The translations under genes were made by a program, and so were the position numbers. From assembly GCA_017650105.1 (NCBI GenBank), contig JAGCFO010000024.1, positions 1 to 64,000 on the forward strand: a DNA stretch of 64,000 bases, written 5' to 3'. The notes under the pieces were generated by a model that had not been told where the DNA came from, did no database searches, and saw only the letters and a list, made by a program, of their open reading frames with translations. Position 1 is the first letter of the stretch, and each line of letters begins with the position of its first letter. This DNA comes from Bacteroidaceae bacterium. Its GTDB lineage: Bacteria > Bacteroidota > Bacteroidia > Bacteroidales > Bacteroidaceae. Of the stretch, positions 1 through 64,000 are shown one piece after another.

Positions 1-64
1 AAATCAGGTAATCGGGAAATCAGGTAATCGGAAAATCAAGTAATCAAGCCCTCAAATAATCAGA
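1..64. repeat. Tandem 16-bp repeat, about four units
   Basis: Units start at 1, 17, 33 and 49. The first two differ only at the last base (AAATCAGGTAATCGGG and then ending GA). The third and fourth are progressively diverged. The array is cut by the window edge, so its full length is unknown. It has no coding role that I can see. Confidence 0.75.
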
Positions 65-120
65 TTTGAACAAAAATATCGAAGACTTTTTCGAGAGCCG
101 GATATGTTAGGAGAAAAATG

Positions 121-185
121 AATTATGAAGAAGGGAAAAAATTTTTTGGAGAACACATATCGTGCGCTGGAGAACAAATAATTCT
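121..185 (+). repeat. Mosaic palindromic element, copy 1
   Basis: It contains the modules TATGAAGAAGGGAAAAA and GGAGAACA, a degenerate middle, then a second GGAGAACAAATA. The A-run passes into a T-run, which makes a small palindrome between modules. The same modules recur in eight other spacers of this window. Confidence 0.8.
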
Positions 186-229
186 TTTTACTCAAAGAAA
201 CTTTCTTTATGGAGAGGCGTGCATTTATT

Positions 230-313
230 GTTAAACTCTGCGCCGCTAAAGTTAAACAATAAATTTTTATTGTTAAACAATAATTCCGTAAAGTTAAACA
301 AAAAAGTCGCTGC
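230..313. repeat. 21-bp periodic repeat with GTTAAAC core
   Basis: The heptamer GTTAAAC occurs at 230, 251, 272 and 293, exactly 21 bases apart. The rest of each unit is AT-rich and varies. Because 21 is a multiple of three, the minus strand stays open and reads as 7-residue repeats (FNFTELL, FNNKNLL, FNFSGAE). There is no start-site or domain evidence that this is a real protein. Confidence 0.8.
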
Positions 314-508
314 CGTATTACTATAGGAAAGGAGAGTTTGCTGCAAGATGAAATACAAGATGTAAAAAAAGGAGAAAGAGGCGGTACTTGCCTTCGCACG
401 CAGAGCATAAGACACCGTCAGGCTCTAGGAAAGTGGCGATAAGACTGGTGAAAGAAAGAAAAATGCAGAAAAAACGCGATTTGTCTTTTTCGTTTCAGAA
501 AATGTCCT

Positions 509-516
509 TATCTTTG
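509..516 (+). promoter_or_regulatory. Promoter -7 box (TATCTTTG) for tRNA-Ser
   Basis: A perfect match to the Bacteroidetes -7 consensus TAnnTTTG. It lies about 55 bases before the tRNA. No good -33 TTTG at the usual spacing is visible. Confidence 0.55.
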
Positions 517-570
517 CACCCGCATTTGAGACCGAATGCGCCGCTGGCGCCCCTCGGGGCGGAGTGGAAG

Positions 571-655
571 GGAAAGATGGCGGAGTGGTCGATCGCGGCG
601 GTCTTGAAAACCGTTGACCTGAAAGGGTTCGGGGGTTCGAATCCCTCTCTTTCCG
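571..655 (+). tRNA. tRNA-Ser(TGA)
   Basis: The acceptor arms GGAAAGA (571-577) and TCTTTCC (648-654) pair perfectly. The anticodon loop CTTGAAA puts TGA at 605-607. There is a long variable arm, as in class II tRNAs, and a GGTTCGAATCC T arm. The length of 85 nt fits serine. The CCA end is not encoded. Confidence 0.96.
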
Positions 656-756
656 CAAAAACAGATGGCAGGCTTGGAAATCCAGGCCTGCCACTTTTTT
701 ATTGACTCAGCACACATAAAAGCCTCACTCTTTCTGTCTTTTTTCCTGACGATTTT

Positions 757-788
757 TTTGTTTTTCTCATGAAAAAAACGTAAATTTG
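757..788 (+). promoter_or_regulatory. Promoter TTTG-N20-TAAATTTG
   Basis: TTTG at 757-760 and TAAATTTG at 781-788 form a full Bacteroidetes housekeeping promoter. It would start transcription about 20 bases before the lipoprotein gene at 817. Confidence 0.7.
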
Positions 789-816
789 CACAGCATCCAT
801 CCCAAACAGACCAAAG

Positions 817-2943
817 ATGAAAACACACCTCCAAAAAACAGCCCTGCTTGCCACCATAGCATGCGTGCTCTGCTGCTCTTGCGACAACAACGGCACAGGG
901 CGGATAGACCGCCAGGCGGTAGTGCAACGACACAACATCACCACTCATGCCACGATGCCCATAAGTCCCGCTCAGGTGGGCAACGGGAAGTTCGCCTTCG
1001 GAATGGACATCACAGGCCTGCAGACGTTCACAGCTTTCAACACGATGTCCGACTGGGGCTGGCACAGCTTTCCCCTTCCGGAAGGGATGTCTCCCGACGA
1101 CTACAGGCCCGTCTACCTCGACACGCACGGCAGACAGGTGCCCTACTGGATGACGAACCCTGAACAGCCCGAGCTGTCGGAATGGCTGGCTGGCAATCCT
1201 CACCGAGCCAACCTGGGACGCATAGGATTCATCCTGAAAAAAGAGGACGGCACACCCGCTGCCGAAGGGGACCTGACGGACTGCGTGCAGCACGTGGACC
1301 TGTGGACAGGAATTGTGAGCAGCTCGTTTGTGCTGCAGGGACAACAAGTGGAGGTTATCACCACCTGTCATCCCGAGCTCGACGCCATAGGAGTGGAAGT
1401 CCGCTCTGACCTTATGAAGGAGGCGAGGCTGGGTGTATTCTTCGACTTCCCTTATGCCAATAGCAACCAGTTTGACTACTATGTGGGCGACTACAACCAC
1501 GCCGACAGGCACACGTCAACAGTTGACATACACGGACAAAGCGCCATCGTCAAGCGCACAATGGACGACCTGACGTACGATGTGGACATACGCTGGGAGG
1601 GAAAGGCACAGTTCGGGCGCGAATCGGAAGGCTCGCACCGCATGCTGCTGACGCCGCAGACGGGCAGTTTGGCTTTCACTTGCTCGTTCGTTCCTCCGTG
1701 TGAGGATAAGAAAGCGCCTCTCTCCCTCTCGGCAAAGAGCATCCGCCAAGCCTCAGCTCGAGGGTGGAAGAAGTACTGGGAGTCGGGAGCTGCCATCGAC
1801 CTGTCGCAGTCGGAAGACAGCCGCTGGATGGAGCTGGAGCGCCGCATCGTACTCTCGCAGTACGTGATGCGCATGAACGAGGCAGGCTTGCTGCAGCCTC
1901 AGGAGAGCGGGCTCGTGAACAACGGCTGGTTTGGGCGCTACCATCTGGAGATGGCCTGGTGGCACGGCATGCACTATATTCTGTGGAACCGTCCCGAGCT
2001 GGCAGACAACTGGCTGGGAATCTACGACCGATACCTCCCGACATCCATCCAACGCGCTTCAGAGCAAGGCTACAAGGGTGCACGATGGTCGAAATGCACG
2101 GGTGCGGGACTCGACCGTGACTGGCCTTTCAAGATTCACGGCACCCTCATCTGGCAACAGCCTCATCCCATCTGCTTTGCCGAAGCAGAGTATTGCCTGA
2201 ATCCGACAACGGCCACCCTGGAGCGCTGGAAAGACGTGGTGATGGCTACGGCAGACTTCATGGCCGACTATGCTTTCTACGACGAGGAGAGAGGTGAATA
2301 TGTGTTAGGCCCTCCCCTCTACATCATGTCGGAAAACACCGATATGATGATAACCACCAACCCCACGTTTGAGCTGGGCTACTGGCGCTACGGCTTACGC
2401 ACAGCTCAGAAATGGCGCGAGAGACTCGGCATGAAGCCCGACGCCAAGTGGCAGGACGTGTTGGAAAAACTGGCCCCCCTGCCCGTCGAGGACAGCGTGT
2501 ACGTCACATACGAAGGGATTCCGAATATGTGGACGCAATATAACTTCGAGCACCCGGGGCTGACGGGAGTGTACGGCATGCTACCGGGCGACGGAGTGGA
2601 TACGCTCACATTCCGCCGAACATTCCTGAAAGTTCTTGACGAATGGCAGATGGAGCGCGTGTGGGGCTGGGACTTCCCGATGATGGCGATGGCTGCCGCC
2701 CGTCTGGGCTATACAGACACAGCTGTCGGACTGCTGACAGACCCCTACTCGCACTTTGATTTCGACGAGCACGGGCTTTGCACGGGAGGTCCATTCCCCT
2801 ACTTCCCCTCAAACGGCGCCCTGCTCTCTGCCATAGCTATGATGTGCAGCGGATGGGATGACGAGACGGGCACAACGGTAGCTCCCGGCTTCCCCGCTTC
2901 GTGGCACGTGCGTGCCGAAGGCTTTCCGAAAGTGAGATACTAA
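817..2943 (+). CDS. Predicted six-hairpin glycosidase-like lipoprotein
   Basis: A 708-residue protein with a lipoprotein signal: basic start, hydrophobic core, then LCCSC at about residues 19-23, so it is probably anchored to a membrane with its body outside the cytoplasm. From about residue 50 the run GNGKFAFGMDITGLQTF resembles a family of bacterial and fungal proteins with an (alpha/alpha)6 six-hairpin fold related to glycoside hydrolases. The C-terminal half is rich in Trp and aromatic motifs (WGWDFPMMAMAAARLG) that fit an alpha-helical barrel lining a sugar cleft. Substrate and GH family cannot be told from the sequence alone. It is a single-gene unit with its own promoter and a strong terminator. 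The ATG at 817 gives a proper signal sequence. Confidence 0.75.
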   Translation: MKTHLQKTALLATIACVLCCSCDNNGTGRIDRQAVVQRHNITTHATMPISPAQVGNGKFAFGMDITGLQTFTAFNTMSDWGWHSFPLPEGMSPDDYRPVYLDTHGRQVPYWMTNPEQPELSEWLAGNPHRANLGRIGFILKKEDGTPAAEGDLTDCVQHVDLWTGIVSSSFVLQGQQVEVITTCHPELDAIGVEVRSDLMKEARLGVFFDFPYANSNQFDYYVGDYNHADRHTSTVDIHGQSAIVKRTMDDLTYDVDIRWEGKAQFGRESEGSHRMLLTPQTGSLAFTCSFVPPCEDKKAPLSLSAKSIRQASARGWKKYWESGAAIDLSQSEDSRWMELERRIVLSQYVMRMNEAGLLQPQESGLVNNGWFGRYHLEMAWWHGMHYILWNRPELADNWLGIYDRYLPTSIQRASEQGYKGARWSKCTGAGLDRDWPFKIHGTLIWQQPHPICFAEAEYCLNPTTATLERWKDVVMATADFMADYAFYDEERGEYVLGPPLYIMSENTDMMITTNPTFELGYWRYGLRTAQKWRERLGMKPDAKWQDVLEKLAPLPVEDSVYVTYEGIPNMWTQYNFEHPGLTGVYGMLPGDGVDTLTFRRTFLKVLDEWQMERVWGWDFPMMAMAAARLGYTDTAVGLLTDPYSHFDFDEHGLCTGGPFPYFPSNGALLSAIAMMCSGWDDETGTTVAPGFPASWHVRAEGFPKVRY

Positions 2944-2970
2944 TGTTCCCCTCGTGCGAGAAAGATAAAA

Positions 2971-3009
2971 AAAGAAGATTGCCCGACATAAATCGGGCAA
3001 TCTTCTTTT
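2971..3009 (+). terminator. Rho-independent terminator
   Basis: A 16-bp perfect stem, left arm 2971-2986 and right arm 2993-3008, with a 6-nt loop and T-rich right arm end. It lies 27 bases past the glycosidase stop and also next to the 3' end of the convergent tRNA-Leu gene, so it may act both ways. Confidence 0.9.
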
Positions 3010-3010
3010 G

Positions 3011-3092
3011 TGCGCTTGACAGGAATCGAACCTGCACGAATTGCTTCACTGGATCCTAAGTCCAGCGCGTCTGCCAATTCCGCCACAAGCGC
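3011..3092 (-). tRNA. tRNA-Leu(TAG)
   Basis: On the minus strand the acceptor arms GCGCTTG and CAAGCGC pair perfectly, with discriminator A. The anticodon loop CTTAGGA sits on the stem CTGGA/TCCAG and gives TAG. There is a class II variable arm and a GGTTCGATTCC T arm. CCA is not encoded. Confidence 0.96.
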
Positions 3093-3180
3093 GCTCTGAA
3101 ACAATGGTATGATATTGTAGCACTCGGAACAGTCGGGGATACCCCCTACTCTACACTTGTCGCTTCAACTTTTCGGTTTG

Positions 3181-3210
3181 CAAAGGTACAACTAAAAATG
3201 GTTCGGCAAA
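3181..3210 (-). promoter_or_regulatory. Promoter TTTG-N18-TACCTTTG for tRNA-Leu
   Basis: On the minus strand TACCTTTG (3188-3181) has TTTG (3210-3207) upstream. It lies about 90 bases before the tRNA and directly after the S41 protease gene on the same strand. The spacing is one base short of usual. Confidence 0.5.
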
Positions 3211-3219
3211 AACTTTTCC

Positions 3220-4299
3220 CTACTTTTTATGCTCTTTCGGGGTATTTAGGATTTCCCTTGCCTTCTCCAATATCGTATCTTCCCCACGGAAAATGTCGGC
3301 ATCCGTCAACGTGGCATAGACATCAGGCTCTATTCCGAATTCCGTCTGCTCCATATCGACATCGAAGGTAGGGCATGCCGAGAAACGCACGCTCCACCCG
3401 TTGGGCATCTCCTGACTCATGGGAAGGCCGGAGCCTCCTCCCGACTTGTCGCCCACGACGACACACTGAGGTGTGCATCGCATGCAGCGGACGAAGTCAT
3501 TAGCAGCGCTGAAGGTGCGACGATTGGTAAGCACGGCAACGGGTTTCTGCCAACGGATATGATTGACGGCTGCAGAGAGATATACAGGCTCAGGGTCGGA
3601 GAAATCGGAATGTCCCGTTCCCGTCTTATGGCAGACATACCCCGTGAGCAAGTCGCTATTGGTGAAACGCGAAGCGAGCCGTTCGGAGGAGTCAAGGCTA
3701 CCTCCTCCGTTGTCGCGCACATCAACGATGAGCGCATGACAGAAAGAAACGTACTGGAGTATTTCGTCAAGCGCCGTTTCGCCAATGGAATTCTCAAAGG
3801 AGCCGCAATAGATATAGCCGATATTGTCGGGCAATATGGTAGCATAGAGCCCGTTGACATAGCGATAGTAGTCTCCTAACGTCTTTTGCAACAAGTCGGA
3901 GTTGAAGTTGTGCGGGTAGTCGAGATAAAAGGCATTATAGTGCGAGACATTGAAAGAGGAGATAAGGTTTACATGCCCGTCGCGCAGTTCGCCCAGCATG
4001 CGAGCCATCACATCGAAGAGGCCTGCCTGAGACATATCTTCCGACACAAGCTTGCTATAGCGACGACGTACCTCGTACCAATCCAGGTTATACACCTCAG
4101 CCTTGTAATCGAAGAAACAGTAGCGTTCGTCGAGAATCTGCCACAACGTCTGGAAGTTGGCAACGGGAGAGCTATCATACTCATCAGCCTTCTCGCAGGA
4201 GAAGAACGGCAGCGCCATCAGTAGGCATACCGAGATTTTCAGAACTGAACTTACCGGCTGATGCAAACGAAAGGAAAGGGGCTTACAGCAGAGTCTCAT
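3220..4299 (-). CDS. S41 family (C-terminal processing) serine protease, lipoprotein
   Basis: A 359-residue protein with a signal peptide ending in a lipobox (ALPFFSC), so it is probably a cell-envelope lipoprotein. The S41 core is clear: ELRDGHVN in the N-terminal part, the strand motif DVRDNGGGS, and TFSAAND, in which Ser264 is the likely nucleophile, followed by GDKSGGGSG. No PDZ domain is obvious, as in the shorter Bacteroidales S41 proteins. Such proteases trim or degrade exported proteins. Its start overlaps the stop of the upstream gene by four bases (ATGA), so it is translated with it and sits at the end of the parC operon. The natural substrate is unknown. Confidence 0.88.
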   Translation of the reverse strand: MRLCCKPLSFRLHQPVSSVLKISVCLLMALPFFSCEKADEYDSSPVANFQTLWQILDERYCFFDYKAEVYNLDWYEVRRRYSKLVSEDMSQAGLFDVMARMLGELRDGHVNLISSFNVSHYNAFYLDYPHNFNSDLLQKTLGDYYRYVNGLYATILPDNIGYIYCGSFENSIGETALDEILQYVSFCHALIVDVRDNGGGSLDSSERLASRFTNSDLLTGYVCHKTGTGHSDFSDPEPVYLSAAVNHIRWQKPVAVLTNRRTFSAANDFVRCMRCTPQCVVVGDKSGGGSGLPMSQEMPNGWSVRFSACPTFDVDMEQTEFGIEPDVYATLTDADIFRGEDTILEKAREILNTPKEHKK

Positions 4300-5129
4300 A
4301 GGTCGGTTTGTTTGGGTGAGAGGAACTGCAGATAATGAACATATCCAACACTCAGCGAGAGAGCATCATGGCGGTAGCTGTTGCCTTGAGTGTGCCACTG
4401 ATTGATGCTGTAGCCACACTGAAGACGCAGGAATCCCTTTCTGTTTTCCATATCCAACCGCAGGAAATGGCGCGACGAGAAGCTATTGAAAGGAGTGCTG
4501 ACGTGCAAGATGCCATCCATCTGCCCCAAGTAGAAAATCTCGTAATAGGACTGCTGATACGAGGGAGAAAAGAAAGCACCCAACAGAGGCACATCCGACT
4601 GCCAGGAGAGGCGCCAGTCGCGATGCCAAAGAGGGAACCGCCACGCGACAAGGAACGATGCTGCCAAATCCACATCAAACTTCAGCTGCGCGGGGTTGTT
4701 GCTGTTGCGCATGTTGTAAACACCGCCCAACTCCAACATGGCCTCGGGACCAGCAAACATTTCCAATCCCCCTTGGTGGAGGAATCGAAACAATAGGGCT
4801 GACGAAGAATCGAAATATCCATCCATAGCCGCTCCGTTGCCCGCTTCGTTCTGCAAATCGCCAAACGAGCCTGCCAGATAGGTTTGTTCGTAGACATCAT
4901 CAGAGAACAACTCGCTACGCTTCCATAGCTCGCTGTCGAAATGAAGGGAAAGTCCCATATATCTCACGGGTGACAGATAACTGTCATGCTCGCCTGTGAA
5001 ACCGATGCCGAAAGTAGTACTGCGACGTTCGACAGGGGTTGTCTGAGCTTTCAGCGTCTGAGTCACCGAGAGAAAAATCAATGCCAGACATAAAACGGCT
5101 AGGTGAGAGATTACTGCAAACTGTCGCAT
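4296..5129 (-). CDS. Exported beta-rich protein of unknown function
   Basis: A 277-residue protein starting with a cleavable signal peptide (MRQFAVISHLAVLCL, cleavage near LKAQ). The rest alternates polar and aromatic residues (GIGFTGEHDSYLSP, RYMGLSLHFDSELW, FLRLQCGYSINQW), which suggests an outer-membrane beta-barrel. It may belong to a Bacteroidetes-specific DUF family; DUF3316 is my guess and unverified. I chose the ATG at 5129, ten bases after the parC stop, because it gives a clean signal peptide. An in-frame ATG at 5162 inside parC would only add a polar leader. It lies between parC and an S41 protease with which it overlaps by four bases, so the two may work on the same envelope process. 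Confidence 0.65.
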   Translation of the reverse strand: MRQFAVISHLAVLCLALIFLSVTQTLKAQTTPVERRSTTFGIGFTGEHDSYLSPVRYMGLSLHFDSELWKRSELFSDDVYEQTYLAGSFGDLQNEAGNGAAMDGYFDSSSALLFRFLHQGGLEMFAGPEAMLELGGVYNMRNSNNPAQLKFDVDLAASFLVAWRFPLWHRDWRLSWQSDVPLLGAFFSPSYQQSYYEIFYLGQMDGILHVSTPFNSFSSRHFLRLDMENRKGFLRLQCGYSINQWHTQGNSYRHDALSLSVGYVHYLQFLSPKQTDL

Positions 5130-5139
5130 AAGAGACGAA

Positions 5140-7947
5140 TCAGAAGAGGGAGAACTGGCCATCGTCGGACATGTTAGGGGCTTCCTCCGACTCGTTTTCT
5201 GCGCTATCAGGAACATCGGAAGCTGGAGTGTCTGCTCCGGCATCTGAAGCGGCATCAGAGTCGTTAGCACCCTCACTTATCTCTTCGGCAGGAGGCTCAG
5301 GGAAGCGCAAAGGCTCCAGTTCCTCCACATTGGCGATATTGAATTTAGAAATGCGGCAGCCACGAGCCTTCACACTCTTAACATTAACGAACTGCTCGGC
5401 ATCTATCTCAAGAGGAGCACGTGCGGCATCCGGCTCGCCGAAGGTGACAAGGAAACGCGGGTAAACCTGAGACGAGAGCGCCACAAGACGACTCTCGGAG
5501 CCTCCCTCGCCCAAGATGCTATTCTTGCGTGCGACAGCATCCAACACAAAGCGTTTCAGATAGAGATAGCCCTTTTGAGTGGCATCGAAGAGAACAGCCG
5601 TCCACACCTTGGAAGCATCGTACTTCTCTATATGCAGGACGTTTGCGTCGTAGTGATTATTCTGGTCGAAATCGGTGGTATAGTAATCGCCGTTGTCGAG
5701 GATAACAAGAATACGGTCGTCGCTCTGGAATTCTCCCAGATAATCTCCATGTCCATCGAAATCAAGGCGAAGGATATCCCTGTCGAACCAAACTTTCCGA
5801 CCACCCAACGTGGAAGCGCCATGAGCCTTCAATCCGATGCGCGCAACCTCAAGGCGAGTCAGCAGGTTGCCCATACTGCTTCTGCCCTTGATGCCGATGG
5901 TGCTGAAATCCTTATCGATGAACTGCTTCTTCAATTTCGGGTTTGGCTTGAGCGATATCTTGATGACTTCGGCCTCTCCGTTAGGATTTGCCGTGAAGTA
6001 GGCTATACGGCTCCCTGGTTTCCCCTGGGTGACATCGTATTCCTTGTCGCGCAGGAGTCCTGTGGCAGCGAAACGCTTGATATAATGGGGACCATTGCGT
6101 CCGTCGCGATAAACAACGTTGTAGATGGTACGCTTATCGTTCTTCTTGAAGATGCCAACATAGAGCACGCCGGTTCCGACAAACATCTTTTCGGCTACCT
6201 TGACAACCTTGTAACGCCCATCCTTATAGAAGATGATGACATCGTCGATGGTGGAACAATTGGTTACAAACTCATCCTTCTTCAGCGAGGTGCCTATGAA
6301 ACCATCTTCTCTGTTGATGTAGAGCTTTTGATTTGCCTCTATCACCTTTGCGGCAACGATATTCTCGAAGCTGCGTATCTCTGTTCGACGCGGGAAAGCA
6401 GCCCCATATTTATCCTTAAGCATCTGGAACCAGCGGATGGTAACCTCAACCATGCTGGAGAGTTCCTTGTCGACCTCCTCGATGTCGCCTTTGATGCGTG
6501 CAATCAGCTCTTCCGACTTGTCTTTGTTGAATTTCAAAATGCGGGCCATCTTGATTTCCATCAGGCGGAGAATATCTTCCTTCGTTACCTCACGAACCAT
6601 CGACGGATACCAAGGAGTGAGGCGCTCGTCGATATGCTCGCAGGCAGCATCCATATTCTTGGCATTCTCGAACTCCCGGTCCTTATAGATACGCTCATTG
6701 ATGAAAATCTGCTCGAGCGAACAGAAATGCAACTGCTCAAGGAGTTCTTCGCGCTTGATGAGCAGTTCCTGCCGCAGGAGGGAGAGCGTATTATCGACCG
6801 AACGACGCAGCACGTCGCTGACACAAAGGAACTGCGGCTTGTGCTCATCGATGACGCAACAGTTGGGAGAGATGCTCACTTCGCAGTCGGTGAAAGCATA
6901 GAGGGCATCAAGAGTCTTATCGGAAGAGGCTCCCGGCGCCAGATGAACGAGAATCTCCACTTCTGCCGCAGTGTTATCGTCCACCTTGCGAATCTTGATT
7001 TTTCCCTTCTCTCCAGCCTTCAGGATAGACTCAATCACGGTGCTTGTCACCTTGCCGAAGGGAATCTCGCGAATGGCAAGCGTCTTGTTGTCTACCTTTT
7101 CTATTTTCGCGCGCACGCGCAACACACCGCCTCGTTCTCCGTCGTTGTATTTCGACACATCGATGTAGCCTCCCGTAAGGAAATCGGGATAAAGTTGGAA
7201 TTCTTCTCCACGCAAGTAGGCTATGGCTGCATCACAAATCTCATTGAAGTTGTGCGGCAGAATTTTCGATGAAAGTCCGACGGCGATGCCTTCGGCTCCC
7301 TGAGCCAGCAACAAGGGGAACTTAACGGGAAGTGTCACGGGTTCCTTGTTCCTTCCGTCATACGATGCCATCCACTCTGTAGTCTTGGGATTGAAGACTA
7401 CCTCGAGGGCGAACTTCGAAAGGCGTGCCTCAATGTATCGGGGAGCGGCAGCCATATCGCCCGTAAGGATATTACCCCAGTTGCCCTGACAGTCGATGAG
7501 CAGCTCCTTCTGCCCCATGTTAACCAGAGCGTCGCCGATGGAAGCATCGCCGTGAGGATGGAACTGCATGGTGTGTCCCACGATATTGGCAACCTTATTG
7601 TAGCGCCCGTCGTCGAGGCGTTTCATAGCATGCAAGATACGTCGCTGGACAGGTTTCAAACCATCATTGAGATGGGGCACGGCACGCTCCAGAATAACGT
7701 AAGAGGCATAGTCGAGAAACCAACTCTTATACATCCCGCTAAGCTGATGTTTCGTGTCGGCTCCTCCCTCAACGGGCAAGCGATAAGACGAATGACTATG
7801 TGTTTCCGAATCGTCAGTCAACACTTCAGAGACATCCTCCTTCTTGTCTGTTTCATCTCTTTCTTCAGCCGTGTTAGACGCGCCTTCCAACTCCTCTTTT
7901 TCTGTTAGCTGCTCCCTTTTTGGGGTTTTATCGAGTTCTTCTTTCAT
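5140..7947 (-). CDS. parC: DNA topoisomerase IV subunit A
   Basis: A 935-residue type IIA topoisomerase cleavage subunit. ParC works with ParE in the cytoplasm to unlink daughter chromosomes. The winged-helix region carries VPHLNDGLKPVQRRIL and the QFHPHGDASIGDAL quinolone-pocket segment. The catalytic tyrosine is Tyr171 in AAPRYIEARLS. The coiled-coil and C-terminal beta-propeller follow. The gyrase box (QRRGGKG type) is not present, which is why I call ParC and not GyrA. The last 60 or so residues form an acidic low-complexity tail ending DGQFSLF, and the first 50 residues are charged and probably disordered. It is the first gene of a three-gene minus-strand unit with the exported protein and the S41 protease. 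Confidence 0.93.
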   Translation of the reverse strand: MKEELDKTPKREQLTEKEELEGASNTAEERDETDKKEDVSEVLTDDSETHSHSSYRLPVEGGADTKHQLSGMYKSWFLDYASYVILERAVPHLNDGLKPVQRRILHAMKRLDDGRYNKVANIVGHTMQFHPHGDASIGDALVNMGQKELLIDCQGNWGNILTGDMAAAPRYIEARLSKFALEVVFNPKTTEWMASYDGRNKEPVTLPVKFPLLLAQGAEGIAVGLSSKILPHNFNEICDAAIAYLRGEEFQLYPDFLTGGYIDVSKYNDGERGGVLRVRAKIEKVDNKTLAIREIPFGKVTSTVIESILKAGEKGKIKIRKVDDNTAAEVEILVHLAPGASSDKTLDALYAFTDCEVSISPNCCVIDEHKPQFLCVSDVLRRSVDNTLSLLRQELLIKREELLEQLHFCSLEQIFINERIYKDREFENAKNMDAACEHIDERLTPWYPSMVREVTKEDILRLMEIKMARILKFNKDKSEELIARIKGDIEEVDKELSSMVEVTIRWFQMLKDKYGAAFPRRTEIRSFENIVAAKVIEANQKLYINREDGFIGTSLKKDEFVTNCSTIDDVIIFYKDGRYKVVKVAEKMFVGTGVLYVGIFKKNDKRTIYNVVYRDGRNGPHYIKRFAATGLLRDKEYDVTQGKPGSRIAYFTANPNGEAEVIKISLKPNPKLKKQFIDKDFSTIGIKGRSSMGNLLTRLEVARIGLKAHGASTLGGRKVWFDRDILRLDFDGHGDYLGEFQSDDRILVILDNGDYYTTDFDQNNHYDANVLHIEKYDASKVWTAVLFDATQKGYLYLKRFVLDAVARKNSILGEGGSESRLVALSSQVYPRFLVTFGEPDAARAPLEIDAEQFVNVKSVKARGCRISKFNIANVEELEPLRFPEPPAEEISEGANDSDAASDAGADTPASDVPDSAENESEEAPNMSDDGQFSLF

Positions 7948-7966
7948 CTTTTAATGATAAACTTTG

Positions 7967-7974
7967 CAAAAATA
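7967..7974 (-). promoter_or_regulatory. Promoter -7 box (TATTTTTG) for parC
   Basis: A consensus match on the minus strand, about 20 bases before the parC ATG. It lies in the spacer shared with the divergent glyS gene. Confidence 0.5.
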
Positions 7975-7997
7975 ATGATTTTCTTGAAAAAAATCTA

Positions 7998-8005
7998 TTA
8001 CTTTG
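7998..8005 (+). promoter_or_regulatory. Possible promoter -7 box (TTACTTTG) for glyS
   Basis: Seven of eight bases match TAnnTTTG. It is placed about 28 bases before the glyS ATG. No clear -33 box at normal spacing. Confidence 0.35.
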
Positions 8006-8033
8006 CATCCCAAATTTCAAAATAGTAAAAAAA

Positions 8034-9578
8034 ATGTCACAGCAAGAAGATGTTTTCAAGAAAATCGTCTCCCACTGCAAGGAGTACGGATTCGTTTTCC
8101 CATCAAGTGAAATCTACGACGGCTTGGGAGCCGTTTACGATTACGGACAGCTAGGAGTTGAGTTGAAAAACAACATAAAAAGCTACTGGTGGCAGGGAAT
8201 GGTATTGCTGCACGAGAACATTGTCGGGCTCGATTCAGCCATTTTCATGCACCCAACCATCTGGAAAGCCAGCGGGCACGTGGATGCTTTCAACGATCCA
8301 CTCATCGACAATCGCGACAGCAAGAAGCGCTATCGTGCCGATGTGCTCATCGAGGAACAGTTAGCCAAGTACGATGAGAAGATAGAGAAAGAGGTAGCGA
8401 AGGCTCGCAAGAGATTCGGCGATAGCTTCGATGAAGAGAAATACCGCGCCACAAGCGCTAACGTGCTGGAGCATGTTGCCAAACGCGACGCCCTTCATGA
8501 GAGATATAAGGCTGCCATGAATGCCAACGATCTGGATGAACTGAAACAGATCATTCTGGATGAAGGCATCGTCTGCCCTATCAGCGGCACTCGCAACTGG
8601 ACTGACGTGCGTCAGTTCAACCTAATGTTCTCCACCGAGATGGGAAGCACGGCTGACGGAAACATGAAGGTATATCTTCGCCCCGAAACGGCTCAGGGCA
8701 TCTTCGTCAACTACCTGAACGTGCAGAAAACGGGACGCATGAAAATCCCCTTCGGCATCGCACAGATAGGTAAGGCTTTCCGCAACGAAATAGTAGCACG
8801 CCAGTTCATCTTCCGCATGCGCGAGTTCGAGCAGATGGAAATGCAGTTCTTCGTACGTCCAGGCAGCGAACTTGAATGGTTTGCAAAGTGGAAGGAGACT
8901 CGCATGCAATGGCATCAGGCACTAGGCTTCGGAGCACAGAACTATCGCTTCCACGATCACGACAAGCTGGCACACTACGCCAATGCTGCTACCGACATCG
9001 AGTTCCTCATGCCCTTCGGATTCAAGGAAGTTGAAGGAATCCACAGCCGTACCAACTTCGACCTCAGCCAACACGAGAAATACTCGGGCAAGAGTATCAA
9101 GTACTTCGACCCGGAACTCAACGAGAGCTACACTCCCTACGTCATCGAGACATCTATCGGCGTGGACCGTATGTTCCTCAGCGTGATGTGCGCAAGCTAC
9201 AAGGAGGAAGTGCTCGAAGGAGGCGAGACACGCGTCGTGCTGAGCCTACCTCCCGCTTTGGCTCCTGTCAAGCTGGCAATCCTTCCCCTCGTGAAGAAAG
9301 ACGGCCTGCCCGAGAAGGCACACGAAATCTACAAAGAACTGAGATTCCACTTCAACTGTCAGTACGACGAGAAGGATTCCATCGGCAAGCGCTATCGCAG
9401 ACAAGATGCTATCGGTACTCCCTACTGCATCACCGTCGATCATGAAACGCTGAACGACAACTGCGTGACGCTGCGCAACAGAGACACTATGCAACAAGAG
9501 CGCATCGCTATCGCCGATCTTGACAAGACGATTGCCGATAAGGTGAACCTCTCGAGCCTGCTGAAAAAACTCAAGTAA
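8034..9578 (+). CDS. glyS: Glycyl-tRNA synthetase, alpha2 type
   Basis: A 514-residue class II synthetase that charges tRNA-Gly. The start MSQQEDVFKKIVSHC followed by GFVFPSSEIYDGLGAVYDYGQLG is typical of the single-chain eukaryote-like enzyme used by Bacteroidetes. Class II motif 2 is seen as FRNEIVARQFIFRMREFEQ, and motif 3 lies near TSIGVDRM. The C-terminal anticodon-binding domain carries VKLAILPLVKKDGL and RYRRQDAIGTPYCITVD. The longer reading frame from 7920 would run through the promoter region, so I use the ATG at 8034. It is followed after nine bases by an FKBP-type isomerase gene, so the two are probably co-transcribed. Confidence 0.96.
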   Translation: MSQQEDVFKKIVSHCKEYGFVFPSSEIYDGLGAVYDYGQLGVELKNNIKSYWWQGMVLLHENIVGLDSAIFMHPTIWKASGHVDAFNDPLIDNRDSKKRYRADVLIEEQLAKYDEKIEKEVAKARKRFGDSFDEEKYRATSANVLEHVAKRDALHERYKAAMNANDLDELKQIILDEGIVCPISGTRNWTDVRQFNLMFSTEMGSTADGNMKVYLRPETAQGIFVNYLNVQKTGRMKIPFGIAQIGKAFRNEIVARQFIFRMREFEQMEMQFFVRPGSELEWFAKWKETRMQWHQALGFGAQNYRFHDHDKLAHYANAATDIEFLMPFGFKEVEGIHSRTNFDLSQHEKYSGKSIKYFDPELNESYTPYVIETSIGVDRMFLSVMCASYKEEVLEGGETRVVLSLPPALAPVKLAILPLVKKDGLPEKAHEIYKELRFHFNCQYDEKDSIGKRYRRQDAIGTPYCITVDHETLNDNCVTLRNRDTMQQERIAIADLDKTIADKVNLSSLLKKLK

Positions 9579-9587
9579 CCCGCAACA

Positions 9588-10247
9588 ATGATGCTTACGC
9601 CACTCATGAGCAAAAACAACTGTCGTCCGTCGAAAGCCCTGCGTGCCTTCTGCTGGCTTCCCCTGCTGGCAGCCTTTCTCCTCCTCGCAGCATGCGAAGA
9701 GACGAAAGACGTAGACGAGCATGCCGACTGGCAGAAACGAAACGAAGCCTTCATAGACTCCGTTGCAAAGGTTGCCAACGCCAATGCTGACGGGAAATGG
9801 GTGAAAATTCTCTCCTTCAAGCTCAACGAGAAGGACATCGACGGCAAGACAACAGCCTGGGGAAACAACAGATATGTCTATTGTCACATCGAGGAAACGG
9901 GCGATGGACAAGAGAGCCCGCTGTTTACCGACACCGTGCTTGTCAACTACAGAGGACGCCTCATGCCTACCCCTGAGCACCCCTACGGGTACGTTTTCGA
10001 TCAGTCGTACCAAGGGGAGCTGAACCCTGCCACAAATGTCCCCAGCAAGTTCTGCACGGGAGGTGTGGTTGTCGGATGGAGTACGGCACTCATGCGTATG
10101 CACGACGGTGACACGTGGAAGGTCTACATCCCTGCCGACTTAGGGTACGGCTCGAAGAAACAAACGAGCATCCCTGCTTACTCGGCACTTATTTTCGACA
10201 TCAACCTCAAGTCGCACACGCCGGTAGGCACCGCAGTGGAGAAATAA
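9588..10247 (+). CDS. FKBP-type peptidyl-prolyl cis-trans isomerase lipoprotein
   Basis: A 219-residue envelope lipoprotein; the lipobox is LLLAAC near residue 35. After a charged linker, the FKBP fold covers about residues 105-210, with DTVLVNYRGRLM, GYVFDQSYQGE, VVVGWSTALMRMHDGDTWKVYIPADLGYG and IPAYSALIFDINL. The last is the usual C-terminal strand of the family. These enzymes speed folding of exported proteins around prolines. The first three Met codons (9588, 9591, 9606) are all possible starts; only the last gives a signal peptide of normal length, so the true start may be 9606. It follows glyS by nine bases and is ended by a strong terminator. Confidence 0.9.
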   Translation: MMLTPLMSKNNCRPSKALRAFCWLPLLAAFLLLAACEETKDVDEHADWQKRNEAFIDSVAKVANANADGKWVKILSFKLNEKDIDGKTTAWGNNRYVYCHIEETGDGQESPLFTDTVLVNYRGRLMPTPEHPYGYVFDQSYQGELNPATNVPSKFCTGGVVVGWSTALMRMHDGDTWKVYIPADLGYGSKKQTSIPAYSALIFDINLKSHTPVGTAVEK

Positions 10248-10274
10248 AGTTTTCGGCTTCTCGTTCCCTTTCTT

Positions 10275-10312
10275 CCAGGCTCCGCCTTTTGCTGCGGAGC
10301 CTGGATTTTTTT
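10275..10312 (+). terminator. Rho-independent terminator of glyS-FKBP
   Basis: Arms CCAGGCTCCGC (10275-10285) and GCGGAGCCTGG (10294-10304) pair over 11 bp, with an 8-nt loop and a run of eight T after one A. Confidence 0.92.
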
Positions 10313-10411
10313 ACTCCCGATAGGCTGAAGCTTGCTCCGTTATTTCATTTCTCCCTCGCTGACAAGTTAGCCAAAAGAAAAAGTCGCGCATCGAAAGCGG
10401 TTTACTTTTTT

Positions 10412-10488
10412 GTCAAAGGAAAAAAATTTTTGGAGAACAAATCTCGCGATATGAAGAAGGGAAAAAAATTTTTTCTTTCTTCATAATT
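10412..10488 (+). repeat. Mosaic palindromic element, copy 2
   Basis: It reads GGAGAACAAAT, then CTCGCGA, then TATGAAGAAGGGAAAAA, and finishes with the inverted module TTCTTTCTTCATA. The last two modules form a hairpin of about 14 bp. On the plus strand it can be read as KGKKFLENK followed by SRDMKKGKKFF. Confidence 0.85.
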
Positions 10489-10682
10489 CGATACCGAAGT
10501 CTCCTAAAATAGAAAACTTCTCCCTCGTCTTCTCGCTCGAGAACATCATTCGGAAAGGGTGTTTGGGAAACTATATTTCGCAAATAATTTCCTTTTTACA
10601 CTGTTTTAGAAGGCCGAAAGGCAAGAAAAATGCAGAAAAATGCCCTTTTTGAAAAAGTTTTCCACAAAAAAGTGAAAAAAAG

Positions 10683-10714
10683 TTTGTTTGTTTCAATAAC
10701 AGTGTTTATTTTTG
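10683..10714 (+). promoter_or_regulatory. Promoter TTTG-N20-TATTTTTG for the methylase
   Basis: TTTG at 10683-10686 and TATTTTTG at 10707-10714 have the ideal spacing. The predicted start of transcription lies about 15 bases before the ATG at 10736. Confidence 0.7.
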
Positions 10715-10735
10715 CCCACATAACAAATAGTGTGT

Positions 10736-11644
10736 ATGGCAAGATTAAACGTTGGAGCACAACCGTTCGTCAAATGGCAAGGAGGAAAAGGGCAGCATCT
10801 GCTTATCCTGAACCAAGCCCTCCCGACAGATTTTGCCGACATCCCCAACGTTACATACATCGAGCCATTCGTGGGAGGAGGCGCCATGCTGTTCCACATG
10901 CTGCAGACCTATCCCAACATCACCCGCGCCGTTATCAACGACAACAACCTGGACCTGATGCGCGTATATAATACGGTACGCGACCGTTCGGCCGAACTGA
11001 TTGTTGCCCTCAAGCGGATACAGAAGGAGTTCCTCCCGCTCAACGAGGAGAAGCGGCGCGAATATTTCGAGCAGGCACGCAAGCAGTTCGACCAGCACCT
11101 TACCGACGGAATTCATCACGCATCGCTCTTCCTCTTCCTCAACAAGACATCGGTGAACGGGCTCGGGCAGAAATACCACCACAGCCAGAAGCCTGTCATC
11201 TGCGAGGAGGCTATCCTGCAGGCCGACGCGAAGGTGCTGCACCGCGTCACCATCATGTGCGACGACTATGAGAAGACGTACAACGAGGCGTGTGGCAACT
11301 CATTCTTCTTCCTCGATCCTCCCTACCGTCCTGCGCACAAGGCAAAACCAGGCGAATGGGGCGACAAAGAGCAAGTGAGGCTGAAGAAATTCTGCGATCT
11401 GCTCAACTTCCGCCACTTCCAGTGGATGCTCACCAACAGCGACGGAAAGGCAAAAGACCCCAGCGACGACTTCATGGATCAGCTGTACGGAAACTACGAC
11501 ATACAGCGCATTTGGTCACAACAGGCAATCGTTGCCAAACCCGAGAAGCGCGAAAAGCAGTCGGAAATCCTCGTGCGAAACTTCGACCGCGAGATACTTT
11601 CCTTGCGCGATTTGCGTTGCCAACAATTGACGTTGGCTTTCTAA
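10736..11644 (+). CDS. DNA adenine methylase, Dam/D12 class
   Basis: A 302-residue N6-adenine methyltransferase of the Dam/DpnM (D12, alpha group) type, which transfers methyl from S-adenosylmethionine to adenine. Seen in order: FVKWQGGKGQ (residues 11-20) and EPFVGGGAM (43-51), which bind the cofactor, and the catalytic DPPY at 194-197. This family usually recognises GATC or related sites, but the recognition sequence cannot be read here. No restriction endonuclease gene is adjacent, so it may be a solitary regulatory or protective methylase. A GTG at 10730 gives two more residues; I prefer the ATG at 10736. It has its own promoter and terminator, so it stands alone. Confidence 0.9.
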   Translation: MARLNVGAQPFVKWQGGKGQHLLILNQALPTDFADIPNVTYIEPFVGGGAMLFHMLQTYPNITRAVINDNNLDLMRVYNTVRDRSAELIVALKRIQKEFLPLNEEKRREYFEQARKQFDQHLTDGIHHASLFLFLNKTSVNGLGQKYHHSQKPVICEEAILQADAKVLHRVTIMCDDYEKTYNEACGNSFFFLDPPYRPAHKAKPGEWGDKEQVRLKKFCDLLNFRHFQWMLTNSDGKAKDPSDDFMDQLYGNYDIQRIWSQQAIVAKPEKREKQSEILVRNFDREILSLRDLRCQQLTLAF

Positions 11645-11690
11645 AAACGCCGAATAGCAAGGGAAAAGAACCACTTATATTAAAAAGGAA

Positions 11691-11718
11691 CCGAAAAAAT
11701 GAACTTTTTCGGGCTTTT
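11691..11718 (+). terminator. Terminator of the methylase gene
   Basis: CCGAAAAA (11691-11698) pairs with TTTTTCGG (11705-11712) around a 6-nt loop, followed by GCTTTT. It is modest in strength and sits just before the rpmE promoter. Confidence 0.6.
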
Positions 11719-11720
11719 GC

Positions 11721-11751
11721 TTTGTCGGTTCAAAAAAAGCATCTATCTTTG
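11721..11751 (+). promoter_or_regulatory. Promoter TTTG-N19-TATCTTTG for rpmE2
   Basis: TTTG at 11721-11724 and TATCTTTG at 11744-11751 are a textbook Bacteroidetes pair. It leaves a leader of about 75 bases before the ribosomal protein gene. Confidence 0.8.
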
Positions 11752-11833
11752 CAGTCCGAAATTATTCGACCATTACACACTTTATTGTTACCAGCAATAA
11801 AAAAGAAGAATAACAACTAAATTACATAAAGAT

Positions 11834-12088
11834 ATGAAGAAAGGTATTCATCCATCCAACTACCGCCCAGTAGTTTTCAAGGACATGTCGAATGGCGACT
11901 GCTTCTTGAGCAAATCTACTTGCGCCACAAAGGAGACTATCGAGTTCGAAGGTGAGACTTATCCCCTGTTCAAGCTTGAAATCTCCAACACTTCTCACCC
12001 CTTCTACACGGGTAAGAGCAAACTCGTCGATACCGCAGGACGCGTTGACCGCTTCCAGAATCGTTACGCTGCTCTTAAGAAGAAGTAA
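11834..12088 (+). CDS. rpmE2: 50S ribosomal protein L31, type B
   Basis: An 84-residue ribosomal protein. [17 protein letters not shown] at the start, [13 protein letters not shown] in the middle and [10 protein letters not shown] near the end are typical of type B L31. The paired cysteines that bind zinc in type A are absent, so ribosomes with this form do not need zinc for L31. It is the only gene between its promoter and the terminator at 12109. Confidence 0.97.
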
Positions 12089-12108
12089 TCAAGCGTGCAA
12101 CTTTTATC

Positions 12109-12145
12109 AGAAGTGTATCGGAAACCCGGTACACTTCTTTCGTCT
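12109..12145 (+). terminator. Rho-independent terminator of rpmE2
   Basis: Arms at 12109-12121 and 12126-12138 pair over 13 bp with one G-T wobble, around AAAC, followed by TTCGTCTTTA. It falls between rpmE2 and the next lipoprotein, which supports the later start chosen for that gene. Confidence 0.75.
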
Positions 12146-12172
12146 TTATCCCACTCTGCCCTCAAACACAAA

Positions 12173-13075
12173 ATGCTGAATCGCTCCCCACGACATCTTC
12201 TTCTCCTACTGCCTCTCTGCGCGCTCTTGGCATTAACTGCCTGCAATGAGCCGGAAGACCTTACGCCCGACGAAGAGCTACTCATCAACCACAATCAGAA
12301 TCCTGCCATCAAATATGCCCGAAGGCTGGAGATGCCTGCGCTGGATAGGACGAACACCCTCCTCACGCACAGCACCTACTACAGAGGGAAGGAGACTTTA
12401 ACCTACAGCATCGAGTACGATGAGAATATGCACCATTCCAAATGGGTTGCGTTTACCTTCTACGATGTTGTCAACGAGAGGAATTGGAGCCGTAGCAATT
12501 GGTATAGCACCAGCTGGGGAGGAGATCCTTTTCAGAAAGATCCTTCGCTGAGCGATGCTGTTTGTCCCGACAGAAGTTTCTTCGGCGGAAGTGGAGGAGT
12601 GAGGGGACATCTGTGCGCTTCGGCTGACAGACTCTATTCAAAGGAGGCTAACGAACAGACTTTCTACTACTCAAACATGTCACCCATGAACTATGACTTC
12701 AACGGAGGTTTTTGGGCAGACTTGGAGATAGCTCTTCGCGATGCCTGGGCTTACAAATCCACTTTTTGCGACACACTATATGTCGTGAAGGGAGGAACAA
12801 TACGCGAGGGAGAGTATCGAAAATCGAACAACGGCAAACTTCCCATTCCGAATCATTACTTTATGGCGCTGCTCTGTAGGAAAAACGGCACATATAAGAG
12901 CATCGGATTCTGGGTGGAGCACAAAGCGCAGCTTAACAAGATTTTCCGCGATTGTGCCGTAAGCATTGACAAGTTGGAGGAACTTACAGGCATCGATTTC
13001 TTCTGCAATCTGCCTGACAAGATAGAGGAATCCGTAGAAGTTTCCTACTATCCCAGCGTATGGGGGCTGAATTAG
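12173..13075 (+). CDS. Lipoprotein of unknown function
   Basis: A 300-residue predicted lipoprotein. MLNRSPRHLLLLLPLCALLALTAC gives a short basic start, a hydrophobic core and a lipobox ending at Cys24. The mature part begins NEPEDLTPDEELL, has many aromatic residues (SNWYSTSWGGDPF, YYRGKETLTYSIEYDE) and no motif I recognise. I reject the longer frame from 12095, because it runs through the rpmE2 terminator and would bury the signal sequence. No clear promoter is visible, so it may be expressed by read-through. Confidence 0.75.
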   Translation: MLNRSPRHLLLLLPLCALLALTACNEPEDLTPDEELLINHNQNPAIKYARRLEMPALDRTNTLLTHSTYYRGKETLTYSIEYDENMHHSKWVAFTFYDVVNERNWSRSNWYSTSWGGDPFQKDPSLSDAVCPDRSFFGGSGGVRGHLCASADRLYSKEANEQTFYYSNMSPMNYDFNGGFWADLEIALRDAWAYKSTFCDTLYVVKGGTIREGEYRKSNNGKLPIPNHYFMALLCRKNGTYKSIGFWVEHKAQLNKIFRDCAVSIDKLEELTGIDFFCNLPDKIEESVEVSYYPSVWGLN

Positions 13076-13129
13076 GGAGATTCCGTCGGAAGCCCCTTGT
13101 GCTAAACTTTTAAGAAGAACCGTTCCCTG

Positions 13130-13720
13130 CTACTCAGAGTCGGAGGAGATAAAACGAGCCTCGCTCCAATTATATAAATAAGGTATAGAAGATGAGACAA
13201 CAGATGCTGTCTCATCTTCATTTGTCAGATAGGTTTCTTTATGCAACGTTGCCCGGCAGATATCTGCTTCGGCAGACAAGGAAACCTCCATTCTTGACCA
13301 TTCAGCAGTATCGGAAGGGAGAGAAATGAAATCGTCTGCAGGAAGAGGTGCCCACGATTCATCAAAGAACGACACACCCGAGTCGGGCATAGGCGTTTGA
13401 ACCGTATGCACCACGCAGAGCACGCTTGTCGAATCGCTCACGGGAAGAAGGCGCATCTCGTAGACAGAAGCCTCCGTATATTGCCACAAAGCATACACAT
13501 CGGTAAGCGAAATCAACTCCGTTGTGCCCCCCATCCGGTTTGTGACGCGTGCCTGCATGCCTGCCTCGCGGAAATCGATGCAATCCACGCGATTAACATG
13601 CGTCAGCAGGGGAAGGAGCGAATCGGGCATGTTGGAAATCATGTCGCGCATAGTGGTGCGCGAAAGGGCTGGCTGCATGCTGCACACCAATAGGGCAAGA
13701 AGGAAGAATCGGCTTTTCAT
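13130..13720 (-). CDS. DUF3256-like exported protein
   Basis: A 196-residue protein with a signal peptide (MKSRFFLLALLVCSMQPALS). The segment TMRDMISNMPDSLLPLLTHVNRVDCIDF matches my memory of the Bacteroidetes DUF3256 family, whose function is not known. The rest is beta-rich and polar. The ATG at 13720 shares a base with the TAA stop of the upstream EamA gene (TAATG), so translation of the two is coupled. A longer frame from 14044 lies inside that gene and is rejected. Confidence 0.75.
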   Translation of the reverse strand: MKSRFFLLALLVCSMQPALSRTTMRDMISNMPDSLLPLLTHVNRVDCIDFREAGMQARVTNRMGGTTELISLTDVYALWQYTEASVYEMRLLPVSDSTSVLCVVHTVQTPMPDSGVSFFDESWAPLPADDFISLPSDTAEWSRMEVSLSAEADICRATLHKETYLTNEDETASVVSSSIPYLYNWSEARFISSDSE

Positions 13721-14619
13721 TATCGGGAACCTAAATAGAGGAACACAAGCGCTACAAGGATGACAGCAAGCCCGGCAGCTTTGCTCTTCAGATTCTTCTC
13801 CTTGAAAATCAGCGCGCCACACAGGAAAGAGACAATGACATTTCCTCTTCGTACCATCGAGACAATAGAGATGAGTGCACCTTCTTGAGAAAGACTGGTG
13901 AAGTATGCAAAGTCGGCGATGGAGAGGAAAATGCTGATAAACAGTATTGCCCAAGTCCAATGGAAGGGCTGAGCCTTGCGCTTGGGATACCACAGGATAA
14001 ATAATGCCACAAGCATTATCAGCATCACGTAGAGATTGCACCACGACTGTACAAACATTGTGTCGAAGTGACGTATGTTCATGATATACTTATCATAAAG
14101 TGCGCTGAAAGCTCCCAGCAGAGCAGCTATCACCACAAAGAGAATCCACTTGTTGTGCACAAAGTCGATACCCTCCTTCTTTCCTCCTCTGCTGAGCAGG
14201 AAGACAGCGATAATCGCCAGTATGACTCCTATCCACTGATAGAGATTGAGCCGCTCACCGAAAATGAGCAGAGCGCCCAGCAGCACTATCACGGGACGTG
14301 TGGCGTTGATAGGCCCCACGATAGTGATAGGAAGGTGCTTCAGCGCGAAGTACCCGAAAATCCACGAGGCTGACACGATGCACGCCTTCAGGATGATAAA
14401 GAGATGCGCATCAAGTGTCTCACGGGGCACATAAACCATCGTACCCTCGGGGATGACGTTCGTTGCCGAGAGGATGATGAACGGCAGGAAGATAAGCGTT
14501 GAGAAAACGGTGCTGAGGAAAAGCACAGGGATGACGGCGTTGTCTTTAAGCGACTGTTTCTTGAATATGTCGTAGATACCCAAGAGTCCTGCCGAGATAA
14601 AAGCTAATATTAACCACAT
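13720..14619 (-). CDS. DMT superfamily (EamA) transporter
   Basis: A 299-residue inner-membrane protein with about ten hydrophobic segments arranged as two EamA repeats. The first starts MWLILAFISAGLLGIYDIFKK and the second lies near WILFVVIAALLGAFSALYDKYIM. Both halves include the small-residue helix ends of the drug/metabolite transporter family (GPINATRPVIVLLGALLIFGERL; VSFLCGALIFKEKNL). The cargo cannot be predicted. It is the first gene of a pair with the DUF3256-like protein, with the stop and start overlapping by one base. Confidence 0.87.
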   Translation of the reverse strand: MWLILAFISAGLLGIYDIFKKQSLKDNAVIPVLFLSTVFSTLIFLPFIILSATNVIPEGTMVYVPRETLDAHLFIILKACIVSASWIFGYFALKHLPITIVGPINATRPVIVLLGALLIFGERLNLYQWIGVILAIIAVFLLSRGGKKEGIDFVHNKWILFVVIAALLGAFSALYDKYIMNIRHFDTMFVQSWCNLYVMLIMLVALFILWYPKRKAQPFHWTWAILFISIFLSIADFAYFTSLSQEGALISIVSMVRRGNVIVSFLCGALIFKEKNLKSKAAGLAVILVALVFLYLGSR

Positions 14620-14679
14620 GGTTCAAAAAGGATACTAAATGATGAATAAACCAAATTCCAATATCTATTGAGCAAAAAG

Positions 14680-14779
14680 ATTTTTTCCTTCTCCAAAAAA
14701 ATTTTTTCTTTCTAAATAAAAATTTTTCCCTTCTTCATATCGCGAGATTTGTTCTCCAAAAAAAATTATTCCTTCTCCA
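14680..14779 (-). repeat. Mosaic palindromic element, copy 3
   Basis: On the minus strand it contains GGAGAACAAAT, CTCGCGA, TATGAAGAAGGGAAAAA and a further diverged GAAAGAAAAAATTTTTTTGG part. Its upstream edge forms the last codons of truA (MEKE and stop). It is the longest copy, about 100 bp. Confidence 0.85.
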
Positions 14780-15590
14780 TATTTGAGGCAGTCGGAAGAA
14801 CCTTATCGTACACATTTTCGGGATAGTCGACTTGCTCGAGGAAAAGCCCCTCGGCAGGCACCGACTCGCCTGCAAGACAACGGTTCTTGCCCTCTATCAC
14901 CTCCCTGAACAGAGGAACCGAAAGCTGCCCGCGCCCTACCTCCACAAGCGTGCCCACAATAGCGCGCACCATATTGCGCAGAAAACGGTCGGCAGTAATG
15001 GTGAAAACCCAACGATGCTCATCTTCTCTCGTCCATTCCGCTCGGGTTATGCGGCAGTTATTCGTCTTAACGTCGGTATGCAGCTTGCTGAAACTAGTGA
15101 AATCGGTGTATTCACGAAGGCATGCTGCTGCCTCGTTCATACGCGCGAAATCCAAATCGTTAAACACGCGCATCGAATATCCGCGCATGAAGACATCCTT
15201 CTCCGTAGTCAGATAGTAGCGATAAGTCCTCGCACAAGCATCAAACCGCGCGTGAGCATCGTCTCGCACACGTCGCACACTCTTCACAGCAATGTCGGGA
15301 GGAAGCAAACGGTTCAGTTTGTCTGCCAGCCATTCTTCAGCTCTCTTGCCGCAGCTCTGCGCCTTCTCCTCCAGCTGAGCAAACGCCTCTTCCGATACAT
15401 CAAAGTGCGCTACCATACAACGAGCGTGCACTCCCGCATCCGTTCTACCTGCCCCCACAACGGGAGTCGGAATGCGCAGAAGCGTAGAAAGAGCCTGCTC
15501 CAGACATTCCTGAACGGAATTTCCGTTTGGCTGAATCTGCCAACCGTGATAAGCCGTCCCGTCGTATGAGAAGAAAAGGAAGAAACGCAT
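14766..15590 (-). CDS. truA: tRNA pseudouridine synthase A
   Basis: A 274-residue enzyme that makes pseudouridine at positions 38-40 of the tRNA anticodon stem-loop. [15 protein letters not shown] opens the fold, and the catalytic aspartate is Asp51 in [28 protein letters not shown] is the usual late motif. The ORF could begin at a TTG at 15617, but the ATG at 15590 gives the normal N-terminus ([12 protein letters not shown]). The final residues MEKE and the stop codon lie in a mosaic palindromic element, so the natural C-terminus has probably been altered by that element. It is the last gene of the cca-transporter-rsmE-truA unit. Confidence 0.95.
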
Positions 15591-15613
15591 AAGCCTATAC
15601 TTCTGTTCGATAA

Positions 15614-16372
15614 TCAACGAGTTGCAATCAGATTCATCAGATGAGCTGCCACGAGGGCTGCTGTTTCGGTACGTAAGCGGCTGTTTCCCAGGCTTACCGA
15701 CTTGAACCCGAGCGACAAAGCCAGACGAACTTCCTCTATGCTGAAGTCTCCTTCAGGCCCGATGAGCACCAGCGCGTCATTTCCCGGCTGCAGCGCATCG
15801 TAGAGAGCCGTGCGGAAGTCGGTTGCGCAATAGGAGAGCGAACGTTCGCCCTCCTCTCCCGCAGCTAACTCCTCTTCTGAGTAGCAATGAGCAATGAAAC
15901 GGTCTCCGGAGTAACTCTGGCGCACGAATTGCTCAAAGGGCAGCATGTCGTGAAGAAGGGGTTTGCGCGCCTTCAGGCTCTGTTTCATTGCCGAGACAAG
16001 TATCTTCTCAAGGCGCTCAGTCTTCACCACATGCCTCTCAGAGTAGCGGCAGTCGAGCATGCTGATTTCGTCAATCCCGATTTCGGTAACCTTCTCCAAA
16101 AGCCACTCTATTCTATCGATGTTTTTTGTTGGAGCTACCGCGAGATGAAGATGTCCCTTCCAGAGAGGCTCCTGAGGGGAGGTGGAGAGCACTTCCACAT
16201 AGCAGCGCTTGCCTGTCACGTCGGAAACGACAGCTTGATGAAAGTTGCCCAATCCATCGGAGAGCGTCATCTCGTCACCCTTCTGCATGCGCAGCACACG
16301 CAGGGCGTGAATGGCTTCCTCTTCGGGCAATTCATTCGAAACAGCTATGTCGGGCGCATAGAAAAGGGGCAT
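15614..16372 (-). CDS. rsmE: 16S rRNA m3U1498 methyltransferase
   Basis: A 252-residue SPOUT methyltransferase that methylates N3 of U1498 in 16S rRNA. An N-terminal PUA-like domain ([19 protein letters not shown]) is followed by the knotted domain with [29 protein letters not shown] and [13 protein letters not shown], the last two forming the S-adenosylmethionine site. It lies 21 bases after the transporter gene and 23 bases before truA on the same strand. Confidence 0.95.
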
Positions 16373-16393
16373 ATCAGAAGGGGTTTTATGAGT

Positions 16394-17665
16394 TTACTTT
16401 GTCGTTCTGACGTGTTTGTACTTGAAGATGATAGCAAACAAGACGGCAACGACTAAGGCATAAGCGGCAAAGATGTACCAAGTAGTCGACCAAGCCTGAA
16501 TCTGAGGCTCACCTGCCGGCTGAGAGTACACGAGTCTGTTGACGACAGCCTGCGCGCTGAGGGTTCCTACCGTTGCTCCGAATCCGTTCGTCATCATCAT
16601 GAAGACACCCTGCGCACTCGAGCGAATGCTCTCGGTAGTGTTCTGCTCCACAAAGAGCGAACCGCTGATGTTGAAGAAGTCGAAAGCTACTCCGTAGACA
16701 ATCATCGAAAGGATGAACAGCCAAACTCCATCGCCTGGATTACCCACAGCGAAGAAGCCGAAGCGGAGCACCCAAGCAAGCATAGCGATAAGCATCACTT
16801 TCTTTATGCCCAGTCGGCTGAGGAAGAAAGGAATGAGCAGGATGCAGAGCGTTTCGCTTATCTGGCTCAGCGAGATAAGTATATTCGCATGCTTCACGGC
16901 AAAGGTTCCCGCATACGAGGGAATGCCGGCAAAGGCGGATATGAAGGTGTTAGCGTATCCGTTGGTAATCTGAAGCGACACGCCCAACAACATCGAGAAG
17001 ATGAAGAAGATGCACATCTTTCTGTCTTTGAAAAGGGAGAAGGCACGAAGCCCAAGCATATCGATAATCGACTGCTTCTCTCCTCTTTTTTCCTTGTTGA
17101 CAGGGCAGTTTGGAAGCGTCAGCGCATAGAAGCCCAAAATGACGCTCCACGCAGCGCAGACAAGGAACTGACGATAGTCGTGCTGGAAGCCAAGAAGGTC
17201 AACCAACCACATAGAACAGATAAACCCGATAGTGCCAAACACACGAATGGGCGGGAAATCTTTCACCGTATCGAGCCCGGCTTTCGTCAGAGCGTTGTAA
17301 GAAACCGAGTTGTCTAGCGCAATAGTCGGCATGAAGAAAGCTACGCTAAGTGCGTACCAAGGGAAAAGCTGCCCGAAAGAGACTTCGCTGCCGTATTTCA
17401 TTCCCTGCCAGCCTGCTATAGCCATAAATGCTGCCGCAACGAAGTGGCAGATGCTGAGCATCTTCTGCGCGGGAATGAATTTGTCGGCGATAATTCCGAT
17501 AAGAGCAGGCATAAATAGGGACACGAAGCCCTGCACGCTATAGAACCAACCAATCTGAGGCCCCATTCCCACTTCGGCAAGGTACGAGCCCATGCTTGTT
17601 AAGTATGAACCCCACACGGCAAACACCAGGAAGTTCATAATAATAAGACGAATCTTTGTTTTCAT
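16394..17665 (-). CDS. MFS nucleoside:H+ symporter (NupG/XapB type)
   Basis: A 423-residue inner-membrane protein with about 12 transmembrane segments. It begins MKTKIRLIIMNFLVFAVWGSYLTSMGSYL, which is typical of the nucleoside-proton symporter family (NupG, XapB) that takes up nucleosides. Other family marks are the conserved FLVFAVWGS helix and the GVAFDFFNISGSLFVEQ loop late in the protein. Exact substrate is not known. It lies between cca and rsmE with gaps of 24 and 21 bases, so nucleoside uptake is expressed together with RNA-processing genes. Confidence 0.88.
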   Translation of the reverse strand: MKTKIRLIIMNFLVFAVWGSYLTSMGSYLAEVGMGPQIGWFYSVQGFVSLFMPALIGIIADKFIPAQKMLSICHFVAAAFMAIAGWQGMKYGSEVSFGQLFPWYALSVAFFMPTIALDNSVSYNALTKAGLDTVKDFPPIRVFGTIGFICSMWLVDLLGFQHDYRQFLVCAAWSVILGFYALTLPNCPVNKEKRGEKQSIIDMLGLRAFSLFKDRKMCIFFIFSMLLGVSLQITNGYANTFISAFAGIPSYAGTFAVKHANILISLSQISETLCILLIPFFLSRLGIKKVMLIAMLAWVLRFGFFAVGNPGDGVWLFILSMIVYGVAFDFFNISGSLFVEQNTTESIRSSAQGVFMMMTNGFGATVGTLSAQAVVNRLVYSQPAGEPQIQAWSTTWYIFAAYALVVAVLFAIIFKYKHVRTTK

Positions 17666-17689
17666 AGGTAAGCTACTGTTTATTGTTGT

Positions 17690-19129
17690 TTATTTGGTTT
17701 CTTTTGGTTTCAGCCCTATCTCGGCAGCTTTTTCAAGAAGATAGGAAAAGGCTGCCTCATGCTCATTGGGAATAATTCCGTCGAGAATGGCGTCTTTGAT
17801 TGACGCCTTCAGGCTTCCTACTTCGGCGCAAGGCTCCAGTCCGAAGACTTCCATTATCTCGTTGCCGTCAACAGGAGGCTGGAAGTTGCGGATGCGGTCT
17901 TTCTCTTCCAAATCCTTCAGTTTCTGCCTCACAAGTTGGAAATTATCAAGGAATCGCTGCTTCTTCTCCGCATTTTTCGACGTGATGTCGGCTTCACAGA
18001 GAATCATCAGTTCATCGATATCGTCTCCTGCCTCAAAAAGCAGTCGGCGCACGGCGCTGTCGGTAACTTCATCATCTGCTATAGCGATAGGGCGCATGTG
18101 CAATCCGACAAGTTTCTGCACAAACTTCATCTTCTCGTTCATCGGCAACTTCAAATTGCGGAAAATAGCCGGAATCATCTTCTCGCCCACATAGTTATGA
18201 TTATGGAAAGTCCAGCCAAGCTTGGCATCCCAGCGTTTTGTCTTGGGCTTGCCGATATCGTGAAGGAGTGCAGCCCAGCGGAGCCAAAGATTGTCAGACA
18301 CTTTAGCCACGTTGTCAAGCACTTCCAGCGTGTGATAGAAATTATCCTTGTGCCCCCTTCCGTTTACCACTTCCACACCTTCCAGCAGAGCCAGCTCGGG
18401 GAAAATAAGAGGAAGCAATCCGCAACGATCCAACTCCACGAAACCTTTTGAAGGGATGGGTGAGGCGACTATTTTATTCAGTTCATCGGCAATGCGCTCT
18501 TTCGAGACGATTTCGATTCTCTCCTTGTTGCGCTCGATAGCTTCAAACGTTTCGTCGTCGATATAGAAATTGAGCTGCGTAGCAAATCGTATGCAGCGCA
18601 TCATCCGCAGCGGATCGTCGCTGAATGTGATGTCTGGATCGAGGGGAGTGCGGATAAGACGGTCTTCCAAATCGAGCAGTCCTTCGAAGGGATCCACCAG
18701 TTCCCCAAATGAATCCGCATTCAGGCAAATGGCCATCGCGTTGATTGTGAAATCCCTACGGTTCTGATCGTCCTCCAGCGTGCCGTCTTCCACTATCGGC
18801 TTGCGCGAATCGTGGCTATACGACTCCTTTCGAGCTCCCACAAACTCCACTTCCATTCCTTTCCATTTCACCTGAGCTGTGCCAAAGTTGCGGAAGACAC
18901 TCAAGTGCGCACCCTTTCCACATCGTTTGCGGAAAGCTTCGGCTACTCCGATGCCGCTGCCTACTACAACCACATCTACGTCGGTTGAAGGGCGCTCGAG
19001 GAACAGGTCGCGCACGTAGCCGCCTACTACATAACATCTTACGCCCAACGAATCGGCCGTTTCCGATATCATGTGAAACACTTCTGAGTCAAGTGCGCGA
19101 ACCAGATCTTTCTTATTCAGCTTTATCAT
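17690..19129 (-). CDS. cca: CCA tRNA nucleotidyltransferase with HD domain
   Basis: A 479-residue class II nucleotidyltransferase of the CCA-adding or poly(A) polymerase family. The catalytic head has VVGGYVRDLFL and the metal-binding STDVDVVVVG. RRDFTINAMA and DPLRMMRCIRFA follow. An HD phosphohydrolase domain is present with HTLEVLDN and LLHDIGKPKTKRW. Neither tRNA gene in this window encodes CCA, so the enzyme is needed to finish tRNAs. I use the ATG at 19129, 11-18 bases after the likely transcription start, and reject the longer frame, which runs past the promoter. It is the first gene of the four-gene unit ending with truA. Confidence 0.93.
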   Translation of the reverse strand: MIKLNKKDLVRALDSEVFHMISETADSLGVRCYVVGGYVRDLFLERPSTDVDVVVVGSGIGVAEAFRKRCGKGAHLSVFRNFGTAQVKWKGMEVEFVGARKESYSHDSRKPIVEDGTLEDDQNRRDFTINAMAICLNADSFGELVDPFEGLLDLEDRLIRTPLDPDITFSDDPLRMMRCIRFATQLNFYIDDETFEAIERNKERIEIVSKERIADELNKIVASPIPSKGFVELDRCGLLPLIFPELALLEGVEVVNGRGHKDNFYHTLEVLDNVAKVSDNLWLRWAALLHDIGKPKTKRWDAKLGWTFHNHNYVGEKMIPAIFRNLKLPMNEKMKFVQKLVGLHMRPIAIADDEVTDSAVRRLLFEAGDDIDELMILCEADITSKNAEKKQRFLDNFQLVRQKLKDLEEKDRIRNFQPPVDGNEIMEVFGLEPCAEVGSLKASIKDAILDGIIPNEHEAAFSYLLEKAAEIGLKPKETK

Positions 19130-19146
19130 GATAAAAATACCGATTG

Positions 19147-19154
19147 CAAAGATA
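19147..19154 (-). promoter_or_regulatory. Promoter -7 box (TATCTTTG) for cca
   Basis: A perfect -7 consensus on the minus strand, 17 bases before the cca ATG. It faces away from the similar plus-strand box at 19174, only 19 bases off. Confidence 0.6.
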
Positions 19155-19173
19155 GCGAAAAAAATTATTATTG

Positions 19174-19181
19174 TATCTTTG
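19174..19181 (+). promoter_or_regulatory. Promoter -7 box (TATCTTTG) for the TPR-like lipoprotein
   Basis: A perfect -7 consensus 23 bases before the ATG at 19205. It shares a 35-base region with the divergent cca promoter. Confidence 0.6.
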
Positions 19182-19204
19182 CAAAGGAATAAAAGAAAAA
19201 CAGA

Positions 19205-20041
19205 ATGAAAACGAATCATTTTCTCACCCTTGCGGGTGCTCTTCTGATGCTGGTTTCGTGCGGAGAAAACGTGGAGAAATCGGCACAGCGCTACCTTGAT
19301 GCAGCACAGGCCTGCTGCGATGCTGGAAACTTTGCTGAAGCCAAGAATCAGATCGACAGCATCAAGGTGCTCTACCCCAAAGCGTTCGAAGCGCGCAAGG
19401 CGGGCATAGCTCTCATGCGTCAGGTGGAACTGAAGGAGGCGCAACAGACGCTTGCATACGCCGACAGCCTTGCAGAAGAGAACAATGCGCGGCTCGAAGC
19501 TCTGCTGCCTAAGTTTATCTTCGAGAAGGACGCTCAGTATCAGGAGATTGGCAACTATCTGTCGCCTTCGCAGAAGATAGAGAACAATCTGGGTAGGAAC
19601 TACGTGCGCGCAACGGTTGACGAGAAAGGGCACATGAATCTGACGTCGGTTTATCGCGGAGCAGCCTACATCCATCATCGCTCCCTACGAGTCAGCGCGG
19701 GAGGAGCCTTCGCCCAGACGCCCGAATCGGGGCACCTCTACGAGTCGTCCGACGCTATGGGCAAGACTGAGCGCAACGACTTTGCCTTAGGGGCCGATAG
19801 CGGTGTGGTAGCCTTCATAGCACATCATGCAGGAGAGCCGATGAAGGTGGAATTCATTGGCGACAAGACCTTCTCGACCACACTCACCAAACAAGACACT
19901 CGCGCTATCGCTGATGTGTATGCGCTTGCCCTTGCCCTGCAGGCAGCCGAGAATATCAACGCTATGCAAGATGAGGCAACGCGCAAGATATCCTTCATCC
20001 AGGCAAAGGAGAGCAAGGCTGCCGAGAGCGGAGAGGAGTGA
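19205..20041 (+). CDS. TPR-like lipoprotein of unknown function
   Basis: A 278-residue predicted lipoprotein (lipobox LMLVSC at residue 19). The first third, AQRYLDAAQACCDAGNFAEAKNQIDSIK, reads like a tetratricopeptide helix pair, and the region after it is a long helical stretch. The second half (about residues 120-230) is beta-rich, with VRATVDEKGHMNLTSVYRG and VEFIGDKTFSTTLT. No enzyme motif is visible. It is divergent from cca and followed by a mosaic element; its partner process is unknown. Confidence 0.75.
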   Translation: MKTNHFLTLAGALLMLVSCGENVEKSAQRYLDAAQACCDAGNFAEAKNQIDSIKVLYPKAFEARKAGIALMRQVELKEAQQTLAYADSLAEENNARLEALLPKFIFEKDAQYQEIGNYLSPSQKIENNLGRNYVRATVDEKGHMNLTSVYRGAAYIHHRSLRVSAGGAFAQTPESGHLYESSDAMGKTERNDFALGADSGVVAFIAHHAGEPMKVEFIGDKTFSTTLTKQDTRAIADVYALALALQAAENINAMQDEATRKISFIQAKESKAAESGEE

Positions 20042-20091
20042 GAGAGAAGGCAGAAAAGTGCTGCCAACAAGGCATTCTCGACAGTGCGAAT

Positions 20092-20170
20092 TTTGGAGAA
20101 CAAATAATTTTTTTTGGAGAACAAATATCGCGATATGAAGAAGGGAAAAATTTTTCTCGACAAAGAAAAA
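20092..20170 (+). repeat. Mosaic palindromic element, copy 4
   Basis: Two GGAGAACAAATA modules in tandem, then TCGCGA, then TATGAAGAAGGGAAAAA and a tail TCGACAAAGAAAAA, which is shared with copy 5. The centre ATATCGCGATAT is a perfect palindrome. This is the most complete copy of the core. Confidence 0.85.
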
Positions 20171-20231
20171 TCATCAAAGCAGAAAACATCAACATCAAAT
20201 CATACTAAAACCAACATCAAACCCTACCACT

Positions 20232-21362
20232 ATGAGACGCACATTCCCCTACATGCTGGCAGCAACGCTCGTGCTGCTTTTGAGCGCCTGCCACAACAAG
20301 CCCTCAGAGGTTCCCGCTGAGCCTGAGAGCCTCAACCCGCTGCCCATCCTCTTCGGCGACCCGTTCGTGCTTGCAGCCTCCGACGGGAACTACTACATGT
20401 ACGGCACATCCCTTGCCGACGGCTTCGAGGCATACGTCTCGGCCGACTTATGTAACTGGGAGCCCTGCGGGCAAGTCTATCGCGGAGGAACGGCAGAAGC
20501 GTGGAACATCGACTGCTTCTGGGCACCCGAAGTGTATGAAAGGAACGGCAAATACTATCTTTTCTTCAGCTCGAACAGCAAAGACAACCCCACCAACGAG
20601 GGAGAGAACTTCCAGATTGGAGTTGCCGTTTCCGACAGCCCTAAAGGACCTTTCACCGACTTGATGAACCGTCCCGTCTTCAAGGCTCCTTATCCCGTCA
20701 TCGACGCCAACGTACTGTTTGACGATGATTCAGGGCGCTCTTATCTCTACTTCTCGCGCTGTTGCTACAAACACGCTGTCGAAAGCGAAATAGCCGACAG
20801 CGCACGCCGCGCTGGAACTTTCCAGGAGGTTGAGGAAAGCTGGGTGTACGGAGTGGAGATGGAACCCGACTTCAGCGGCATCATCGGAGAGCCTGTCCTC
20901 TTGCTGGCACCTCCTACCGAACTGAGCGACACACAAGCCGAATGGGAAAGCCGCTCTGTGTTGTCGGGCGAGGTAAATCGCAGATGGACAGAGGGTTCCT
21001 TCATCTTCAAACATGACGGTACCTACTACATGATGTACTCCGCAAATAGCTATCAGGGAGCTTACTATGCCGTAGGATACGCCACATCCGACAATCCGCT
21101 GGGACCCTTTGTCAAGTCCGACTTCAACCCTGTTCTCCAAGAGAATGTTTCAAAGGGAGGCATCGTGATGGGCACAGGACACAACATGATGTTCCGCACT
21201 CCCGAAGGGCAGATGATGACATCCTATCACGGGCGCCTGATTTCCAATCCGGGAGAACGTGTCGTTTTCATCGATCCTATGGAAATAGATGCAGAAGGGC
21301 ACTTAATCATTCACGGACCTACTGTGAAGCAGGATAAAGAAGAAACAGAAGAATCGGAATGA
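20232..21362 (+). CDS. Glycoside hydrolase family 43 lipoprotein
   Basis: A 376-residue predicted lipoprotein (lipobox LLLSAC, Cys20). The five-bladed propeller of GH43 is evident: the base Asp43 in FGDPFVLA, the pKa-setting aspartate in VIDANVLFDDD, and the acid Glu in RWTEGSF. Repeated blade motifs such as YYLFFSSN, YYMMYSAN and GPF fit too. Enzymes of this family remove xylose, arabinose or galactose from plant or other polysaccharides; the exact substrate is not clear. It is alone between a mosaic element and a strong terminator, with no SusC/SusD pair nearby. Confidence 0.9.
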   Translation: MRRTFPYMLAATLVLLLSACHNKPSEVPAEPESLNPLPILFGDPFVLAASDGNYYMYGTSLADGFEAYVSADLCNWEPCGQVYRGGTAEAWNIDCFWAPEVYERNGKYYLFFSSNSKDNPTNEGENFQIGVAVSDSPKGPFTDLMNRPVFKAPYPVIDANVLFDDDSGRSYLYFSRCCYKHAVESEIADSARRAGTFQEVEESWVYGVEMEPDFSGIIGEPVLLLAPPTELSDTQAEWESRSVLSGEVNRRWTEGSFIFKHDGTYYMMYSANSYQGAYYAVGYATSDNPLGPFVKSDFNPVLQENVSKGGIVMGTGHNMMFRTPEGQMMTSYHGRLISNPGERVVFIDPMEIDAEGHLIIHGPTVKQDKEETEESE

Positions 21363-21412
21363 CTTGAAAGACAACCCGAAAAGACTTAGACAACGCAAGC
21401 AAAGAAAAGACG

Positions 21413-21456
21413 AAGCGCTGCTGCCTTCGAAAGAAGACAGCAGCGCTTGCTTTTGT
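21413..21456. terminator. Terminator between GH43 and fumarase
   Basis: AAGCGCTGCTG (21413-21423) pairs with CAGCAGCGCTT (21438-21448), followed by GCTTTT. The two flanking genes converge here, and this hairpin may serve both. Confidence 0.8.
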
Positions 21457-21496
21457 CGCTGACGCAAGAGTCAGAAAAAGAGTATGCCCGATTCCT

Positions 21497-23134
21497 TTAT
21501 CTCACGCATGAAGGCAACTGCTTGAAGAAGTCGTTGCCTTTGTCGTCAACAAGGATGAAAGCGGGGAAGTCCTCAACGGTAATCTTCCAGATAGCCTCCA
21601 TACCTAATTCTGGATACTCCACGCAGTCGATACTCTTGATGCTGCTCTGTGACAGAACTGCGGCAACGCCTCCGATAGTACCCAAATAGAAACCTCCGTG
21701 CTTCTTGCAAGCATCTGTCACTTGCTGCGTGCGATTTCCTTTGGCAATCATCACGAGCGAAGCACCGTGACTCTGGAATTCATCCACATAGGGATCCATT
21801 CTATTTGCCGTAGTCGGACCCATTGAACCACAAGGATAGCCTGCAGGAGTCTTGGCAGGACCTGCGTAGAGAATCGGATGATTCTTGAAGTACTCTGGCA
21901 GCTCTTCTCCTGCATCCAGACGGGCTTTCAGCTTGGCATGTGCTATATCGCGAGCCACAATGATGGTTCCCTTGAGGTTCACGCGAGTGCTTACGGGATA
22001 TTTCGTCAATTCAGCACGAACGGCATCGATGCCCTTATCCAAATCAATCTCTACACCCTTCGCACCTTCGCCTGGCTTGCGCAGTTCTTCGGGAATCAAC
22101 TCCGAGGGATTGTCATCCATCTTCTCCAGCCAGATTCCGTCACGATTGATTTTCGCTTTGATATTCCTGTCGGCAGAACAGCTGACTCCCATTCCGATTG
22201 GGCAAGAAGCCCCGTGACGCGGAAGACGTATCACGCGAATATCGTGAGCCAGATATTTGCCTCCAAACTGTGCGCCCAAGCCGATTTTGTGGGCCTCAGC
22301 CAAAAGTTTCTCCTCCAAGTCGACGTCTCTAAATGCGCGTCCTGTTTCATCACCCGTTGTGGGCAGATTGTCGTAGTACTTGATGGATGCCAGCTTGACA
22401 GTAAGCAGATTCTTCTCTGCGCTGGTTCCTCCTATGACAAACGCAATATGATAAGGAGGGCATGCTGCCGTTCCCAGATGCTTCATCTCCTCTACCAAGA
22501 AGGGCAACAATGTTCCTTCATTCTGGATTGTAGCTTTCGTCATCGGATAGAAATAGGTTTTGTTAGCGGAACCTCCTCCTTTGGCAACCATCACGAAACG
22601 ATACTCTGCCCCTTCTACTGCCTCAATGTCAATCTGAGCGGGAAGGTTGCAACGCGTGTTTACCTCATCGTACATCGTGAGGGGAGCATTCTGCGAATAG
22701 CGGAGATTGTCGTTTACGAACGTGTTGTAAACTCCGCGAGAGAGAGCCTCCTCATCCTCAAAACCTGTCCAGATCTGCTGTCCTTTTTCTCCGTGAATAA
22801 TTGCCGTTCCCGTATCTTGACAGAAAGGAAGAACGCCCTTGCTTGCCGTATCGGCATTGCGTAGGAACTGGAGGGCAACATACTTGTCATTCTCGGAAGC
22901 TTCCGGATCGGACAAGATCTTTGCTACCTGCAGGTTGTGTTCTCGCCTAAGCAAGAACTCCACATCGTGAAACGCTTGTTGAGCGAGCAGAGTGAGTGCC
23001 TCAGGAGAGACCTTCACGATTTCATGACCCTCAAACTCACTTACACTTACTCCCTCCTTCGTCAGAAGGCGATATTCTGTTTCATCCTTGCCTGTCTGGA
23101 ACATGGGAGCATACTTAAACTCTACATTTGCCAT
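21497..23134 (-). CDS. Fumarate hydratase, class I (iron-sulfur)
   Basis: A 545-residue homologue of the oxygen-sensitive E. coli FumA/FumB enzymes, which interconvert fumarate and malate. The three cysteines that hold the [4Fe-4S] cluster are in [16 protein letters not shown] and HGASCPIG. The C-terminal domain has [23 protein letters not shown], typical of the single-chain form. In anaerobic Bacteroidetes this step lies on the reductive path from oxaloacetate to succinate. It follows hflX by 30 bases on the same strand, so the two are probably co-transcribed. Confidence 0.94.
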
Positions 23135-23164
23135 TTTTTCTCTATTTATATAAGGAATTGAAAT

Positions 23165-24430
23165 TTATTCATTTGTTTCCTCGTCGTATGTCTGAAAGAG
23201 GAAATCGTTGTACGGGTATTTCTGCACGTGAAGTTCACGCACTTTCTCGTAAAGTACCGACTTGAGATTGTCGATGTTCTGCTTCTTTGCTGCCGAGATG
23301 AAGATGCAATTGTCTTTCATCTTCGCCATCCACGTTTGCTCCAATTCCTCCAAAGTGATGTTCTCCTTTGTCTTAGGAGTCAAGTCGTCGGCTTCCTTCG
23401 GCACATACGAATAGGCATCTATCTTGTTGAAAACAATGAAAGAAGGTTTCTCGGCACAATCAAGATCGGCAAGCGTTTTCTCAACCACACGAATCTGTTC
23501 CTCAAAGTCGGGATGCGAGATATCTACCACATGTACCAGCAAGTCTGCCTCGCGAACCTCGTCGAGAGTACTCTTAAACGAATCTATCAAGTCTGTCGGC
23601 AGTTTGCGGATGAAGCCTACCGTATCGGAAAGCAGGAAGGGCAGATTGGAGATTATCACCTTGCGTACCGTAGTGTCGAGTGTTGCAAACAGTTTGTTTT
23701 CGGCAAACACTTCGCTCTTTGCCAGCAGATTCATCAGGGTAGATTTCCCCACATTCGTATATCCTACGAGTGCCACTCGGATAAGCCTCCCACGATTCTT
23801 CCTTTGGGTGCTCTTCTGCCTGTCGATATCCGCCAGCTGCCTCTTGAGCAACGACATACGGTTCAGAATGATTCGTCTGTCCATCTCAAGCTGCGTCTCA
23901 CCAGGTCCTCTCAATCCTACGGAGCCCTTTCCTCCTCCGGCTCCAGAACCTCCTCCTTGACGCTCGAGGTGAGTCCACAGGCGTTGCAGGCGAGGCAACA
24001 TATATCTGTATTGAGCCAATTCGACTTGCGTCTTTGCGCTTGCCGTCTGGGCACGCATTGCGAAGATGTCGAGAATCAACGAAGTACGGTCGAGAATCTT
24101 CACTTGCAGCACTTGTTCAATGCTTCGGAGCTGCTTAGCAGACAATTCATCGTCGAAGATGACCATTCCAACGGGTTCTTCTTCGTTATCGATGCGAGAC
24201 TGCAGATAATCTTTTATTTCCTGCAACTTTCCTTTCCCTAAATACGTCACAGAATTAGGGCCGTCGGCTCGCTGCACGAAATTGCGTACTACAACAGCTC
24301 CTGCCGTATCTGCCAGAAACGCCAATTCGTCGAGATACTCCTTCGTTTTTTGCTCGTTCTGCTGAGGAGTGATGAGTCCTACCAGAACAGCCAGCTCTGT
24401 CTGAGCTTCGGAAATAACAAACTCTTTCAA
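23165..24430 (-). CDS. hflX: GTPase HflX
   Basis: A 421-residue ribosome-associated GTPase that splits stalled or stressed 70S ribosomes. An N-terminal HflX domain (YLGKGKLQEI, MVIFDDELSAKQLRSIE) and a Gly-rich linker (GGGSGAGGGKGSVGLRGPGETQLE) precede the G domain, with GYTNVGKST (G1), DTVGFIRKLP (G3) and NKID (G4). The start is a TTG at 24430: the frame has a stop just above it, no in-frame ATG is near, and the resulting MKEFVISEAQ matches the start I know for Bacteroidales HflX. A mosaic element lies directly upstream. Confidence 0.94.
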   Translation of the reverse strand: MKEFVISEAQTELAVLVGLITPQQNEQKTKEYLDELAFLADTAGAVVVRNFVQRADGPNSVTYLGKGKLQEIKDYLQSRIDNEEEPVGMVIFDDELSAKQLRSIEQVLQVKILDRTSLILDIFAMRAQTASAKTQVELAQYRYMLPRLQRLWTHLERQGGGSGAGGGKGSVGLRGPGETQLEMDRRIILNRMSLLKRQLADIDRQKSTQRKNRGRLIRVALVGYTNVGKSTLMNLLAKSEVFAENKLFATLDTTVRKVIISNLPFLLSDTVGFIRKLPTDLIDSFKSTLDEVREADLLVHVVDISHPDFEEQIRVVEKTLADLDCAEKPSFIVFNKIDAYSYVPKEADDLTPKTKENITLEELEQTWMAKMKDNCIFISAAKKQNIDNLKSVLYEKVRELHVQKYPYNDFLFQTYDEETNE

Positions 24431-24439
24431 ATGTATTGA

Positions 24440-24503
24440 CTAAAAAATTTTTTTCTTTGTCGAAAAAAAATTATTTGTTCTTCAAAAACTTTTTTCCTTT
24501 GTG
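24440..24503 (-). repeat. Mosaic palindromic element, copy 5
   Basis: On the minus strand it reads AAAGGAAAAAAGTTTTTG, AAGAACAAATAA, a T-run, then TCGACAAAGAAAAA. It fills the gap between the M60 peptidase and hflX and also encodes the last nine residues (KGKKFLKNK) and stop of the peptidase. Confidence 0.8.
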
Positions 24504-27500
24504 AATAAAGATGCCCGTCTGGGGATGAGCGACAACTCTTCCAAACAAGTCGTAGATAGCATTGTCAGCGGGATTTTCGCATTTCTCATCCTGTTCCAAA
24601 GGAAGGATTGCCGATGCGGGAAATTCGCCTATCTTCACCAGCTTCCAAGGAGAAGGAGTCGTACGGAACTGAACATAACCGTTTACCGAAGACTGAACGG
24701 TCCACACACCTTCCTCGGTTTGGAAATTGATACCGAGAGCATCGTCTGTCAACGAAGCCATAAAGGAAGTAGGCTCTGCTTCTCCCTCAAGGTTGAGGTA
24801 TTTGCTCGCAGTTGCCGATGTGGCATTTCCGTTGAAGTGATTGTAGATGTACACCTCGCCCTGCTTGTCTCCTGCCTTGAAGTAGAACCAGTAATGCGTA
24901 TCGTCCAAATCGTCAAGAGGGGCTGTCTTGATGTTTCCTTGATACCGGCTGTTACCCTTATACTCTCCTGTTCCGTCGTCGTAGAAGCAATATTTCTGTG
25001 TCGCAATATTCTGAATGTAATACATGACAAGTGTCTCATCATCAGAAAGTAAGGGGAGAATTTGTTTTTTGCTGTAGGCAGTGCTGACAACTTCAAGCAA
25101 TGCTTCCACTTCAGAGATGCTTTTGTCAAGCAGGTACGGATTCTCGGCGCGAACTGTTTTCAATGTCTGATAAGCCTCGAGAAGCTTCTGCACGTTAAAC
25201 GCGAAATCCTCTCCTTGCGAGACAACATCTTCGCAGATAGTTAGCGGATCATATGTTGCTACCACATCTTCAAGCACAAAGTCAACTCTCCTAATCAGCT
25301 GTTCTGCAAGATTATCCACAGCAGAGGTGTGATTGTCCACCACCGACTTGAACTGCCAAAGTGAAGAGGAAGCGGAATTTCCTCCCACAACTTCCTTACT
25401 ACTGTTATATCCCAGAAACACAGTACTTCCGCTTAGCTGAAGATTGTAATAGCCCACCGAATACTCCTTCAAATCGAAAGCAAGAGCATCTGATTGCTTC
25501 GAAGAAGCTGCCTTTACTCGTTTTCCGCTTTCGCAAGAGGTGATATACACATCTTCCTCAGGATTATAGATAAAGTACTGATCTTCCTTCCCTGTGGGAA
25601 CGAACTGCCAAAGTTTGGAAGCCAAGCTGACAGGATCTGTCGTGTTAGCCTTCAGTCCGCTTGTAAGGAAGTTAACGCTGTATTTCGGATAGTCCTTCAG
25701 ATAAATCCCATAGAGATTTTCTGTATGCAACCCTATTCTTGCGTTTTCCTCTGCAAGCAGTTCCGCCACAGCATCATCAACAACAAGCGACCATTCTCCA
25801 TAACTGCATTCGCTTTGATCCCTGTTTTTCATTGCATTCTGTGCCTTAGTGTACACATCCTGCAGGTTTTGTAGGTAATAGTTTATGAACCATCCTACAG
25901 TGCTTGACGCATCGTCGGACATATCGAGATATGTCTTTGCAGCAGCGAGAGAAGAGGAAAGAGCCTCCAGCTGCTCTGCTTCCGTTCCAGCAATAGCACT
26001 CGAAGGGATGTCGAAATCGTTATTTCCCAAAGGAGCAGCAGCAACAACACGAATCTTCTTTCCCGTCATCGTTGCAGGAAGCGAGAACTTATATGAATTG
26101 CTGATTGCCACAAGGGTGTTCTCCTCATCATACACTTTAAAACCAACTGCGCCCGAAGCATCCTCATGATTGATGACAATGTTCAGTCCCTTGCGCGTAT
26201 AAGAGTATCCTTGCGGCACAACGTCGTCAACAAAATCAAGATACTGTCCCACATCGCCCATGCTTCCGAAAGGCCACTCGTTATCGTAGTTTACGCGATC
26301 GACAGCAGGATTTCCAAAAGGTGCACGTCCTTTGGCAGGATAGATTCTGTCTTCCACGAAGACAAGATTGCCAAGTTTTTTCTCATACTTCTGCATCTTC
26401 TCCTTGAACTGCTGAGCTATCTTCTCTGTCAGATAAACGTTGGAATTGGAATAATCCGAAACGAAGTACCCATCCAAAGGATTGAAGAATCCATAACACT
26501 CAAAGAACTCCGACAAATCGGCATTTGCAATCTCACAGCATTTGAGGGCAAACTTGAGCCAGCTGTCTTGCCCATACACGACGCTGTTTCCGTGAGCCGT
26601 AAGTCTGTCGGCACGCAAAGCACGGAATAGTTTCGGCAGGAACTCTTTGTCGTGTCCTTGCTCATAGAAGTAGAGATATAGCTGGTAGTACATTCGCGCC
26701 TGTTGCCAGATGTCTCGCTCAAACCATGTTTTCCCAAAGTCGACGCAAACGCCCTTCTTGACTCCCACGCCGCGCGATGTGGCACGCCCTGCCGAATAGA
26801 CGCAGATATTCGAAAACATATTGTTCGAAACCTCCGTTCCTCCCGGGAAGGTAATCAGATTCTGATTGTTATGCCCTATTTCATGAGCAGGCCCCCAGAA
26901 GCCTCCGCGACCGTCGGTGAAGTTCTTGTAGTAGAGGATATTTCCGAGCGTACTTTCGTTGTAAGCCGTTCCGTTGCCGTAGGCAAACATATAATTATAT
27001 GTAACGCTCACGCAAGTAAGATAGAAATCGTGTTTCGCGGGAATATAATCCTCCATTCCCATCTGACGGCACTCCCATACCTGTATGCTATCCCAAACGC
27101 TGATAGATTCTACGATATGATCGGGAACATACTGCCTGACAAGTTTGCTGTTCATGTGCCAGAGCACGTGCTCTCCGCTGACGTCGATAGCAAAAGCGCT
27201 GAACATACCGTTTGTTTTCAGCATGTCTTCCCAGTCTTCATTCGTGTGCTTGCGTACGTCGAAATACCCGTTGAGGGTTCCTCCCTGAATATTCACGTGC
27301 AACGTAGGCCAGTCGGCAAGCACCTTCTTTCCCGTCACCGTTGTGTTGGCAATATAATGAAGGAATAACAATCCGTTGTCTCGGGCAACAGGCACTATGT
27401 TCAGTCCTTTCTTCAGCGATGTAGATACGGTAGCAAAATCTCCTGCGCCATACACGACGCGCGCCTCAACGGTTGCGTCAGAAGGAATATCCTCTGCGAT

Positions 27501-28340
27501 AAAGATATAGAGCAAATCAAAGTTATCAACGCGGATTCCCGTCGGGTTCCAAAGCACTCCTTGAGCCCCGTGCCCCATCTGCCCAGCCCAATAGCTCGGG
27601 TCTCCGTTAGGACGGAATTCTGCTATTCGGAATGATTTCTCCCATTTATTTGCCCACGTGTCTGTTGCCAGCTTGCACATGTATTCAACAAGCACCTCCG
27701 GCAAGTCTGTTACCTGCGATTCAATCTGCTCGCGGCTCATCGAAGCATAGGGAGCCTTCAGAACCGTGCACTCAATATCCTCAAAATACTGAGCAAGCGC
27801 AGCAGAATAGGCCGAAACCTTGCCTGTGGTCTCTGCCATCTCATCGAAACGAGCCTTCGCCTCTGCCAGCTTCTTCTCGTCCACATTTACCGGAACCACC
27901 GTCCAGGCGCTACGGTCGTTATCTGTGCCGTTATAGGCGCTCCAAGTAACCAGGTTTTGCGTTCCCCCTTGGCTGTTCCAGTATCCGTTCGAGCCTTTGA
28001 TGATGTCAAGATAATTGCTGTTGACACTATTATTCTTAACCGTGAACGTTCCCGAGCCTTTAGTGGTGTAGAACTGCCCGCTTGAATTGGGATTGATGTA
28101 CCGTCCCGTAAGCAGATTCTGAAAACTATACATGTTGCCGCCTTCATTCTTGAGCACCCACAGTTGGTTGAAGTTCTCCGATGAATAAGAATCCAGATAG
28201 CAGGCTCCTTTAAGCACGTCTTCGGTAACGACGAGCCCGTTGCCCACACAGTTCACTTTGTATATTCCGTCTTCCACAACACCTGCGTGGAGGAAGAAAG
28301 CACAAAAGCCAAGAATCAGTATTAGAATTGTTCTTTTCAT
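24471..28340 (-). CDS. M60-family zinc peptidase (mucinase-like), probable type IX cargo
   Basis: A 1289-residue secreted protein with a signal peptide (MKRTILILILGFCAFFLHAG). An N-terminal ricin-like or carbohydrate-binding region (VGNGLVVTEDV, WVLKNEGGNMYSFQN) is followed by the M60 domain, whose zinc site is HEIGH at residues 486-490 in GPAHEIGHNNQ. Characterised M60 enzymes cut mucin-type O-glycoproteins; BT4244 of Bacteroides is one. A second lectin-like repeat region occurs at about 900-1030 and a beta domain later on. The last 30 residues (IYDLFGRVV, PQTGIFIHKGKK) look like a type A type IX secretion sorting signal. The very end is encoded by a mosaic element. It lies 42 bases downstream of the GH95 gene and is probably co-transcribed with it. 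Confidence 0.88.
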   Translation of the reverse strand: MKRTILILILGFCAFFLHAGVVEDGIYKVNCVGNGLVVTEDVLKGACYLDSYSSENFNQLWVLKNEGGNMYSFQNLLTGRYINPNSSGQFYTTKGSGTFTVKNNSVNSNYLDIIKGSNGYWNSQGGTQNLVTWSAYNGTDNDRSAWTVVPVNVDEKKLAEAKARFDEMAETTGKVSAYSAALAQYFEDIECTVLKAPYASMSREQIESQVTDLPEVLVEYMCKLATDTWANKWEKSFRIAEFRPNGDPSYWAGQMGHGAQGVLWNPTGIRVDNFDLLYIFIAEDIPSDATVEARVVYGAGDFATVSTSLKKGLNIVPVARDNGLLFLHYIANTTVTGKKVLADWPTLHVNIQGGTLNGYFDVRKHTNEDWEDMLKTNGMFSAFAIDVSGEHVLWHMNSKLVRQYVPDHIVESISVWDSIQVWECRQMGMEDYIPAKHDFYLTCVSVTYNYMFAYGNGTAYNESTLGNILYYKNFTDGRGGFWGPAHEIGHNNQNLITFPGGTEVSNNMFSNICVYSAGRATSRGVGVKKGVCVDFGKTWFERDIWQQARMYYQLYLYFYEQGHDKEFLPKLFRALRADRLTAHGNSVVYGQDSWLKFALKCCEIANADLSEFFECYGFFNPLDGYFVSDYSNSNVYLTEKIAQQFKEKMQKYEKKLGNLVFVEDRIYPAKGRAPFGNPAVDRVNYDNEWPFGSMGDVGQYLDFVDDVVPQGYSYTRKGLNIVINHEDASGAVGFKVYDEENTLVAISNSYKFSLPATMTGKKIRVVAAAPLGNNDFDIPSSAIAGTEAEQLEALSSSLAAAKTYLDMSDDASSTVGWFINYYLQNLQDVYTKAQNAMKNRDQSECSYGEWSLVVDDAVAELLAEENARIGLHTENLYGIYLKDYPKYSVNFLTSGLKANTTDPVSLASKLWQFVPTGKEDQYFIYNPEEDVYITSCESGKRVKAASSKQSDALAFDLKEYSVGYYNLQLSGSTVFLGYNSSKEVVGGNSASSSLWQFKSVVDNHTSAVDNLAEQLIRRVDFVLEDVVATYDPLTICEDVVSQGEDFAFNVQKLLEAYQTLKTVRAENPYLLDKSISEVEALLEVVSTAYSKKQILPLLSDDETLVMYYIQNIATQKYCFYDDGTGEYKGNSRYQGNIKTAPLDDLDDTHYWFYFKAGDKQGEVYIYNHFNGNATSATASKYLNLEGEAEPTSFMASLTDDALGINFQTEEGVWTVQSSVNGYVQFRTTPSPWKLVKIGEFPASAILPLEQDEKCENPADNAIYDLFGRVVAHPQTGIFIHKGKKFLKNK

Positions 28341-28382
28341 TATGGTTTTATGGTTAGATTCAACACATTTATTCTTCCCTTT

Positions 28383-30899
28383 TTAGTCTTTAGCCGTAAG
28401 TTCATAGGAATGTCCCTTTTCCGTTTTGAAAGATAGGAAAAGCGAGCCTCCCGTTTGGGGAACAACTGTCTGCAGGGATTTGCCCGTTGTCAGGTCCTTC
28501 ATTTCATATCTTTTTTCTGCTGCCACGCTACATTTCACCTTGCAGTCTCCTCCTGCGAGCGAACGGATGGCTGCTTTCCGCAGCTTGCCCTCAGCCCAGT
28601 CGACGTCAATCTCATAGTTTCCCTGAGCCTTCACTCCGTGCATCGAGCCTTCGCCCCATTCTTCCGGCAAGGCGGGCAACAGCTGGATGTATCCCGCATG
28701 ACTTTGCAATATCATCTCGGCAATTCCAGCACAGACTCCGAAGTTTCCATCTATCTGGAAGGGAGGATGCGAGTCGAACAAGTTGTCATATACTCCAGCG
28801 CCTGTTCCCGCATAATCGATGCCTGAACCCAAATGGCTGCTGGCGAGGGCATTGTGCAGCAAGACGTGTGCTTCCTTCCCGTTTTGTGCCCGAGCCCAGA
28901 GGTTCACCTTCCAGCCCATAGCCCATCCCGTAGCCTTCATGCCGCGCCGAGTGAGGGAGCGAAGTGTTGCCTGATAGATGCTGTCGTTAATAGCAGGACT
29001 GATCTGGATTCCAGGATATAAGCCTATCAGATGCGAGAGATGTCGATGATAGGGCCAGTCGTTGGAGGCAGTATCCTGCCTGTAGTCTTTCCATTCTTTC
29101 AAAAGCAGTTCGCCGTCGGCTCCCGGCACCACTTCCGTGTGAAGTCCGTTGTCAAGATTGTCAAGGTACGATTTCACGGAGGCGACGTATGCGCTGCTCA
29201 CACCACACTCATCGCCCAACTCGGAGAAGGCCTGTAGCGTGTTGTCGAACAAAGCGTACACCAGTTGCTGCGCATGCGCTGTGGTTGCTCCGAGGGGGCC
29301 GTGCTCGGGGCTGAATTCGCGCGGGCATACCCAAGTGCCGTCCGACGGATCTTTCACGAGCCTGTTTTTCCAAAAGTCAACAGCACTGCACATTACGGGC
29401 ATCGCCTTCTTGCGCAAATATTCCTTGTCGAGAGTATAAAGATAATGCTGCCAAAGGTGCATGCAATACCACGCGTTGGCAACAGCATAGTACTGCCCGC
29501 TCCATTGTGAGCAGCGCCCGAAAATGTTATTCTCCGTCGTGAGGAACCATCCGCCACGCTTCTGAAGGGTTGTGCCGTCGGTGGTGAGGTAGCGATATAC
29601 GTTTTTCTGCCACTGGGTATCGTGAAGCTGGGAGCCGCGCCCCACAGCCTCGTTGTAGACATAGTCGATAAACGTCATGTGGAGCTCGCTGAGGTTTGTC
29701 ACTTCGGCAGGCCAGTAGTTCATCTGCACGTTGATGTTCGAGTGGATGTCGCTGTTCCACGCAGGATGGTGCGAGTGGTTCCAGATGCCCTGCAGATTGC
29801 TTGGCAACGCTATTCCCCGAGCGCTGCCGAGCATAAGGTAGCGCCCGTAGCTGAAGTATAGCTCTTCAAGGAAGAGGTTTTCGCGATAGGATGTGGGCGA
29901 AGCATTATACGCGCGTATCAGTTTGTCGGTAGGCTGGTTGTTGGCTTCCCTGGGGCTGATGACGAACTGGCAACGGTCGAAAAAGCTGCGATAGTCAGCC
30001 ACATGCTCTGCCTTCAGTTCTGCGAAGCTGTGCCGGAGAGCCTCGTTCACAACGCAGTCGACGTTAGCAGGCAGCTCGGCAGCAGAATAGATATAGGAGG
30101 GCGACGTGGTGGAGAAGTTCGTGTTTCCGCGCATGACGATGAGCAGCGAGTCGGCATGTTCCACGCGCAGCATCCCTTGCGACACCGATGTCTGGGCTTT
30201 CGTCCCGTAGGCATGAATTCCCAGGCGGTAGTAGTAGTTGAGCAAATCCAGCTTGCCCGAGAAGGAAACGCCTCCCGAAGTGTAGGCCATACGGGCGTTG
30301 GAGGGGAATTCCTCCGCGTTGGCGTCAGTCACCGAGAGCCCCACGTTGACGTTCCCGTTGCCCGAAGCCTTCAGCAGCAGGGCTACCACGTCGGCAGGAT
30401 ACGATGCGATGTATTCCCGCTCGTAATCCACGCCCCCAATGGTGTACGACACGCGCCCTACGGCATTCTGAATGTCGAGCTGGCGCCGATAGTTTGTCAC
30501 CTTGCTGTCTGCTTCTGCATCGAGGCTGTTGATGTAGAGGTTGCCGAAATTGCGGTAACATCCATAACCCGATCCGGCTCCGATAGGGTCGCCGCTGGTG
30601 CCTGTCCACAGCGTCTTGTCGTTGAACTGCACCTCTTCCCTTCTCACCCCTCCGAAGAACATGGCTCCAAACTGTCCGTTGCCTATCGGCAGGCTCTGGT
30701 CCATCCAGTCGGTCGACGGGGTGTCGTACCACAGCGTCAGCTTCTCCTTCGGCAGGATGCTGTGCGAGAGGGGCTCGATGCTGGCGCATTCCTGCGCCGT
30801 GCCGCTCCCTTCGTTTCCACTTGCCGCAAAGGCAGCAGCTGCAGTTGCCGCAAGCATCAGCGCTGCAAAAAGTGTACGTTTTGTGCCCATTTTCTTCAT
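28383..30899 (-). CDS. Glycoside hydrolase family 95 alpha-L-fucosidase
   Basis: An 838-residue secreted enzyme with a signal peptide (MKKMGTKRTLFAALMLAATAAAAFA). The N-terminal beta domain starts at LWYDTPSTDWMDQSLPIGNGQFGAMFFGG, and the (alpha/alpha)6 catalytic part has NINVQMNYWPAEVTNL, SPEHGP and PPFQIDGNFG. In the Bifidobacterium enzyme AfcA the matching Asn pair, Glu and Asp form the active site. Members release alpha-1,2-linked fucose, or galactose in some cases, from glycans. I use the ATG at 30899, because the promoter box at 30927 lies inside the longer frame from 30980; 30890 is also possible. It is followed by the M60 peptidase, which makes a mucin-degrading pair plausible. Confidence 0.9.
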   Translation of the reverse strand: MKKMGTKRTLFAALMLAATAAAAFAASGNEGSGTAQECASIEPLSHSILPKEKLTLWYDTPSTDWMDQSLPIGNGQFGAMFFGGVRREEVQFNDKTLWTGTSGDPIGAGSGYGCYRNFGNLYINSLDAEADSKVTNYRRQLDIQNAVGRVSYTIGGVDYEREYIASYPADVVALLLKASGNGNVNVGLSVTDANAEEFPSNARMAYTSGGVSFSGKLDLLNYYYRLGIHAYGTKAQTSVSQGMLRVEHADSLLIVMRGNTNFSTTSPSYIYSAAELPANVDCVVNEALRHSFAELKAEHVADYRSFFDRCQFVISPREANNQPTDKLIRAYNASPTSYRENLFLEELYFSYGRYLMLGSARGIALPSNLQGIWNHSHHPAWNSDIHSNINVQMNYWPAEVTNLSELHMTFIDYVYNEAVGRGSQLHDTQWQKNVYRYLTTDGTTLQKRGGWFLTTENNIFGRCSQWSGQYYAVANAWYCMHLWQHYLYTLDKEYLRKKAMPVMCSAVDFWKNRLVKDPSDGTWVCPREFSPEHGPLGATTAHAQQLVYALFDNTLQAFSELGDECGVSSAYVASVKSYLDNLDNGLHTEVVPGADGELLLKEWKDYRQDTASNDWPYHRHLSHLIGLYPGIQISPAINDSIYQATLRSLTRRGMKATGWAMGWKVNLWARAQNGKEAHVLLHNALASSHLGSGIDYAGTGAGVYDNLFDSHPPFQIDGNFGVCAGIAEMILQSHAGYIQLLPALPEEWGEGSMHGVKAQGNYEIDVDWAEGKLRKAAIRSLAGGDCKVKCSVAAEKRYEMKDLTTGKSLQTVVPQTGGSLFLSFKTEKGHSYELTAKD

Positions 30900-30926
30900 C
30901 TCTTCACATTTGGGGTAATCAAACGA

Positions 30927-30958
30927 CAAAAATACATTCTTTTTTGGATTTTCACCAA
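30927..30958 (-). promoter_or_regulatory. Promoter TTG-N21-TATTTTTG for the GH95-M60 unit
   Basis: On the minus strand TATTTTTG (30934-30927) has TTG (30958-30956) 21 bases upstream. Transcription would start around 30920, which fits the ATG at 30899. Confidence 0.6.
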
Positions 30959-31204
30959 TCTTTTCCGAAAAATATTGCATGTATGCTTTTTTTGCCCGTC
31001 TTGCCGCCTATTCGGAAACATTGACCTTCAGACGTTTTTCCTTCTCCATTTTGTTGCACCAACACGTTGGGACACCTTGCACAACACGTTGGGTAAACAC
31101 TCTCGAAGGAGAAAAAAACGCCGGAGAAAAAGGCAAAACCCAAGCAAATTGAAAAAAATTGCACTTTTTTTGGCTTATTGGGCTGAAGGAAAGAAGAAAA
31201 AAGT

Positions 31205-31212
31205 TACTTTTG
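31205..31212 (+). promoter_or_regulatory. Promoter -7 box (TACTTTTG) for metF
   Basis: A perfect consensus, 23 bases before the metF ATG. The nearest TTG upstream is a few bases too far away. Confidence 0.55.
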
Positions 31213-31234
31213 CAGAGTAGAATCAAAAAACGCA

Positions 31235-32182
31235 ATGCTATACACCGCCGAAACCACTCAGACGACAGGCTTCTCCTTCGAGGTGCTCCCGCCCCTGAAG
31301 GGGAAGGGAATAGACTCCCTCTTCGACACCGTAGACGCCCTGCGCGAGTTCAATCCCGTTTGCATCAACATCACCACACACCGCAGCGAGCACGTGTGGA
31401 AGGAGAAGGGCGACGGCACTTTTGAACGCATGACGATACGCAGGCGTCCCGGCTCGGTGGCTGTTGCTGCCGTCATCAAGCACAAGTACAACATCCCCGT
31501 TGTGCCTCATATCCTGTGCAGCGGCTTCTCGCGCGAGGAGACGGAGTATGTACTCATCGACCTGCAGTTTCTCGGCATCACCGACCTGCTTGTGCTGCGG
31601 GGCGACAAGTCATCCGACGACAAGCGCTTCGTGCCTACGCCGGGCGGATATAGCCACGCCCTTGAGCTGCAAGGGCAGATAAACCGCTTCAACGAAGGAA
31701 TATTCGACGACGGGAGTCGCATTGAAAGTTCCGTTACGCCCTTCACCTACGGCGTTGCCTGCTATCCCGAGAAGCATGAGGAAGCACCCAACATGGAGCG
31801 CGACTTATACTGGCTGAAAAAGAAGCAGGAAAGCGGCGCCTGCTATGCCGTGACGCAGCTTTTCTACGACAACGCGAAGTATTTCAGCTTCGTCGAGCGC
31901 GCGCGAGCCGAGGGCATCACCATACCTATCATTCCCGGCATCAAGCCCCTTAAGCGCAAGGCGCAGCTGAGCATCATACCGCAGACGTTCAAGGTGGACA
32001 TCCCCGAGACGCTCGCTGAAGAAGCGCTGAAATGCAAGTCGGACGACGACGTGCGCCAAGTAGGCATCGAGTGGTGTATCAGCCAATGCAAGGAGCTGAA
32101 AGCATTCGGCGTGCCCGCCCTGCACTTCTACACGGCAGGAGCCACCGAGAGCGTGAGGGAGATAGCAAAAGTCATTTTCTAA
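31235..32182 (+). CDS. metF: Methylenetetrahydrofolate reductase
   Basis: A 315-residue flavoprotein that reduces 5,10-methylene-THF to 5-methyl-THF for methionine synthesis. The TIM barrel shows FSFEVLPPLKGKG at the first strand (the Glu that acts in catalysis), VCINITTHRSE, HILCSGFSREE and LVLRGDKSSDD (FAD-binding region), and VTQLFYDNAKYF. It is the first gene of a likely unit with holB and ricT, with gaps of 19 and 11 bases. Confidence 0.95.
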   Translation: MLYTAETTQTTGFSFEVLPPLKGKGIDSLFDTVDALREFNPVCINITTHRSEHVWKEKGDGTFERMTIRRRPGSVAVAAVIKHKYNIPVVPHILCSGFSREETEYVLIDLQFLGITDLLVLRGDKSSDDKRFVPTPGGYSHALELQGQINRFNEGIFDDGSRIESSVTPFTYGVACYPEKHEEAPNMERDLYWLKKKQESGACYAVTQLFYDNAKYFSFVERARAEGITIPIIPGIKPLKRKAQLSIIPQTFKVDIPETLAEEALKCKSDDDVRQVGIEWCISQCKELKAFGVPALHFYTAGATESVREIAKVIF

Positions 32183-32201
32183 CTAAGGATACGCCCACAT
32201 C

Positions 32202-33368
32202 ATGTTCTTCAAGGATATCATCGGACAGGAAAACGTAAAGAAACACCTCAGAGAGAGCGTGGAGGAAGGGCGAGTGCCCCACGCTATGCTCTTCTGCGGA
32301 CCTACGGGCGTAGGAAAACTGCCGATGGCTGTGGCTTTTGCGCAATATCTCGTCTGCTCGGGAAAGGACGAGAAGGGTTTCTTCGGCGATGAAGTGTCGG
32401 AAGAGCCTTGCGGGCAATGCCCCTCGTGCGCCAAAGCAAACAAGTTGGTGCATCCCGACATACATTTCATCTTTCCCATTTACAAAAAGGAGAGCGGAAG
32501 AGACGGCGATACCTACCCGCTTAGCGATGATTACATTTTCAATTGGCGCGAGGCCTTCCTGCGCAACCCATATCTTGGGCTGGAGGAATGGCTGCGGGCT
32601 ATTGGAGCCGACAAACAGAAGGGAGAAATCTACGTGGCTCAGGCAAACGAAATCATTCGCAAGCTTAACCTGCGCTCCTCGGAGGGAGGATACAGGGTTG
32701 TCATCCTCTGGATGCCTGAAAAGATGAACGACTCCTGCGCCAACAAGCTGCTGAAACTGATTGAGGAACCGCCTTCTGAAACGGTCTTCCTGATGGTAAG
32801 CGAAGACGTGGAGAACGTGCTTCCCACCATCCAGAGCCGAGCTCAGCGCATCAACTTCACCCCCGTCCCTGAAGCCGAAATCCAGCAGGCTCTGCAGCAG
32901 CGGCTCGGCATCGAAGCCTCCCTTGCCGCCCAGGCAGCACACACCAGCGAGGGCAAATGGCCGAAAGCTGTGGAGGCAGCGCAGCAGGACTCGGAAACAA
33001 CGGAAGACCTTGAGCAATTCAAGCAGCTCATGCGTCTTGCCTACGGACGCAAAGTGTATGACCTGAAACTCTGGAGCGAGGAAATGGCCACTTTGGGACG
33101 AGCACAGCAAAGGCAGTTCCTGCTCTACTGCCAAAGGATGACACGTGAGAGCTTCGTCTGCAACTTCCACCTTCCGCAACTCAACTATATGAATATAGCC
33201 GAAAGCGCTTTCACGCAGCGCTTCGCCCCATTCGTAAACGAAAAGAACGTCGCACAAATCAATCAGGCGCTGGAAAATGCCGGAAAGGACATCGAAAGGA
33301 ACGTCAATGCCCGAATGGTGTTCTTTGACCTCTGCCTGAAAATGATTATGCTTTTAAAACAAACATAA
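32202..33368 (+). CDS. holB: DNA polymerase III subunit delta'
   Basis: A 388-residue clamp-loader subunit. The AAA+ domain shows IGQENVKKHLRES, the P-loop CGPTGVGKLP (residues 32-41) and the four-cysteine zinc module PCGQCPSCAKANKLVHPD. EPPSETVFLMVSEDVENVLPTIQSRAQ marks sensor 1. The P-loop has Leu in place of the usual Ser/Thr after the Lys, so ATP hydrolysis by this subunit is unlikely, as in other delta' proteins. It is 19 bases after metF and 11 before ricT. Confidence 0.92.
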   Translation: MFFKDIIGQENVKKHLRESVEEGRVPHAMLFCGPTGVGKLPMAVAFAQYLVCSGKDEKGFFGDEVSEEPCGQCPSCAKANKLVHPDIHFIFPIYKKESGRDGDTYPLSDDYIFNWREAFLRNPYLGLEEWLRAIGADKQKGEIYVAQANEIIRKLNLRSSEGGYRVVILWMPEKMNDSCANKLLKLIEEPPSETVFLMVSEDVENVLPTIQSRAQRINFTPVPEAEIQQALQQRLGIEASLAAQAAHTSEGKWPKAVEAAQQDSETTEDLEQFKQLMRLAYGRKVYDLKLWSEEMATLGRAQQRQFLLYCQRMTRESFVCNFHLPQLNYMNIAESAFTQRFAPFVNEKNVAQINQALENAGKDIERNVNARMVFFDLCLKMIMLLKQT

Positions 33369-33379
33369 AGGAACACACT

Positions 33380-34576
33380 ATGAGTGAATACAAAACCAAC
33401 GGCTGTAACAGGCTTTGCTGTCGTGGATTCAGCAAGCTCGACTGCCAGCTTCACGTCTACGACTGGCTGGCAGACATCCCTGGGAATATTGACGAGACTG
33501 ATTTCGTAGAAGTCCAATTCAAGAATACGCGCAAAGGATATTACCTCAACAGCAACCATCTTCCCTTGCAGAAAGGCGACATTGTGGCTGTGGAAGCAAG
33601 TCCAGGGCATGATATAGGCACCGTTACGCTCACGGGCGGGCTGGTACTGCTGCAGATGAAGAAGGCAAACCTTAAGGAAGATGCTCCCATACGGCGCATC
33701 TATCGCAAAGCACGTCCTGTGGATATGGAGAAATATGAGGAAGCCAAGTCGCGCGAGCATGACACGATGATTCGCTCGCGCCAAATCGCTAAAGACCTCG
33801 GGCTGCAGATGAAAATCGGCGACGTGGAGTATCAGGGCGATGGAGGAAAAGCCATCTTCTACTATATTGCAGACGGAAGAGTGGATTTCCGCCAACTCAT
33901 CAAGGTGCTTGCCGAAGCCTTCAGGGTACGCATCGAAATGAAACAGATAGGCGCAAGGCAGGAGGCCGGGCGCATAGGAGGAATCGGACCGTGCGGAAGA
34001 GAACTGTGTTGCGCTACTTGGATGTCGTCGTTCGTTAGCGTCTCAACCAGCGCTGCCCGCTTCCAAGACATTGCAATGAATCCACAGAAACTGGCAGGAC
34101 AATGCGCAAAACTGAAATGTTGCATGAACTACGAGATAGATACATACGTGGAAGCGCTCAAACACTTCCCCGCACGGGAGGTGGTGCTGGAGACGATAGA
34201 GGGTTCTTACTATTTCTTCAAGTCTGACATCCTCGCACGCGTAGTTACCTACTCCACCGACAAGAATATTGCTGCAAACCTTGTCAGCATCAGCACTCGA
34301 AGGGCATTCGAGATTATTCAGATGAACAAGGAAGGTATCAAGCCTGACTCGCTGAGCGAAGATGGGAGCAACGTTGAAAACGCATCCAACGACCTGCTGG
34401 AACAAAACAGCCTCACACGCTTCGACCAAAGCCGAAAGAAAAAGAAAAACAAGCATGTTTCCACCCATCCTTCCAAGCATCCCCAAACTGGAAATCCCGG
34501 ACGTCAGGTACGCGAGAGAGGCAGGCAGGAGGCACGTCCCCAACCCTCTCAATCAAATTCTGCCGACAAAGGATGA
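33380..34576 (+). CDS. ricT: PSP1-domain / RicT-like regulatory iron-sulfur protein
   Basis: A 398-residue PSP1-domain protein related to Bacillus RicT (YaaT). The core is VDFRQLIKVLAEAFRVRIEMKQIGARQEAGRIGGIGPCGRELCC. Cysteine clusters GPCGRELCC and QCAKLKCC are the kind that hold iron-sulfur clusters in the Ric complex. In Bacillus that complex affects RNase Y and cell fate; the role in Bacteroidetes is unknown. The C-terminal 60 residues are polar and basic (KKKNKHVSTHPSKH) and probably disordered. It is the last of the metF-holB-ricT run. Confidence 0.85.
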   Translation: MSEYKTNGCNRLCCRGFSKLDCQLHVYDWLADIPGNIDETDFVEVQFKNTRKGYYLNSNHLPLQKGDIVAVEASPGHDIGTVTLTGGLVLLQMKKANLKEDAPIRRIYRKARPVDMEKYEEAKSREHDTMIRSRQIAKDLGLQMKIGDVEYQGDGGKAIFYYIADGRVDFRQLIKVLAEAFRVRIEMKQIGARQEAGRIGGIGPCGRELCCATWMSSFVSVSTSAARFQDIAMNPQKLAGQCAKLKCCMNYEIDTYVEALKHFPAREVVLETIEGSYYFFKSDILARVVTYSTDKNIAANLVSISTRRAFEIIQMNKEGIKPDSLSEDGSNVENASNDLLEQNSLTRFDQSRKKKKNKHVSTHPSKHPQTGNPGRQVRERGRQEARPQPSQSNSADKG

Positions 34577-34685
34577 TTATTCACTGTTTGGTAAAAGTGT
34601 TTTTAGGAAATCGGTTCTCGTATCCCATTCTGTGAATCCTTCATCATCCTATCATTTGATATCCTGATTATCTGATTTTTGGTTC

Positions 34686-35609
34686 ATGTTTCTTGGTCAG
34701 GCCATCTCATTGGGCGTTGCCTGTCTTTGGACAGCTACGGCGCTTTTTGCAAGCGAGGCAACCCATCGCATCGGATCTCTTCCCTCCAACGTGATCCGAA
34801 TGGTTCTGTCAATAATCTTTCTTGCCGTAACTTTGCTGATAGCTACGGGAAGCCCAATGCCTCTCTACACTACGGGGAAGGTATGGCTTTGGCTTTCCCT
34901 TTCAGGGCTCATAGGCTATGTCTTTGGCGACTACTGCCTATTCAACTCCTATCTGTATATTGGCTCTCGTTTCGGGCAGCTATTCATGACGTTGGCTCCT
35001 CCCACAGCAGCTTTGTTCGGTTGGATGCTGCTGGGTGAACGGCTCTCGCTGCTGTCCCTTCTGGCAATGATAATCACCCTTTCCGGCATATCCATTTCCA
35101 TACTCTCGAAAGGGGAAGGAGGAAAAATACACACCCAACTGCCGTTGAAAGGTATTCTCTACGGCATTGGTTCGGGTGTAGGGCAAGGAGCGGGACTAGT
35201 CTTGAGCAAGATAGGTATGATGTCGTACGACATTCCTTCAGACTCCACGCCCATGATGACCTACATTCTCCCCTTCTCTTCTACAATGATTCGCGCTATT
35301 GCAGGATTTGCGGGTTTCTTTCTTATCATGCTCCTAACGAAACAAACCCACCTCCTTCGTAGCGCTTTCCACAATAGAAAAGGTTTTAGCTTCATCACCC
35401 TTGCAACTATTTTCGGGCCATTCTTAGGCGTCTCACTATCTCTAATGGCAGTACAATACACCGAATCGGGAATAGCTTCTACCATCATGGCGCTTACTCC
35501 CGTACTAATCATCCTTCCGCATCACCTTATCTATCACGATAAAATCCAGCTAAAGGAAATACTCGGCACCGTCATAAGCCTTGTGGGTGTCGCGCTCTTT
35601 TTCCTGTAG
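34686..35609 (+). CDS. DMT superfamily (EamA) transporter
   Basis: A 307-residue inner-membrane protein with about ten transmembrane segments and two EamA repeats. The first begins MFLGQAISLGVACLWTATALF and has YLYIGSRFGQLFMTLAPPTAALFGWMLLGERL. The second ends with TESGIASTIMALTPVLIILPHHLIY. Substrate is unknown. It is 109 bases after ricT. A separate promoter is not obvious. Confidence 0.87.
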   Translation: MFLGQAISLGVACLWTATALFASEATHRIGSLPSNVIRMVLSIIFLAVTLLIATGSPMPLYTTGKVWLWLSLSGLIGYVFGDYCLFNSYLYIGSRFGQLFMTLAPPTAALFGWMLLGERLSLLSLLAMIITLSGISISILSKGEGGKIHTQLPLKGILYGIGSGVGQGAGLVLSKIGMMSYDIPSDSTPMMTYILPFSSTMIRAIAGFAGFFLIMLLTKQTHLLRSAFHNRKGFSFITLATIFGPFLGVSLSLMAVQYTESGIASTIMALTPVLIILPHHLIYHDKIQLKEILGTVISLVGVALFFL

Positions 35610-35644
35610 AATGAATAGTTTGGACTAAAGCAAAACTCTTCGCT

Positions 35645-35681
35645 TTAAAAAAGAGAAATTGGTCCTTGGAACCAATTTCTC
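35645..35681 (-). terminator. Rho-independent terminator of the lysS-HAD unit
   Basis: Arms GAGAAATTGGT (35653-35663) and ACCAATTTCTC (35671-35681) pair over 11 bp around a 7-nt loop, and on the minus strand a T-run follows. The stem overlaps the stop codon of the HAD gene by two bases. The plus-strand side lacks a T-tail. Confidence 0.8.
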
Positions 35682-36432
35682 AATCTGCCCAACTGTCATA
35701 AAGCGCTTGCATAGAGGGATAAACGCAAAACGCGCCAGCAGCTTCTAAAACAGAAGGATTTAACGGACCTGTATTGACAGCAATCGTAGGAATGCCAGCC
35801 CTAACAGCAGCCTCAACACCAAGGGGTGCATTTTCAATCACTACGCACTCCTCTGCCAACAGAGGGCATCCAAGCGCAGCGCTTCCTTTCTTTAGTCCCA
35901 TCAAATAGGGTTCAGGATCCGGCTTGCCTTTTTTTACGTCGAAACCTGTAACCATCAGGTCCTTTTGAAATACGCTAGGATAAAAACGTTCCAAACGATC
36001 TAAAAGAGAGCGTGTACCGCTGCCCGTGACAAGAATAATAAGAAGATGTTGTGACTGAATCTTACGAAGAAGATCCAGTGCGCCAGGCATAGGCTCAGCA
36101 GGGGGAAACTGGTTGAAATACGCTGTTTTCCGTGCGTAGATTTCAGAAACCGTTTTTTCATCCACTTCCTTCCCTTGACGATGTGCCACAATGTCGATTG
36201 TTCCCCTGCCTGTACGCCCTTCGTGCATATATGCCTCTTCTACGGAAAGATCCAATCCGAAGTCTTCCATAGCACAATGCCATGCATGCGCGTGTGCGGG
36301 CATAGAATTAAAAAGGACGCCATCCATATCGAAGAGGACAGCACGAAGCCTTTTTCCTCCTCCCACAGAAGGGAAGGAGGAGGAAGAAAGGTGTTTGGGA
36401 AAAGAATAAGAGTCAGTTAGCGCTTCTTTCAC
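35680..36432 (-). CDS. HAD-superfamily phosphatase or phosphomutase
   Basis: A 250-residue cytoplasmic HAD hydrolase resembling beta-phosphoglucomutase. Motif I is [18 protein letters not shown], with the nucleophile and acid aspartates; motif II is VTGSGT; the lysine and motif IV are [16 protein letters not shown] and [13 protein letters not shown]. The substrate is a small phosphate ester. The start is GTG at 36432, overlapping the pgi stop by four bases (GTGA), so it is coupled to glycolysis gene pgi. The 30-residue Ser-rich extension before motif I is unusual. An in-frame internal start would remove motif I and is not considered. Confidence 0.85.
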
Positions 36433-37760
36433 AGACGTGCTTGAATAGCTTTGGATTCTTCTTCGTAGCCAGGCTTGTTTAGCAGAGCAAACATGTTTTT
36501 CTTGTAAGCCTCCACTCCCGGCTGGTTGAATGGGTTCACTCCTAACACGTAACCACTAATGCCACAAGCCTTCTCAAAGAAGTAAAGCAACTGCCCGATA
36601 TAATGCTCATCCAAAACGGGAATACTTAAGCGAATGTTAGGAACCCCTCCGTCAACATGAGCCAACTGCGTGCCGAGTTCTGCCATTTTGTTCACCTCAT
36701 CCACATGCTTGCCTGCAAGGAAATTCAGTCCGTCAAGATTCTGCTCATCGGAAGGAACCAGCAATTCATGCCGTGTCTTCTCAACAGAAACAACTGTCTC
36801 GAAAATCGTACGTTCTCCTTCCTGAATCCACTGCCCCATAGAGTGCAAATCTGTAGAGAAGTCCACGCTGGCAGGGAAGATGCCCTTGCCGTCTTTTCCT
36901 TCCGACTCGCCATAAAGCTGTTTCCACCACTCACTTACGTAATGAAGTTTGGGCTGGAAATTAACTAGAATCTCAATCTTCTTGCCTGTGGAATACAACG
37001 CATTGCGCACTGCAGCATACTGTGCAGCCAGATTCTCTTCGAAAGGAACATCAACAGAAGTTGCTTTTTCCATCTCAACAGCCCCTTTCACGAAAGCCCG
37101 TACATCATAGCCGGCAACAGCAATAGGAAGCAGTCCGACAGGAGTAAGTACACTGAAACGTCCACCCACGTTGTCAGGAATGACATATGTTTTGTATCCC
37201 TCCTGAGTTGCAAGCGTGCGAGCAGCTCCTTTCTTTGCATCCGTCACTGCAACAATCACTTTTTTTGCCATTTCCTTACCGCGTTGGCTCTCGCATTGCT
37301 TCTTCAGCAGGCGGAAGGCAAGCGCCGTTTCGGTAGTAGTACCCGATTTGCTGATGTTGATAACACCAAATCGCTTGTCAGCAAGGAACTGCATGAGTTC
37401 AAATAGGTAATCTTCAGAAATGTTGTGTCCCGCATATACAACTGCTGTCTGCTGAGCAGAATATGCCTGGAAGTTACTATTGAGGGCTTCTATCACGGCA
37501 CGGGCACCCAGATAACTGCCTCCAATACCAGCAACCACAACAACGTCACAGTTGTCACGAAGAACTTTTGCTGTCTGCTCTATGTCGGAAAGGAACTCAT
37601 CGGTAATGCTGGATGGGAGATGCAGCCATCCAAGGAAATCAGCACCTTCACCCGTGCCTTTTTCCAGCATTTGCATAGCGTTCATCACCTGTGGCTTCAG
37701 AGCCGTAACTGCTTCTTTCTGAATGAAGGGAAGCACCTTCTTGGTATTCAAAGTAATCAT
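36429..37760 (-). CDS. pgi: Glucose-6-phosphate isomerase
   Basis: A 443-residue enzyme that converts glucose 6-phosphate to fructose 6-phosphate. Conserved parts are [62 protein letters not shown] and the late active-site stretch [13 protein letters not shown]. The length fits the shorter Bacillus/Bacteroides form, not the 549-residue E. coli form. It follows gpsA after 157 bases and overlaps the HAD gene by four. Confidence 0.96.
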
Positions 37761-37917
37761 TGTGCTTTATCTTAAGTTGTTCTTTTCAATAAATCAGTTT
37801 AGTGGAGGGTAAAAGAAAAACAAAAGCCTCTTTCAATTGGCAAGTCTTTTGCTATTTTCCTCTTTATTTCTCATTGAACTAATGCCTCTTTTTTCTTCTA
37901 ATTAAACGAACTTCGTT

Positions 37918-38916
37918 TTATCGCATGCTATCTGTGAGAAGTTTAATCTCTATTATCGGCGATATGTTCTCGTAAAGGATATTATACATCGCGTCAAGAA
38001 TGGGCATGTTAACATGCTGCGTGCGGTTTATCTCCTTCATGCACTTTGTGCCGTAATAGCCCTCAGCCACCATTTCCATTTCCATCTGTGCAGCCTTCAC
38101 ACTATAGCCCTTGCCTATCATAGAGCCGAAGATGCGGTTGCGGCTGAACTGCGAGTAGCCTGTAACCAGCAAGTCGCCCATATAGGCACTCTCGCTGATA
38201 TTGCGAGGACGAGGACACACGAAGTCAATGAAGTTACGCATTTCCACAGCTGCGTTTGACATCAAGACTGCCTGAAAATTGTCTCCGTATTTCAGCCCGT
38301 TGCAGATGCCTGCTGCTATAGCATAGACGTTTTTAAGCACCGAGCTATACTCAATGCCTTCCACATCGTCGCTCGCACACGTGTTCACATACGAGCAGCT
38401 GAGCTTACTGCCAAAGCGCAGCGCTTTGTCGATGTCAGCGCAGGCAATTGTCAGATAAGAAATACGCTCAAGGGCTATTTCCTCAGCATGACAAGGGCCA
38501 GCGATAACAGCGATATTCTCTCGCTGAGCATCGAAGTGATTGATGAAATACTCTGAGATGAGCACGTTATCCTCAGGCACGACACCCTTGATGGCACTCA
38601 CCACAAACTTGTTTGTCAACTTCCCTTTCAATTTGGCAAGATGCTGTTTTATATAAGGAGAAGGTGTTGCGAAGACAAGAATGTCCGAGTCTTCCACCAC
38701 TGTATTTATATCCGACGAGAAATTGATACGATTGATGTCGAAAGCCACAGACGACAAATAGGCGGGATTGTGCCCCAGACGCTTGAAGTCGTCAATTCTG
38801 TCGTCGCGACGCATATACCAGTTGATGCTGTCTTCATTGTTCAGCACCATCTTGGCGATAGCTGTTGCCCAGCTTCCGCCTCCCATTACTGCTACTTTTC
38901 CTGACGGGAACTCCAT
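37918..38916 (-). CDS. gpsA: Glycerol-3-phosphate dehydrogenase (NAD(P)+)
   Basis: A 332-residue cytoplasmic enzyme that makes sn-glycerol 3-phosphate for phospholipids. The Rossmann start is VAVMGGGSWATAIAKMV. Further marks are FATPSPYIKQHL, SAIKGVVPEDN, IAVIAGPCHAEEIAL, VLKNVYAIAAGICNGLKYG (with the catalytic lysine) and SRNRIFGSMIGKGYSV. I use the ATG at 38916, ten bases after the lysS stop. The ORF can extend into lysS, but that adds a non-homologous leader. Confidence 0.95.
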   Translation of the reverse strand: MEFPSGKVAVMGGGSWATAIAKMVLNNEDSINWYMRRDDRIDDFKRLGHNPAYLSSVAFDINRINFSSDINTVVEDSDILVFATPSPYIKQHLAKLKGKLTNKFVVSAIKGVVPEDNVLISEYFINHFDAQRENIAVIAGPCHAEEIALERISYLTIACADIDKALRFGSKLSCSYVNTCASDDVEGIEYSSVLKNVYAIAAGICNGLKYGDNFQAVLMSNAAVEMRNFIDFVCPRPRNISESAYMGDLLVTGYSQFSRNRIFGSMIGKGYSVKAAQMEMEMVAEGYYGTKCMKEINRTQHVNMPILDAMYNILYENISPIIEIKLLTDSMR

Positions 38917-38926
38917 AGGCTTCTTT

Positions 38927-40720
38927 TTATTCAGTTGGGTTCTCGTCTCCGAGAGCAGATACAAAGCCAGCGACTTCGTCCACAGTAGGATTCTTCAGCC
39001 CCAGCTGGTATTTCTTGTTAATGCCGCATACGTCCATGTGGATCTTTTGCGGGTTTACTCCACGCAAGGAACTAACGACGTTATATCCTGCCTTATTGAA
39101 TACGGGCACCCACTCCTCAGGTATCCCCAGAGCAGTAAATGCGCTTACCGGGTCTTTCGGTGCCTTCCGCTCAGGCTTCATCTGCGGGAAGAGGAGCACT
39201 TCCTGAATGAAGGGCTTTCCTGTCATGAGCATCACTAATCTGTCGATGCCGATGCCGATGCCGCTGGTAGGGGGCATTCCGTATTGGAGCGCGCGGAGGA
39301 AGTCCTGATCGATAATCATTGCCTCGTCGTCGCCCTTGTCTGCCAAACGCATCTGCTCCTTGAAGCGCTCCTCCTGATCGATAGGATCATTCAGCTCGGA
39401 ATAGGCATTTGCAAGCTCTTTTCCGTTTACCATCAGCTCGAAACGCTCCGTGAGCCCGGGTTTGCTTCGATGCATCTTTGTCAGAGGAGACATCTCCACA
39501 GGGTAGTCGGTGATGAACGTAGGTTGTATGAAGGTTCCCTCGCAGGTTTCGCCGAAGATTTCGTCGATGAGTTTACCTTTCCCCATCGTGGCGTCAACCT
39601 CAATGCCAAGTTTCGTGGCGATGTCGCGAATCTCTTCCTCGCTCTTGCCCTCGAGTTCATAGCCTGTCTTCTCCTTGATTGCTTCGAGGATGGGCAGACG
39701 GCGGAAGGGAGCCTTGAACGAGATAGTCTTGCCGTCGATTTCTGTCTCGCTGCTGCCGTTGACTGCTATGCAGACGCGCTCGAGAAGATTCTCGGTGAAC
39801 GACATCATCCAATTGTAGTCCTTGTATTGAACGTACAGCTCCATACAGGTAAACTCGGGGTTGTGGTTTTTGTCCATACCCTCGTTGCGGAAGTTCTTAC
39901 CTATTTCATATACGCCCTCGAAGCCGCCCACGATGAGTCTTTTCAAATAGAGCTCTGTGGCGATGCGCATATACATATCCTGGTTGAGAGCATTGAAATG
40001 AGTTGCGAACGGGCGTGCCGTAGCGCCTCCGGGTATGCTCTGAAGGGTGGGCGTCTCCACTTCGGTGTAGCCCGCCTCATCAAGGATGGCGCGGATGGTG
40101 CGGATGACTGTGGCACGCTTGAGGAACGTCTCTTTCACGCCTTCATTTACCACCAGGTCGACATATCTCTGCCTGTAGCGGAGCTCGGGGTCCTCAAACT
40201 TATCGTAGGCGACCCCGTCCTTGTACTTCACGATGGGCAGAGGACGCAGGCTCTTGCTCAGGAAGGTAAGTTTCTGGGCATGTACGCTGATTTCGCCCGT
40301 CTGGGTGCGGAAGACGAATCCTTCCACTCCCACAAAGTCGCCGATGTCCATAAGGCGCTTGAAGACAACATTGTACATATCCTTATTCTCATCGGGGCAG
40401 ATGTCGTCGCGGGTAACATAAACCTGTATGCGCCCTTTCGAGTCTTGCAATTCCATGAAGGAAGCCTTACCCATCACGCGGCGCGACATCATGCGCCCTG
40501 CTATGCTGACGTAGCGTCGGCTCTGCTCCATGATAGCAGCTTTCTGCTCGTCGTCGGCATCTTCGGGGATGATGGGATCGACGAAATTCTCACGTATGTC
40601 AGTTGAAAAGGCGTCTGTCTTGTATTCGGCTGCGGGATAAGGATTAATGCCCATTTTACGCAGTTCTTCGAGGCTGGCTCGGCGCCCTATTTCTTGTTCA
40701 CTCAGTTCAAGTATGTTCAT
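38927..40720 (-). CDS. lysS: Lysyl-tRNA synthetase, class II
   Basis: A 597-residue class II synthetase. The N-terminal OB-fold ([24 protein letters not shown]) binds the anticodon. Motif 2 ([26 protein letters not shown]) and motif 3 ([15 protein letters not shown]) form the active site. About 80 residues follow motif 3, forming a C-terminal extension ([25 protein letters not shown]) absent from E. coli LysS but common in Bacteroidales. It begins a minus-strand unit with gpsA, pgi and HAD, with a strong promoter and a mosaic element upstream. Confidence 0.96.
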
Positions 40721-40739
40721 ATTTCAAAATGTATTGTCC

Positions 40740-40809
40740 AAAAAATTTTTTTCCTTCTTCATCTCGCGAGATTCCTTCTCCAAAAAAATTTTTCCCTTCT
40801 CGAAAAAAT
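40740..40809 (-). repeat. Mosaic palindromic element, copy 6
   Basis: On the minus strand it shows GAGAAGGGAAAAA, a T-run, GGAGAAGGAATCTCGCGA, and GATGAAGAAGGAAAAAAA. It lies in the leader of lysS, between the lysS promoter (40865-40896) and the start codon, so it would be transcribed at the head of the mRNA. Confidence 0.85.
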
Positions 40810-40864
40810 CCCGCACACGGCTTACGCCGTGCTATGTTCCACACATATTCCTCCAAATAGGGCA

Positions 40865-40896
40865 CAAAAGTACAATAATATCAAGGAAAAGGCAAA
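40865..40896 (-). promoter_or_regulatory. Promoter TTTG-N20-TACTTTTG for lysS
   Basis: On the minus strand TACTTTTG (40872-40865) has TTTG (40896-40893) 20 bases upstream. Transcription would start around 40858, giving lysS a leader of about 138 bases that contains a mosaic element. Confidence 0.75.
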
Positions 40897-40936
40897 TTTT
40901 TTGGGAAAATAGGCATCAAAAACGAAAACTTTGACT

Positions 40937-40944
40937 TATTTTTG
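40937..40944 (+). promoter_or_regulatory. Promoter -7 box (TATTTTTG) for GH3
   Basis: A perfect consensus 45 bases before the GH3 ATG, in the spacer divergent with lysS. Confidence 0.55.
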
Positions 40945-40988
40945 TTTTCCGAAAGAGAAAAACAACCCAATAAATACCGAAAATCAAC

Positions 40989-43340
40989 ATGAAGCACAGA
41001 AGATTTTGGCAGCTCCTGCTTGCCGCAACCATCACCACCGCCTCCGACAGCTGCACCCAGCAGCCAAAGACTACGGAGCCGGCTTTCCCCTCCGACGCAT
41101 CCATCGAGGAACAAGTGAAAACCATCCTTGACCGCCTCACTCTGGAAGAGAAGGTGGGGCAGATGTGCCAACTCACAATCGGCACACTCGACGACTACTC
41201 CTCGCCTACCGAGTTCCACATCAACATGAACAAGCTCAACCTCTACATCGACTCGTTCAAAGTGGGCTCGTTCCTCAACACTCCGCGCGACGTGGGGCAG
41301 CCTCTCGAGGTGTGGCAGCAGATTATCCGCACCATCCAGGACAAGTCCATCGCCTCGCTGGGAATTCCTACCATCTACGGCGTCGACCAGATTCACGGAG
41401 GAACCTACACGCTGGGAGCCACGCTCTTCCCTCAAGGCATCAATATGGGTGCCTCGTTCAATCCCGCGCTTGTGAAGGAAAGCAGCGAAATATCTGCCTA
41501 CGAGACACGTGCAGCATCCATCCCCTGGACTTTCGCTCCCGTGCTTGATCTTGGAAGAGACGCACGTTGGTCTCGTCAATGGGAAAACTACGGAGAAGAC
41601 CCGCTGGTGAACGCCGTGATGGGAATAGCTGCCGTTGAAGGGTTCCAAGGAACAGATCCCAACCACATCGATCAACAACACGTAGCCTCCAGCCTCAAAC
41701 ACTATATGGGCTATGGAGTTCCCACTTCCGGCAAGGATCGCACGCCCTCGCACATCACCGACAACGAAATGCGCGACAAATATTTCGCTCCGTATTTGGC
41801 TGCCGTGAGGGCAGGCGCCCTCTCGGTGATGGTGAATAGCGGCATCAACAACGGAGTTCCCTTCCACGCAAGCCATAAATATCTCACCGAGTGGCTGAAA
41901 GAGGGGCTTAACTGGGACGGACTCATCGTTACCGACTGGGCAGACATCAACAATCTTTATTCGCGCGATCATATCGCCAAAGATAAGAAAGACGCCATCC
42001 GCATTGCTATCAACGCGGGTATCGATATGAGTATGGATCCCTACGATCCTTCGTTCTGCCCCTTGCTTGTGGAGCTTGTCAACGAAGGAGCCGTTCCTAT
42101 GAGCCGCATCAACGATGCTGTGAGCCGAGTGCTGCGACTCAAATTCCGTCTTGGGCTCTTTGAGCATCCTTATACCGATGCTAAAGACTATCCCAAATAT
42201 GGCTGCGAGGAGTTTGCCTCGTGGGCTCTCGCTGCTGCCGAGGAGTCGGAGATTCTTCTGAAAAACGAAGGCAACATCCTTCCCATCCAGAAGGGAAAGC
42301 GAATCCTTGTCTGTGGGCCAAACGCCAACACTATCCGAGGACTCAACGGAGGTTGGAGCTATACCTGGCAGGGAAAGAGAGCCGATGAATTGGGCGAAAA
42401 GTACAACACCATACTCGAGGCAATGCGTAACGTGTTTGGCGAAAAATACGTCACATACGCCGAAGGAACTCGTTACGAGGGAGAACAATGGTACGACGAG
42501 TATACCGATGCCTCCATGCAGGCAAAAGCCCTCTCGGCAGCATACAGAGCCGACGTCATCGTTGTTTGCGTAGGCGAAAATTCTTATTGTGAAACGCCCG
42601 GTAACCTCAACGAGCTTACCCTTTCGCCCCAACAACAGCAACTCGTGAAGACGCTTGCCAAAGCCAAGAAGCCTATCGTCCTCATCCTCAACGAAGGACG
42701 CCCGCGCATCATTCGAGAAATAGAGCCTCTGTGTGCTGCTATCGTTGACATTTTACTGCCAGGCAACTATGGAGGAGACGCTCTCGCACGCTTGCTGGCA
42801 GGAGAAGTAAACTTCAGCGCTAAACTGCCTATCAGCTACCCTCGATATGAGCAGTCTCTTACTACCTATGACTACAAGCCCTGTGAGCAAACCGATGTCA
42901 TGCAGGGAGCCTACAATTACGACGCTGTCGTGAGCCAGCAGTGGGCTTTCGGCTACGGCATCAGTTATACAACCTACGCCTATAGCAATCTGAAAGCAGA
43001 TAAATCTAACTTCGTCCATTCTGACAAGCTGACACTCTCTGTCGATGTTACCAATACAGGCGAAATGGCTGGAGCAGAACCCGTATTGCTTTTTGTTTCC
43101 GACTTGGTAGCTAAAGTAACGCCCGACAATCGCCGCCTGCGTGCTTTCTCGAAGGTGTGGCTTGAGCCTGGAGAGACTAAAACTGTCGCCTTCTCCCTCC
43201 CTGCCTCAAATTTAGCCTTTACCGACGATGAAGGGAAATGGATGATAGAAGAAGGAGACTTCCGCGTACAAATAGGAAATCAGACTCTCAACATCCATTG
43301 TGACGACACCTTTGAGTGGGACACAGAGAATATTCCTTAA
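40989..43340 (+). CDS. Glycoside hydrolase family 3 beta-glucosidase, exported
   Basis: A 783-residue exported GH3 enzyme of the BglX type. The signal region (FWQLLLAATITTASDSC) ends in an atypical lipobox, so anchoring is uncertain. The first domain shows LTLEEKVGQMCQLTIGT, VDQIHGGTYTLGATLFPQ and the nucleophile Asp316 in GLIVTDWADINNL. The second alpha/beta domain (RILVCGPNANT, IVLILNEGRPRII, LPGNYGGDALARLLAGEVNFSAKLPISYP) and a C-terminal fibronectin III-like domain (VTNTGEMAGAEPVLLFVSD) follow. It splits terminal beta-linked glucose or similar sugars, probably in the periplasm. Confidence 0.93.
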   Translation: MKHRRFWQLLLAATITTASDSCTQQPKTTEPAFPSDASIEEQVKTILDRLTLEEKVGQMCQLTIGTLDDYSSPTEFHINMNKLNLYIDSFKVGSFLNTPRDVGQPLEVWQQIIRTIQDKSIASLGIPTIYGVDQIHGGTYTLGATLFPQGINMGASFNPALVKESSEISAYETRAASIPWTFAPVLDLGRDARWSRQWENYGEDPLVNAVMGIAAVEGFQGTDPNHIDQQHVASSLKHYMGYGVPTSGKDRTPSHITDNEMRDKYFAPYLAAVRAGALSVMVNSGINNGVPFHASHKYLTEWLKEGLNWDGLIVTDWADINNLYSRDHIAKDKKDAIRIAINAGIDMSMDPYDPSFCPLLVELVNEGAVPMSRINDAVSRVLRLKFRLGLFEHPYTDAKDYPKYGCEEFASWALAAAEESEILLKNEGNILPIQKGKRILVCGPNANTIRGLNGGWSYTWQGKRADELGEKYNTILEAMRNVFGEKYVTYAEGTRYEGEQWYDEYTDASMQAKALSAAYRADVIVVCVGENSYCETPGNLNELTLSPQQQQLVKTLAKAKKPIVLILNEGRPRIIREIEPLCAAIVDILLPGNYGGDALARLLAGEVNFSAKLPISYPRYEQSLTTYDYKPCEQTDVMQGAYNYDAVVSQQWAFGYGISYTTYAYSNLKADKSNFVHSDKLTLSVDVTNTGEMAGAEPVLLFVSDLVAKVTPDNRRLRAFSKVWLEPGETKTVAFSLPASNLAFTDDEGKWMIEEGDFRVQIGNQTLNIHCDDTFEWDTENIP

Positions 43341-43360
43341 CGCTACTCCAAAGTAAAAAG

Positions 43361-43396
43361 GAAAATCCCCGGCTCATCAAAGAGTCGGGGATTTCT
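43361..43396. terminator. Bidirectional terminator between GH3 and the acyl-CoA ligase
   Basis: Arms at 43363-43375 and 43382-43394 pair over 13 bp with one G-T wobble, centred on ATCAAA. A T-rich tail follows on the minus strand and a weaker one on the plus strand, so it can serve both converging genes. Confidence 0.8.
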
Positions 43397-43438
43397 GTTA
43401 TCTACCTTATGCGTTAATCTGCTTAAAGGCAAAACATC

Positions 43439-45100
43439 TTACTTATACATGAAGCGCTTAATGGACATCTTGGGAGTTTTCTCAAAAGGTTCCTTTACGA
43501 TTTCAACTTCCTTTATGCGGCTATATGATGGAAGACGACGATTGGCTCCTTCGGCAATCTTCTTCGGCAATTCAGCAATAGCCTCTTCTGTCAAACCATC
43601 TTTCTTGATAGCATCGGCATTCAGATAAACAAGAGCTACCAAACGTGTGTTACGATCCACAACAACAGTTTCCTGAACATAGCTCTGATTATTTACAACA
43701 GCCTCCAACTCCTCAGGGTAGATGTTTTGCCCGTTAGCAGAAAGAATCATGTTCTTGCTACGTCCACGAATGAAAATGTTACCGTGCTTGTCAATTACGC
43801 CAAGGTCACCCGTATGCAGATAACCATCCTCCGTATAGAGATGTGCTGAAGCCTCTTCATTCTTATAATAACCTTTGCAGATGTTAGCTCCGCGTGCAAG
43901 AATCTCACCGGCGATATGCTGTGGGTCTTTAGAATCAACACGTACGTCAGCGCAATCAACTGCACGTCCACATGAGCCCTGAGCATAATACCAAGGGTCT
44001 TCATAGGCAAGCAAAGGAGCTGCCTCAGTCATACCGTAGCCCACGCAATAGGGTAACTTGATGCGACGGAAACATTTTTCCACTTCGGGATTGAGAGGAG
44101 CGCCTCCCATGATGAAGTAGCGTACCTTACCACCGAAAGCTGCCAATAATTTCTCGCGCACTTTCTTGAAAATAACGCTGTTGATACCAGGAATGGCTGT
44201 AAGTATCTTCATTGCCGGCTTTGAGAGCACGGGCTTCAGAGAAGAAGCGTAGATTTTCTCCATCACCAAAGGAACGGTAATAACAGCATAAGGACGCACA
44301 TCCTGCATTGCCTTCAGCAACAGGGAGGGAGCTGGGCTCTTTCCCAAATAAATGACTGGGCATCCACCCGTGAGGGGATAGATAAATTCGAATGCCATTC
44401 CGTAGATGTGAGCCATCGGGAGCATCGATACGATTCTATCACCCTTCTGGATAGGCAGGCGACGGAGGGCAAATTCTATGGAAGCATTGATGTTGCCATA
44501 AGTCAGCATAACGCCTTTGGGAGCGCTGGTGGTTCCCGAAGTATAATTAATAATGGAAAGGTCGTTTTGGTTGTCAATCGGCAGATTCACGTCATCCTTC
44601 GTGTAGCCAGCAGGATATTTTGCCTTCAGAGCATCATAGCGGCTGTCGAAAGCTGCCTTCACGTTCTCATCAGCCCAGAAGAGAAGTTTGAAGTCGTCGG
44701 TTGACACAACGGCTTTAAGCAGCGGCATCTTCTGAATGTCGAGATGATTCCATATCTCCTCGTTGGTAAACAGCAACACGGAGTCGGAGTGATGAGTGAG
44801 GGTATTGATGTTATCGGGAAGAAAATCAGCAAGGATGGGAACGATAACACGTTCTGCAGCACATACGGAGAAAAACGATACAGCCCAGCGTGCCGTATTG
44901 CGGGCACAGATTGCCATATGTTTGCCTTTTTCCATTCCTGGAACAGCATCGAAGAACTCCTTCATGGCTGCTGCTTCGGTAGCAAGTTCGCCGTAAGAGA
45001 AAGCTTTGCCCTTATAGTCGCAAAGGGCATCCTCGTTCCATTTCTTTCGCATCGTCTCCTGAAGTACGGAGAAATAATGATAATTTTTGTCGTATGCCAT
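43439..45100 (-). CDS. AMP-binding long-chain acyl-CoA ligase
   Basis: A 553-residue ANL-superfamily ligase that adenylates a carboxylic acid and joins it to CoA. The phosphate loop YTSGTTSAPKG, the YGMTEAAPLL motif, HTGDLG with the adenylate-binding Asp, and RGRSKNMILSANGQN (hinge) are seen, with the C-terminal lysine near EKTPKMSIKRFMYK. The acid is most likely a long-chain fatty acid; it may serve to activate fatty acids taken up or released by lipid turnover. Single gene, no adjacent beta-oxidation genes. Confidence 0.9.
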   Translation of the reverse strand: MAYDKNYHYFSVLQETMRKKWNEDALCDYKGKAFSYGELATEAAAMKEFFDAVPGMEKGKHMAICARNTARWAVSFFSVCAAERVIVPILADFLPDNINTLTHHSDSVLLFTNEEIWNHLDIQKMPLLKAVVSTDDFKLLFWADENVKAAFDSRYDALKAKYPAGYTKDDVNLPIDNQNDLSIINYTSGTTSAPKGVMLTYGNINASIEFALRRLPIQKGDRIVSMLPMAHIYGMAFEFIYPLTGGCPVIYLGKSPAPSLLLKAMQDVRPYAVITVPLVMEKIYASSLKPVLSKPAMKILTAIPGINSVIFKKVREKLLAAFGGKVRYFIMGGAPLNPEVEKCFRRIKLPYCVGYGMTEAAPLLAYEDPWYYAQGSCGRAVDCADVRVDSKDPQHIAGEILARGANICKGYYKNEEASAHLYTEDGYLHTGDLGVIDKHGNIFIRGRSKNMILSANGQNIYPEELEAVVNNQSYVQETVVVDRNTRLVALVYLNADAIKKDGLTEEAIAELPKKIAEGANRRLPSYSRIKEVEIVKEPFEKTPKMSIKRFMYK

Positions 45101-45134
45101 AAATGTTGTAAAAGATTTGGTGTTTTCAAAAGTG

Positions 45135-45142
45135 CAAAGTTA
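45135..45142 (-). promoter_or_regulatory. Promoter -7 box (TAACTTTG) for the acyl-CoA ligase
   Basis: A perfect consensus on the minus strand 34 bases before the ligase ATG. Confidence 0.5.
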
Positions 45143-45247
45143 GACCTATTAAATATAAAACTTCCCTTTCCATCGCTCTTTGTGGCAAAAAAGAGGGCTT
45201 TTTGTGGCGAAATAACGGAAAAATTAGGCGAAATTAGATTTTTCTTT

Positions 45248-45255
45248 TATCTTTG
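45248..45255 (+). promoter_or_regulatory. Promoter -7 box (TATCTTTG) for LytTR gene 1
   Basis: It ends only four bases before the ATG at 45260, so the transcript probably starts at or very near the start codon. Confidence 0.6.
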
Positions 45256-45259
45256 CAAC

Positions 45260-46102
45260 ATGGAAATGCCGAAACATTTCTTCAAGAAACAATATCTGAT
45301 TAAGTCTGTTGTCTTCATCGTATTGTTTTCCATCCTGTACATGAGCGTCTACCAACCCTATTCCAAGACAGCATGGTTCGGGCTTCATCCTACGCGCACT
45401 TTCCTCATCACGCTCCTCTTCTATACTATTGCTGCAGGCACCCTCGTGCTTAGCAAACTATTCATGTATCATTGGCAGCGACGACATTCCTTTACCGTCC
45501 AAGCAGCTATCGTCTGGCTGGCTGCTGAATTTGTGCTAATTGCTATTGAGTACATCGCGCTTACCGACATCTTCACTATGAGGCAGCAGGCTGTCACTCC
45601 GCGATTAGTGTGGAACACTTCTCTGAGCGTCGCGCTCATTCTGGCAATACCTTATGTAATAATGGCGCTCTGGGCCGACAACCGAGCAAAAAGCGAGGAA
45701 CTTGAGGCAATGTATCTCAGCCGAAGCGTTCCAAGCGACAAATCCACCTCCGTCGTCTATCTCTGTGACCATACAGGCTCTCTCAAGCTATCTATTGAGG
45801 AGAAGGACATCCTCTATGTGGAGTCCCAGGACAATTACGTGCAAGTTCACTATCTGCTGGGAGGCACGCCTCACCACTACTTGCTGCGCTGCCGCACGCA
45901 TGAATTGGAACGGCAACTTGTCGATACATCTTTGGCACGCTGTCATCGCTCCTATATGGTCAACATAAGGCACATTCACCAATTTCTGCAAGAGCACGGC
46001 AAGAGCTATGTAGTCATCAGAGCCCATGATACACTTCTCCGAATCCCCGTGTCCAAGACTTACTATAAGAGCTTGACGGCTCAGATGGGAACCCTTAAAT
46101 AA
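45260..46102 (+). CDS. Membrane-anchored LytTR transcription regulator, copy 1
   Basis: A 280-residue protein. Four hydrophobic helices in the first 140 residues (VVFIVLFSILYMSVY, TFLITLLFYTIAAGTLVL, AAIVWLAAEFVLIAIEYIAL, SLSVALILAIPYVIMALW) are followed by a LytTR DNA-binding domain at about 180-275: DILYVESQDNYVQVHY, CRTHELERQL, LARCHRSYMVNIRHI and RIPVSKTYY. The layout suggests a sensor in the membrane that binds DNA without a separate histidine kinase. A second similar gene follows after a mosaic element. The alternative start at 45266 would lose two residues. Confidence 0.87.
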   Translation: MEMPKHFFKKQYLIKSVVFIVLFSILYMSVYQPYSKTAWFGLHPTRTFLITLLFYTIAAGTLVLSKLFMYHWQRRHSFTVQAAIVWLAAEFVLIAIEYIALTDIFTMRQQAVTPRLVWNTSLSVALILAIPYVIMALWADNRAKSEELEAMYLSRSVPSDKSTSVVYLCDHTGSLKLSIEEKDILYVESQDNYVQVHYLLGGTPHHYLLRCRTHELERQLVDTSLARCHRSYMVNIRHIHQFLQEHGKSYVVIRAHDTLLRIPVSKTYYKSLTAQMGTLK

Positions 46103-46149
46103 GACGCCAGAGTTTCGGAAAGAAAGAATGGCGCAATATGCTTTGAGCA

Positions 46150-46218
46150 AAAAAAATTTTCCCTTCTTCTCCGCGCCGTATGAAGAAAGAAAAAAAATTT
46201 TTCCCTTCTTCATATTAG
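46150..46218. repeat. Mosaic palindromic element, copy 7
   Basis: It has AAAATTTTCCCTTCTTC, then CTCCGCGCC, then TATGAAGAAAGAAAAA, then TTTTTCCCTTCTTCATA. The last two modules are an inverted pair of about 17 bp that can fold into a hairpin after the first LytTR gene. It separates the two LytTR genes. Confidence 0.8.
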
Positions 46219-46349
46219 CGAAAAGAGAAACTTGCGAAAACTACCTGGCACGTCTCTGCTTTTCTTTGCCTTTCGGCTCCGAGTGCGGATTTCGGCAGTA
46301 ATGTGGAGCATTGTTTTTCCTTATTCTTTTCTTTTTGGAAAGAAAAGTC

Positions 46350-46357
46350 TATCTTTG
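46350..46357 (+). promoter_or_regulatory. Promoter -7 box (TATCTTTG) for LytTR gene 2
   Basis: A perfect consensus 28 bases before the ATG at 46386. No clear -33 box at the normal spacing. Confidence 0.5.
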
Positions 46358-46385
46358 CCGGGCAAAATAAAAAGGAAAGATTTTG

Positions 46386-47312
46386 ATGAACGACAAAGAA
46401 CATGTTGATTTGAACGATATTCTCGGGCAACCAGCCCCCTCGTATCTTTTCTCAAGGAAAAAACAGGTGAGCGTATTGATTTTCATGATTCTCTTCGCCT
46501 TGCTGGTAGTCAACTTTTTCATCTATCCCGCTCTGCCAAACTTTGTTGACAGAAACGGAATTGCAGCCGACGGCCCCCTGCCGAACGGTATGGGAAACTC
46601 GCCCCTCATGCATTTCGTATGGTCTCTTGTCATTGTTATCTTTGGCGTTCTTGTCATTGTTCTAAGCCACACGATGCAATATTTTGTCAAACGCCGACAC
46701 ATGATTTCCATCTTGGGATACAGCGCTTGGGTTTTGGGAGAATTACTTCTGATGTCAATCATTTTTGCCGTGTGTGTATTCTGCATCCGTATCGACAACG
46801 ATTTCATGCACGCCACACTTGTCTCGCTGGCATATGCCTCCTTCATCTATCTGGTTTCCTTCTTTTTGTGCGTGTTATATATGTCGAACTACGAGAAGAA
46901 AGCAGAGATAAAGAAACTGAAAGGAGAATTGGATTCCGTTGTTACGGAGAAAGCAGCGACGAAGGATACCATATCTTTCTATGACGAGAAGGGAGAAATG
47001 CAGCTCTCAATAGCCAAGGAGCACTTTCTTTTTGTAGAGTCAGCCGATAATTACGTCAACGTGTGGTATCTCAAGAATGCTCTTCCGCGCAAGCTGATGC
47101 TTCGCATGACGATGTCTCGAATGGAAGAGCAGCTTGCAGGAACGTCTGCCGTACGTTGTCACCGCTCGTATATCATCAACATGGAGCAAGTGAAGGTTTT
47201 ACAGCGCGACAAGGATGGTTTTTATGCCGAAATGGGAATAGAGGGAGTGCCCGATTTGCCTGTTTCTCGCACCTATTCCGATGCTGTAACCAAGTGGCTC
47301 TCTTTGCAATAG
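46386..47312 (+). CDS. Membrane-anchored LytTR transcription regulator, copy 2
   Basis: A 308-residue paralogue of the previous gene product. After a polar N-terminus come four hydrophobic helices (VSVLIFMILFALLVVNFFIY, LMHFVWSLVIVIFGVLVIVL, ISILGYSAWVLGELLLMSI, ASFIYLVSFFLCVLYMS) and a short coiled linker (KKAEIKKLKGELDS). The LytTR domain follows at about 205-305, with HFLFVESADNYVNVWYL, LAGTSAVRCHRSYIINMEQV and LPVSRTYSDAV. The ATG at 46386 is preferred over an in-frame TTG three bases earlier. The two genes probably form a regulatory pair, with separate promoters. Confidence 0.87.
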   Translation: MNDKEHVDLNDILGQPAPSYLFSRKKQVSVLIFMILFALLVVNFFIYPALPNFVDRNGIAADGPLPNGMGNSPLMHFVWSLVIVIFGVLVIVLSHTMQYFVKRRHMISILGYSAWVLGELLLMSIIFAVCVFCIRIDNDFMHATLVSLAYASFIYLVSFFLCVLYMSNYEKKAEIKKLKGELDSVVTEKAATKDTISFYDEKGEMQLSIAKEHFLFVESADNYVNVWYLKNALPRKLMLRMTMSRMEEQLAGTSAVRCHRSYIINMEQVKVLQRDKDGFYAEMGIEGVPDLPVSRTYSDAVTKWLSLQ

Positions 47313-47328
47313 TGTTTTAGGCAGCCGG

Positions 47329-48996
47329 CTAAACGGGCGTTTCTATACGCAACACGCTAGAACAATAGTCGGTAATGCTTGCCCGATGGGTGATGAAGAT
47401 GATTGTCTTCCCCTTCTTGGCAGAAGTGATGCGCTGAAGCAGTTGCTGCTCTGTGTCTGTGTCAAGCGCAGAAGTTGCCTCATCGAGAAGAAGAATTGAG
47501 CCAGGACGAAGCAGACTTCGGGCTATCGCTATACGCTGAGCCTGCCCTTCGCTGAGCCCTCCTCCCCTCTCTCCGCACAGAGTATCAAGCCCTTCCGGCA
47601 GCTCGCGCACAAAATCAGCGCAAGCCAGCGACAGCACTTCCCACATCTCCTCCTCCGAAGCATTGGCGCGCCCCAGCAGAAGATTGTCGCGTATGCTTCC
47701 GCTAAAGAGGGTATTGCCTTGCGGAACATACACAAAATTGCAACGCGTGCTTGGCGACGCGATAAATGAACTTCCCTCGTTGTCGTAAACTGTCACTTTT
47801 CCATTATCGGGCCTGACAAGAGCCAGAAGAAGGCGTATGAGAGTAGTCTTTCCAGCGCCCGTTTCCCCCAGAATTGCCGTTGTGGAATGAGGAGGAAAGT
47901 CTGCCGAAAAGTTCTCAAGGATGTGTTTGTTTCCGTCGCTATACCGGAAAGTGACGTTTTGCAAGCGCACGCCCGCAGTACCTTGAGTAGGAGATTTTTC
48001 TCCGTTTTCCTCAAGGGGTTTTTCTTCGAGTTCCATCAGTCGCTCGCTCGAAGTGATTGCCGAGACGATATTCGGAATCATGCGTGCCAAATCGGTAATA
48101 GGACGTTGAACCCTTCCTACCAACTGCAAGAAAGCCGTCATAACACCGAAGGTGATAGCGCCTGCCGAGATGCGAAATGCTCCCCAGAGGAAGGCTGTGA
48201 GATAGCCCGCAGAGAAACCGATGGATACAAAGGTACGCGAGCCGATGCTGAAGCGCGTGCGACGCAACACTTGTTTCTCGAGCGTATCCTGAAGTCCGTC
48301 GAGCTTGCTCAGAACCTCCTGATCCTGCTCCAGAGTCTTGATAACCATCTTATTCTGAAGGCTCTCCTGCATAGTGGCATGAATGAGGCTGTCGCTCTCG
48401 CGCACATCTTTTGTCATCCCACGCATGTGCTTCATGTAGAAGCGGCTGAACAAGAGGAAGACAGGCATGATAACCACAAGGATTATTGCCAGCATCGAAT
48501 CCATCGAGAAGAGGAAGATGAAGGATGCTATCAACTGCGCAACGGTGATTATCAGCGTAGTGGAGATGTCGGTAATGAGGCTCGAAACGGTGTTGATGTC
48601 GTTGATGAGCCGGTTCAGCACATCTCCGGAATGATGCGATTCCAATCCTTGCCATTCTTCACGCATCAGCCGAGAGAAGAGACTCATGCGCAAGCGGTTT
48701 CGGTTGCGCACTCCCATAGTGTTTGCTATCCAGCTTGAGAGGGCACGCACTCCGATTTCAACGAGCATCACGGCGCACATTCCTATCCCATAGGTAGTTA
48801 GGTTGCCCGGCTCAACGCCTGTGGCTACGTCGATGGTCTGCTTACAAATCCACACGAACAGCAGCCCCAGCGCCACATCTACAATCCCTATCAGCGTCGA
48901 TAGGGCAATCATGGCGCGTGCTCCCGCTGAGGCTCTCCAAAGCCAACGGGTAATTTCGGATAGTTTTCGCTGCTGTCGTTCTGCCATTTCGTGCAT
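47329..48996 (-). CDS. ABC exporter, fused permease and ATPase
   Basis: A 555-residue half-transporter, active as a dimer. Six transmembrane helices occupy about residues 20-290, and the ATPase domain shows Walker A (GETGAGKTT), a Q-loop, signature LSEGQAQRIAIA, Walker B (SILLLDEATSALD) and the H-loop ITHRAS. Lipids, peptides or drugs are possible cargo. Starts at 48996 and 48987 are both possible; the promoter box at 49007 puts the transcript start about 4-13 bases upstream, so the leader is very short. The C-terminus converges on the second LytTR gene with a 16-base gap. Confidence 0.88.
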   Translation of the reverse strand: MHEMAERQQRKLSEITRWLWRASAGARAMIALSTLIGIVDVALGLLFVWICKQTIDVATGVEPGNLTTYGIGMCAVMLVEIGVRALSSWIANTMGVRNRNRLRMSLFSRLMREEWQGLESHHSGDVLNRLINDINTVSSLITDISTTLIITVAQLIASFIFLFSMDSMLAIILVVIMPVFLLFSRFYMKHMRGMTKDVRESDSLIHATMQESLQNKMVIKTLEQDQEVLSKLDGLQDTLEKQVLRRTRFSIGSRTFVSIGFSAGYLTAFLWGAFRISAGAITFGVMTAFLQLVGRVQRPITDLARMIPNIVSAITSSERLMELEEKPLEENGEKSPTQGTAGVRLQNVTFRYSDGNKHILENFSADFPPHSTTAILGETGAGKTTLIRLLLALVRPDNGKVTVYDNEGSSFIASPSTRCNFVYVPQGNTLFSGSIRDNLLLGRANASEEEMWEVLSLACADFVRELPEGLDTLCGERGGGLSEGQAQRIAIARSLLRPGSILLLDEATSALDTDTEQQLLQRITSAKKGKTIIFITHRASITDYCSSVLRIETPV

Positions 48997-49006
48997 TTTA
49001 CGGGAG

Positions 49007-49014
49007 CAAAGATA
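49007..49014 (-). promoter_or_regulatory. Promoter -7 box (TATCTTTG) for the ABC exporter
   Basis: A perfect minus-strand consensus only a few bases before the likely start codons. Confidence 0.6.
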
Positions 49015-49107
49015 AGCAATTTTGTTGAAAAAAAGAAACGAAAACGGAAAAAACACTATCCCCGCGCAGAGATATTCTGAGCGGGCTGAGATAAGATTTT
49101 TTCGGCA

Positions 49108-49183
49108 GGCAATTTTTCTTTCTTCAAAATAATTTTTCCCTTCTTCATATCGCCGTATTTGTTCTCCAAAAATTTTTTTTCTC
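49108..49183 (-). repeat. Mosaic palindromic element, copy 8
   Basis: On the minus strand: GGAGAACAAATA, CGGCGA, TATGAAGAAGGGAAAAA and then TTTTGAAGAAAGAAAAA. It lies between divergent genes. Confidence 0.85.
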
Positions 49184-49335
49184 AAAGCATATTCTGCACA
49201 GCAGGAAGGAAAGGCGTCATTATGAAACGAGCGAAGGGAAGAAAATTTGCAAAGCTCCGCAATAAATTTCGCGCGTGTACGTTATTAATATCACGGGTGT
49301 GCGCTTGCGCGCGTTTCCCACCCGTCGGAAAACAA

Positions 49336-49947
49336 ATGATTGAATACATCAAAGGAGAACTGACAGAATTGACGCCCGCGACAGCCGTTGTGGAATGTGC
49401 CGGAGTGGGATATATGCTCAACATATCGCTGAATGCCTACAGCGCCATTCAGGGAAAAAGGGACGTGAAACTATATGTCTATGAGGCTATTAGCGAAGAT
49501 GCCCACACGCTATACGGCTTTGCTGACAAGCACGAGAGAGAACTATTCCTGCAGCTGCTGAGCGTGAGCGGCGTGGGAGGAGGAACGGCCCGAGTCATCA
49601 TCTCGTCGTTTACACCTGCCGAACTTTGCACCGTCATCAGCACGGGAAACGAGCGTATGCTGAAGTCAGTCAAGGGAATAGGGTTGAAAACGGCTCAGCG
49701 CATCATCGTTGACCTGAAAGACAAGATTGGAGGCGTTGCCGGCACGCTGGCTTCTACCGGAAGCGTAGGAAATGCTTCTCCCGCAGCATTCGCTGCCTCA
49801 ACGGAAGTTTTCAGCGAAGCAGTAAGCGCGCTCACGATGCTTGGCTTCCCAGCTTCCGCTTCGCAGAAGGCTGTCTCTGCCATTCTGAAGGAAATGCCTT
49901 CCCTCACTGTGGAGCAAGTTATAAAAGAAGGTCTCAAAAGGCTGTAA
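49336..49947 (+). CDS. ruvA: Holliday junction branch migration protein RuvA
   Basis: A 203-residue protein that binds four-way junctions and guides RuvB. The start [28 protein letters not shown] forms the OB-fold; [15 protein letters not shown] and [20 protein letters not shown] are the two helix-hairpin-helix motifs; the C-terminal helix domain is [20 protein letters not shown]. The frame extends upstream to 49159 but the extra residues come from the mosaic element and are rejected. It is 25 bases before sprA, an order conserved in Bacteroidetes. Confidence 0.95.
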
Positions 49948-49972
49948 ACGAGAGTCGAAGACATCATTCCGC

Positions 49973-52900
49973 ATGCCATCCTTCCATCTTCCTAAGTCGC
50001 TCCTGCTGCTCTGCCTGCTGTTGGTAACAAGCATAGCTGGCACCCTTTCGCAGAATGTGGTGTCGTCTGCTGCCCAAACCGACACCACAGGCACAAAGCC
50101 ACGCTTTGGAGTCGCCAAGACTTCGCCCGACAACGAAGATGATATGCGAAAGAAGACAGCCGACCTGGAAGACCCTGAAAATCTTGTCACTACTACTCTC
50201 TATGACGATAAGACCAACACCTATACGGTAGGAAAGAAGGTTGGCGACTCGTATCTGAACGTCCCCCTGCTGATGACTCCCGAACAGTATGCCGAGTGGA
50301 GCATGCGCCAATCGCTCAACGCATTTTTCCGCAGCAAGAACGAAGAAGAATTCGAGAAGGAAGGCAAAAAGGAGAAATTCGACTTCTCCGATATGCATTT
50401 CGACTTAGGGCCTGCCGAGAAGATTTTCGGCCCAGGAGGCGTGCAGATTAAAACCCAAGGTACCGCAGAACTGAAATTCGGTTTCAACCAGAAGAGTATC
50501 GACAATCCTACCCTTCCCCAACGAAGCAGAAATACATTTGGGTTCGACTTCGACGAAAAAATCAAGCTTAGCGTAAACGGTAAAGTAGGCGACAAGATAA
50601 ACCTCAACATGAACTACGACACAGAGGCTACCTTTAACTACGACACCAAGAAACTGAAACTGAAATACGAAGGAAAGGAAGACGAGATCATCAAACTGCT
50701 TGAAGCAGGAAACGTCAGCTTCCCCACAAACAGCTCATTGATAACAGGAAGCACGCAGCTTTTCGGTATCCGAGCCGATCTGCAGTTCGGCAAGCTGTCG
50801 CTGCAAACGGTTGTGTCGCAGAAAACTTCCGAGTCAACGTCTGTCAGCAGCAAGGGCGGCAGCGTGTTAACCGAATATGAGATAGACGCTACCGATTACG
50901 ATGAAAACCGGCATTTCTTCCTCGCGCACTATTTCCACGACACCTACGATCAAAGTATGGCGCAACTGCCGACGATCGTCTCGGGCATCAAGATTACGCG
51001 CATCGAGCTTTGGGTAACAAACAAGACAAGCAGCTATGACCATCCGCGCAACGTGATAGCCTTCACCGACTTGGGAGAAGCAAATCACATCAGCAACCCC
51101 GTGTGGTCTCCCATAGGCACTTCGCGTCTGCCCTCAAACAATGCCAACGATCTCTACTACAAAATGGTTAACGACTACGATGCCGTACGCGACATCGATC
51201 AGGTAGGGGCTGTGTTCAGCGACTTTCTCAGCGGAAGTTCCGACTACGAGAAGATTTCAAACGCACGCCTTCTCTCCTCTTCAGAATATACGCTTAACAG
51301 CACGTTGGGATACATCTCGCTCACATCAACCCTGAAGAGCGACGAAGTGTTGGGAGTTGCTTTTGAATACACCTACGGCGGAAAGACATACCAAGTGGGA
51401 GAATTCTCGGCAGATCAGAAGTCTTCGGGGAAGGCCCTTTATGTGAAGCTGCTGAAATCAAATAGCATGTCGCCTGGAAACGGCACGTGGGATTTGATGA
51501 TGAAAAACGTCTACAGCCTTGGAGCTCGCTCGCTGAGCAGCAACGATTTTGTTTTGAGAATTGAGTATGAGAGCGACAGCACAGGGACGAATCTTACGTA
51601 TCTTCCCGAAGCAGGCTTGAAAGACAGAACCCTCCTGCAATTGCTAAATCTCGATCGTCTTGACGTAAAGCAAAACGCCAACCCTAACGGATTCTTCGAC
51701 TACATAGAAGGATATACCGTGCAATCGAGCAAGGGGCGCATCATCTTCCCTGTTGCCGAACCCTTCGGCGCTTGGCTCCGTAAGGCAATCGGAAACGATG
51801 CCGTAGCTGACAAGTATGTCTTTGAGGAATTGTACGACAGCACGAAGACAACGGCAAAGCAACTTGCCGAAAAGAGCAAGTTCATCCTCACGGGAGAGTA
51901 CTCAGGCTCGGGAGGCAACGTCATCTCACTCGGAACATACAACATTCCTCGTGGTTCCGTTGTCGTTACCGCAGGGGGTGTTACCCTTACGGAAAACAGC
52001 GACTATACCGTTGACTACGCCAACGGAGAAGTGACTATCGTCAACCAAAGCATTATCGACGCAGGAACAAATGTCAACGTTAGCTTGGAGAGCAACACCA
52101 CCTATAACATGCAGCGAAAGACGATGCTTGGCATGAACTGGGCATACGACTTCAGCAAGAACTTTAAGATGGGAGGTACCATGATGTACCTGAGCGAAAA
52201 GCCCCTTACAAGCAAAGTAACGATGGGCGACGAACCTCTGAAAAACACGTTGTGGGGTCTGAATATGTCATACAAGCGCGAAAGCCAATGGCTCACGAAT
52301 ATGCTTGACTATATTCCAGGATTGCACGTCACTCAGCCTTCCAATATCAACTTTACTGCAGAGTTTGCACAACTTGTAGCTGGAGTAAGCGATCAAGTGC
52401 AGGGAAGCGCAAGCTATATCGATGACTTCGAAAGCAGCGAGACAGGAATCCCGATTAACACGCCTAGCCAATGGATGCTTGCCAGCATACCCTCTTCACA
52501 GCCTTATGCTTCCCTAACAAACGATGTAAGGACGGGAATGGGACGTGCCCTCTTCAACTGGTTCACGATAGACCCCTTGTTTACACGTCGAAACAGTTCT
52601 CTCACACCTGCCCATATCAAAAGCGACTTAGAGCAGCTCTCCAATCACTACGTACGCGAAGTATATGAGCGCGAGCTATATCCAAACAAGGAAAGCACTT
52701 ATGGAGAATCATCCACGCTAAACATTCTAAATCTTGCGTTCTATCCTAATGAGCGCGGGCCTTATAATCTTGATTCAGACCTTACGTCAGATGGAAAACT
52801 CAACAACCCGCGTGAACGATGGGGAGGAATCATGCGCCAACTGTCTACGACAGACTTCGAGACAAGCAACATTGAGTACATCGAATTCTGGATGCTTGAT

Positions 52901-55900
52901 CCTTTTATTTATAACCCCGATGCGGAAGGTGGAGATCTGTATCTCGATTTGGGAGAAGTATCAGAAGACGTTCTGAAAGACGGAAAGAAATTCTATGAAA
53001 ATGGAATGACGTCCGCTACATTCACAACCGATTCGGTGCCATACACCGAAACGGCTTGGGGACGTGTACCAAAAGCTGCCAGCCTTGTCTATGCCTTCGA
53101 TAATAATAGCGCAAACCGAAATCGGCAGGATGTAGGTCTTAATGGTTTGAGCAGCACCGAGGAACAGAGTTTCCCAACTTATGCCTCTTGGCTAAACGAT
53201 GTTCAAAGTAAAGTTAATGCAAATGCTTTCTCCGAGTTCCGCAACGATCCTGCCAACGATTCTTTCCACCATTATCGAGGCGCCGACTATGATGCCGTCC
53301 AACTCTCTATTCTTGATAGATACAAGCATTATAACGGTACCGAAGGAAACTCTCTCTCTACTACCAACAACGACAGCTATGACAAGTCGGCTAAAACGAC
53401 TCCTGACGTAGAAGACATCAATCAAGACTATACCCTTGACGAGTATGAGAAATACTTCGAGTATCATGTCTCGCTGCGTCCCAAAGACATGATTATGGGG
53501 CGTAACCACATCACGGATGTTCGTACGGTAAAAACAAAGTTGCGCAACGGTAATTACGAAAGTGTCAATTGGTATAAGTTCCGAGTGCCTATCGACAATT
53601 ACGAATCGGTTGTGGGCAGCATTCGCGACTTTACATCCATCCGCTTCATGAGAGTCTATATGACTCATTTTGCCGAACCAGTCATTGTCCGTCTGGCATC
53701 GTTTGAACTCATTAAAGGAACTTGGCGCAACTATGATCAACCCATCTATTCAGCTAACAATACTTCTCCAAAGGTTAGTGGGCAAATGGTGGTAAGTTCG
53801 GTAAATATTGAGGAGAACGGAGACCGTTCTCCCGTAAACTACACAATGCCTCCTGGAGTTACCCGAATTCTCGATCCAAGCCAGCCTCAGCTACGCCAAG
53901 ATAACGAGCAGGCAATGAGTATCAAGGTTAGCGGGCTGGAGCCCAACGAAGCTCGCGCCGTGTATGACAAAAAACAGAATCTTGACTTACGACGCTACCA
54001 GCATATTCAGATGTTCGTCCACGCTGAACAACTTGTTGACAGCGATATTCCTCTTGAAGATGATCAGATAAGCCTCTTCATCCGCATCGGCTCTGATTAT
54101 AAGAGCAATTACTATGAATATGAAATTCCGTTGAAGGTTACCCCCGAGGGATATTATGATGGTAACACTCAGGGTGGGCGTGAGGCTGTTTGGCCACAAG
54201 AGAATATGCTTGACATCGATTTTTCTAAGTTTACCGACCTCAAGCGTATGCGCAACAAGGAAGCAAACACGTCAACCTCTGTTTCCAAAACATCGCTCTA
54301 CAGCGTTTTCGACGAAGACAATCCCAAAAACCGTATCAGCGTCATAGGAAATCCTACCATCGGCAAAGTAAAAACTGTAATGTTAGGTGTACGAAACAAC
54401 AGCCGCTCTACCCGTTCGGCAGAAGTTTGGGTAAACGAACTCCGTCTTACCGGATTTGAGAACGAAGGAGGATGGGCTGCGCAGAGTACCCTTAACGTGC
54501 AACTTTCTGACGTAGGAAGCGTAAACGTAAACGGACACGCTGAGACAACTGGATTCGGAGGACTGGAACAAGGAGTTTCCCAACGGCGCGACGATAATCT
54601 CTATCAGTATTCATTTACAACCAATTTCGACTTGGGGCGTTTCTTCCCGGAAAAACTGAAGGTTTCTTTACCATTATACTATTCTGTTTCGCAGGAAAAG
54701 CTTTCCCCACAATACAGTCCGTTTGAGACAGACCTTTATTTGGATGAGATGCTTGAGACGCTGTCAGATGACAGGGAGCGCGACTCTCTGCTCAACATTG
54801 CCAACAAGGTTACTACCAGTCGCAACTTCTCGCTTTCAAACATCAAGATGAATATTACCTCTAAAGTGCCTATGCCTTGGGATCCATCTAATTTCTCATT
54901 TGGATATTCTCGCAGCACAAAAGATAACGGAGGAAGCACTATTGACTACCAGCACAATCTGACGTGGAAAGCGCAAGGCTCTTACGCATACGCCCCAGCC
55001 ATGAAGCCTTTGGAGCCTTTCAAAAACTTCATGCAAAAGTCTGAATGGTTTGAGATAATCCGCCAAATCAGCTTCAGTCCCTTGCCACAAAGCATCTCTA
55101 TCAACACAGACCTCAACCGCGTTTATCATGAGCTGCAGATGCGCGATTTGGAAGGCTCGTATGGTTCTGCAGGCATCCCTGTCAGCTTCTCTCAGGAATT
55201 CTTGTGGAACAGATCGATGACGCTTCGTTGGGATTTGACAAAGAATCTGAAAACTAACTTCTCTTCGGGTACGAACGCAGAGATAGAAGAGCCTTATTCT
55301 CCTGTCAACAGCGCTATGTATCCCAACGAATACGAGATTTGGAAGGATAGCGTCAGATATAGCCTGATGCAGATGGGACGTCCACTTACGCATCAGCAGA
55401 CATTCAGCGCTTCCTATTCGGCACCTATCGACAAGATTCCTATTCTCGACTGGCTCACGGCTGATGGCAACTATAGCTCTTCTTATAACTGGAAACGCGG
55501 TGCTACCCTCAGCAACGGAAGTTCGTATGGTAATAACATTGCTAACCAACGCGCTGTAACCATCAACGGAAAGGCAAATCTGGAGACTCTTTACAATCAC
55601 GTTCCTTTCTTGAAAGAAGCTAACAAGAAGTTTGCATCATCAGGAAGCAGCAACCGACGCACTACGACAACTACAAACAACCGTACGACAAAGAAACCTA
55701 CTGATAAAAACGCTCCAGAAGAGAAGAAAGCGAAGAAATTCACTCAGGAGTATAAGTTTGTGCCCGACAGTACTTTTGAAATCAAACACGGAATGAAGAG
55801 CAAACGTCCTGAAGTTTCGGTTCGCACGGTGGAAGGACGTTCCTACAAGGTTAAATATAAGGTAGTCGATGAAAACACCATCCAGATAAAAGCGAAAGAC

Positions 55901-57373
55901 AGCACTGCCGTGAAGGTAACAGTTGTTCCAGGTCCAGAGCTTTCTGAACAGGGTTGGTACAAGGGAGCCCAGTATGCTTCGCGCTTTGCAATGATGGTGC
56001 GCAACGCTTCATTTACCTACAAGAACACCTATTCTATGGCGCTTCCAGGCTTCCTGCCCCAGATGGGTAAGGCATTCGGGCAGAGCACCTTAGGATCAGG
56101 AGCGGCTCCTGGATGGGATTTCGCTTTCGGTTTGACAGACGACAGCTATCTGCAGAGAGCCCGTTCAAACGGTTGGCTTCTGCAGAACGACTCTGTGGCT
56201 TATTCCTCATCGTCGAGCGCTGTGGAAGAGCTACAGGTAAAAGTCACTATCGAGCCTGTAAAAGACTTCAAGATTGACGTGAACGGCAACTGGATGAAGA
56301 ACAATTCGCGTACCATTCAGTTCATGTACGAAGGTATGCCTGAGACTCGCAACGGGCAATTCAATATGACAACTATCACTATAGGAAGCGCCTTTGAGCC
56401 ACGAAGAAGTAGCGAGGGCTATGCTTCGAAGTCCTTCGACCGTTTCATCGCAAACCTGTCTGATATGCAACAGAGAGTGCAGTCGCAATACGTGGGTGCC
56501 GTTTATCCTGCCTCCAGCAGTATGGCAGGGCGCTCTTTCGATCCGGCAAACGGAAGCATGTCGCTCTATTCTCCTGACGTAATGATTCCAGCCTTCCTCG
56601 CTATCTACAGCGGAAGGGATGCCTCTTCTTCTTCGCTGTCACTCTTCCCGTCGATGCTTAGCATGCTGCCTAACTGGAAAATAACCTACGGAGGATTGTC
56701 AAAGCTCGAGCTTTTCCAAAAGTACTTCAAGAGCGTGAATATCAACCATTCGTACAAAAGTGTCTATTCCGTCGGCTCCTTCGGAACGTATAGTTCCTTC
56801 ATGTCGTACATGAACGATTTGGGATTCATCGAGGATGTGGTAAGCGGAAATCCCATACCCAGCAGCATTTTCGATATCAGCTCGGTAAGCATCAACGAGC
56901 AATTCGCGCCTCTCATCGGAGTGGATGTGACAATGCTTAACAATCTGACAGCAAAGCTCGAGTATAAGAAAACCCGTGTCTTGAATCTTTCGATGACTGC
57001 AGTACAGTTGGTAGAAACTTGTTCAGACGATATCGTCGTCGGATTCGGATACAAGATTACCAATCTGAAAATCCTCGGAGCCGGGCGCACCACAGGAAGA
57101 GGGAAAACCAACAACGACATGAACCTACGTGCCGACTTCTCCTTCCGAGACCAAAGCGCACTTTGCCGTAACATTCAGGAACTTACCACTCAGGCTACCA
57201 GCGGAAACAAAGCTATCAAGCTGGGGCTCTCAGCCGATTATGCATACAGCCGAATGCTTACGCTTAGCGCCTATTTCGACCATCAGACGAATATTCCCGT
57301 TGTCAGCACTTCCAGCTATCCCACTTCCACCAACGACTTCGGGCTTTCCCTCAAGTTCTCTCTGACGAAATAA
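49973..57373 (+). CDS. sprA: SprA/Sov, type IX secretion outer-membrane translocon
   Basis: A 2466-residue protein with a signal peptide (KSLLLLCLLLVTSIAGTLSQ). In Flavobacterium, SprA is a giant 36-stranded outer-membrane barrel through which type IX cargo leaves the cell; the Porphyromonas homologue is Sov. Length and repeated beta segments fit. Early blocks GPGGVQIKTQGTAELKFGF and VGDKINLNMNYDTEATF are characteristic of the N-terminal conserved region. A low-complexity Thr/Asn/Lys loop occurs at about residues 1887-1923. The final residues NDFGLSLKFSLTK end in an aromatic-containing strand, as in barrel proteins. It is translated after ruvA. Confidence 0.95.
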   Translation: MPSFHLPKSLLLLCLLLVTSIAGTLSQNVVSSAAQTDTTGTKPRFGVAKTSPDNEDDMRKKTADLEDPENLVTTTLYDDKTNTYTVGKKVGDSYLNVPLLMTPEQYAEWSMRQSLNAFFRSKNEEEFEKEGKKEKFDFSDMHFDLGPAEKIFGPGGVQIKTQGTAELKFGFNQKSIDNPTLPQRSRNTFGFDFDEKIKLSVNGKVGDKINLNMNYDTEATFNYDTKKLKLKYEGKEDEIIKLLEAGNVSFPTNSSLITGSTQLFGIRADLQFGKLSLQTVVSQKTSESTSVSSKGGSVLTEYEIDATDYDENRHFFLAHYFHDTYDQSMAQLPTIVSGIKITRIELWVTNKTSSYDHPRNVIAFTDLGEANHISNPVWSPIGTSRLPSNNANDLYYKMVNDYDAVRDIDQVGAVFSDFLSGSSDYEKISNARLLSSSEYTLNSTLGYISLTSTLKSDEVLGVAFEYTYGGKTYQVGEFSADQKSSGKALYVKLLKSNSMSPGNGTWDLMMKNVYSLGARSLSSNDFVLRIEYESDSTGTNLTYLPEAGLKDRTLLQLLNLDRLDVKQNANPNGFFDYIEGYTVQSSKGRIIFPVAEPFGAWLRKAIGNDAVADKYVFEELYDSTKTTAKQLAEKSKFILTGEYSGSGGNVISLGTYNIPRGSVVVTAGGVTLTENSDYTVDYANGEVTIVNQSIIDAGTNVNVSLESNTTYNMQRKTMLGMNWAYDFSKNFKMGGTMMYLSEKPLTSKVTMGDEPLKNTLWGLNMSYKRESQWLTNMLDYIPGLHVTQPSNINFTAEFAQLVAGVSDQVQGSASYIDDFESSETGIPINTPSQWMLASIPSSQPYASLTNDVRTGMGRALFNWFTIDPLFTRRNSSLTPAHIKSDLEQLSNHYVREVYERELYPNKESTYGESSTLNILNLAFYPNERGPYNLDSDLTSDGKLNNPRERWGGIMRQLSTTDFETSNIEYIEFWMLDPFIYNPDAEGGDLYLDLGEVSEDVLKDGKKFYENGMTSATFTTDSVPYTETAWGRVPKAASLVYAFDNNSANRNRQDVGLNGLSSTEEQSFPTYASWLNDVQSKVNANAFSEFRNDPANDSFHHYRGADYDAVQLSILDRYKHYNGTEGNSLSTTNNDSYDKSAKTTPDVEDINQDYTLDEYEKYFEYHVSLRPKDMIMGRNHITDVRTVKTKLRNGNYESVNWYKFRVPIDNYESVVGSIRDFTSIRFMRVYMTHFAEPVIVRLASFELIKGTWRNYDQPIYSANNTSPKVSGQMVVSSVNIEENGDRSPVNYTMPPGVTRILDPSQPQLRQDNEQAMSIKVSGLEPNEARAVYDKKQNLDLRRYQHIQMFVHAEQLVDSDIPLEDDQISLFIRIGSDYKSNYYEYEIPLKVTPEGYYDGNTQGGREAVWPQENMLDIDFSKFTDLKRMRNKEANTSTSVSKTSLYSVFDEDNPKNRISVIGNPTIGKVKTVMLGVRNNSRSTRSAEVWVNELRLTGFENEGGWAAQSTLNVQLSDVGSVNVNGHAETTGFGGLEQGVSQRRDDNLYQYSFTTNFDLGRFFPEKLKVSLPLYYSVSQEKLSPQYSPFETDLYLDEMLETLSDDRERDSLLNIANKVTTSRNFSLSNIKMNITSKVPMPWDPSNFSFGYSRSTKDNGGSTIDYQHNLTWKAQGSYAYAPAMKPLEPFKNFMQKSEWFEIIRQISFSPLPQSISINTDLNRVYHELQMRDLEGSYGSAGIPVSFSQEFLWNRSMTLRWDLTKNLKTNFSSGTNAEIEEPYSPVNSAMYPNEYEIWKDSVRYSLMQMGRPLTHQQTFSASYSAPIDKIPILDWLTADGNYSSSYNWKRGATLSNGSSYGNNIANQRAVTINGKANLETLYNHVPFLKEANKKFASSGSSNRRTTTTTNNRTTKKPTDKNAPEEKKAKKFTQEYKFVPDSTFEIKHGMKSKRPEVSVRTVEGRSYKVKYKVVDENTIQIKAKDSTAVKVTVVPGPELSEQGWYKGAQYASRFAMMVRNASFTYKNTYSMALPGFLPQMGKAFGQSTLGSGAAPGWDFAFGLTDDSYLQRARSNGWLLQNDSVAYSSSSSAVEELQVKVTIEPVKDFKIDVNGNWMKNNSRTIQFMYEGMPETRNGQFNMTTITIGSAFEPRRSSEGYASKSFDRFIANLSDMQQRVQSQYVGAVYPASSSMAGRSFDPANGSMSLYSPDVMIPAFLAIYSGRDASSSSLSLFPSMLSMLPNWKITYGGLSKLELFQKYFKSVNINHSYKSVYSVGSFGTYSSFMSYMNDLGFIEDVVSGNPIPSSIFDISSVSINEQFAPLIGVDVTMLNNLTAKLEYKKTRVLNLSMTAVQLVETCSDDIVVGFGYKITNLKILGAGRTTGRGKTNNDMNLRADFSFRDQSALCRNIQELTTQATSGNKAIKLGLSADYAYSRMLTLSAYFDHQTNIPVVSTSSYPTSTNDFGLSLKFSLTK

Positions 57374-57483
57374 GGTCGGCAGCATCCTCTCACGAAGATT
57401 CGGCTTCGCATTCCTGCCGTTTCACGAAAGCAAGAGAAAGCATTTTCCAAGTAGAAGAACAGAACCCGAAATTATTCTTTGAG

Positions 57484-57574
57484 CATATCGTGATATGAAG
57501 AAGGGAAAAAATTTTTTTCCTTCTCCAAAAAAAATTATGTGTTCTCCAAAAAATATTTTGGAGAACACATAATT
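57484..57574 (+). repeat. Mosaic palindromic element, copy 9
   Basis: It has ATATCGTGA, TATGAAGAAGGGAAAAA, then TTTTTTTCCTTCTCC, then a perfect inverted repeat. The inverted repeat arms are 57533-57551 and 57556-57574, 19 bp each with a 4-base loop, carrying the GTGTTCTCC/GGAGAACAC module. Confidence 0.85.
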
Positions 57575-57679
57575 ACAAGATGTCCCTACTCAGAATAGGA
57601 TTCGTTCATAATCCTGTAGAATAAGCAAAAACCCGTTTCTCCAATCCTCTGAGCAGGATTTTGAAATAAAGCTATTTCT

Positions 57680-57710
57680 GAAAAAAAAGAAGGTCGTCCT
57701 CCCGACGACC
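57680..57710 (-). terminator. Terminator of the MVLDF unit
   Basis: On the minus strand GGTCGTC pairs with GACGACC around GGGAG (arms 57710-57704 and 57698-57692), followed by TTCTTTTTTTT. The stem is 7 bp and GC-rich, with a long T-tail. Confidence 0.75.
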
Positions 57711-57747
57711 AATCTTTCTACATTAAAAATCTAATACCATGAAAAAC
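57685..57747 (-). ncRNA. Putative short transcript with micro-ORF MVLDF
   Basis: The promoter at 57754-57783 and the terminator at 57680-57710 bound a transcript of about 60 nt. It contains ATG GTA TTA GAT TTT TAA (57740-57723), a five-residue reading frame MVLDF, and nothing else. The nearest downstream minus-strand gene is far away. I recall similar sequences being common in Prevotella and Bacteroides genomes, but could not check. It may be a small RNA or a leader without its gene. Confidence 0.5.
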
Positions 57748-57753
57748 ACGGTG

Positions 57754-57783
57754 CAAAAGTACTGCTTTTCCGTTAACTTGCAA
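57754..57783 (-). promoter_or_regulatory. Promoter TTG-N19-TACTTTTG of the short transcript
   Basis: On the minus strand TACTTTTG (57761-57754) has TTG (57783-57781) exactly 19 bases upstream. Transcription should start around 57747, 37 bases before the terminator stem. Confidence 0.7.
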
Positions 57784-57892
57784 GCAAAACGGGCTTTTTT
57801 CTTATCCTTTTTAAATTTATTTAAACTTTTGCTCCCTTTTCGACGCGATTTGTCCCACTCGTGCAGCAAGTCATTTGGCTTTTGCCCACTAT

Positions 57893-59338
57893 CTAGAAAT
57901 TGCCCTCGCGCCAGAAAGTAGGAGTCAGCACGAGGAGAACCGAATAAAGCTCGAGGCGTCCGACAAGCATCAGGAAACAGCTGAACCACTTGACGGCAGT
58001 TGGAAATCCCACGCAGGAGATACCAGGAACAATAATTCCCACATTGCCTAAGCAGCAGAGCGAAAGCCCGTAGGAATTGGAAAAGTCAAGCCCGCAGATG
58101 ATGAAGATGAGCCAGCCGAAGAACACCAGCAGCACATAGAGGCACACGAAGGTAAGCACCGTAGTACGGGTACTTGAGGAAATGACTTCCCCATTCATTC
58201 TCACAGGCAACACGGCATTCGGATGAAGAATGCGCCTGAACTCGGCAGCGATGCTCTTTGTGAAAATGGCTATACGGCTGCTTTTCATAGCGCCGCTTGA
58301 CGAACCTCCCATAGCGCCGAAATACATCGAGAAGCCAAGAATCATCCACATCCACGAGGGCCAGATAGAATAGTTGGTGCATGCAAAACCCGTTGTTGTC
58401 TGGGTAGAGACAACCATGAAGATTGCATCACTTACAGCTGTGATGAAATCGCAGTTTTCGCGATGAACAAGTCCTATGGTGATGATAGTTGTAAAAATGA
58501 GCACAATCAAGAGGTACCAATGGAACTCGCTGCTTCGGAAGAGATCGCGGAACTTACCCTTGAGCAACATCAGGTAGATGAGTGTGTAGTTGATTCCTCC
58601 CACAAACATAAATGTCACCAGCACCCACTCGATAGAGATGGAATGGAACGAGGCAATGCTCTCGTTTCGCGTGGAGAAGCCTCCTGTGGAGATTGTCGTG
58701 AGCCCGTGACAGATAGCTTCGAAGGGTTGCATGCCGCAGATCCAAAGCGAAATGGCGCAAAGGATAGTGAGGCTGACGTATACAGTAAGAATCCAGCGCG
58801 CTGTGACTGCCACACGCGGATTTGCTTTCTTCTTGGCATATCCTGTTGCCTCAGCAGCAAACAGTTGTACACCGCTGAAGCCGAACATAGGAAGTACGGC
58901 AACCGTAAAGAACACTATTCCCAAGCCTCCCAGCCATTGACTCATGCAACGCCAAAGCAACGTGGCTCGAGGAATGGCTTCGGTATCGTTAATGACTGTA
59001 CATCCAGTGGTAGTAAATCCCGACATGCTCTCGAAGAAAGCATCCGTAAAGTTAGTGATAAGCCCGCTAAGAAGCAAGGGAAGCGTGCCCACAAGGGCAA
59101 AAAGTACCCACGAAAGGGTAATAGTGAGGTAGCTGTCGCGACGTGAATATTTCTTTTCTCCCCCTTTGCCGAAATAGAGCAGCCAAAGTCCTACCAACAC
59201 AGTTATGAGTGCCGAAGCGAGGAAGGCAAAGAAATCGTCCCCGCCGAAGAAGAGGGCCACAGCAGCACATCCTGCCATAATGGTGGCAAGAAGCATGAGC
59301 AGCGAGCCGAGGATGCGAAGGATGGTTTTAATGTGCAT
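57893..59338 (-). CDS. trkH: TrkH-family potassium uptake protein
   Basis: A 481-residue inner-membrane potassium transporter subunit that partners with TrkA. Four pore loops of the K+ channel-like fold are visible: SGFTTTGCTV, STGGFSTRN, TQTTTGFACTN and CLGNVGI, each with the glycine of the selectivity filter. WRCMSQWLGGLGIV is the signature of the first half. It lies 18 bases downstream of trkA and is the last gene of the dxs-trkA-trkH unit. Confidence 0.94.
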   Translation of the reverse strand: MHIKTILRILGSLLMLLATIMAGCAAVALFFGGDDFFAFLASALITVLVGLWLLYFGKGGEKKYSRRDSYLTITLSWVLFALVGTLPLLLSGLITNFTDAFFESMSGFTTTGCTVINDTEAIPRATLLWRCMSQWLGGLGIVFFTVAVLPMFGFSGVQLFAAEATGYAKKKANPRVAVTARWILTVYVSLTILCAISLWICGMQPFEAICHGLTTISTGGFSTRNESIASFHSISIEWVLVTFMFVGGINYTLIYLMLLKGKFRDLFRSSEFHWYLLIVLIFTTIITIGLVHRENCDFITAVSDAIFMVVSTQTTTGFACTNYSIWPSWMWMILGFSMYFGAMGGSSSGAMKSSRIAIFTKSIAAEFRRILHPNAVLPVRMNGEVISSSTRTTVLTFVCLYVLLVFFGWLIFIICGLDFSNSYGLSLCCLGNVGIIVPGISCVGFPTAVKWFSCFLMLVGRLELYSVLLVLTPTFWREGNF

Positions 59339-59356
59339 AGCTGTGAGGAAGATGGA

Positions 59357-60691
59357 TTAGAAATACTTTTCGAGCCTTTTTATCATAGAGTCGAGGCAGA
59401 ACACGACAACATGGTCTCCTGCCATAATCTGGGTGTTACCATTTACCAGCATTCCCACTCCGTTGCGTACCAGCCCTCCAAAGGTGGCTCCCTGCGGAAG
59501 GTCGATGTCGCGCACCAGACTTCGTGTCACACGTGCCTTCTCTGAAACGGTGAACTCAGCAACGTCAGCATTGGCAAGGGTAAGGCTCTTCACGTTGTCA
59601 ACGTCAGCATCAAGCAGCATCTGATAAATATACGAGGCTGCGATTTTTTTCTTGTTGATGACGTTGCCAATATCCAGATTCTCAGCCATAGCGATGAAAT
59701 CGATGTTCTCCACTTCGGCAATTGTTTTGAAAGTGCCGTACTGTTTGGTGGAAAGGCAGGTAAGGATATTCGTTTCAGCGTTGTCGGTAAGGGCAACAAA
59801 TGCTTGCGTGCTGTTGATACCTTCTTGCAAGAGCAAGTCTTTGTCGCGCCCGTCTCCGTTGATTACCATCACGTTGCTGGGCAAGTGCGCATTGAGCCAT
59901 TCGCATTTGTCTCTGTCGCTTTCGATAACTTTCACCGACATTTCATCGCTTATCAGCTGCGCAGCACGCACGGCAATGCGACTTCCTCCCATAATCATCA
60001 CGTTTTTCACCTTCTGATAGGCTTCCTTGCCGCAGATGACGCTGATGTAATTGATTGTCTTACGCATTGTCATGAAATAGACAAGGTCGTTTGGCAATAT
60101 CATGTCGTTTCCTCTGGGGATGAGCGTTTCCTCTCCTCTTTTAATAGCGACAACATGATAAGGCTGCTCCTTAGGCAAATCTCTGACAGCATGATTGACA
60201 ATCATTGCGCCTTCTCTCACTTTCACGCCAAGCATAACCAAAGCACCGTTGCACAGCTCTGCCCACTGGCGTATCCAGCTCAAGCGCAAGCTGTCAGCTA
60301 TCTCGTGCGCTGCGAGCATTTCAGGATAGATAAGCGAGTCGATACCTAATCCCTTAAAAAACTCTTTATTTTTCGGTTGGATGTATTCGTAGTTATCCAC
60401 TCGAGCCAAAGTCTTCTTAGCTCCAAGACTGTGAGCGATGATGCAAGCTGTAATGTTACGCCCCTCTTCGGGAGTAACTGCAACGAAAAGGTCTGCGCCA
60501 TTTATCCCGGCGTCCTTCAGCGTTTTGATGGAGGTTGGATTTCCTTCGAAAGTGAGCAAATCGAAATTCGATTCCAGCTTGCTCAGTTTCTCGGCACTCT
60601 CGTCAATGAGGGTAATGTCTTGCTTTTCGTTTGAAAGCAGTTTAGCCAAATGGGTGCCTACCGCTCCTGCTCCTACGATAATTATTCTCAT
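59357..60691 (-). CDS. trkA: Trk potassium transport regulator TrkA
   Basis: A 444-residue cytoplasmic gating subunit that binds nucleotides and controls TrkH. Two tandem RCK units are visible: the first Rossmann fold starts MRIIIVGAGAVGTHLAKLLS, with the acidic end ITLIDESAEKLSKLE, and the second has VMIMGGSRIAVRAAQLI. Each is followed by a TrkA-C domain (GAMIVNHAVRDLPKEQ and TRSLVRDIDLPQGATFGG). It is 13 bases after dxs and 18 before trkH. Confidence 0.94.
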   Translation of the reverse strand: MRIIIVGAGAVGTHLAKLLSNEKQDITLIDESAEKLSKLESNFDLLTFEGNPTSIKTLKDAGINGADLFVAVTPEEGRNITACIIAHSLGAKKTLARVDNYEYIQPKNKEFFKGLGIDSLIYPEMLAAHEIADSLRLSWIRQWAELCNGALVMLGVKVREGAMIVNHAVRDLPKEQPYHVVAIKRGEETLIPRGNDMILPNDLVYFMTMRKTINYISVICGKEAYQKVKNVMIMGGSRIAVRAAQLISDEMSVKVIESDRDKCEWLNAHLPSNVMVINGDGRDKDLLLQEGINSTQAFVALTDNAETNILTCLSTKQYGTFKTIAEVENIDFIAMAENLDIGNVINKKKIAASYIYQMLLDADVDNVKSLTLANADVAEFTVSEKARVTRSLVRDIDLPQGATFGGLVRNGVGMLVNGNTQIMAGDHVVVFCLDSMIKRLEKYF

Positions 60692-60704
60692 AGTGTGTCT
60701 AGTT

Positions 60705-62618
60705 TCAGATGGTTATCAAAGTCTCACATATCGAAGTCACATCAAGATGACACTCTGCCAACAACTCAGGAATGGTGCCGTGTTCCACAAAGGAGTCGGG
60801 CAAGCCTAAGCGCACCACTTTCGGAGAGTAGCCATTATCTGCAAAGAATTCCAGCACGGCGCTGCCCAATCCTCCCGTAACGACTCCGTTTTCTACAGTC
60901 ACTACCTTTTTAAACTTTTTGCCTACAGAGTGCAAAATGTCGGTATCGATAGGCTTCAGGAAGCGCATATCGTAATGAGCCACGCTCACTCCATGCTGCG
61001 AAGCCATTTCAGCCGCCTCTGCCGCAAGGTTTCCGATAGCTCCCAAGCTGAGGATGGCTACGTCGGTGCCTTCGCACATTTGTCTTCCCTTTCCGACAGG
61101 AACTGCCTCCAAGGGGCATTCCCAATCGGTGTGCTTTCCTTTTCCACGCGGATAACGGATGACAAAAGGCCCCATATCGGGTTGTTGCGCAGTATACATC
61201 AAGCGCCTCAGCTCGTGCTCGTCATAAGGTGCGCTGATAGTAAGATTGGGAATAGGACGCAGGAATGCAAGGTCGAAAGCTCCATGATGTGTCGGCCCGT
61301 CTTCCCCCACAAGCCCCGCTCTGTCGATGCAAATGACTACGTTGAGATGCTGTATCGCAACATCGTGGATGATGTTGTCGTAGGCGCGCTGCAGAAAACT
61401 GGAGTAGATGTTGCAGAAAGGCACCAGCCCCTCTTTTGCCATTCCTGCTGAAAAAGTCATAGCATGTCCTTCGGCGATACCCACATCGAAGCAGCGGCAG
61501 GGAAACGCTTTCATCATGATGTCCATTGAGCAACCCGTGGGCATAGCAGGCGTGACGCCTACTATCTTTTTGTTTTGCCGCGCTAACTCCAAAAGAGTAT
61601 TGCCAAACACATCCTGGAACCTTAGGGGCTTTCCTTCGGCGCTTGTAGTCACTCGCTCGCCCGTCTTTTTGTCGAAAAGCCCGGGTGCATGCCATTCGAT
61701 TGCATCCTCTTCAGCCGGCGCATACCCTTTGCCCTTCACGGTGTGGATATGAAGCAGCTTTGGCCCTTTCATCTCCTTTATTACACGCAGGGCACGCACA
61801 AGTTGGGTAACATTATTCCCGTCGATAGGTCCGAAGTAGCGGATATTCATCCCCTCAAACACATTCTGTTGACGCGCAATGAGGGCTTTCATGCTGTTGC
61901 CGAAGCGGATATACGAGTCACGCTTGCTTTCGTTCAGTAAGCCTAACTTACGCATGAGCTGAGCCAGACGGTTTCGCAGATTGTTGTACCCGATGCTGGT
62001 GCTGAGCCCCAACAGGTATCTCTTCATTCCTCCCACGCTGCTTGAGATGGACATATTGTTATCGTTGAGGATGATAAGCAGATTATTATCCACTTCGCTC
62101 ACATTGTTGAGTCCCTCGAACGCCAGCCCTCCACTCATGGCTCCGTCTCCGATGATAGCTACCACATGACGCTTCTCATCTCCTTGTTTTTTGGCAGCAA
62201 TCGCCATACCTAGCGCAGCAGAAATGGAGTTAGAAGCATGTCCTGCCGTGAATGTATCGTAGGGGCTTTCGCTGGGGGAAGGGAAGGGAGCCAATCCGTG
62301 AAGCTTACGGTTGGTTTTGAAGGATTCCCTCCGTCCGGTAAGTATCTTGTGCGCATAAGCCTGATGCCCCACGTCCCACACAAGACGGTCGTTGGGCGTG
62401 TTATATACGTAGTGCAAGGCTACCGACAGCTCCACAGCGCCCAGGCTTGAACCCAGATGCCCGGGATTGTGCGACAACTCGTCGATGATAAATTGTCGCA
62501 GTTCCTCGCAGAGTTCAGGCAACTGGCTCATTTTGAGATGCCGAAGCACTTCGGGTGAGTCTATTGTCTGCAACAAGCCTGAATCCTTATGTTCTCTTTT
62601 CTTCACTTTCCCACGCAT
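60705..62618 (-). CDS. dxs: 1-deoxy-D-xylulose-5-phosphate synthase
   Basis: A 637-residue thiamine-diphosphate enzyme that joins pyruvate and glyceraldehyde 3-phosphate, the first step of the MEP isoprenoid route. The thiamine-binding motif [22 protein letters not shown], the middle domain [19 protein letters not shown] and [23 protein letters not shown] are clear. The C-terminal domain has [15 protein letters not shown]. The ATG at 62618 is used; an in-frame TTG one codon earlier is possible. It opens the unit with trkA and trkH. Confidence 0.95.
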
Positions 62619-62646
62619 CAAAGCGCCATTTTTGGGGTTTATCGTG

Positions 62647-62654
62647 CAAAAATA
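62647..62654 (-). promoter_or_regulatory. Promoter -7 box (TATTTTTG) for dxs
   Basis: A perfect minus-strand consensus, 28 bases before the dxs ATG, facing away from the similar box at 62678. Confidence 0.6.
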
Positions 62655-62677
62655 GGTTTTTTTTTCGAGAATAGTGT

Positions 62678-62685
62678 TATTTTTG
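62678..62685 (+). promoter_or_regulatory. Promoter -7 box (TATTTTTG) for the GSCFA gene
   Basis: A perfect consensus, 26 bases before the ATG at 62712. It shares a 40-base region with the divergent dxs promoter. Confidence 0.6.
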
Positions 62686-62711
62686 CATGATTTTTTATCA
62701 CAACAACAACT

Positions 62712-63764
62712 ATGCTACTTCAAACCGAGGTTTCCATTCCTTCCGCACCTACTGCTATCTGCCACTCAGACAAGCTGTTACTGCTGGGTTCCTGCTTTGC
62801 CGAGAATATAGGGAAGCGCCTTGTGGAAAACAAGTTCCAATGCGACATCAATCCTTTCGGAATCCTATACAATCCTTCTTCTGTGGCTCAGGCACTTAGG
62901 CGTTTGGCCGACGGAACTCCATACGACAAATCGGATTTACACTATTTCGAGGGTGTGGGTTGGTGCACTTGGGAACATCATAGCCGTTTTGCTGCGGAGA
63001 AGGAAAACGACGCGCTGGAGAAGGAAAACCGCCGTATGCTTTCTTCATCCGACGGGCTGAAGAAAGCAAAATTTCTTATCATCACTTTCGGCTCGGCGTG
63101 GGTGTACAGACTCAGGGAGACTTCTGCGGAAAATGAGCAGAAAGGAGAGGAAAAGGGAATAGGGGACAAGAGAAAAAATCGGGTAGTTGCCAATTGTCAC
63201 AAGCAACCCGAACGACTGTTTGAGCGCTCACTCCTTACTGTTGACGACATCGTGGATGAATGGAAGCCTCTTCTGGAACGCCTGCACAAGCTCAACCCGC
63301 AGCTACAAGTTCTCTTTACCGTAAGTCCTATCCGGCATCTGCGCGACGGAGCCCATTCCAATCAGCTGTCGAAGGCTACTCTCCTCCTTGCCGTTCAAAG
63401 GATGATAGACGAATGCGAGAAAGACCTTTCGCTGCTGTATTTCCCCGCTTACGAGATAATGCTTGACGAACTACGCGACTATCGTTTCTATGCCGACGAT
63501 ATGACGCATCCTTCTGCTCTTGCGGAGCAATATATCTGGGAACGTTTTGGGGATACTTTTTTCAACGCTGAAACAAAGCAAATTATCAAGGAATGGGAAG
63601 AAGTGTGCCGGGCTTTGAATCACCGTCCCTTCCGTCCTGATTCGGAAGAGCACAAACGTTTCATCCGTCAAACTTTGTTAAAGATAGAGGCTATTCGAAA
63701 AAAAATGCCGTACTTTGAAGTCGAAAAGGAAATTGCACAATGTCATACCATATTGAACAGATAG
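62712..63764 (+). CDS. GSCFA-domain protein
   Basis: A 350-residue protein of the GSCFA family, named for a motif here seen as [13 protein letters not shown]. The family is distantly related to SGNH/GDSL lipases and esterases; [23 protein letters not shown] and a late [15 protein letters not shown] (with the Asp and His expected for a hydrolase) fit. The usual position next to murF-alr suggests a role linked to cell-wall or envelope sugars, but the substrate is not known. It overlaps the next gene by 25 bases. Confidence 0.88.
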
Positions 63765-64000
63765 CATCCATTATCGGAGCCAAACGCACGGGAACGCGCG
63801 ATTCCATCGTCACTTGGCTACTTACCGACAGCCGCTCGCTGTGGCTTCCCGAAGAAACTCTCTTCTTTGCCCTCGTAGGGCAACGCAACAACGGGCATCG
63901 ATACGTGGAAGAACTCTATACGCGAGGCGTGCGAAACTTTGTAGTCACCACCCTCCCCGATGAGTGTCACGACGATGCCAATTACCTGCAGGTAAAAGAT
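63740..64000 (+). CDS. Bifunctional MurF ligase / alanine racemase, N-terminal fragment
   Basis: The first 87 codons of a gene cut by the window edge. The start [14 protein letters not shown] with LLTDSRSLWLPEETLFFALVG and NNGHRYVEELYTRGVRNFVVT is the N-terminal domain of UDP-N-acetylmuramoyl-tripeptide D-alanyl-D-alanine ligase. In Bacteroidales this gene is commonly fused to an alanine racemase; the fusion lies outside the window, so I infer it from the family. The start overlaps the GSCFA gene by 25 bases, so the two are coupled. Confidence 0.85.
   Translation, partial: MSYHIEQIASIIGAKRTGTRDSIVTWLLTDSRSLWLPEETLFFALVGQRNNGHRYVEELYTRGVRNFVVTTLPDECHDDANYLQVKD

Follow-up and report, generated by a model that had tools for sequence, protein, structure and literature searches.

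The minus-strand unit at 57749-57680 of the window, i.e. the whole 64-kb stretch of Bacteroidaceae DNA analysed here, very probably encodes, in an uncultured bacterium of the ruminant gut, a small RNA of the FopS family which, judged by its sequence, would act by pairing of its seed with the starts of mRNAs. The unit is a further member of an already published sRNA family, and the unexpected point is the apparent lack of the FopS-binding protein RbpB in the genus.

The FopS unit and its family

When the window was compared with Rfam (4227 families, cmscan), RF04319 (BTncRNA_FopS) was found at 57749-57680 on the minus strand with an E value of 6.4e-07 for the whole window. The match covers the model at full length (positions 1-71) and scores 63.4 bits against a curated gathering cut-off of 56. 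Because a curated RNA family is matched at this E value among 4227 families, the unit is not a chance match, and the small RNA proposed by the sequence-only reading was borne out.

Promoter, short reading frame and strong terminator had been described as following one another within about 100 bases, and all of them are present between 57783 and 57680 on the minus strand. The promoter, TTG-N19-TACTTTTG at 57783-57754, is of the Bacteroidota primary-sigma type, is also found before other FopS copies and is followed, after 4 bases, by the RNA unit of ~70 nt. The motif TTG-N19-TAnnTTTG has two matches in the window, of which only the one at 57783-57754 has a terminator close behind. The Rho-independent terminator (57710-57681, minus strand) comprises a GC-rich hairpin with a 7-bp stem and a 5-nt loop (GGTCGTC-GGGAG-GACGACC, 57710-57692), then TTCTTTTTTTT, with a T run. 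For a sequence that starts 3 nt before the inferred 5' end, the RNA fold has a z-score of -3.9, and none of 200 shuffles folded as well. Transcription from this promoter would thus yield an RNA of ~70 nt with an open 5' end, the terminator hairpin forming its 3' half.

Covariation of the stem, which had been suggested as a check, was observed as well: among 24 distinct hairpins, all six pairs counted show compensatory changes, with 3-6 standard pair types each. The hairpins were set in register by a script, as MAFFT misplaced them between genera, and were picked for pairing, so that their being 100 % paired is partly by construction and the evidence lies in the variety of compensating pairs only.

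FopS, the 'family of paralogous sRNAs', was described in 2025 in Bacteroides thetaiotaomicron, which harbours 14 paralogues, with 12-15 in other Bacteroides (Ruttiger et al., PMC11697453). Each FopS RNA has a canonical sigma-ABfr promoter, a single-stranded 5' part with the seed R1' and a terminator hairpin; in B. thetaiotaomicron the 5' end has been shown to pair with the start-codon regions of mRNAs, mainly those of SusC-like glycan importers, by which translation is blocked, and RbpB, which binds FopS RNAs, relieves this block (PMC11697453). The unit of the window resembles the B. thetaiotaomicron FopS genes in its promoter type, the start of the RNA, the intergenic site and the presence of paralogues in one genome, as well as in the open 5' end and the terminator hairpin, both by prediction here. 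The 21-nt seed at its 5' end (57749-57729, minus strand), GUGUUUUUCAUGGUAUUAGAU, is identical letter for letter to the RF04319 consensus. In contrast to B. thetaiotaomicron, the genome of the window has two copies instead of 14, no RRM_1/RbpB-type protein was found in this genome or its genus, and the linker behind the seed reads TTTTTAATGTAGAAA instead of TTAAGGTTAATAAA. This deviation of the linker, i.e. TTTTTAAnGT for TTTAAGGTT, and the low copy number (two, compared with 12-15 in Bacteroides) were counted against the FopS assignment.

A second sRNA, GibS (RF04182), has its first 21 nt (the R1 seed) in common with the unit except for one base. Regardless, membership of GibS was rejected, since the unit scores only 31.5 bits where the cut-off is 115 and has no 3' part of GibS length; a search for GibS in the genome of the window found none.

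FopS was present in all 18 congener genomes, mostly with two copies each, and in 18/18 sampled other genera of the family, in one of them below the cut-off only. Many of the matching records of the genus come from the gut of sheep, goat, cattle, water buffalo and deer. Outside the Bacteroidaceae, the distribution in a whole-genome collection is patchy, and no paper on FopS outside this family was found in the literature searched. Records of P. nigrescens and Prevotella sp. oral taxon 299 scored above the cut-off, which, together with the B. thetaiotaomicron family, substantiates the like sequences in Prevotella and Bacteroides that the earlier reading had mentioned.

Several particular arrangements were seen among the copies. 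Some congeners harbour tandem FopS pairs ~280-350 bases apart (loci L080, L086, L090, L100, L106 and L108). FopS with its promoter was also found on 11 IMG/VR viral contigs (L179, L182-L184 and L186-L188 among the loci), those checked scoring 73-82 bits; two of them, L179 and L186, have two tRNA genes within ~510 bases. At locus L151 (G005:C46), a start-like stretch carries the seed complement twice (aatctaataccattctaataccatgaaaaaaag) and is perhaps a decayed FopS copy.

Genomic neighbourhood

FopS lies 144 nt behind trkH (K+ uptake; 57893-59338, minus strand; Pfam TrkH, E value 7.7e-57), which is on the same strand, as is trkA beyond it (59357-60691; TrkA_N, 4.2e-46). Downstream there is only sprA (SprA_N, a motility/secretion protein), convergent on the opposite strand; the earlier remark that no gene lies behind the unit therefore holds. 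The order of trkH and FopS is kept in two relatives of other species (L083 and L096), and the second FopS copy of the genome has neighbours of its own, which are kept in L103.

This arrangement allows for the possibility that FopS acts chiefly as the trkAH 3' end, i.e. a 3'UTR-derived sRNA that also serves as operon terminator and is tied to potassium uptake, all the more as one of the 14 FopS RNAs of B. thetaiotaomicron is 3'UTR-derived (PMC11697453). However, FopS has a well-formed promoter of its own, and other copies sit elsewhere, e.g. at L001, where both flanking genes are on the opposite strand. We consider such a main role improbable.

A dispersed mosaic intergenic repeat also occurs in the window, at 57480-57574, near position 142 and at 14700-14763, 20091-20121 and 40787-40808. 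It is built of words of ~21 bases (TTTTTTGGAGAACAAATAATT, ATATCGCGATATGAAGAAGGGAAAAATT and their variants), which occur in both orientations and often form palindromes, and a 19-bp hairpin at 57533-57574 belongs to it. A search of the genome of the window gave 48 matches, and the word was not encountered in 218 kb of loci from congeners.

The seed, the MVLDF frame and predicted targets

The five-codon frame ATG GTA TTA GAT TTT TAA (MVLDF) does exist at 57740-57723 on the minus strand, beginning within the seed, as had been noticed earlier, but it is not conserved. Further copies had been proposed as a way of judging both the stem and the frame, and 53 distinct ones were found, with a near-invariant seed, of which only 30 encode MVLDF followed by a stop. 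In the others, the frame reads MVLDY (one copy), runs on (10 copies) or has no ATG (12 copies, ATG being replaced by ATA); thus the start codon is kept in 41/53 copies, 11 of which run on or change in sequence. All listed copies of the genus of the window except three have MVLDF followed by a stop, and outside the genus the frame has ATA, runs on or is changed.

By comparison, 19 of the first 21 positions of the RNA are invariant over 56 copies, the remainder being position 1, with a single exception, and position 12, which is either G or A, while the promoter spacer and the linker vary. The promoter element TAnnTTTG precedes FopS in 53/53 distinct copies; the distance from TTTG to the RNA start is exactly 4 nt in 55/56 copies, and the TTG box is found at N19 in 39/56. 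Position 12 of the seed coincides with the last base of the ATG, which is why the start codon can change within an otherwise fixed seed. Read as its reverse complement (ATCTAATACCATGAAAAACAC), the seed moreover resembles a translation start region, which fits the published function of FopS, since the CAU in the RNA lies opposite the target's AUG. Given this start-like complement, and a seed that is nearly invariant while the frame varies, MVLDF is what the antisense seed yields when read as codons: on sequence grounds, it is a by-product of the latter and not a conserved leader peptide or gene. The ATG would thus arise by chance from the seed's own letters, and the frame is not considered a gene.

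These data also bear on two further explanations, both of which we regard as very unlikely. The first, an attenuator that has lost its operon, supposes that the short frame encoded a leader peptide which formerly governed termination ahead of an operon downstream, and it was suggested by the succession of promoter, short ATG frame and terminator within 100 nt. However, among 49 copies FopS is followed by a same-strand gene in 25 and by an opposite-strand gene or none in 24, 12/53 copies lack the ATG and a further 11 do not keep the frame, and FopS family members are stand-alone sRNAs (PMC11697453). An attenuator with leader peptide was therefore rejected, there being neither a conserved same-strand downstream operon nor a conserved leader frame. 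The second, a gene for a translated and functional MVLDF protein, could draw on the frame's conservation within the genus, but the leader before its ATG is only 9 nt long, the frame is not kept outside the genus, a one-base insertion destroys the stop in three same-genus copies in which the RNA is not lost, and sORFs were ruled out within the FopS loci of B. thetaiotaomicron (PMC11697453).

For the FopS RNA itself, the identity of the seed suggests that the invariant 5' end would base-pair around the start codon of mRNAs that encode outer-membrane and secreted glycan-use proteins and so block ribosome entry. Predicted targets in the genome of the window, including SusC-like mRNAs, are suggestive only. 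At 23 susC starts, the mean energy of the 25-nt seed duplex was lower than that of 285 of 300 shuffled seeds, which is borderline, and slightly lower than at 38 genes of the window (p 0.048, likewise borderline), strong duplexes across the start codon being predicted for the susC genes at L056, L063 and L059. Four of the best five non-self seed complements in the genome are situated at start codons, of genes for secreted or membrane proteins (-20.7 to -24.6 kcal/mol), namely a secreted protein of unassigned family, a nitroreductase lipoprotein, a membrane protein and a serine hydrolase. Across the genus, seed complements lay in register at start codons in 8/20 cases, as did those of a control with scrambled upstream half (8/20), i.e. 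there was no enrichment; this equal share is probably due to ATGAAAAA being common at gene starts. Because the scrambled control did equally well, the mechanism is taken from the FopS family and not from the target predictions.

FopS and the apparent absence of RbpB

No match to RRM_1 (PF00076, the RbpB type) was found in the genome of the window or in its 18 congeners (19/19 genomes), and a search with an RRM protein as query likewise gave no match. The same RRM_1 search did find matches in the Bacteroides control and in seven of the 18 other genera sampled from the family. The remaining 11/18 sampled genera had none, several of these genomes being 94-100 % complete, although FopS is present; one RRM_1-negative genome, G031, is 99 % complete and carries eight FopS copies. 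The congeners are for the most part incomplete MAGs, and the search could have missed an RRM that has diverged strongly, but incompleteness does not explain 19/19 empty genomes. Loss of the RRM protein in Prevotella-like genera was not reported in any paper found in the literature searched.

Since FopS is kept in RRM_1-negative genomes, it would not be tied to RbpB. In this genus, judged by the absence of such a protein, FopS probably acts without being counteracted by RbpB as it is in Bacteroides. Considering that the seed is retained unchanged beside no detectable RRM-1 in this genus and in over half of the genera sampled from the family, it is tempting to speculate, with about even chances of being right, that FopS does not depend on RbpB, the one protein partner known for it, and works there either bare or with another RNA-binding protein, the antagonism between RbpB and FopS being a lineage-specific addition or one that these lineages have lost.

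An sRNA family described only recently, which tunes glycan uptake in dominant gut bacteria, now extends to an uncultured genus of the ruminant gut, and the look of such units, i.e. a micro-ORF followed by a terminator, is an effect of the antisense seed. The apparent absence of RRM-1 beside a conserved FopS bears on how sRNAs act in Bacteroidota without Hfq or ProQ, and the RRM_1-negative genomes offer natural settings for testing FopS without RbpB.
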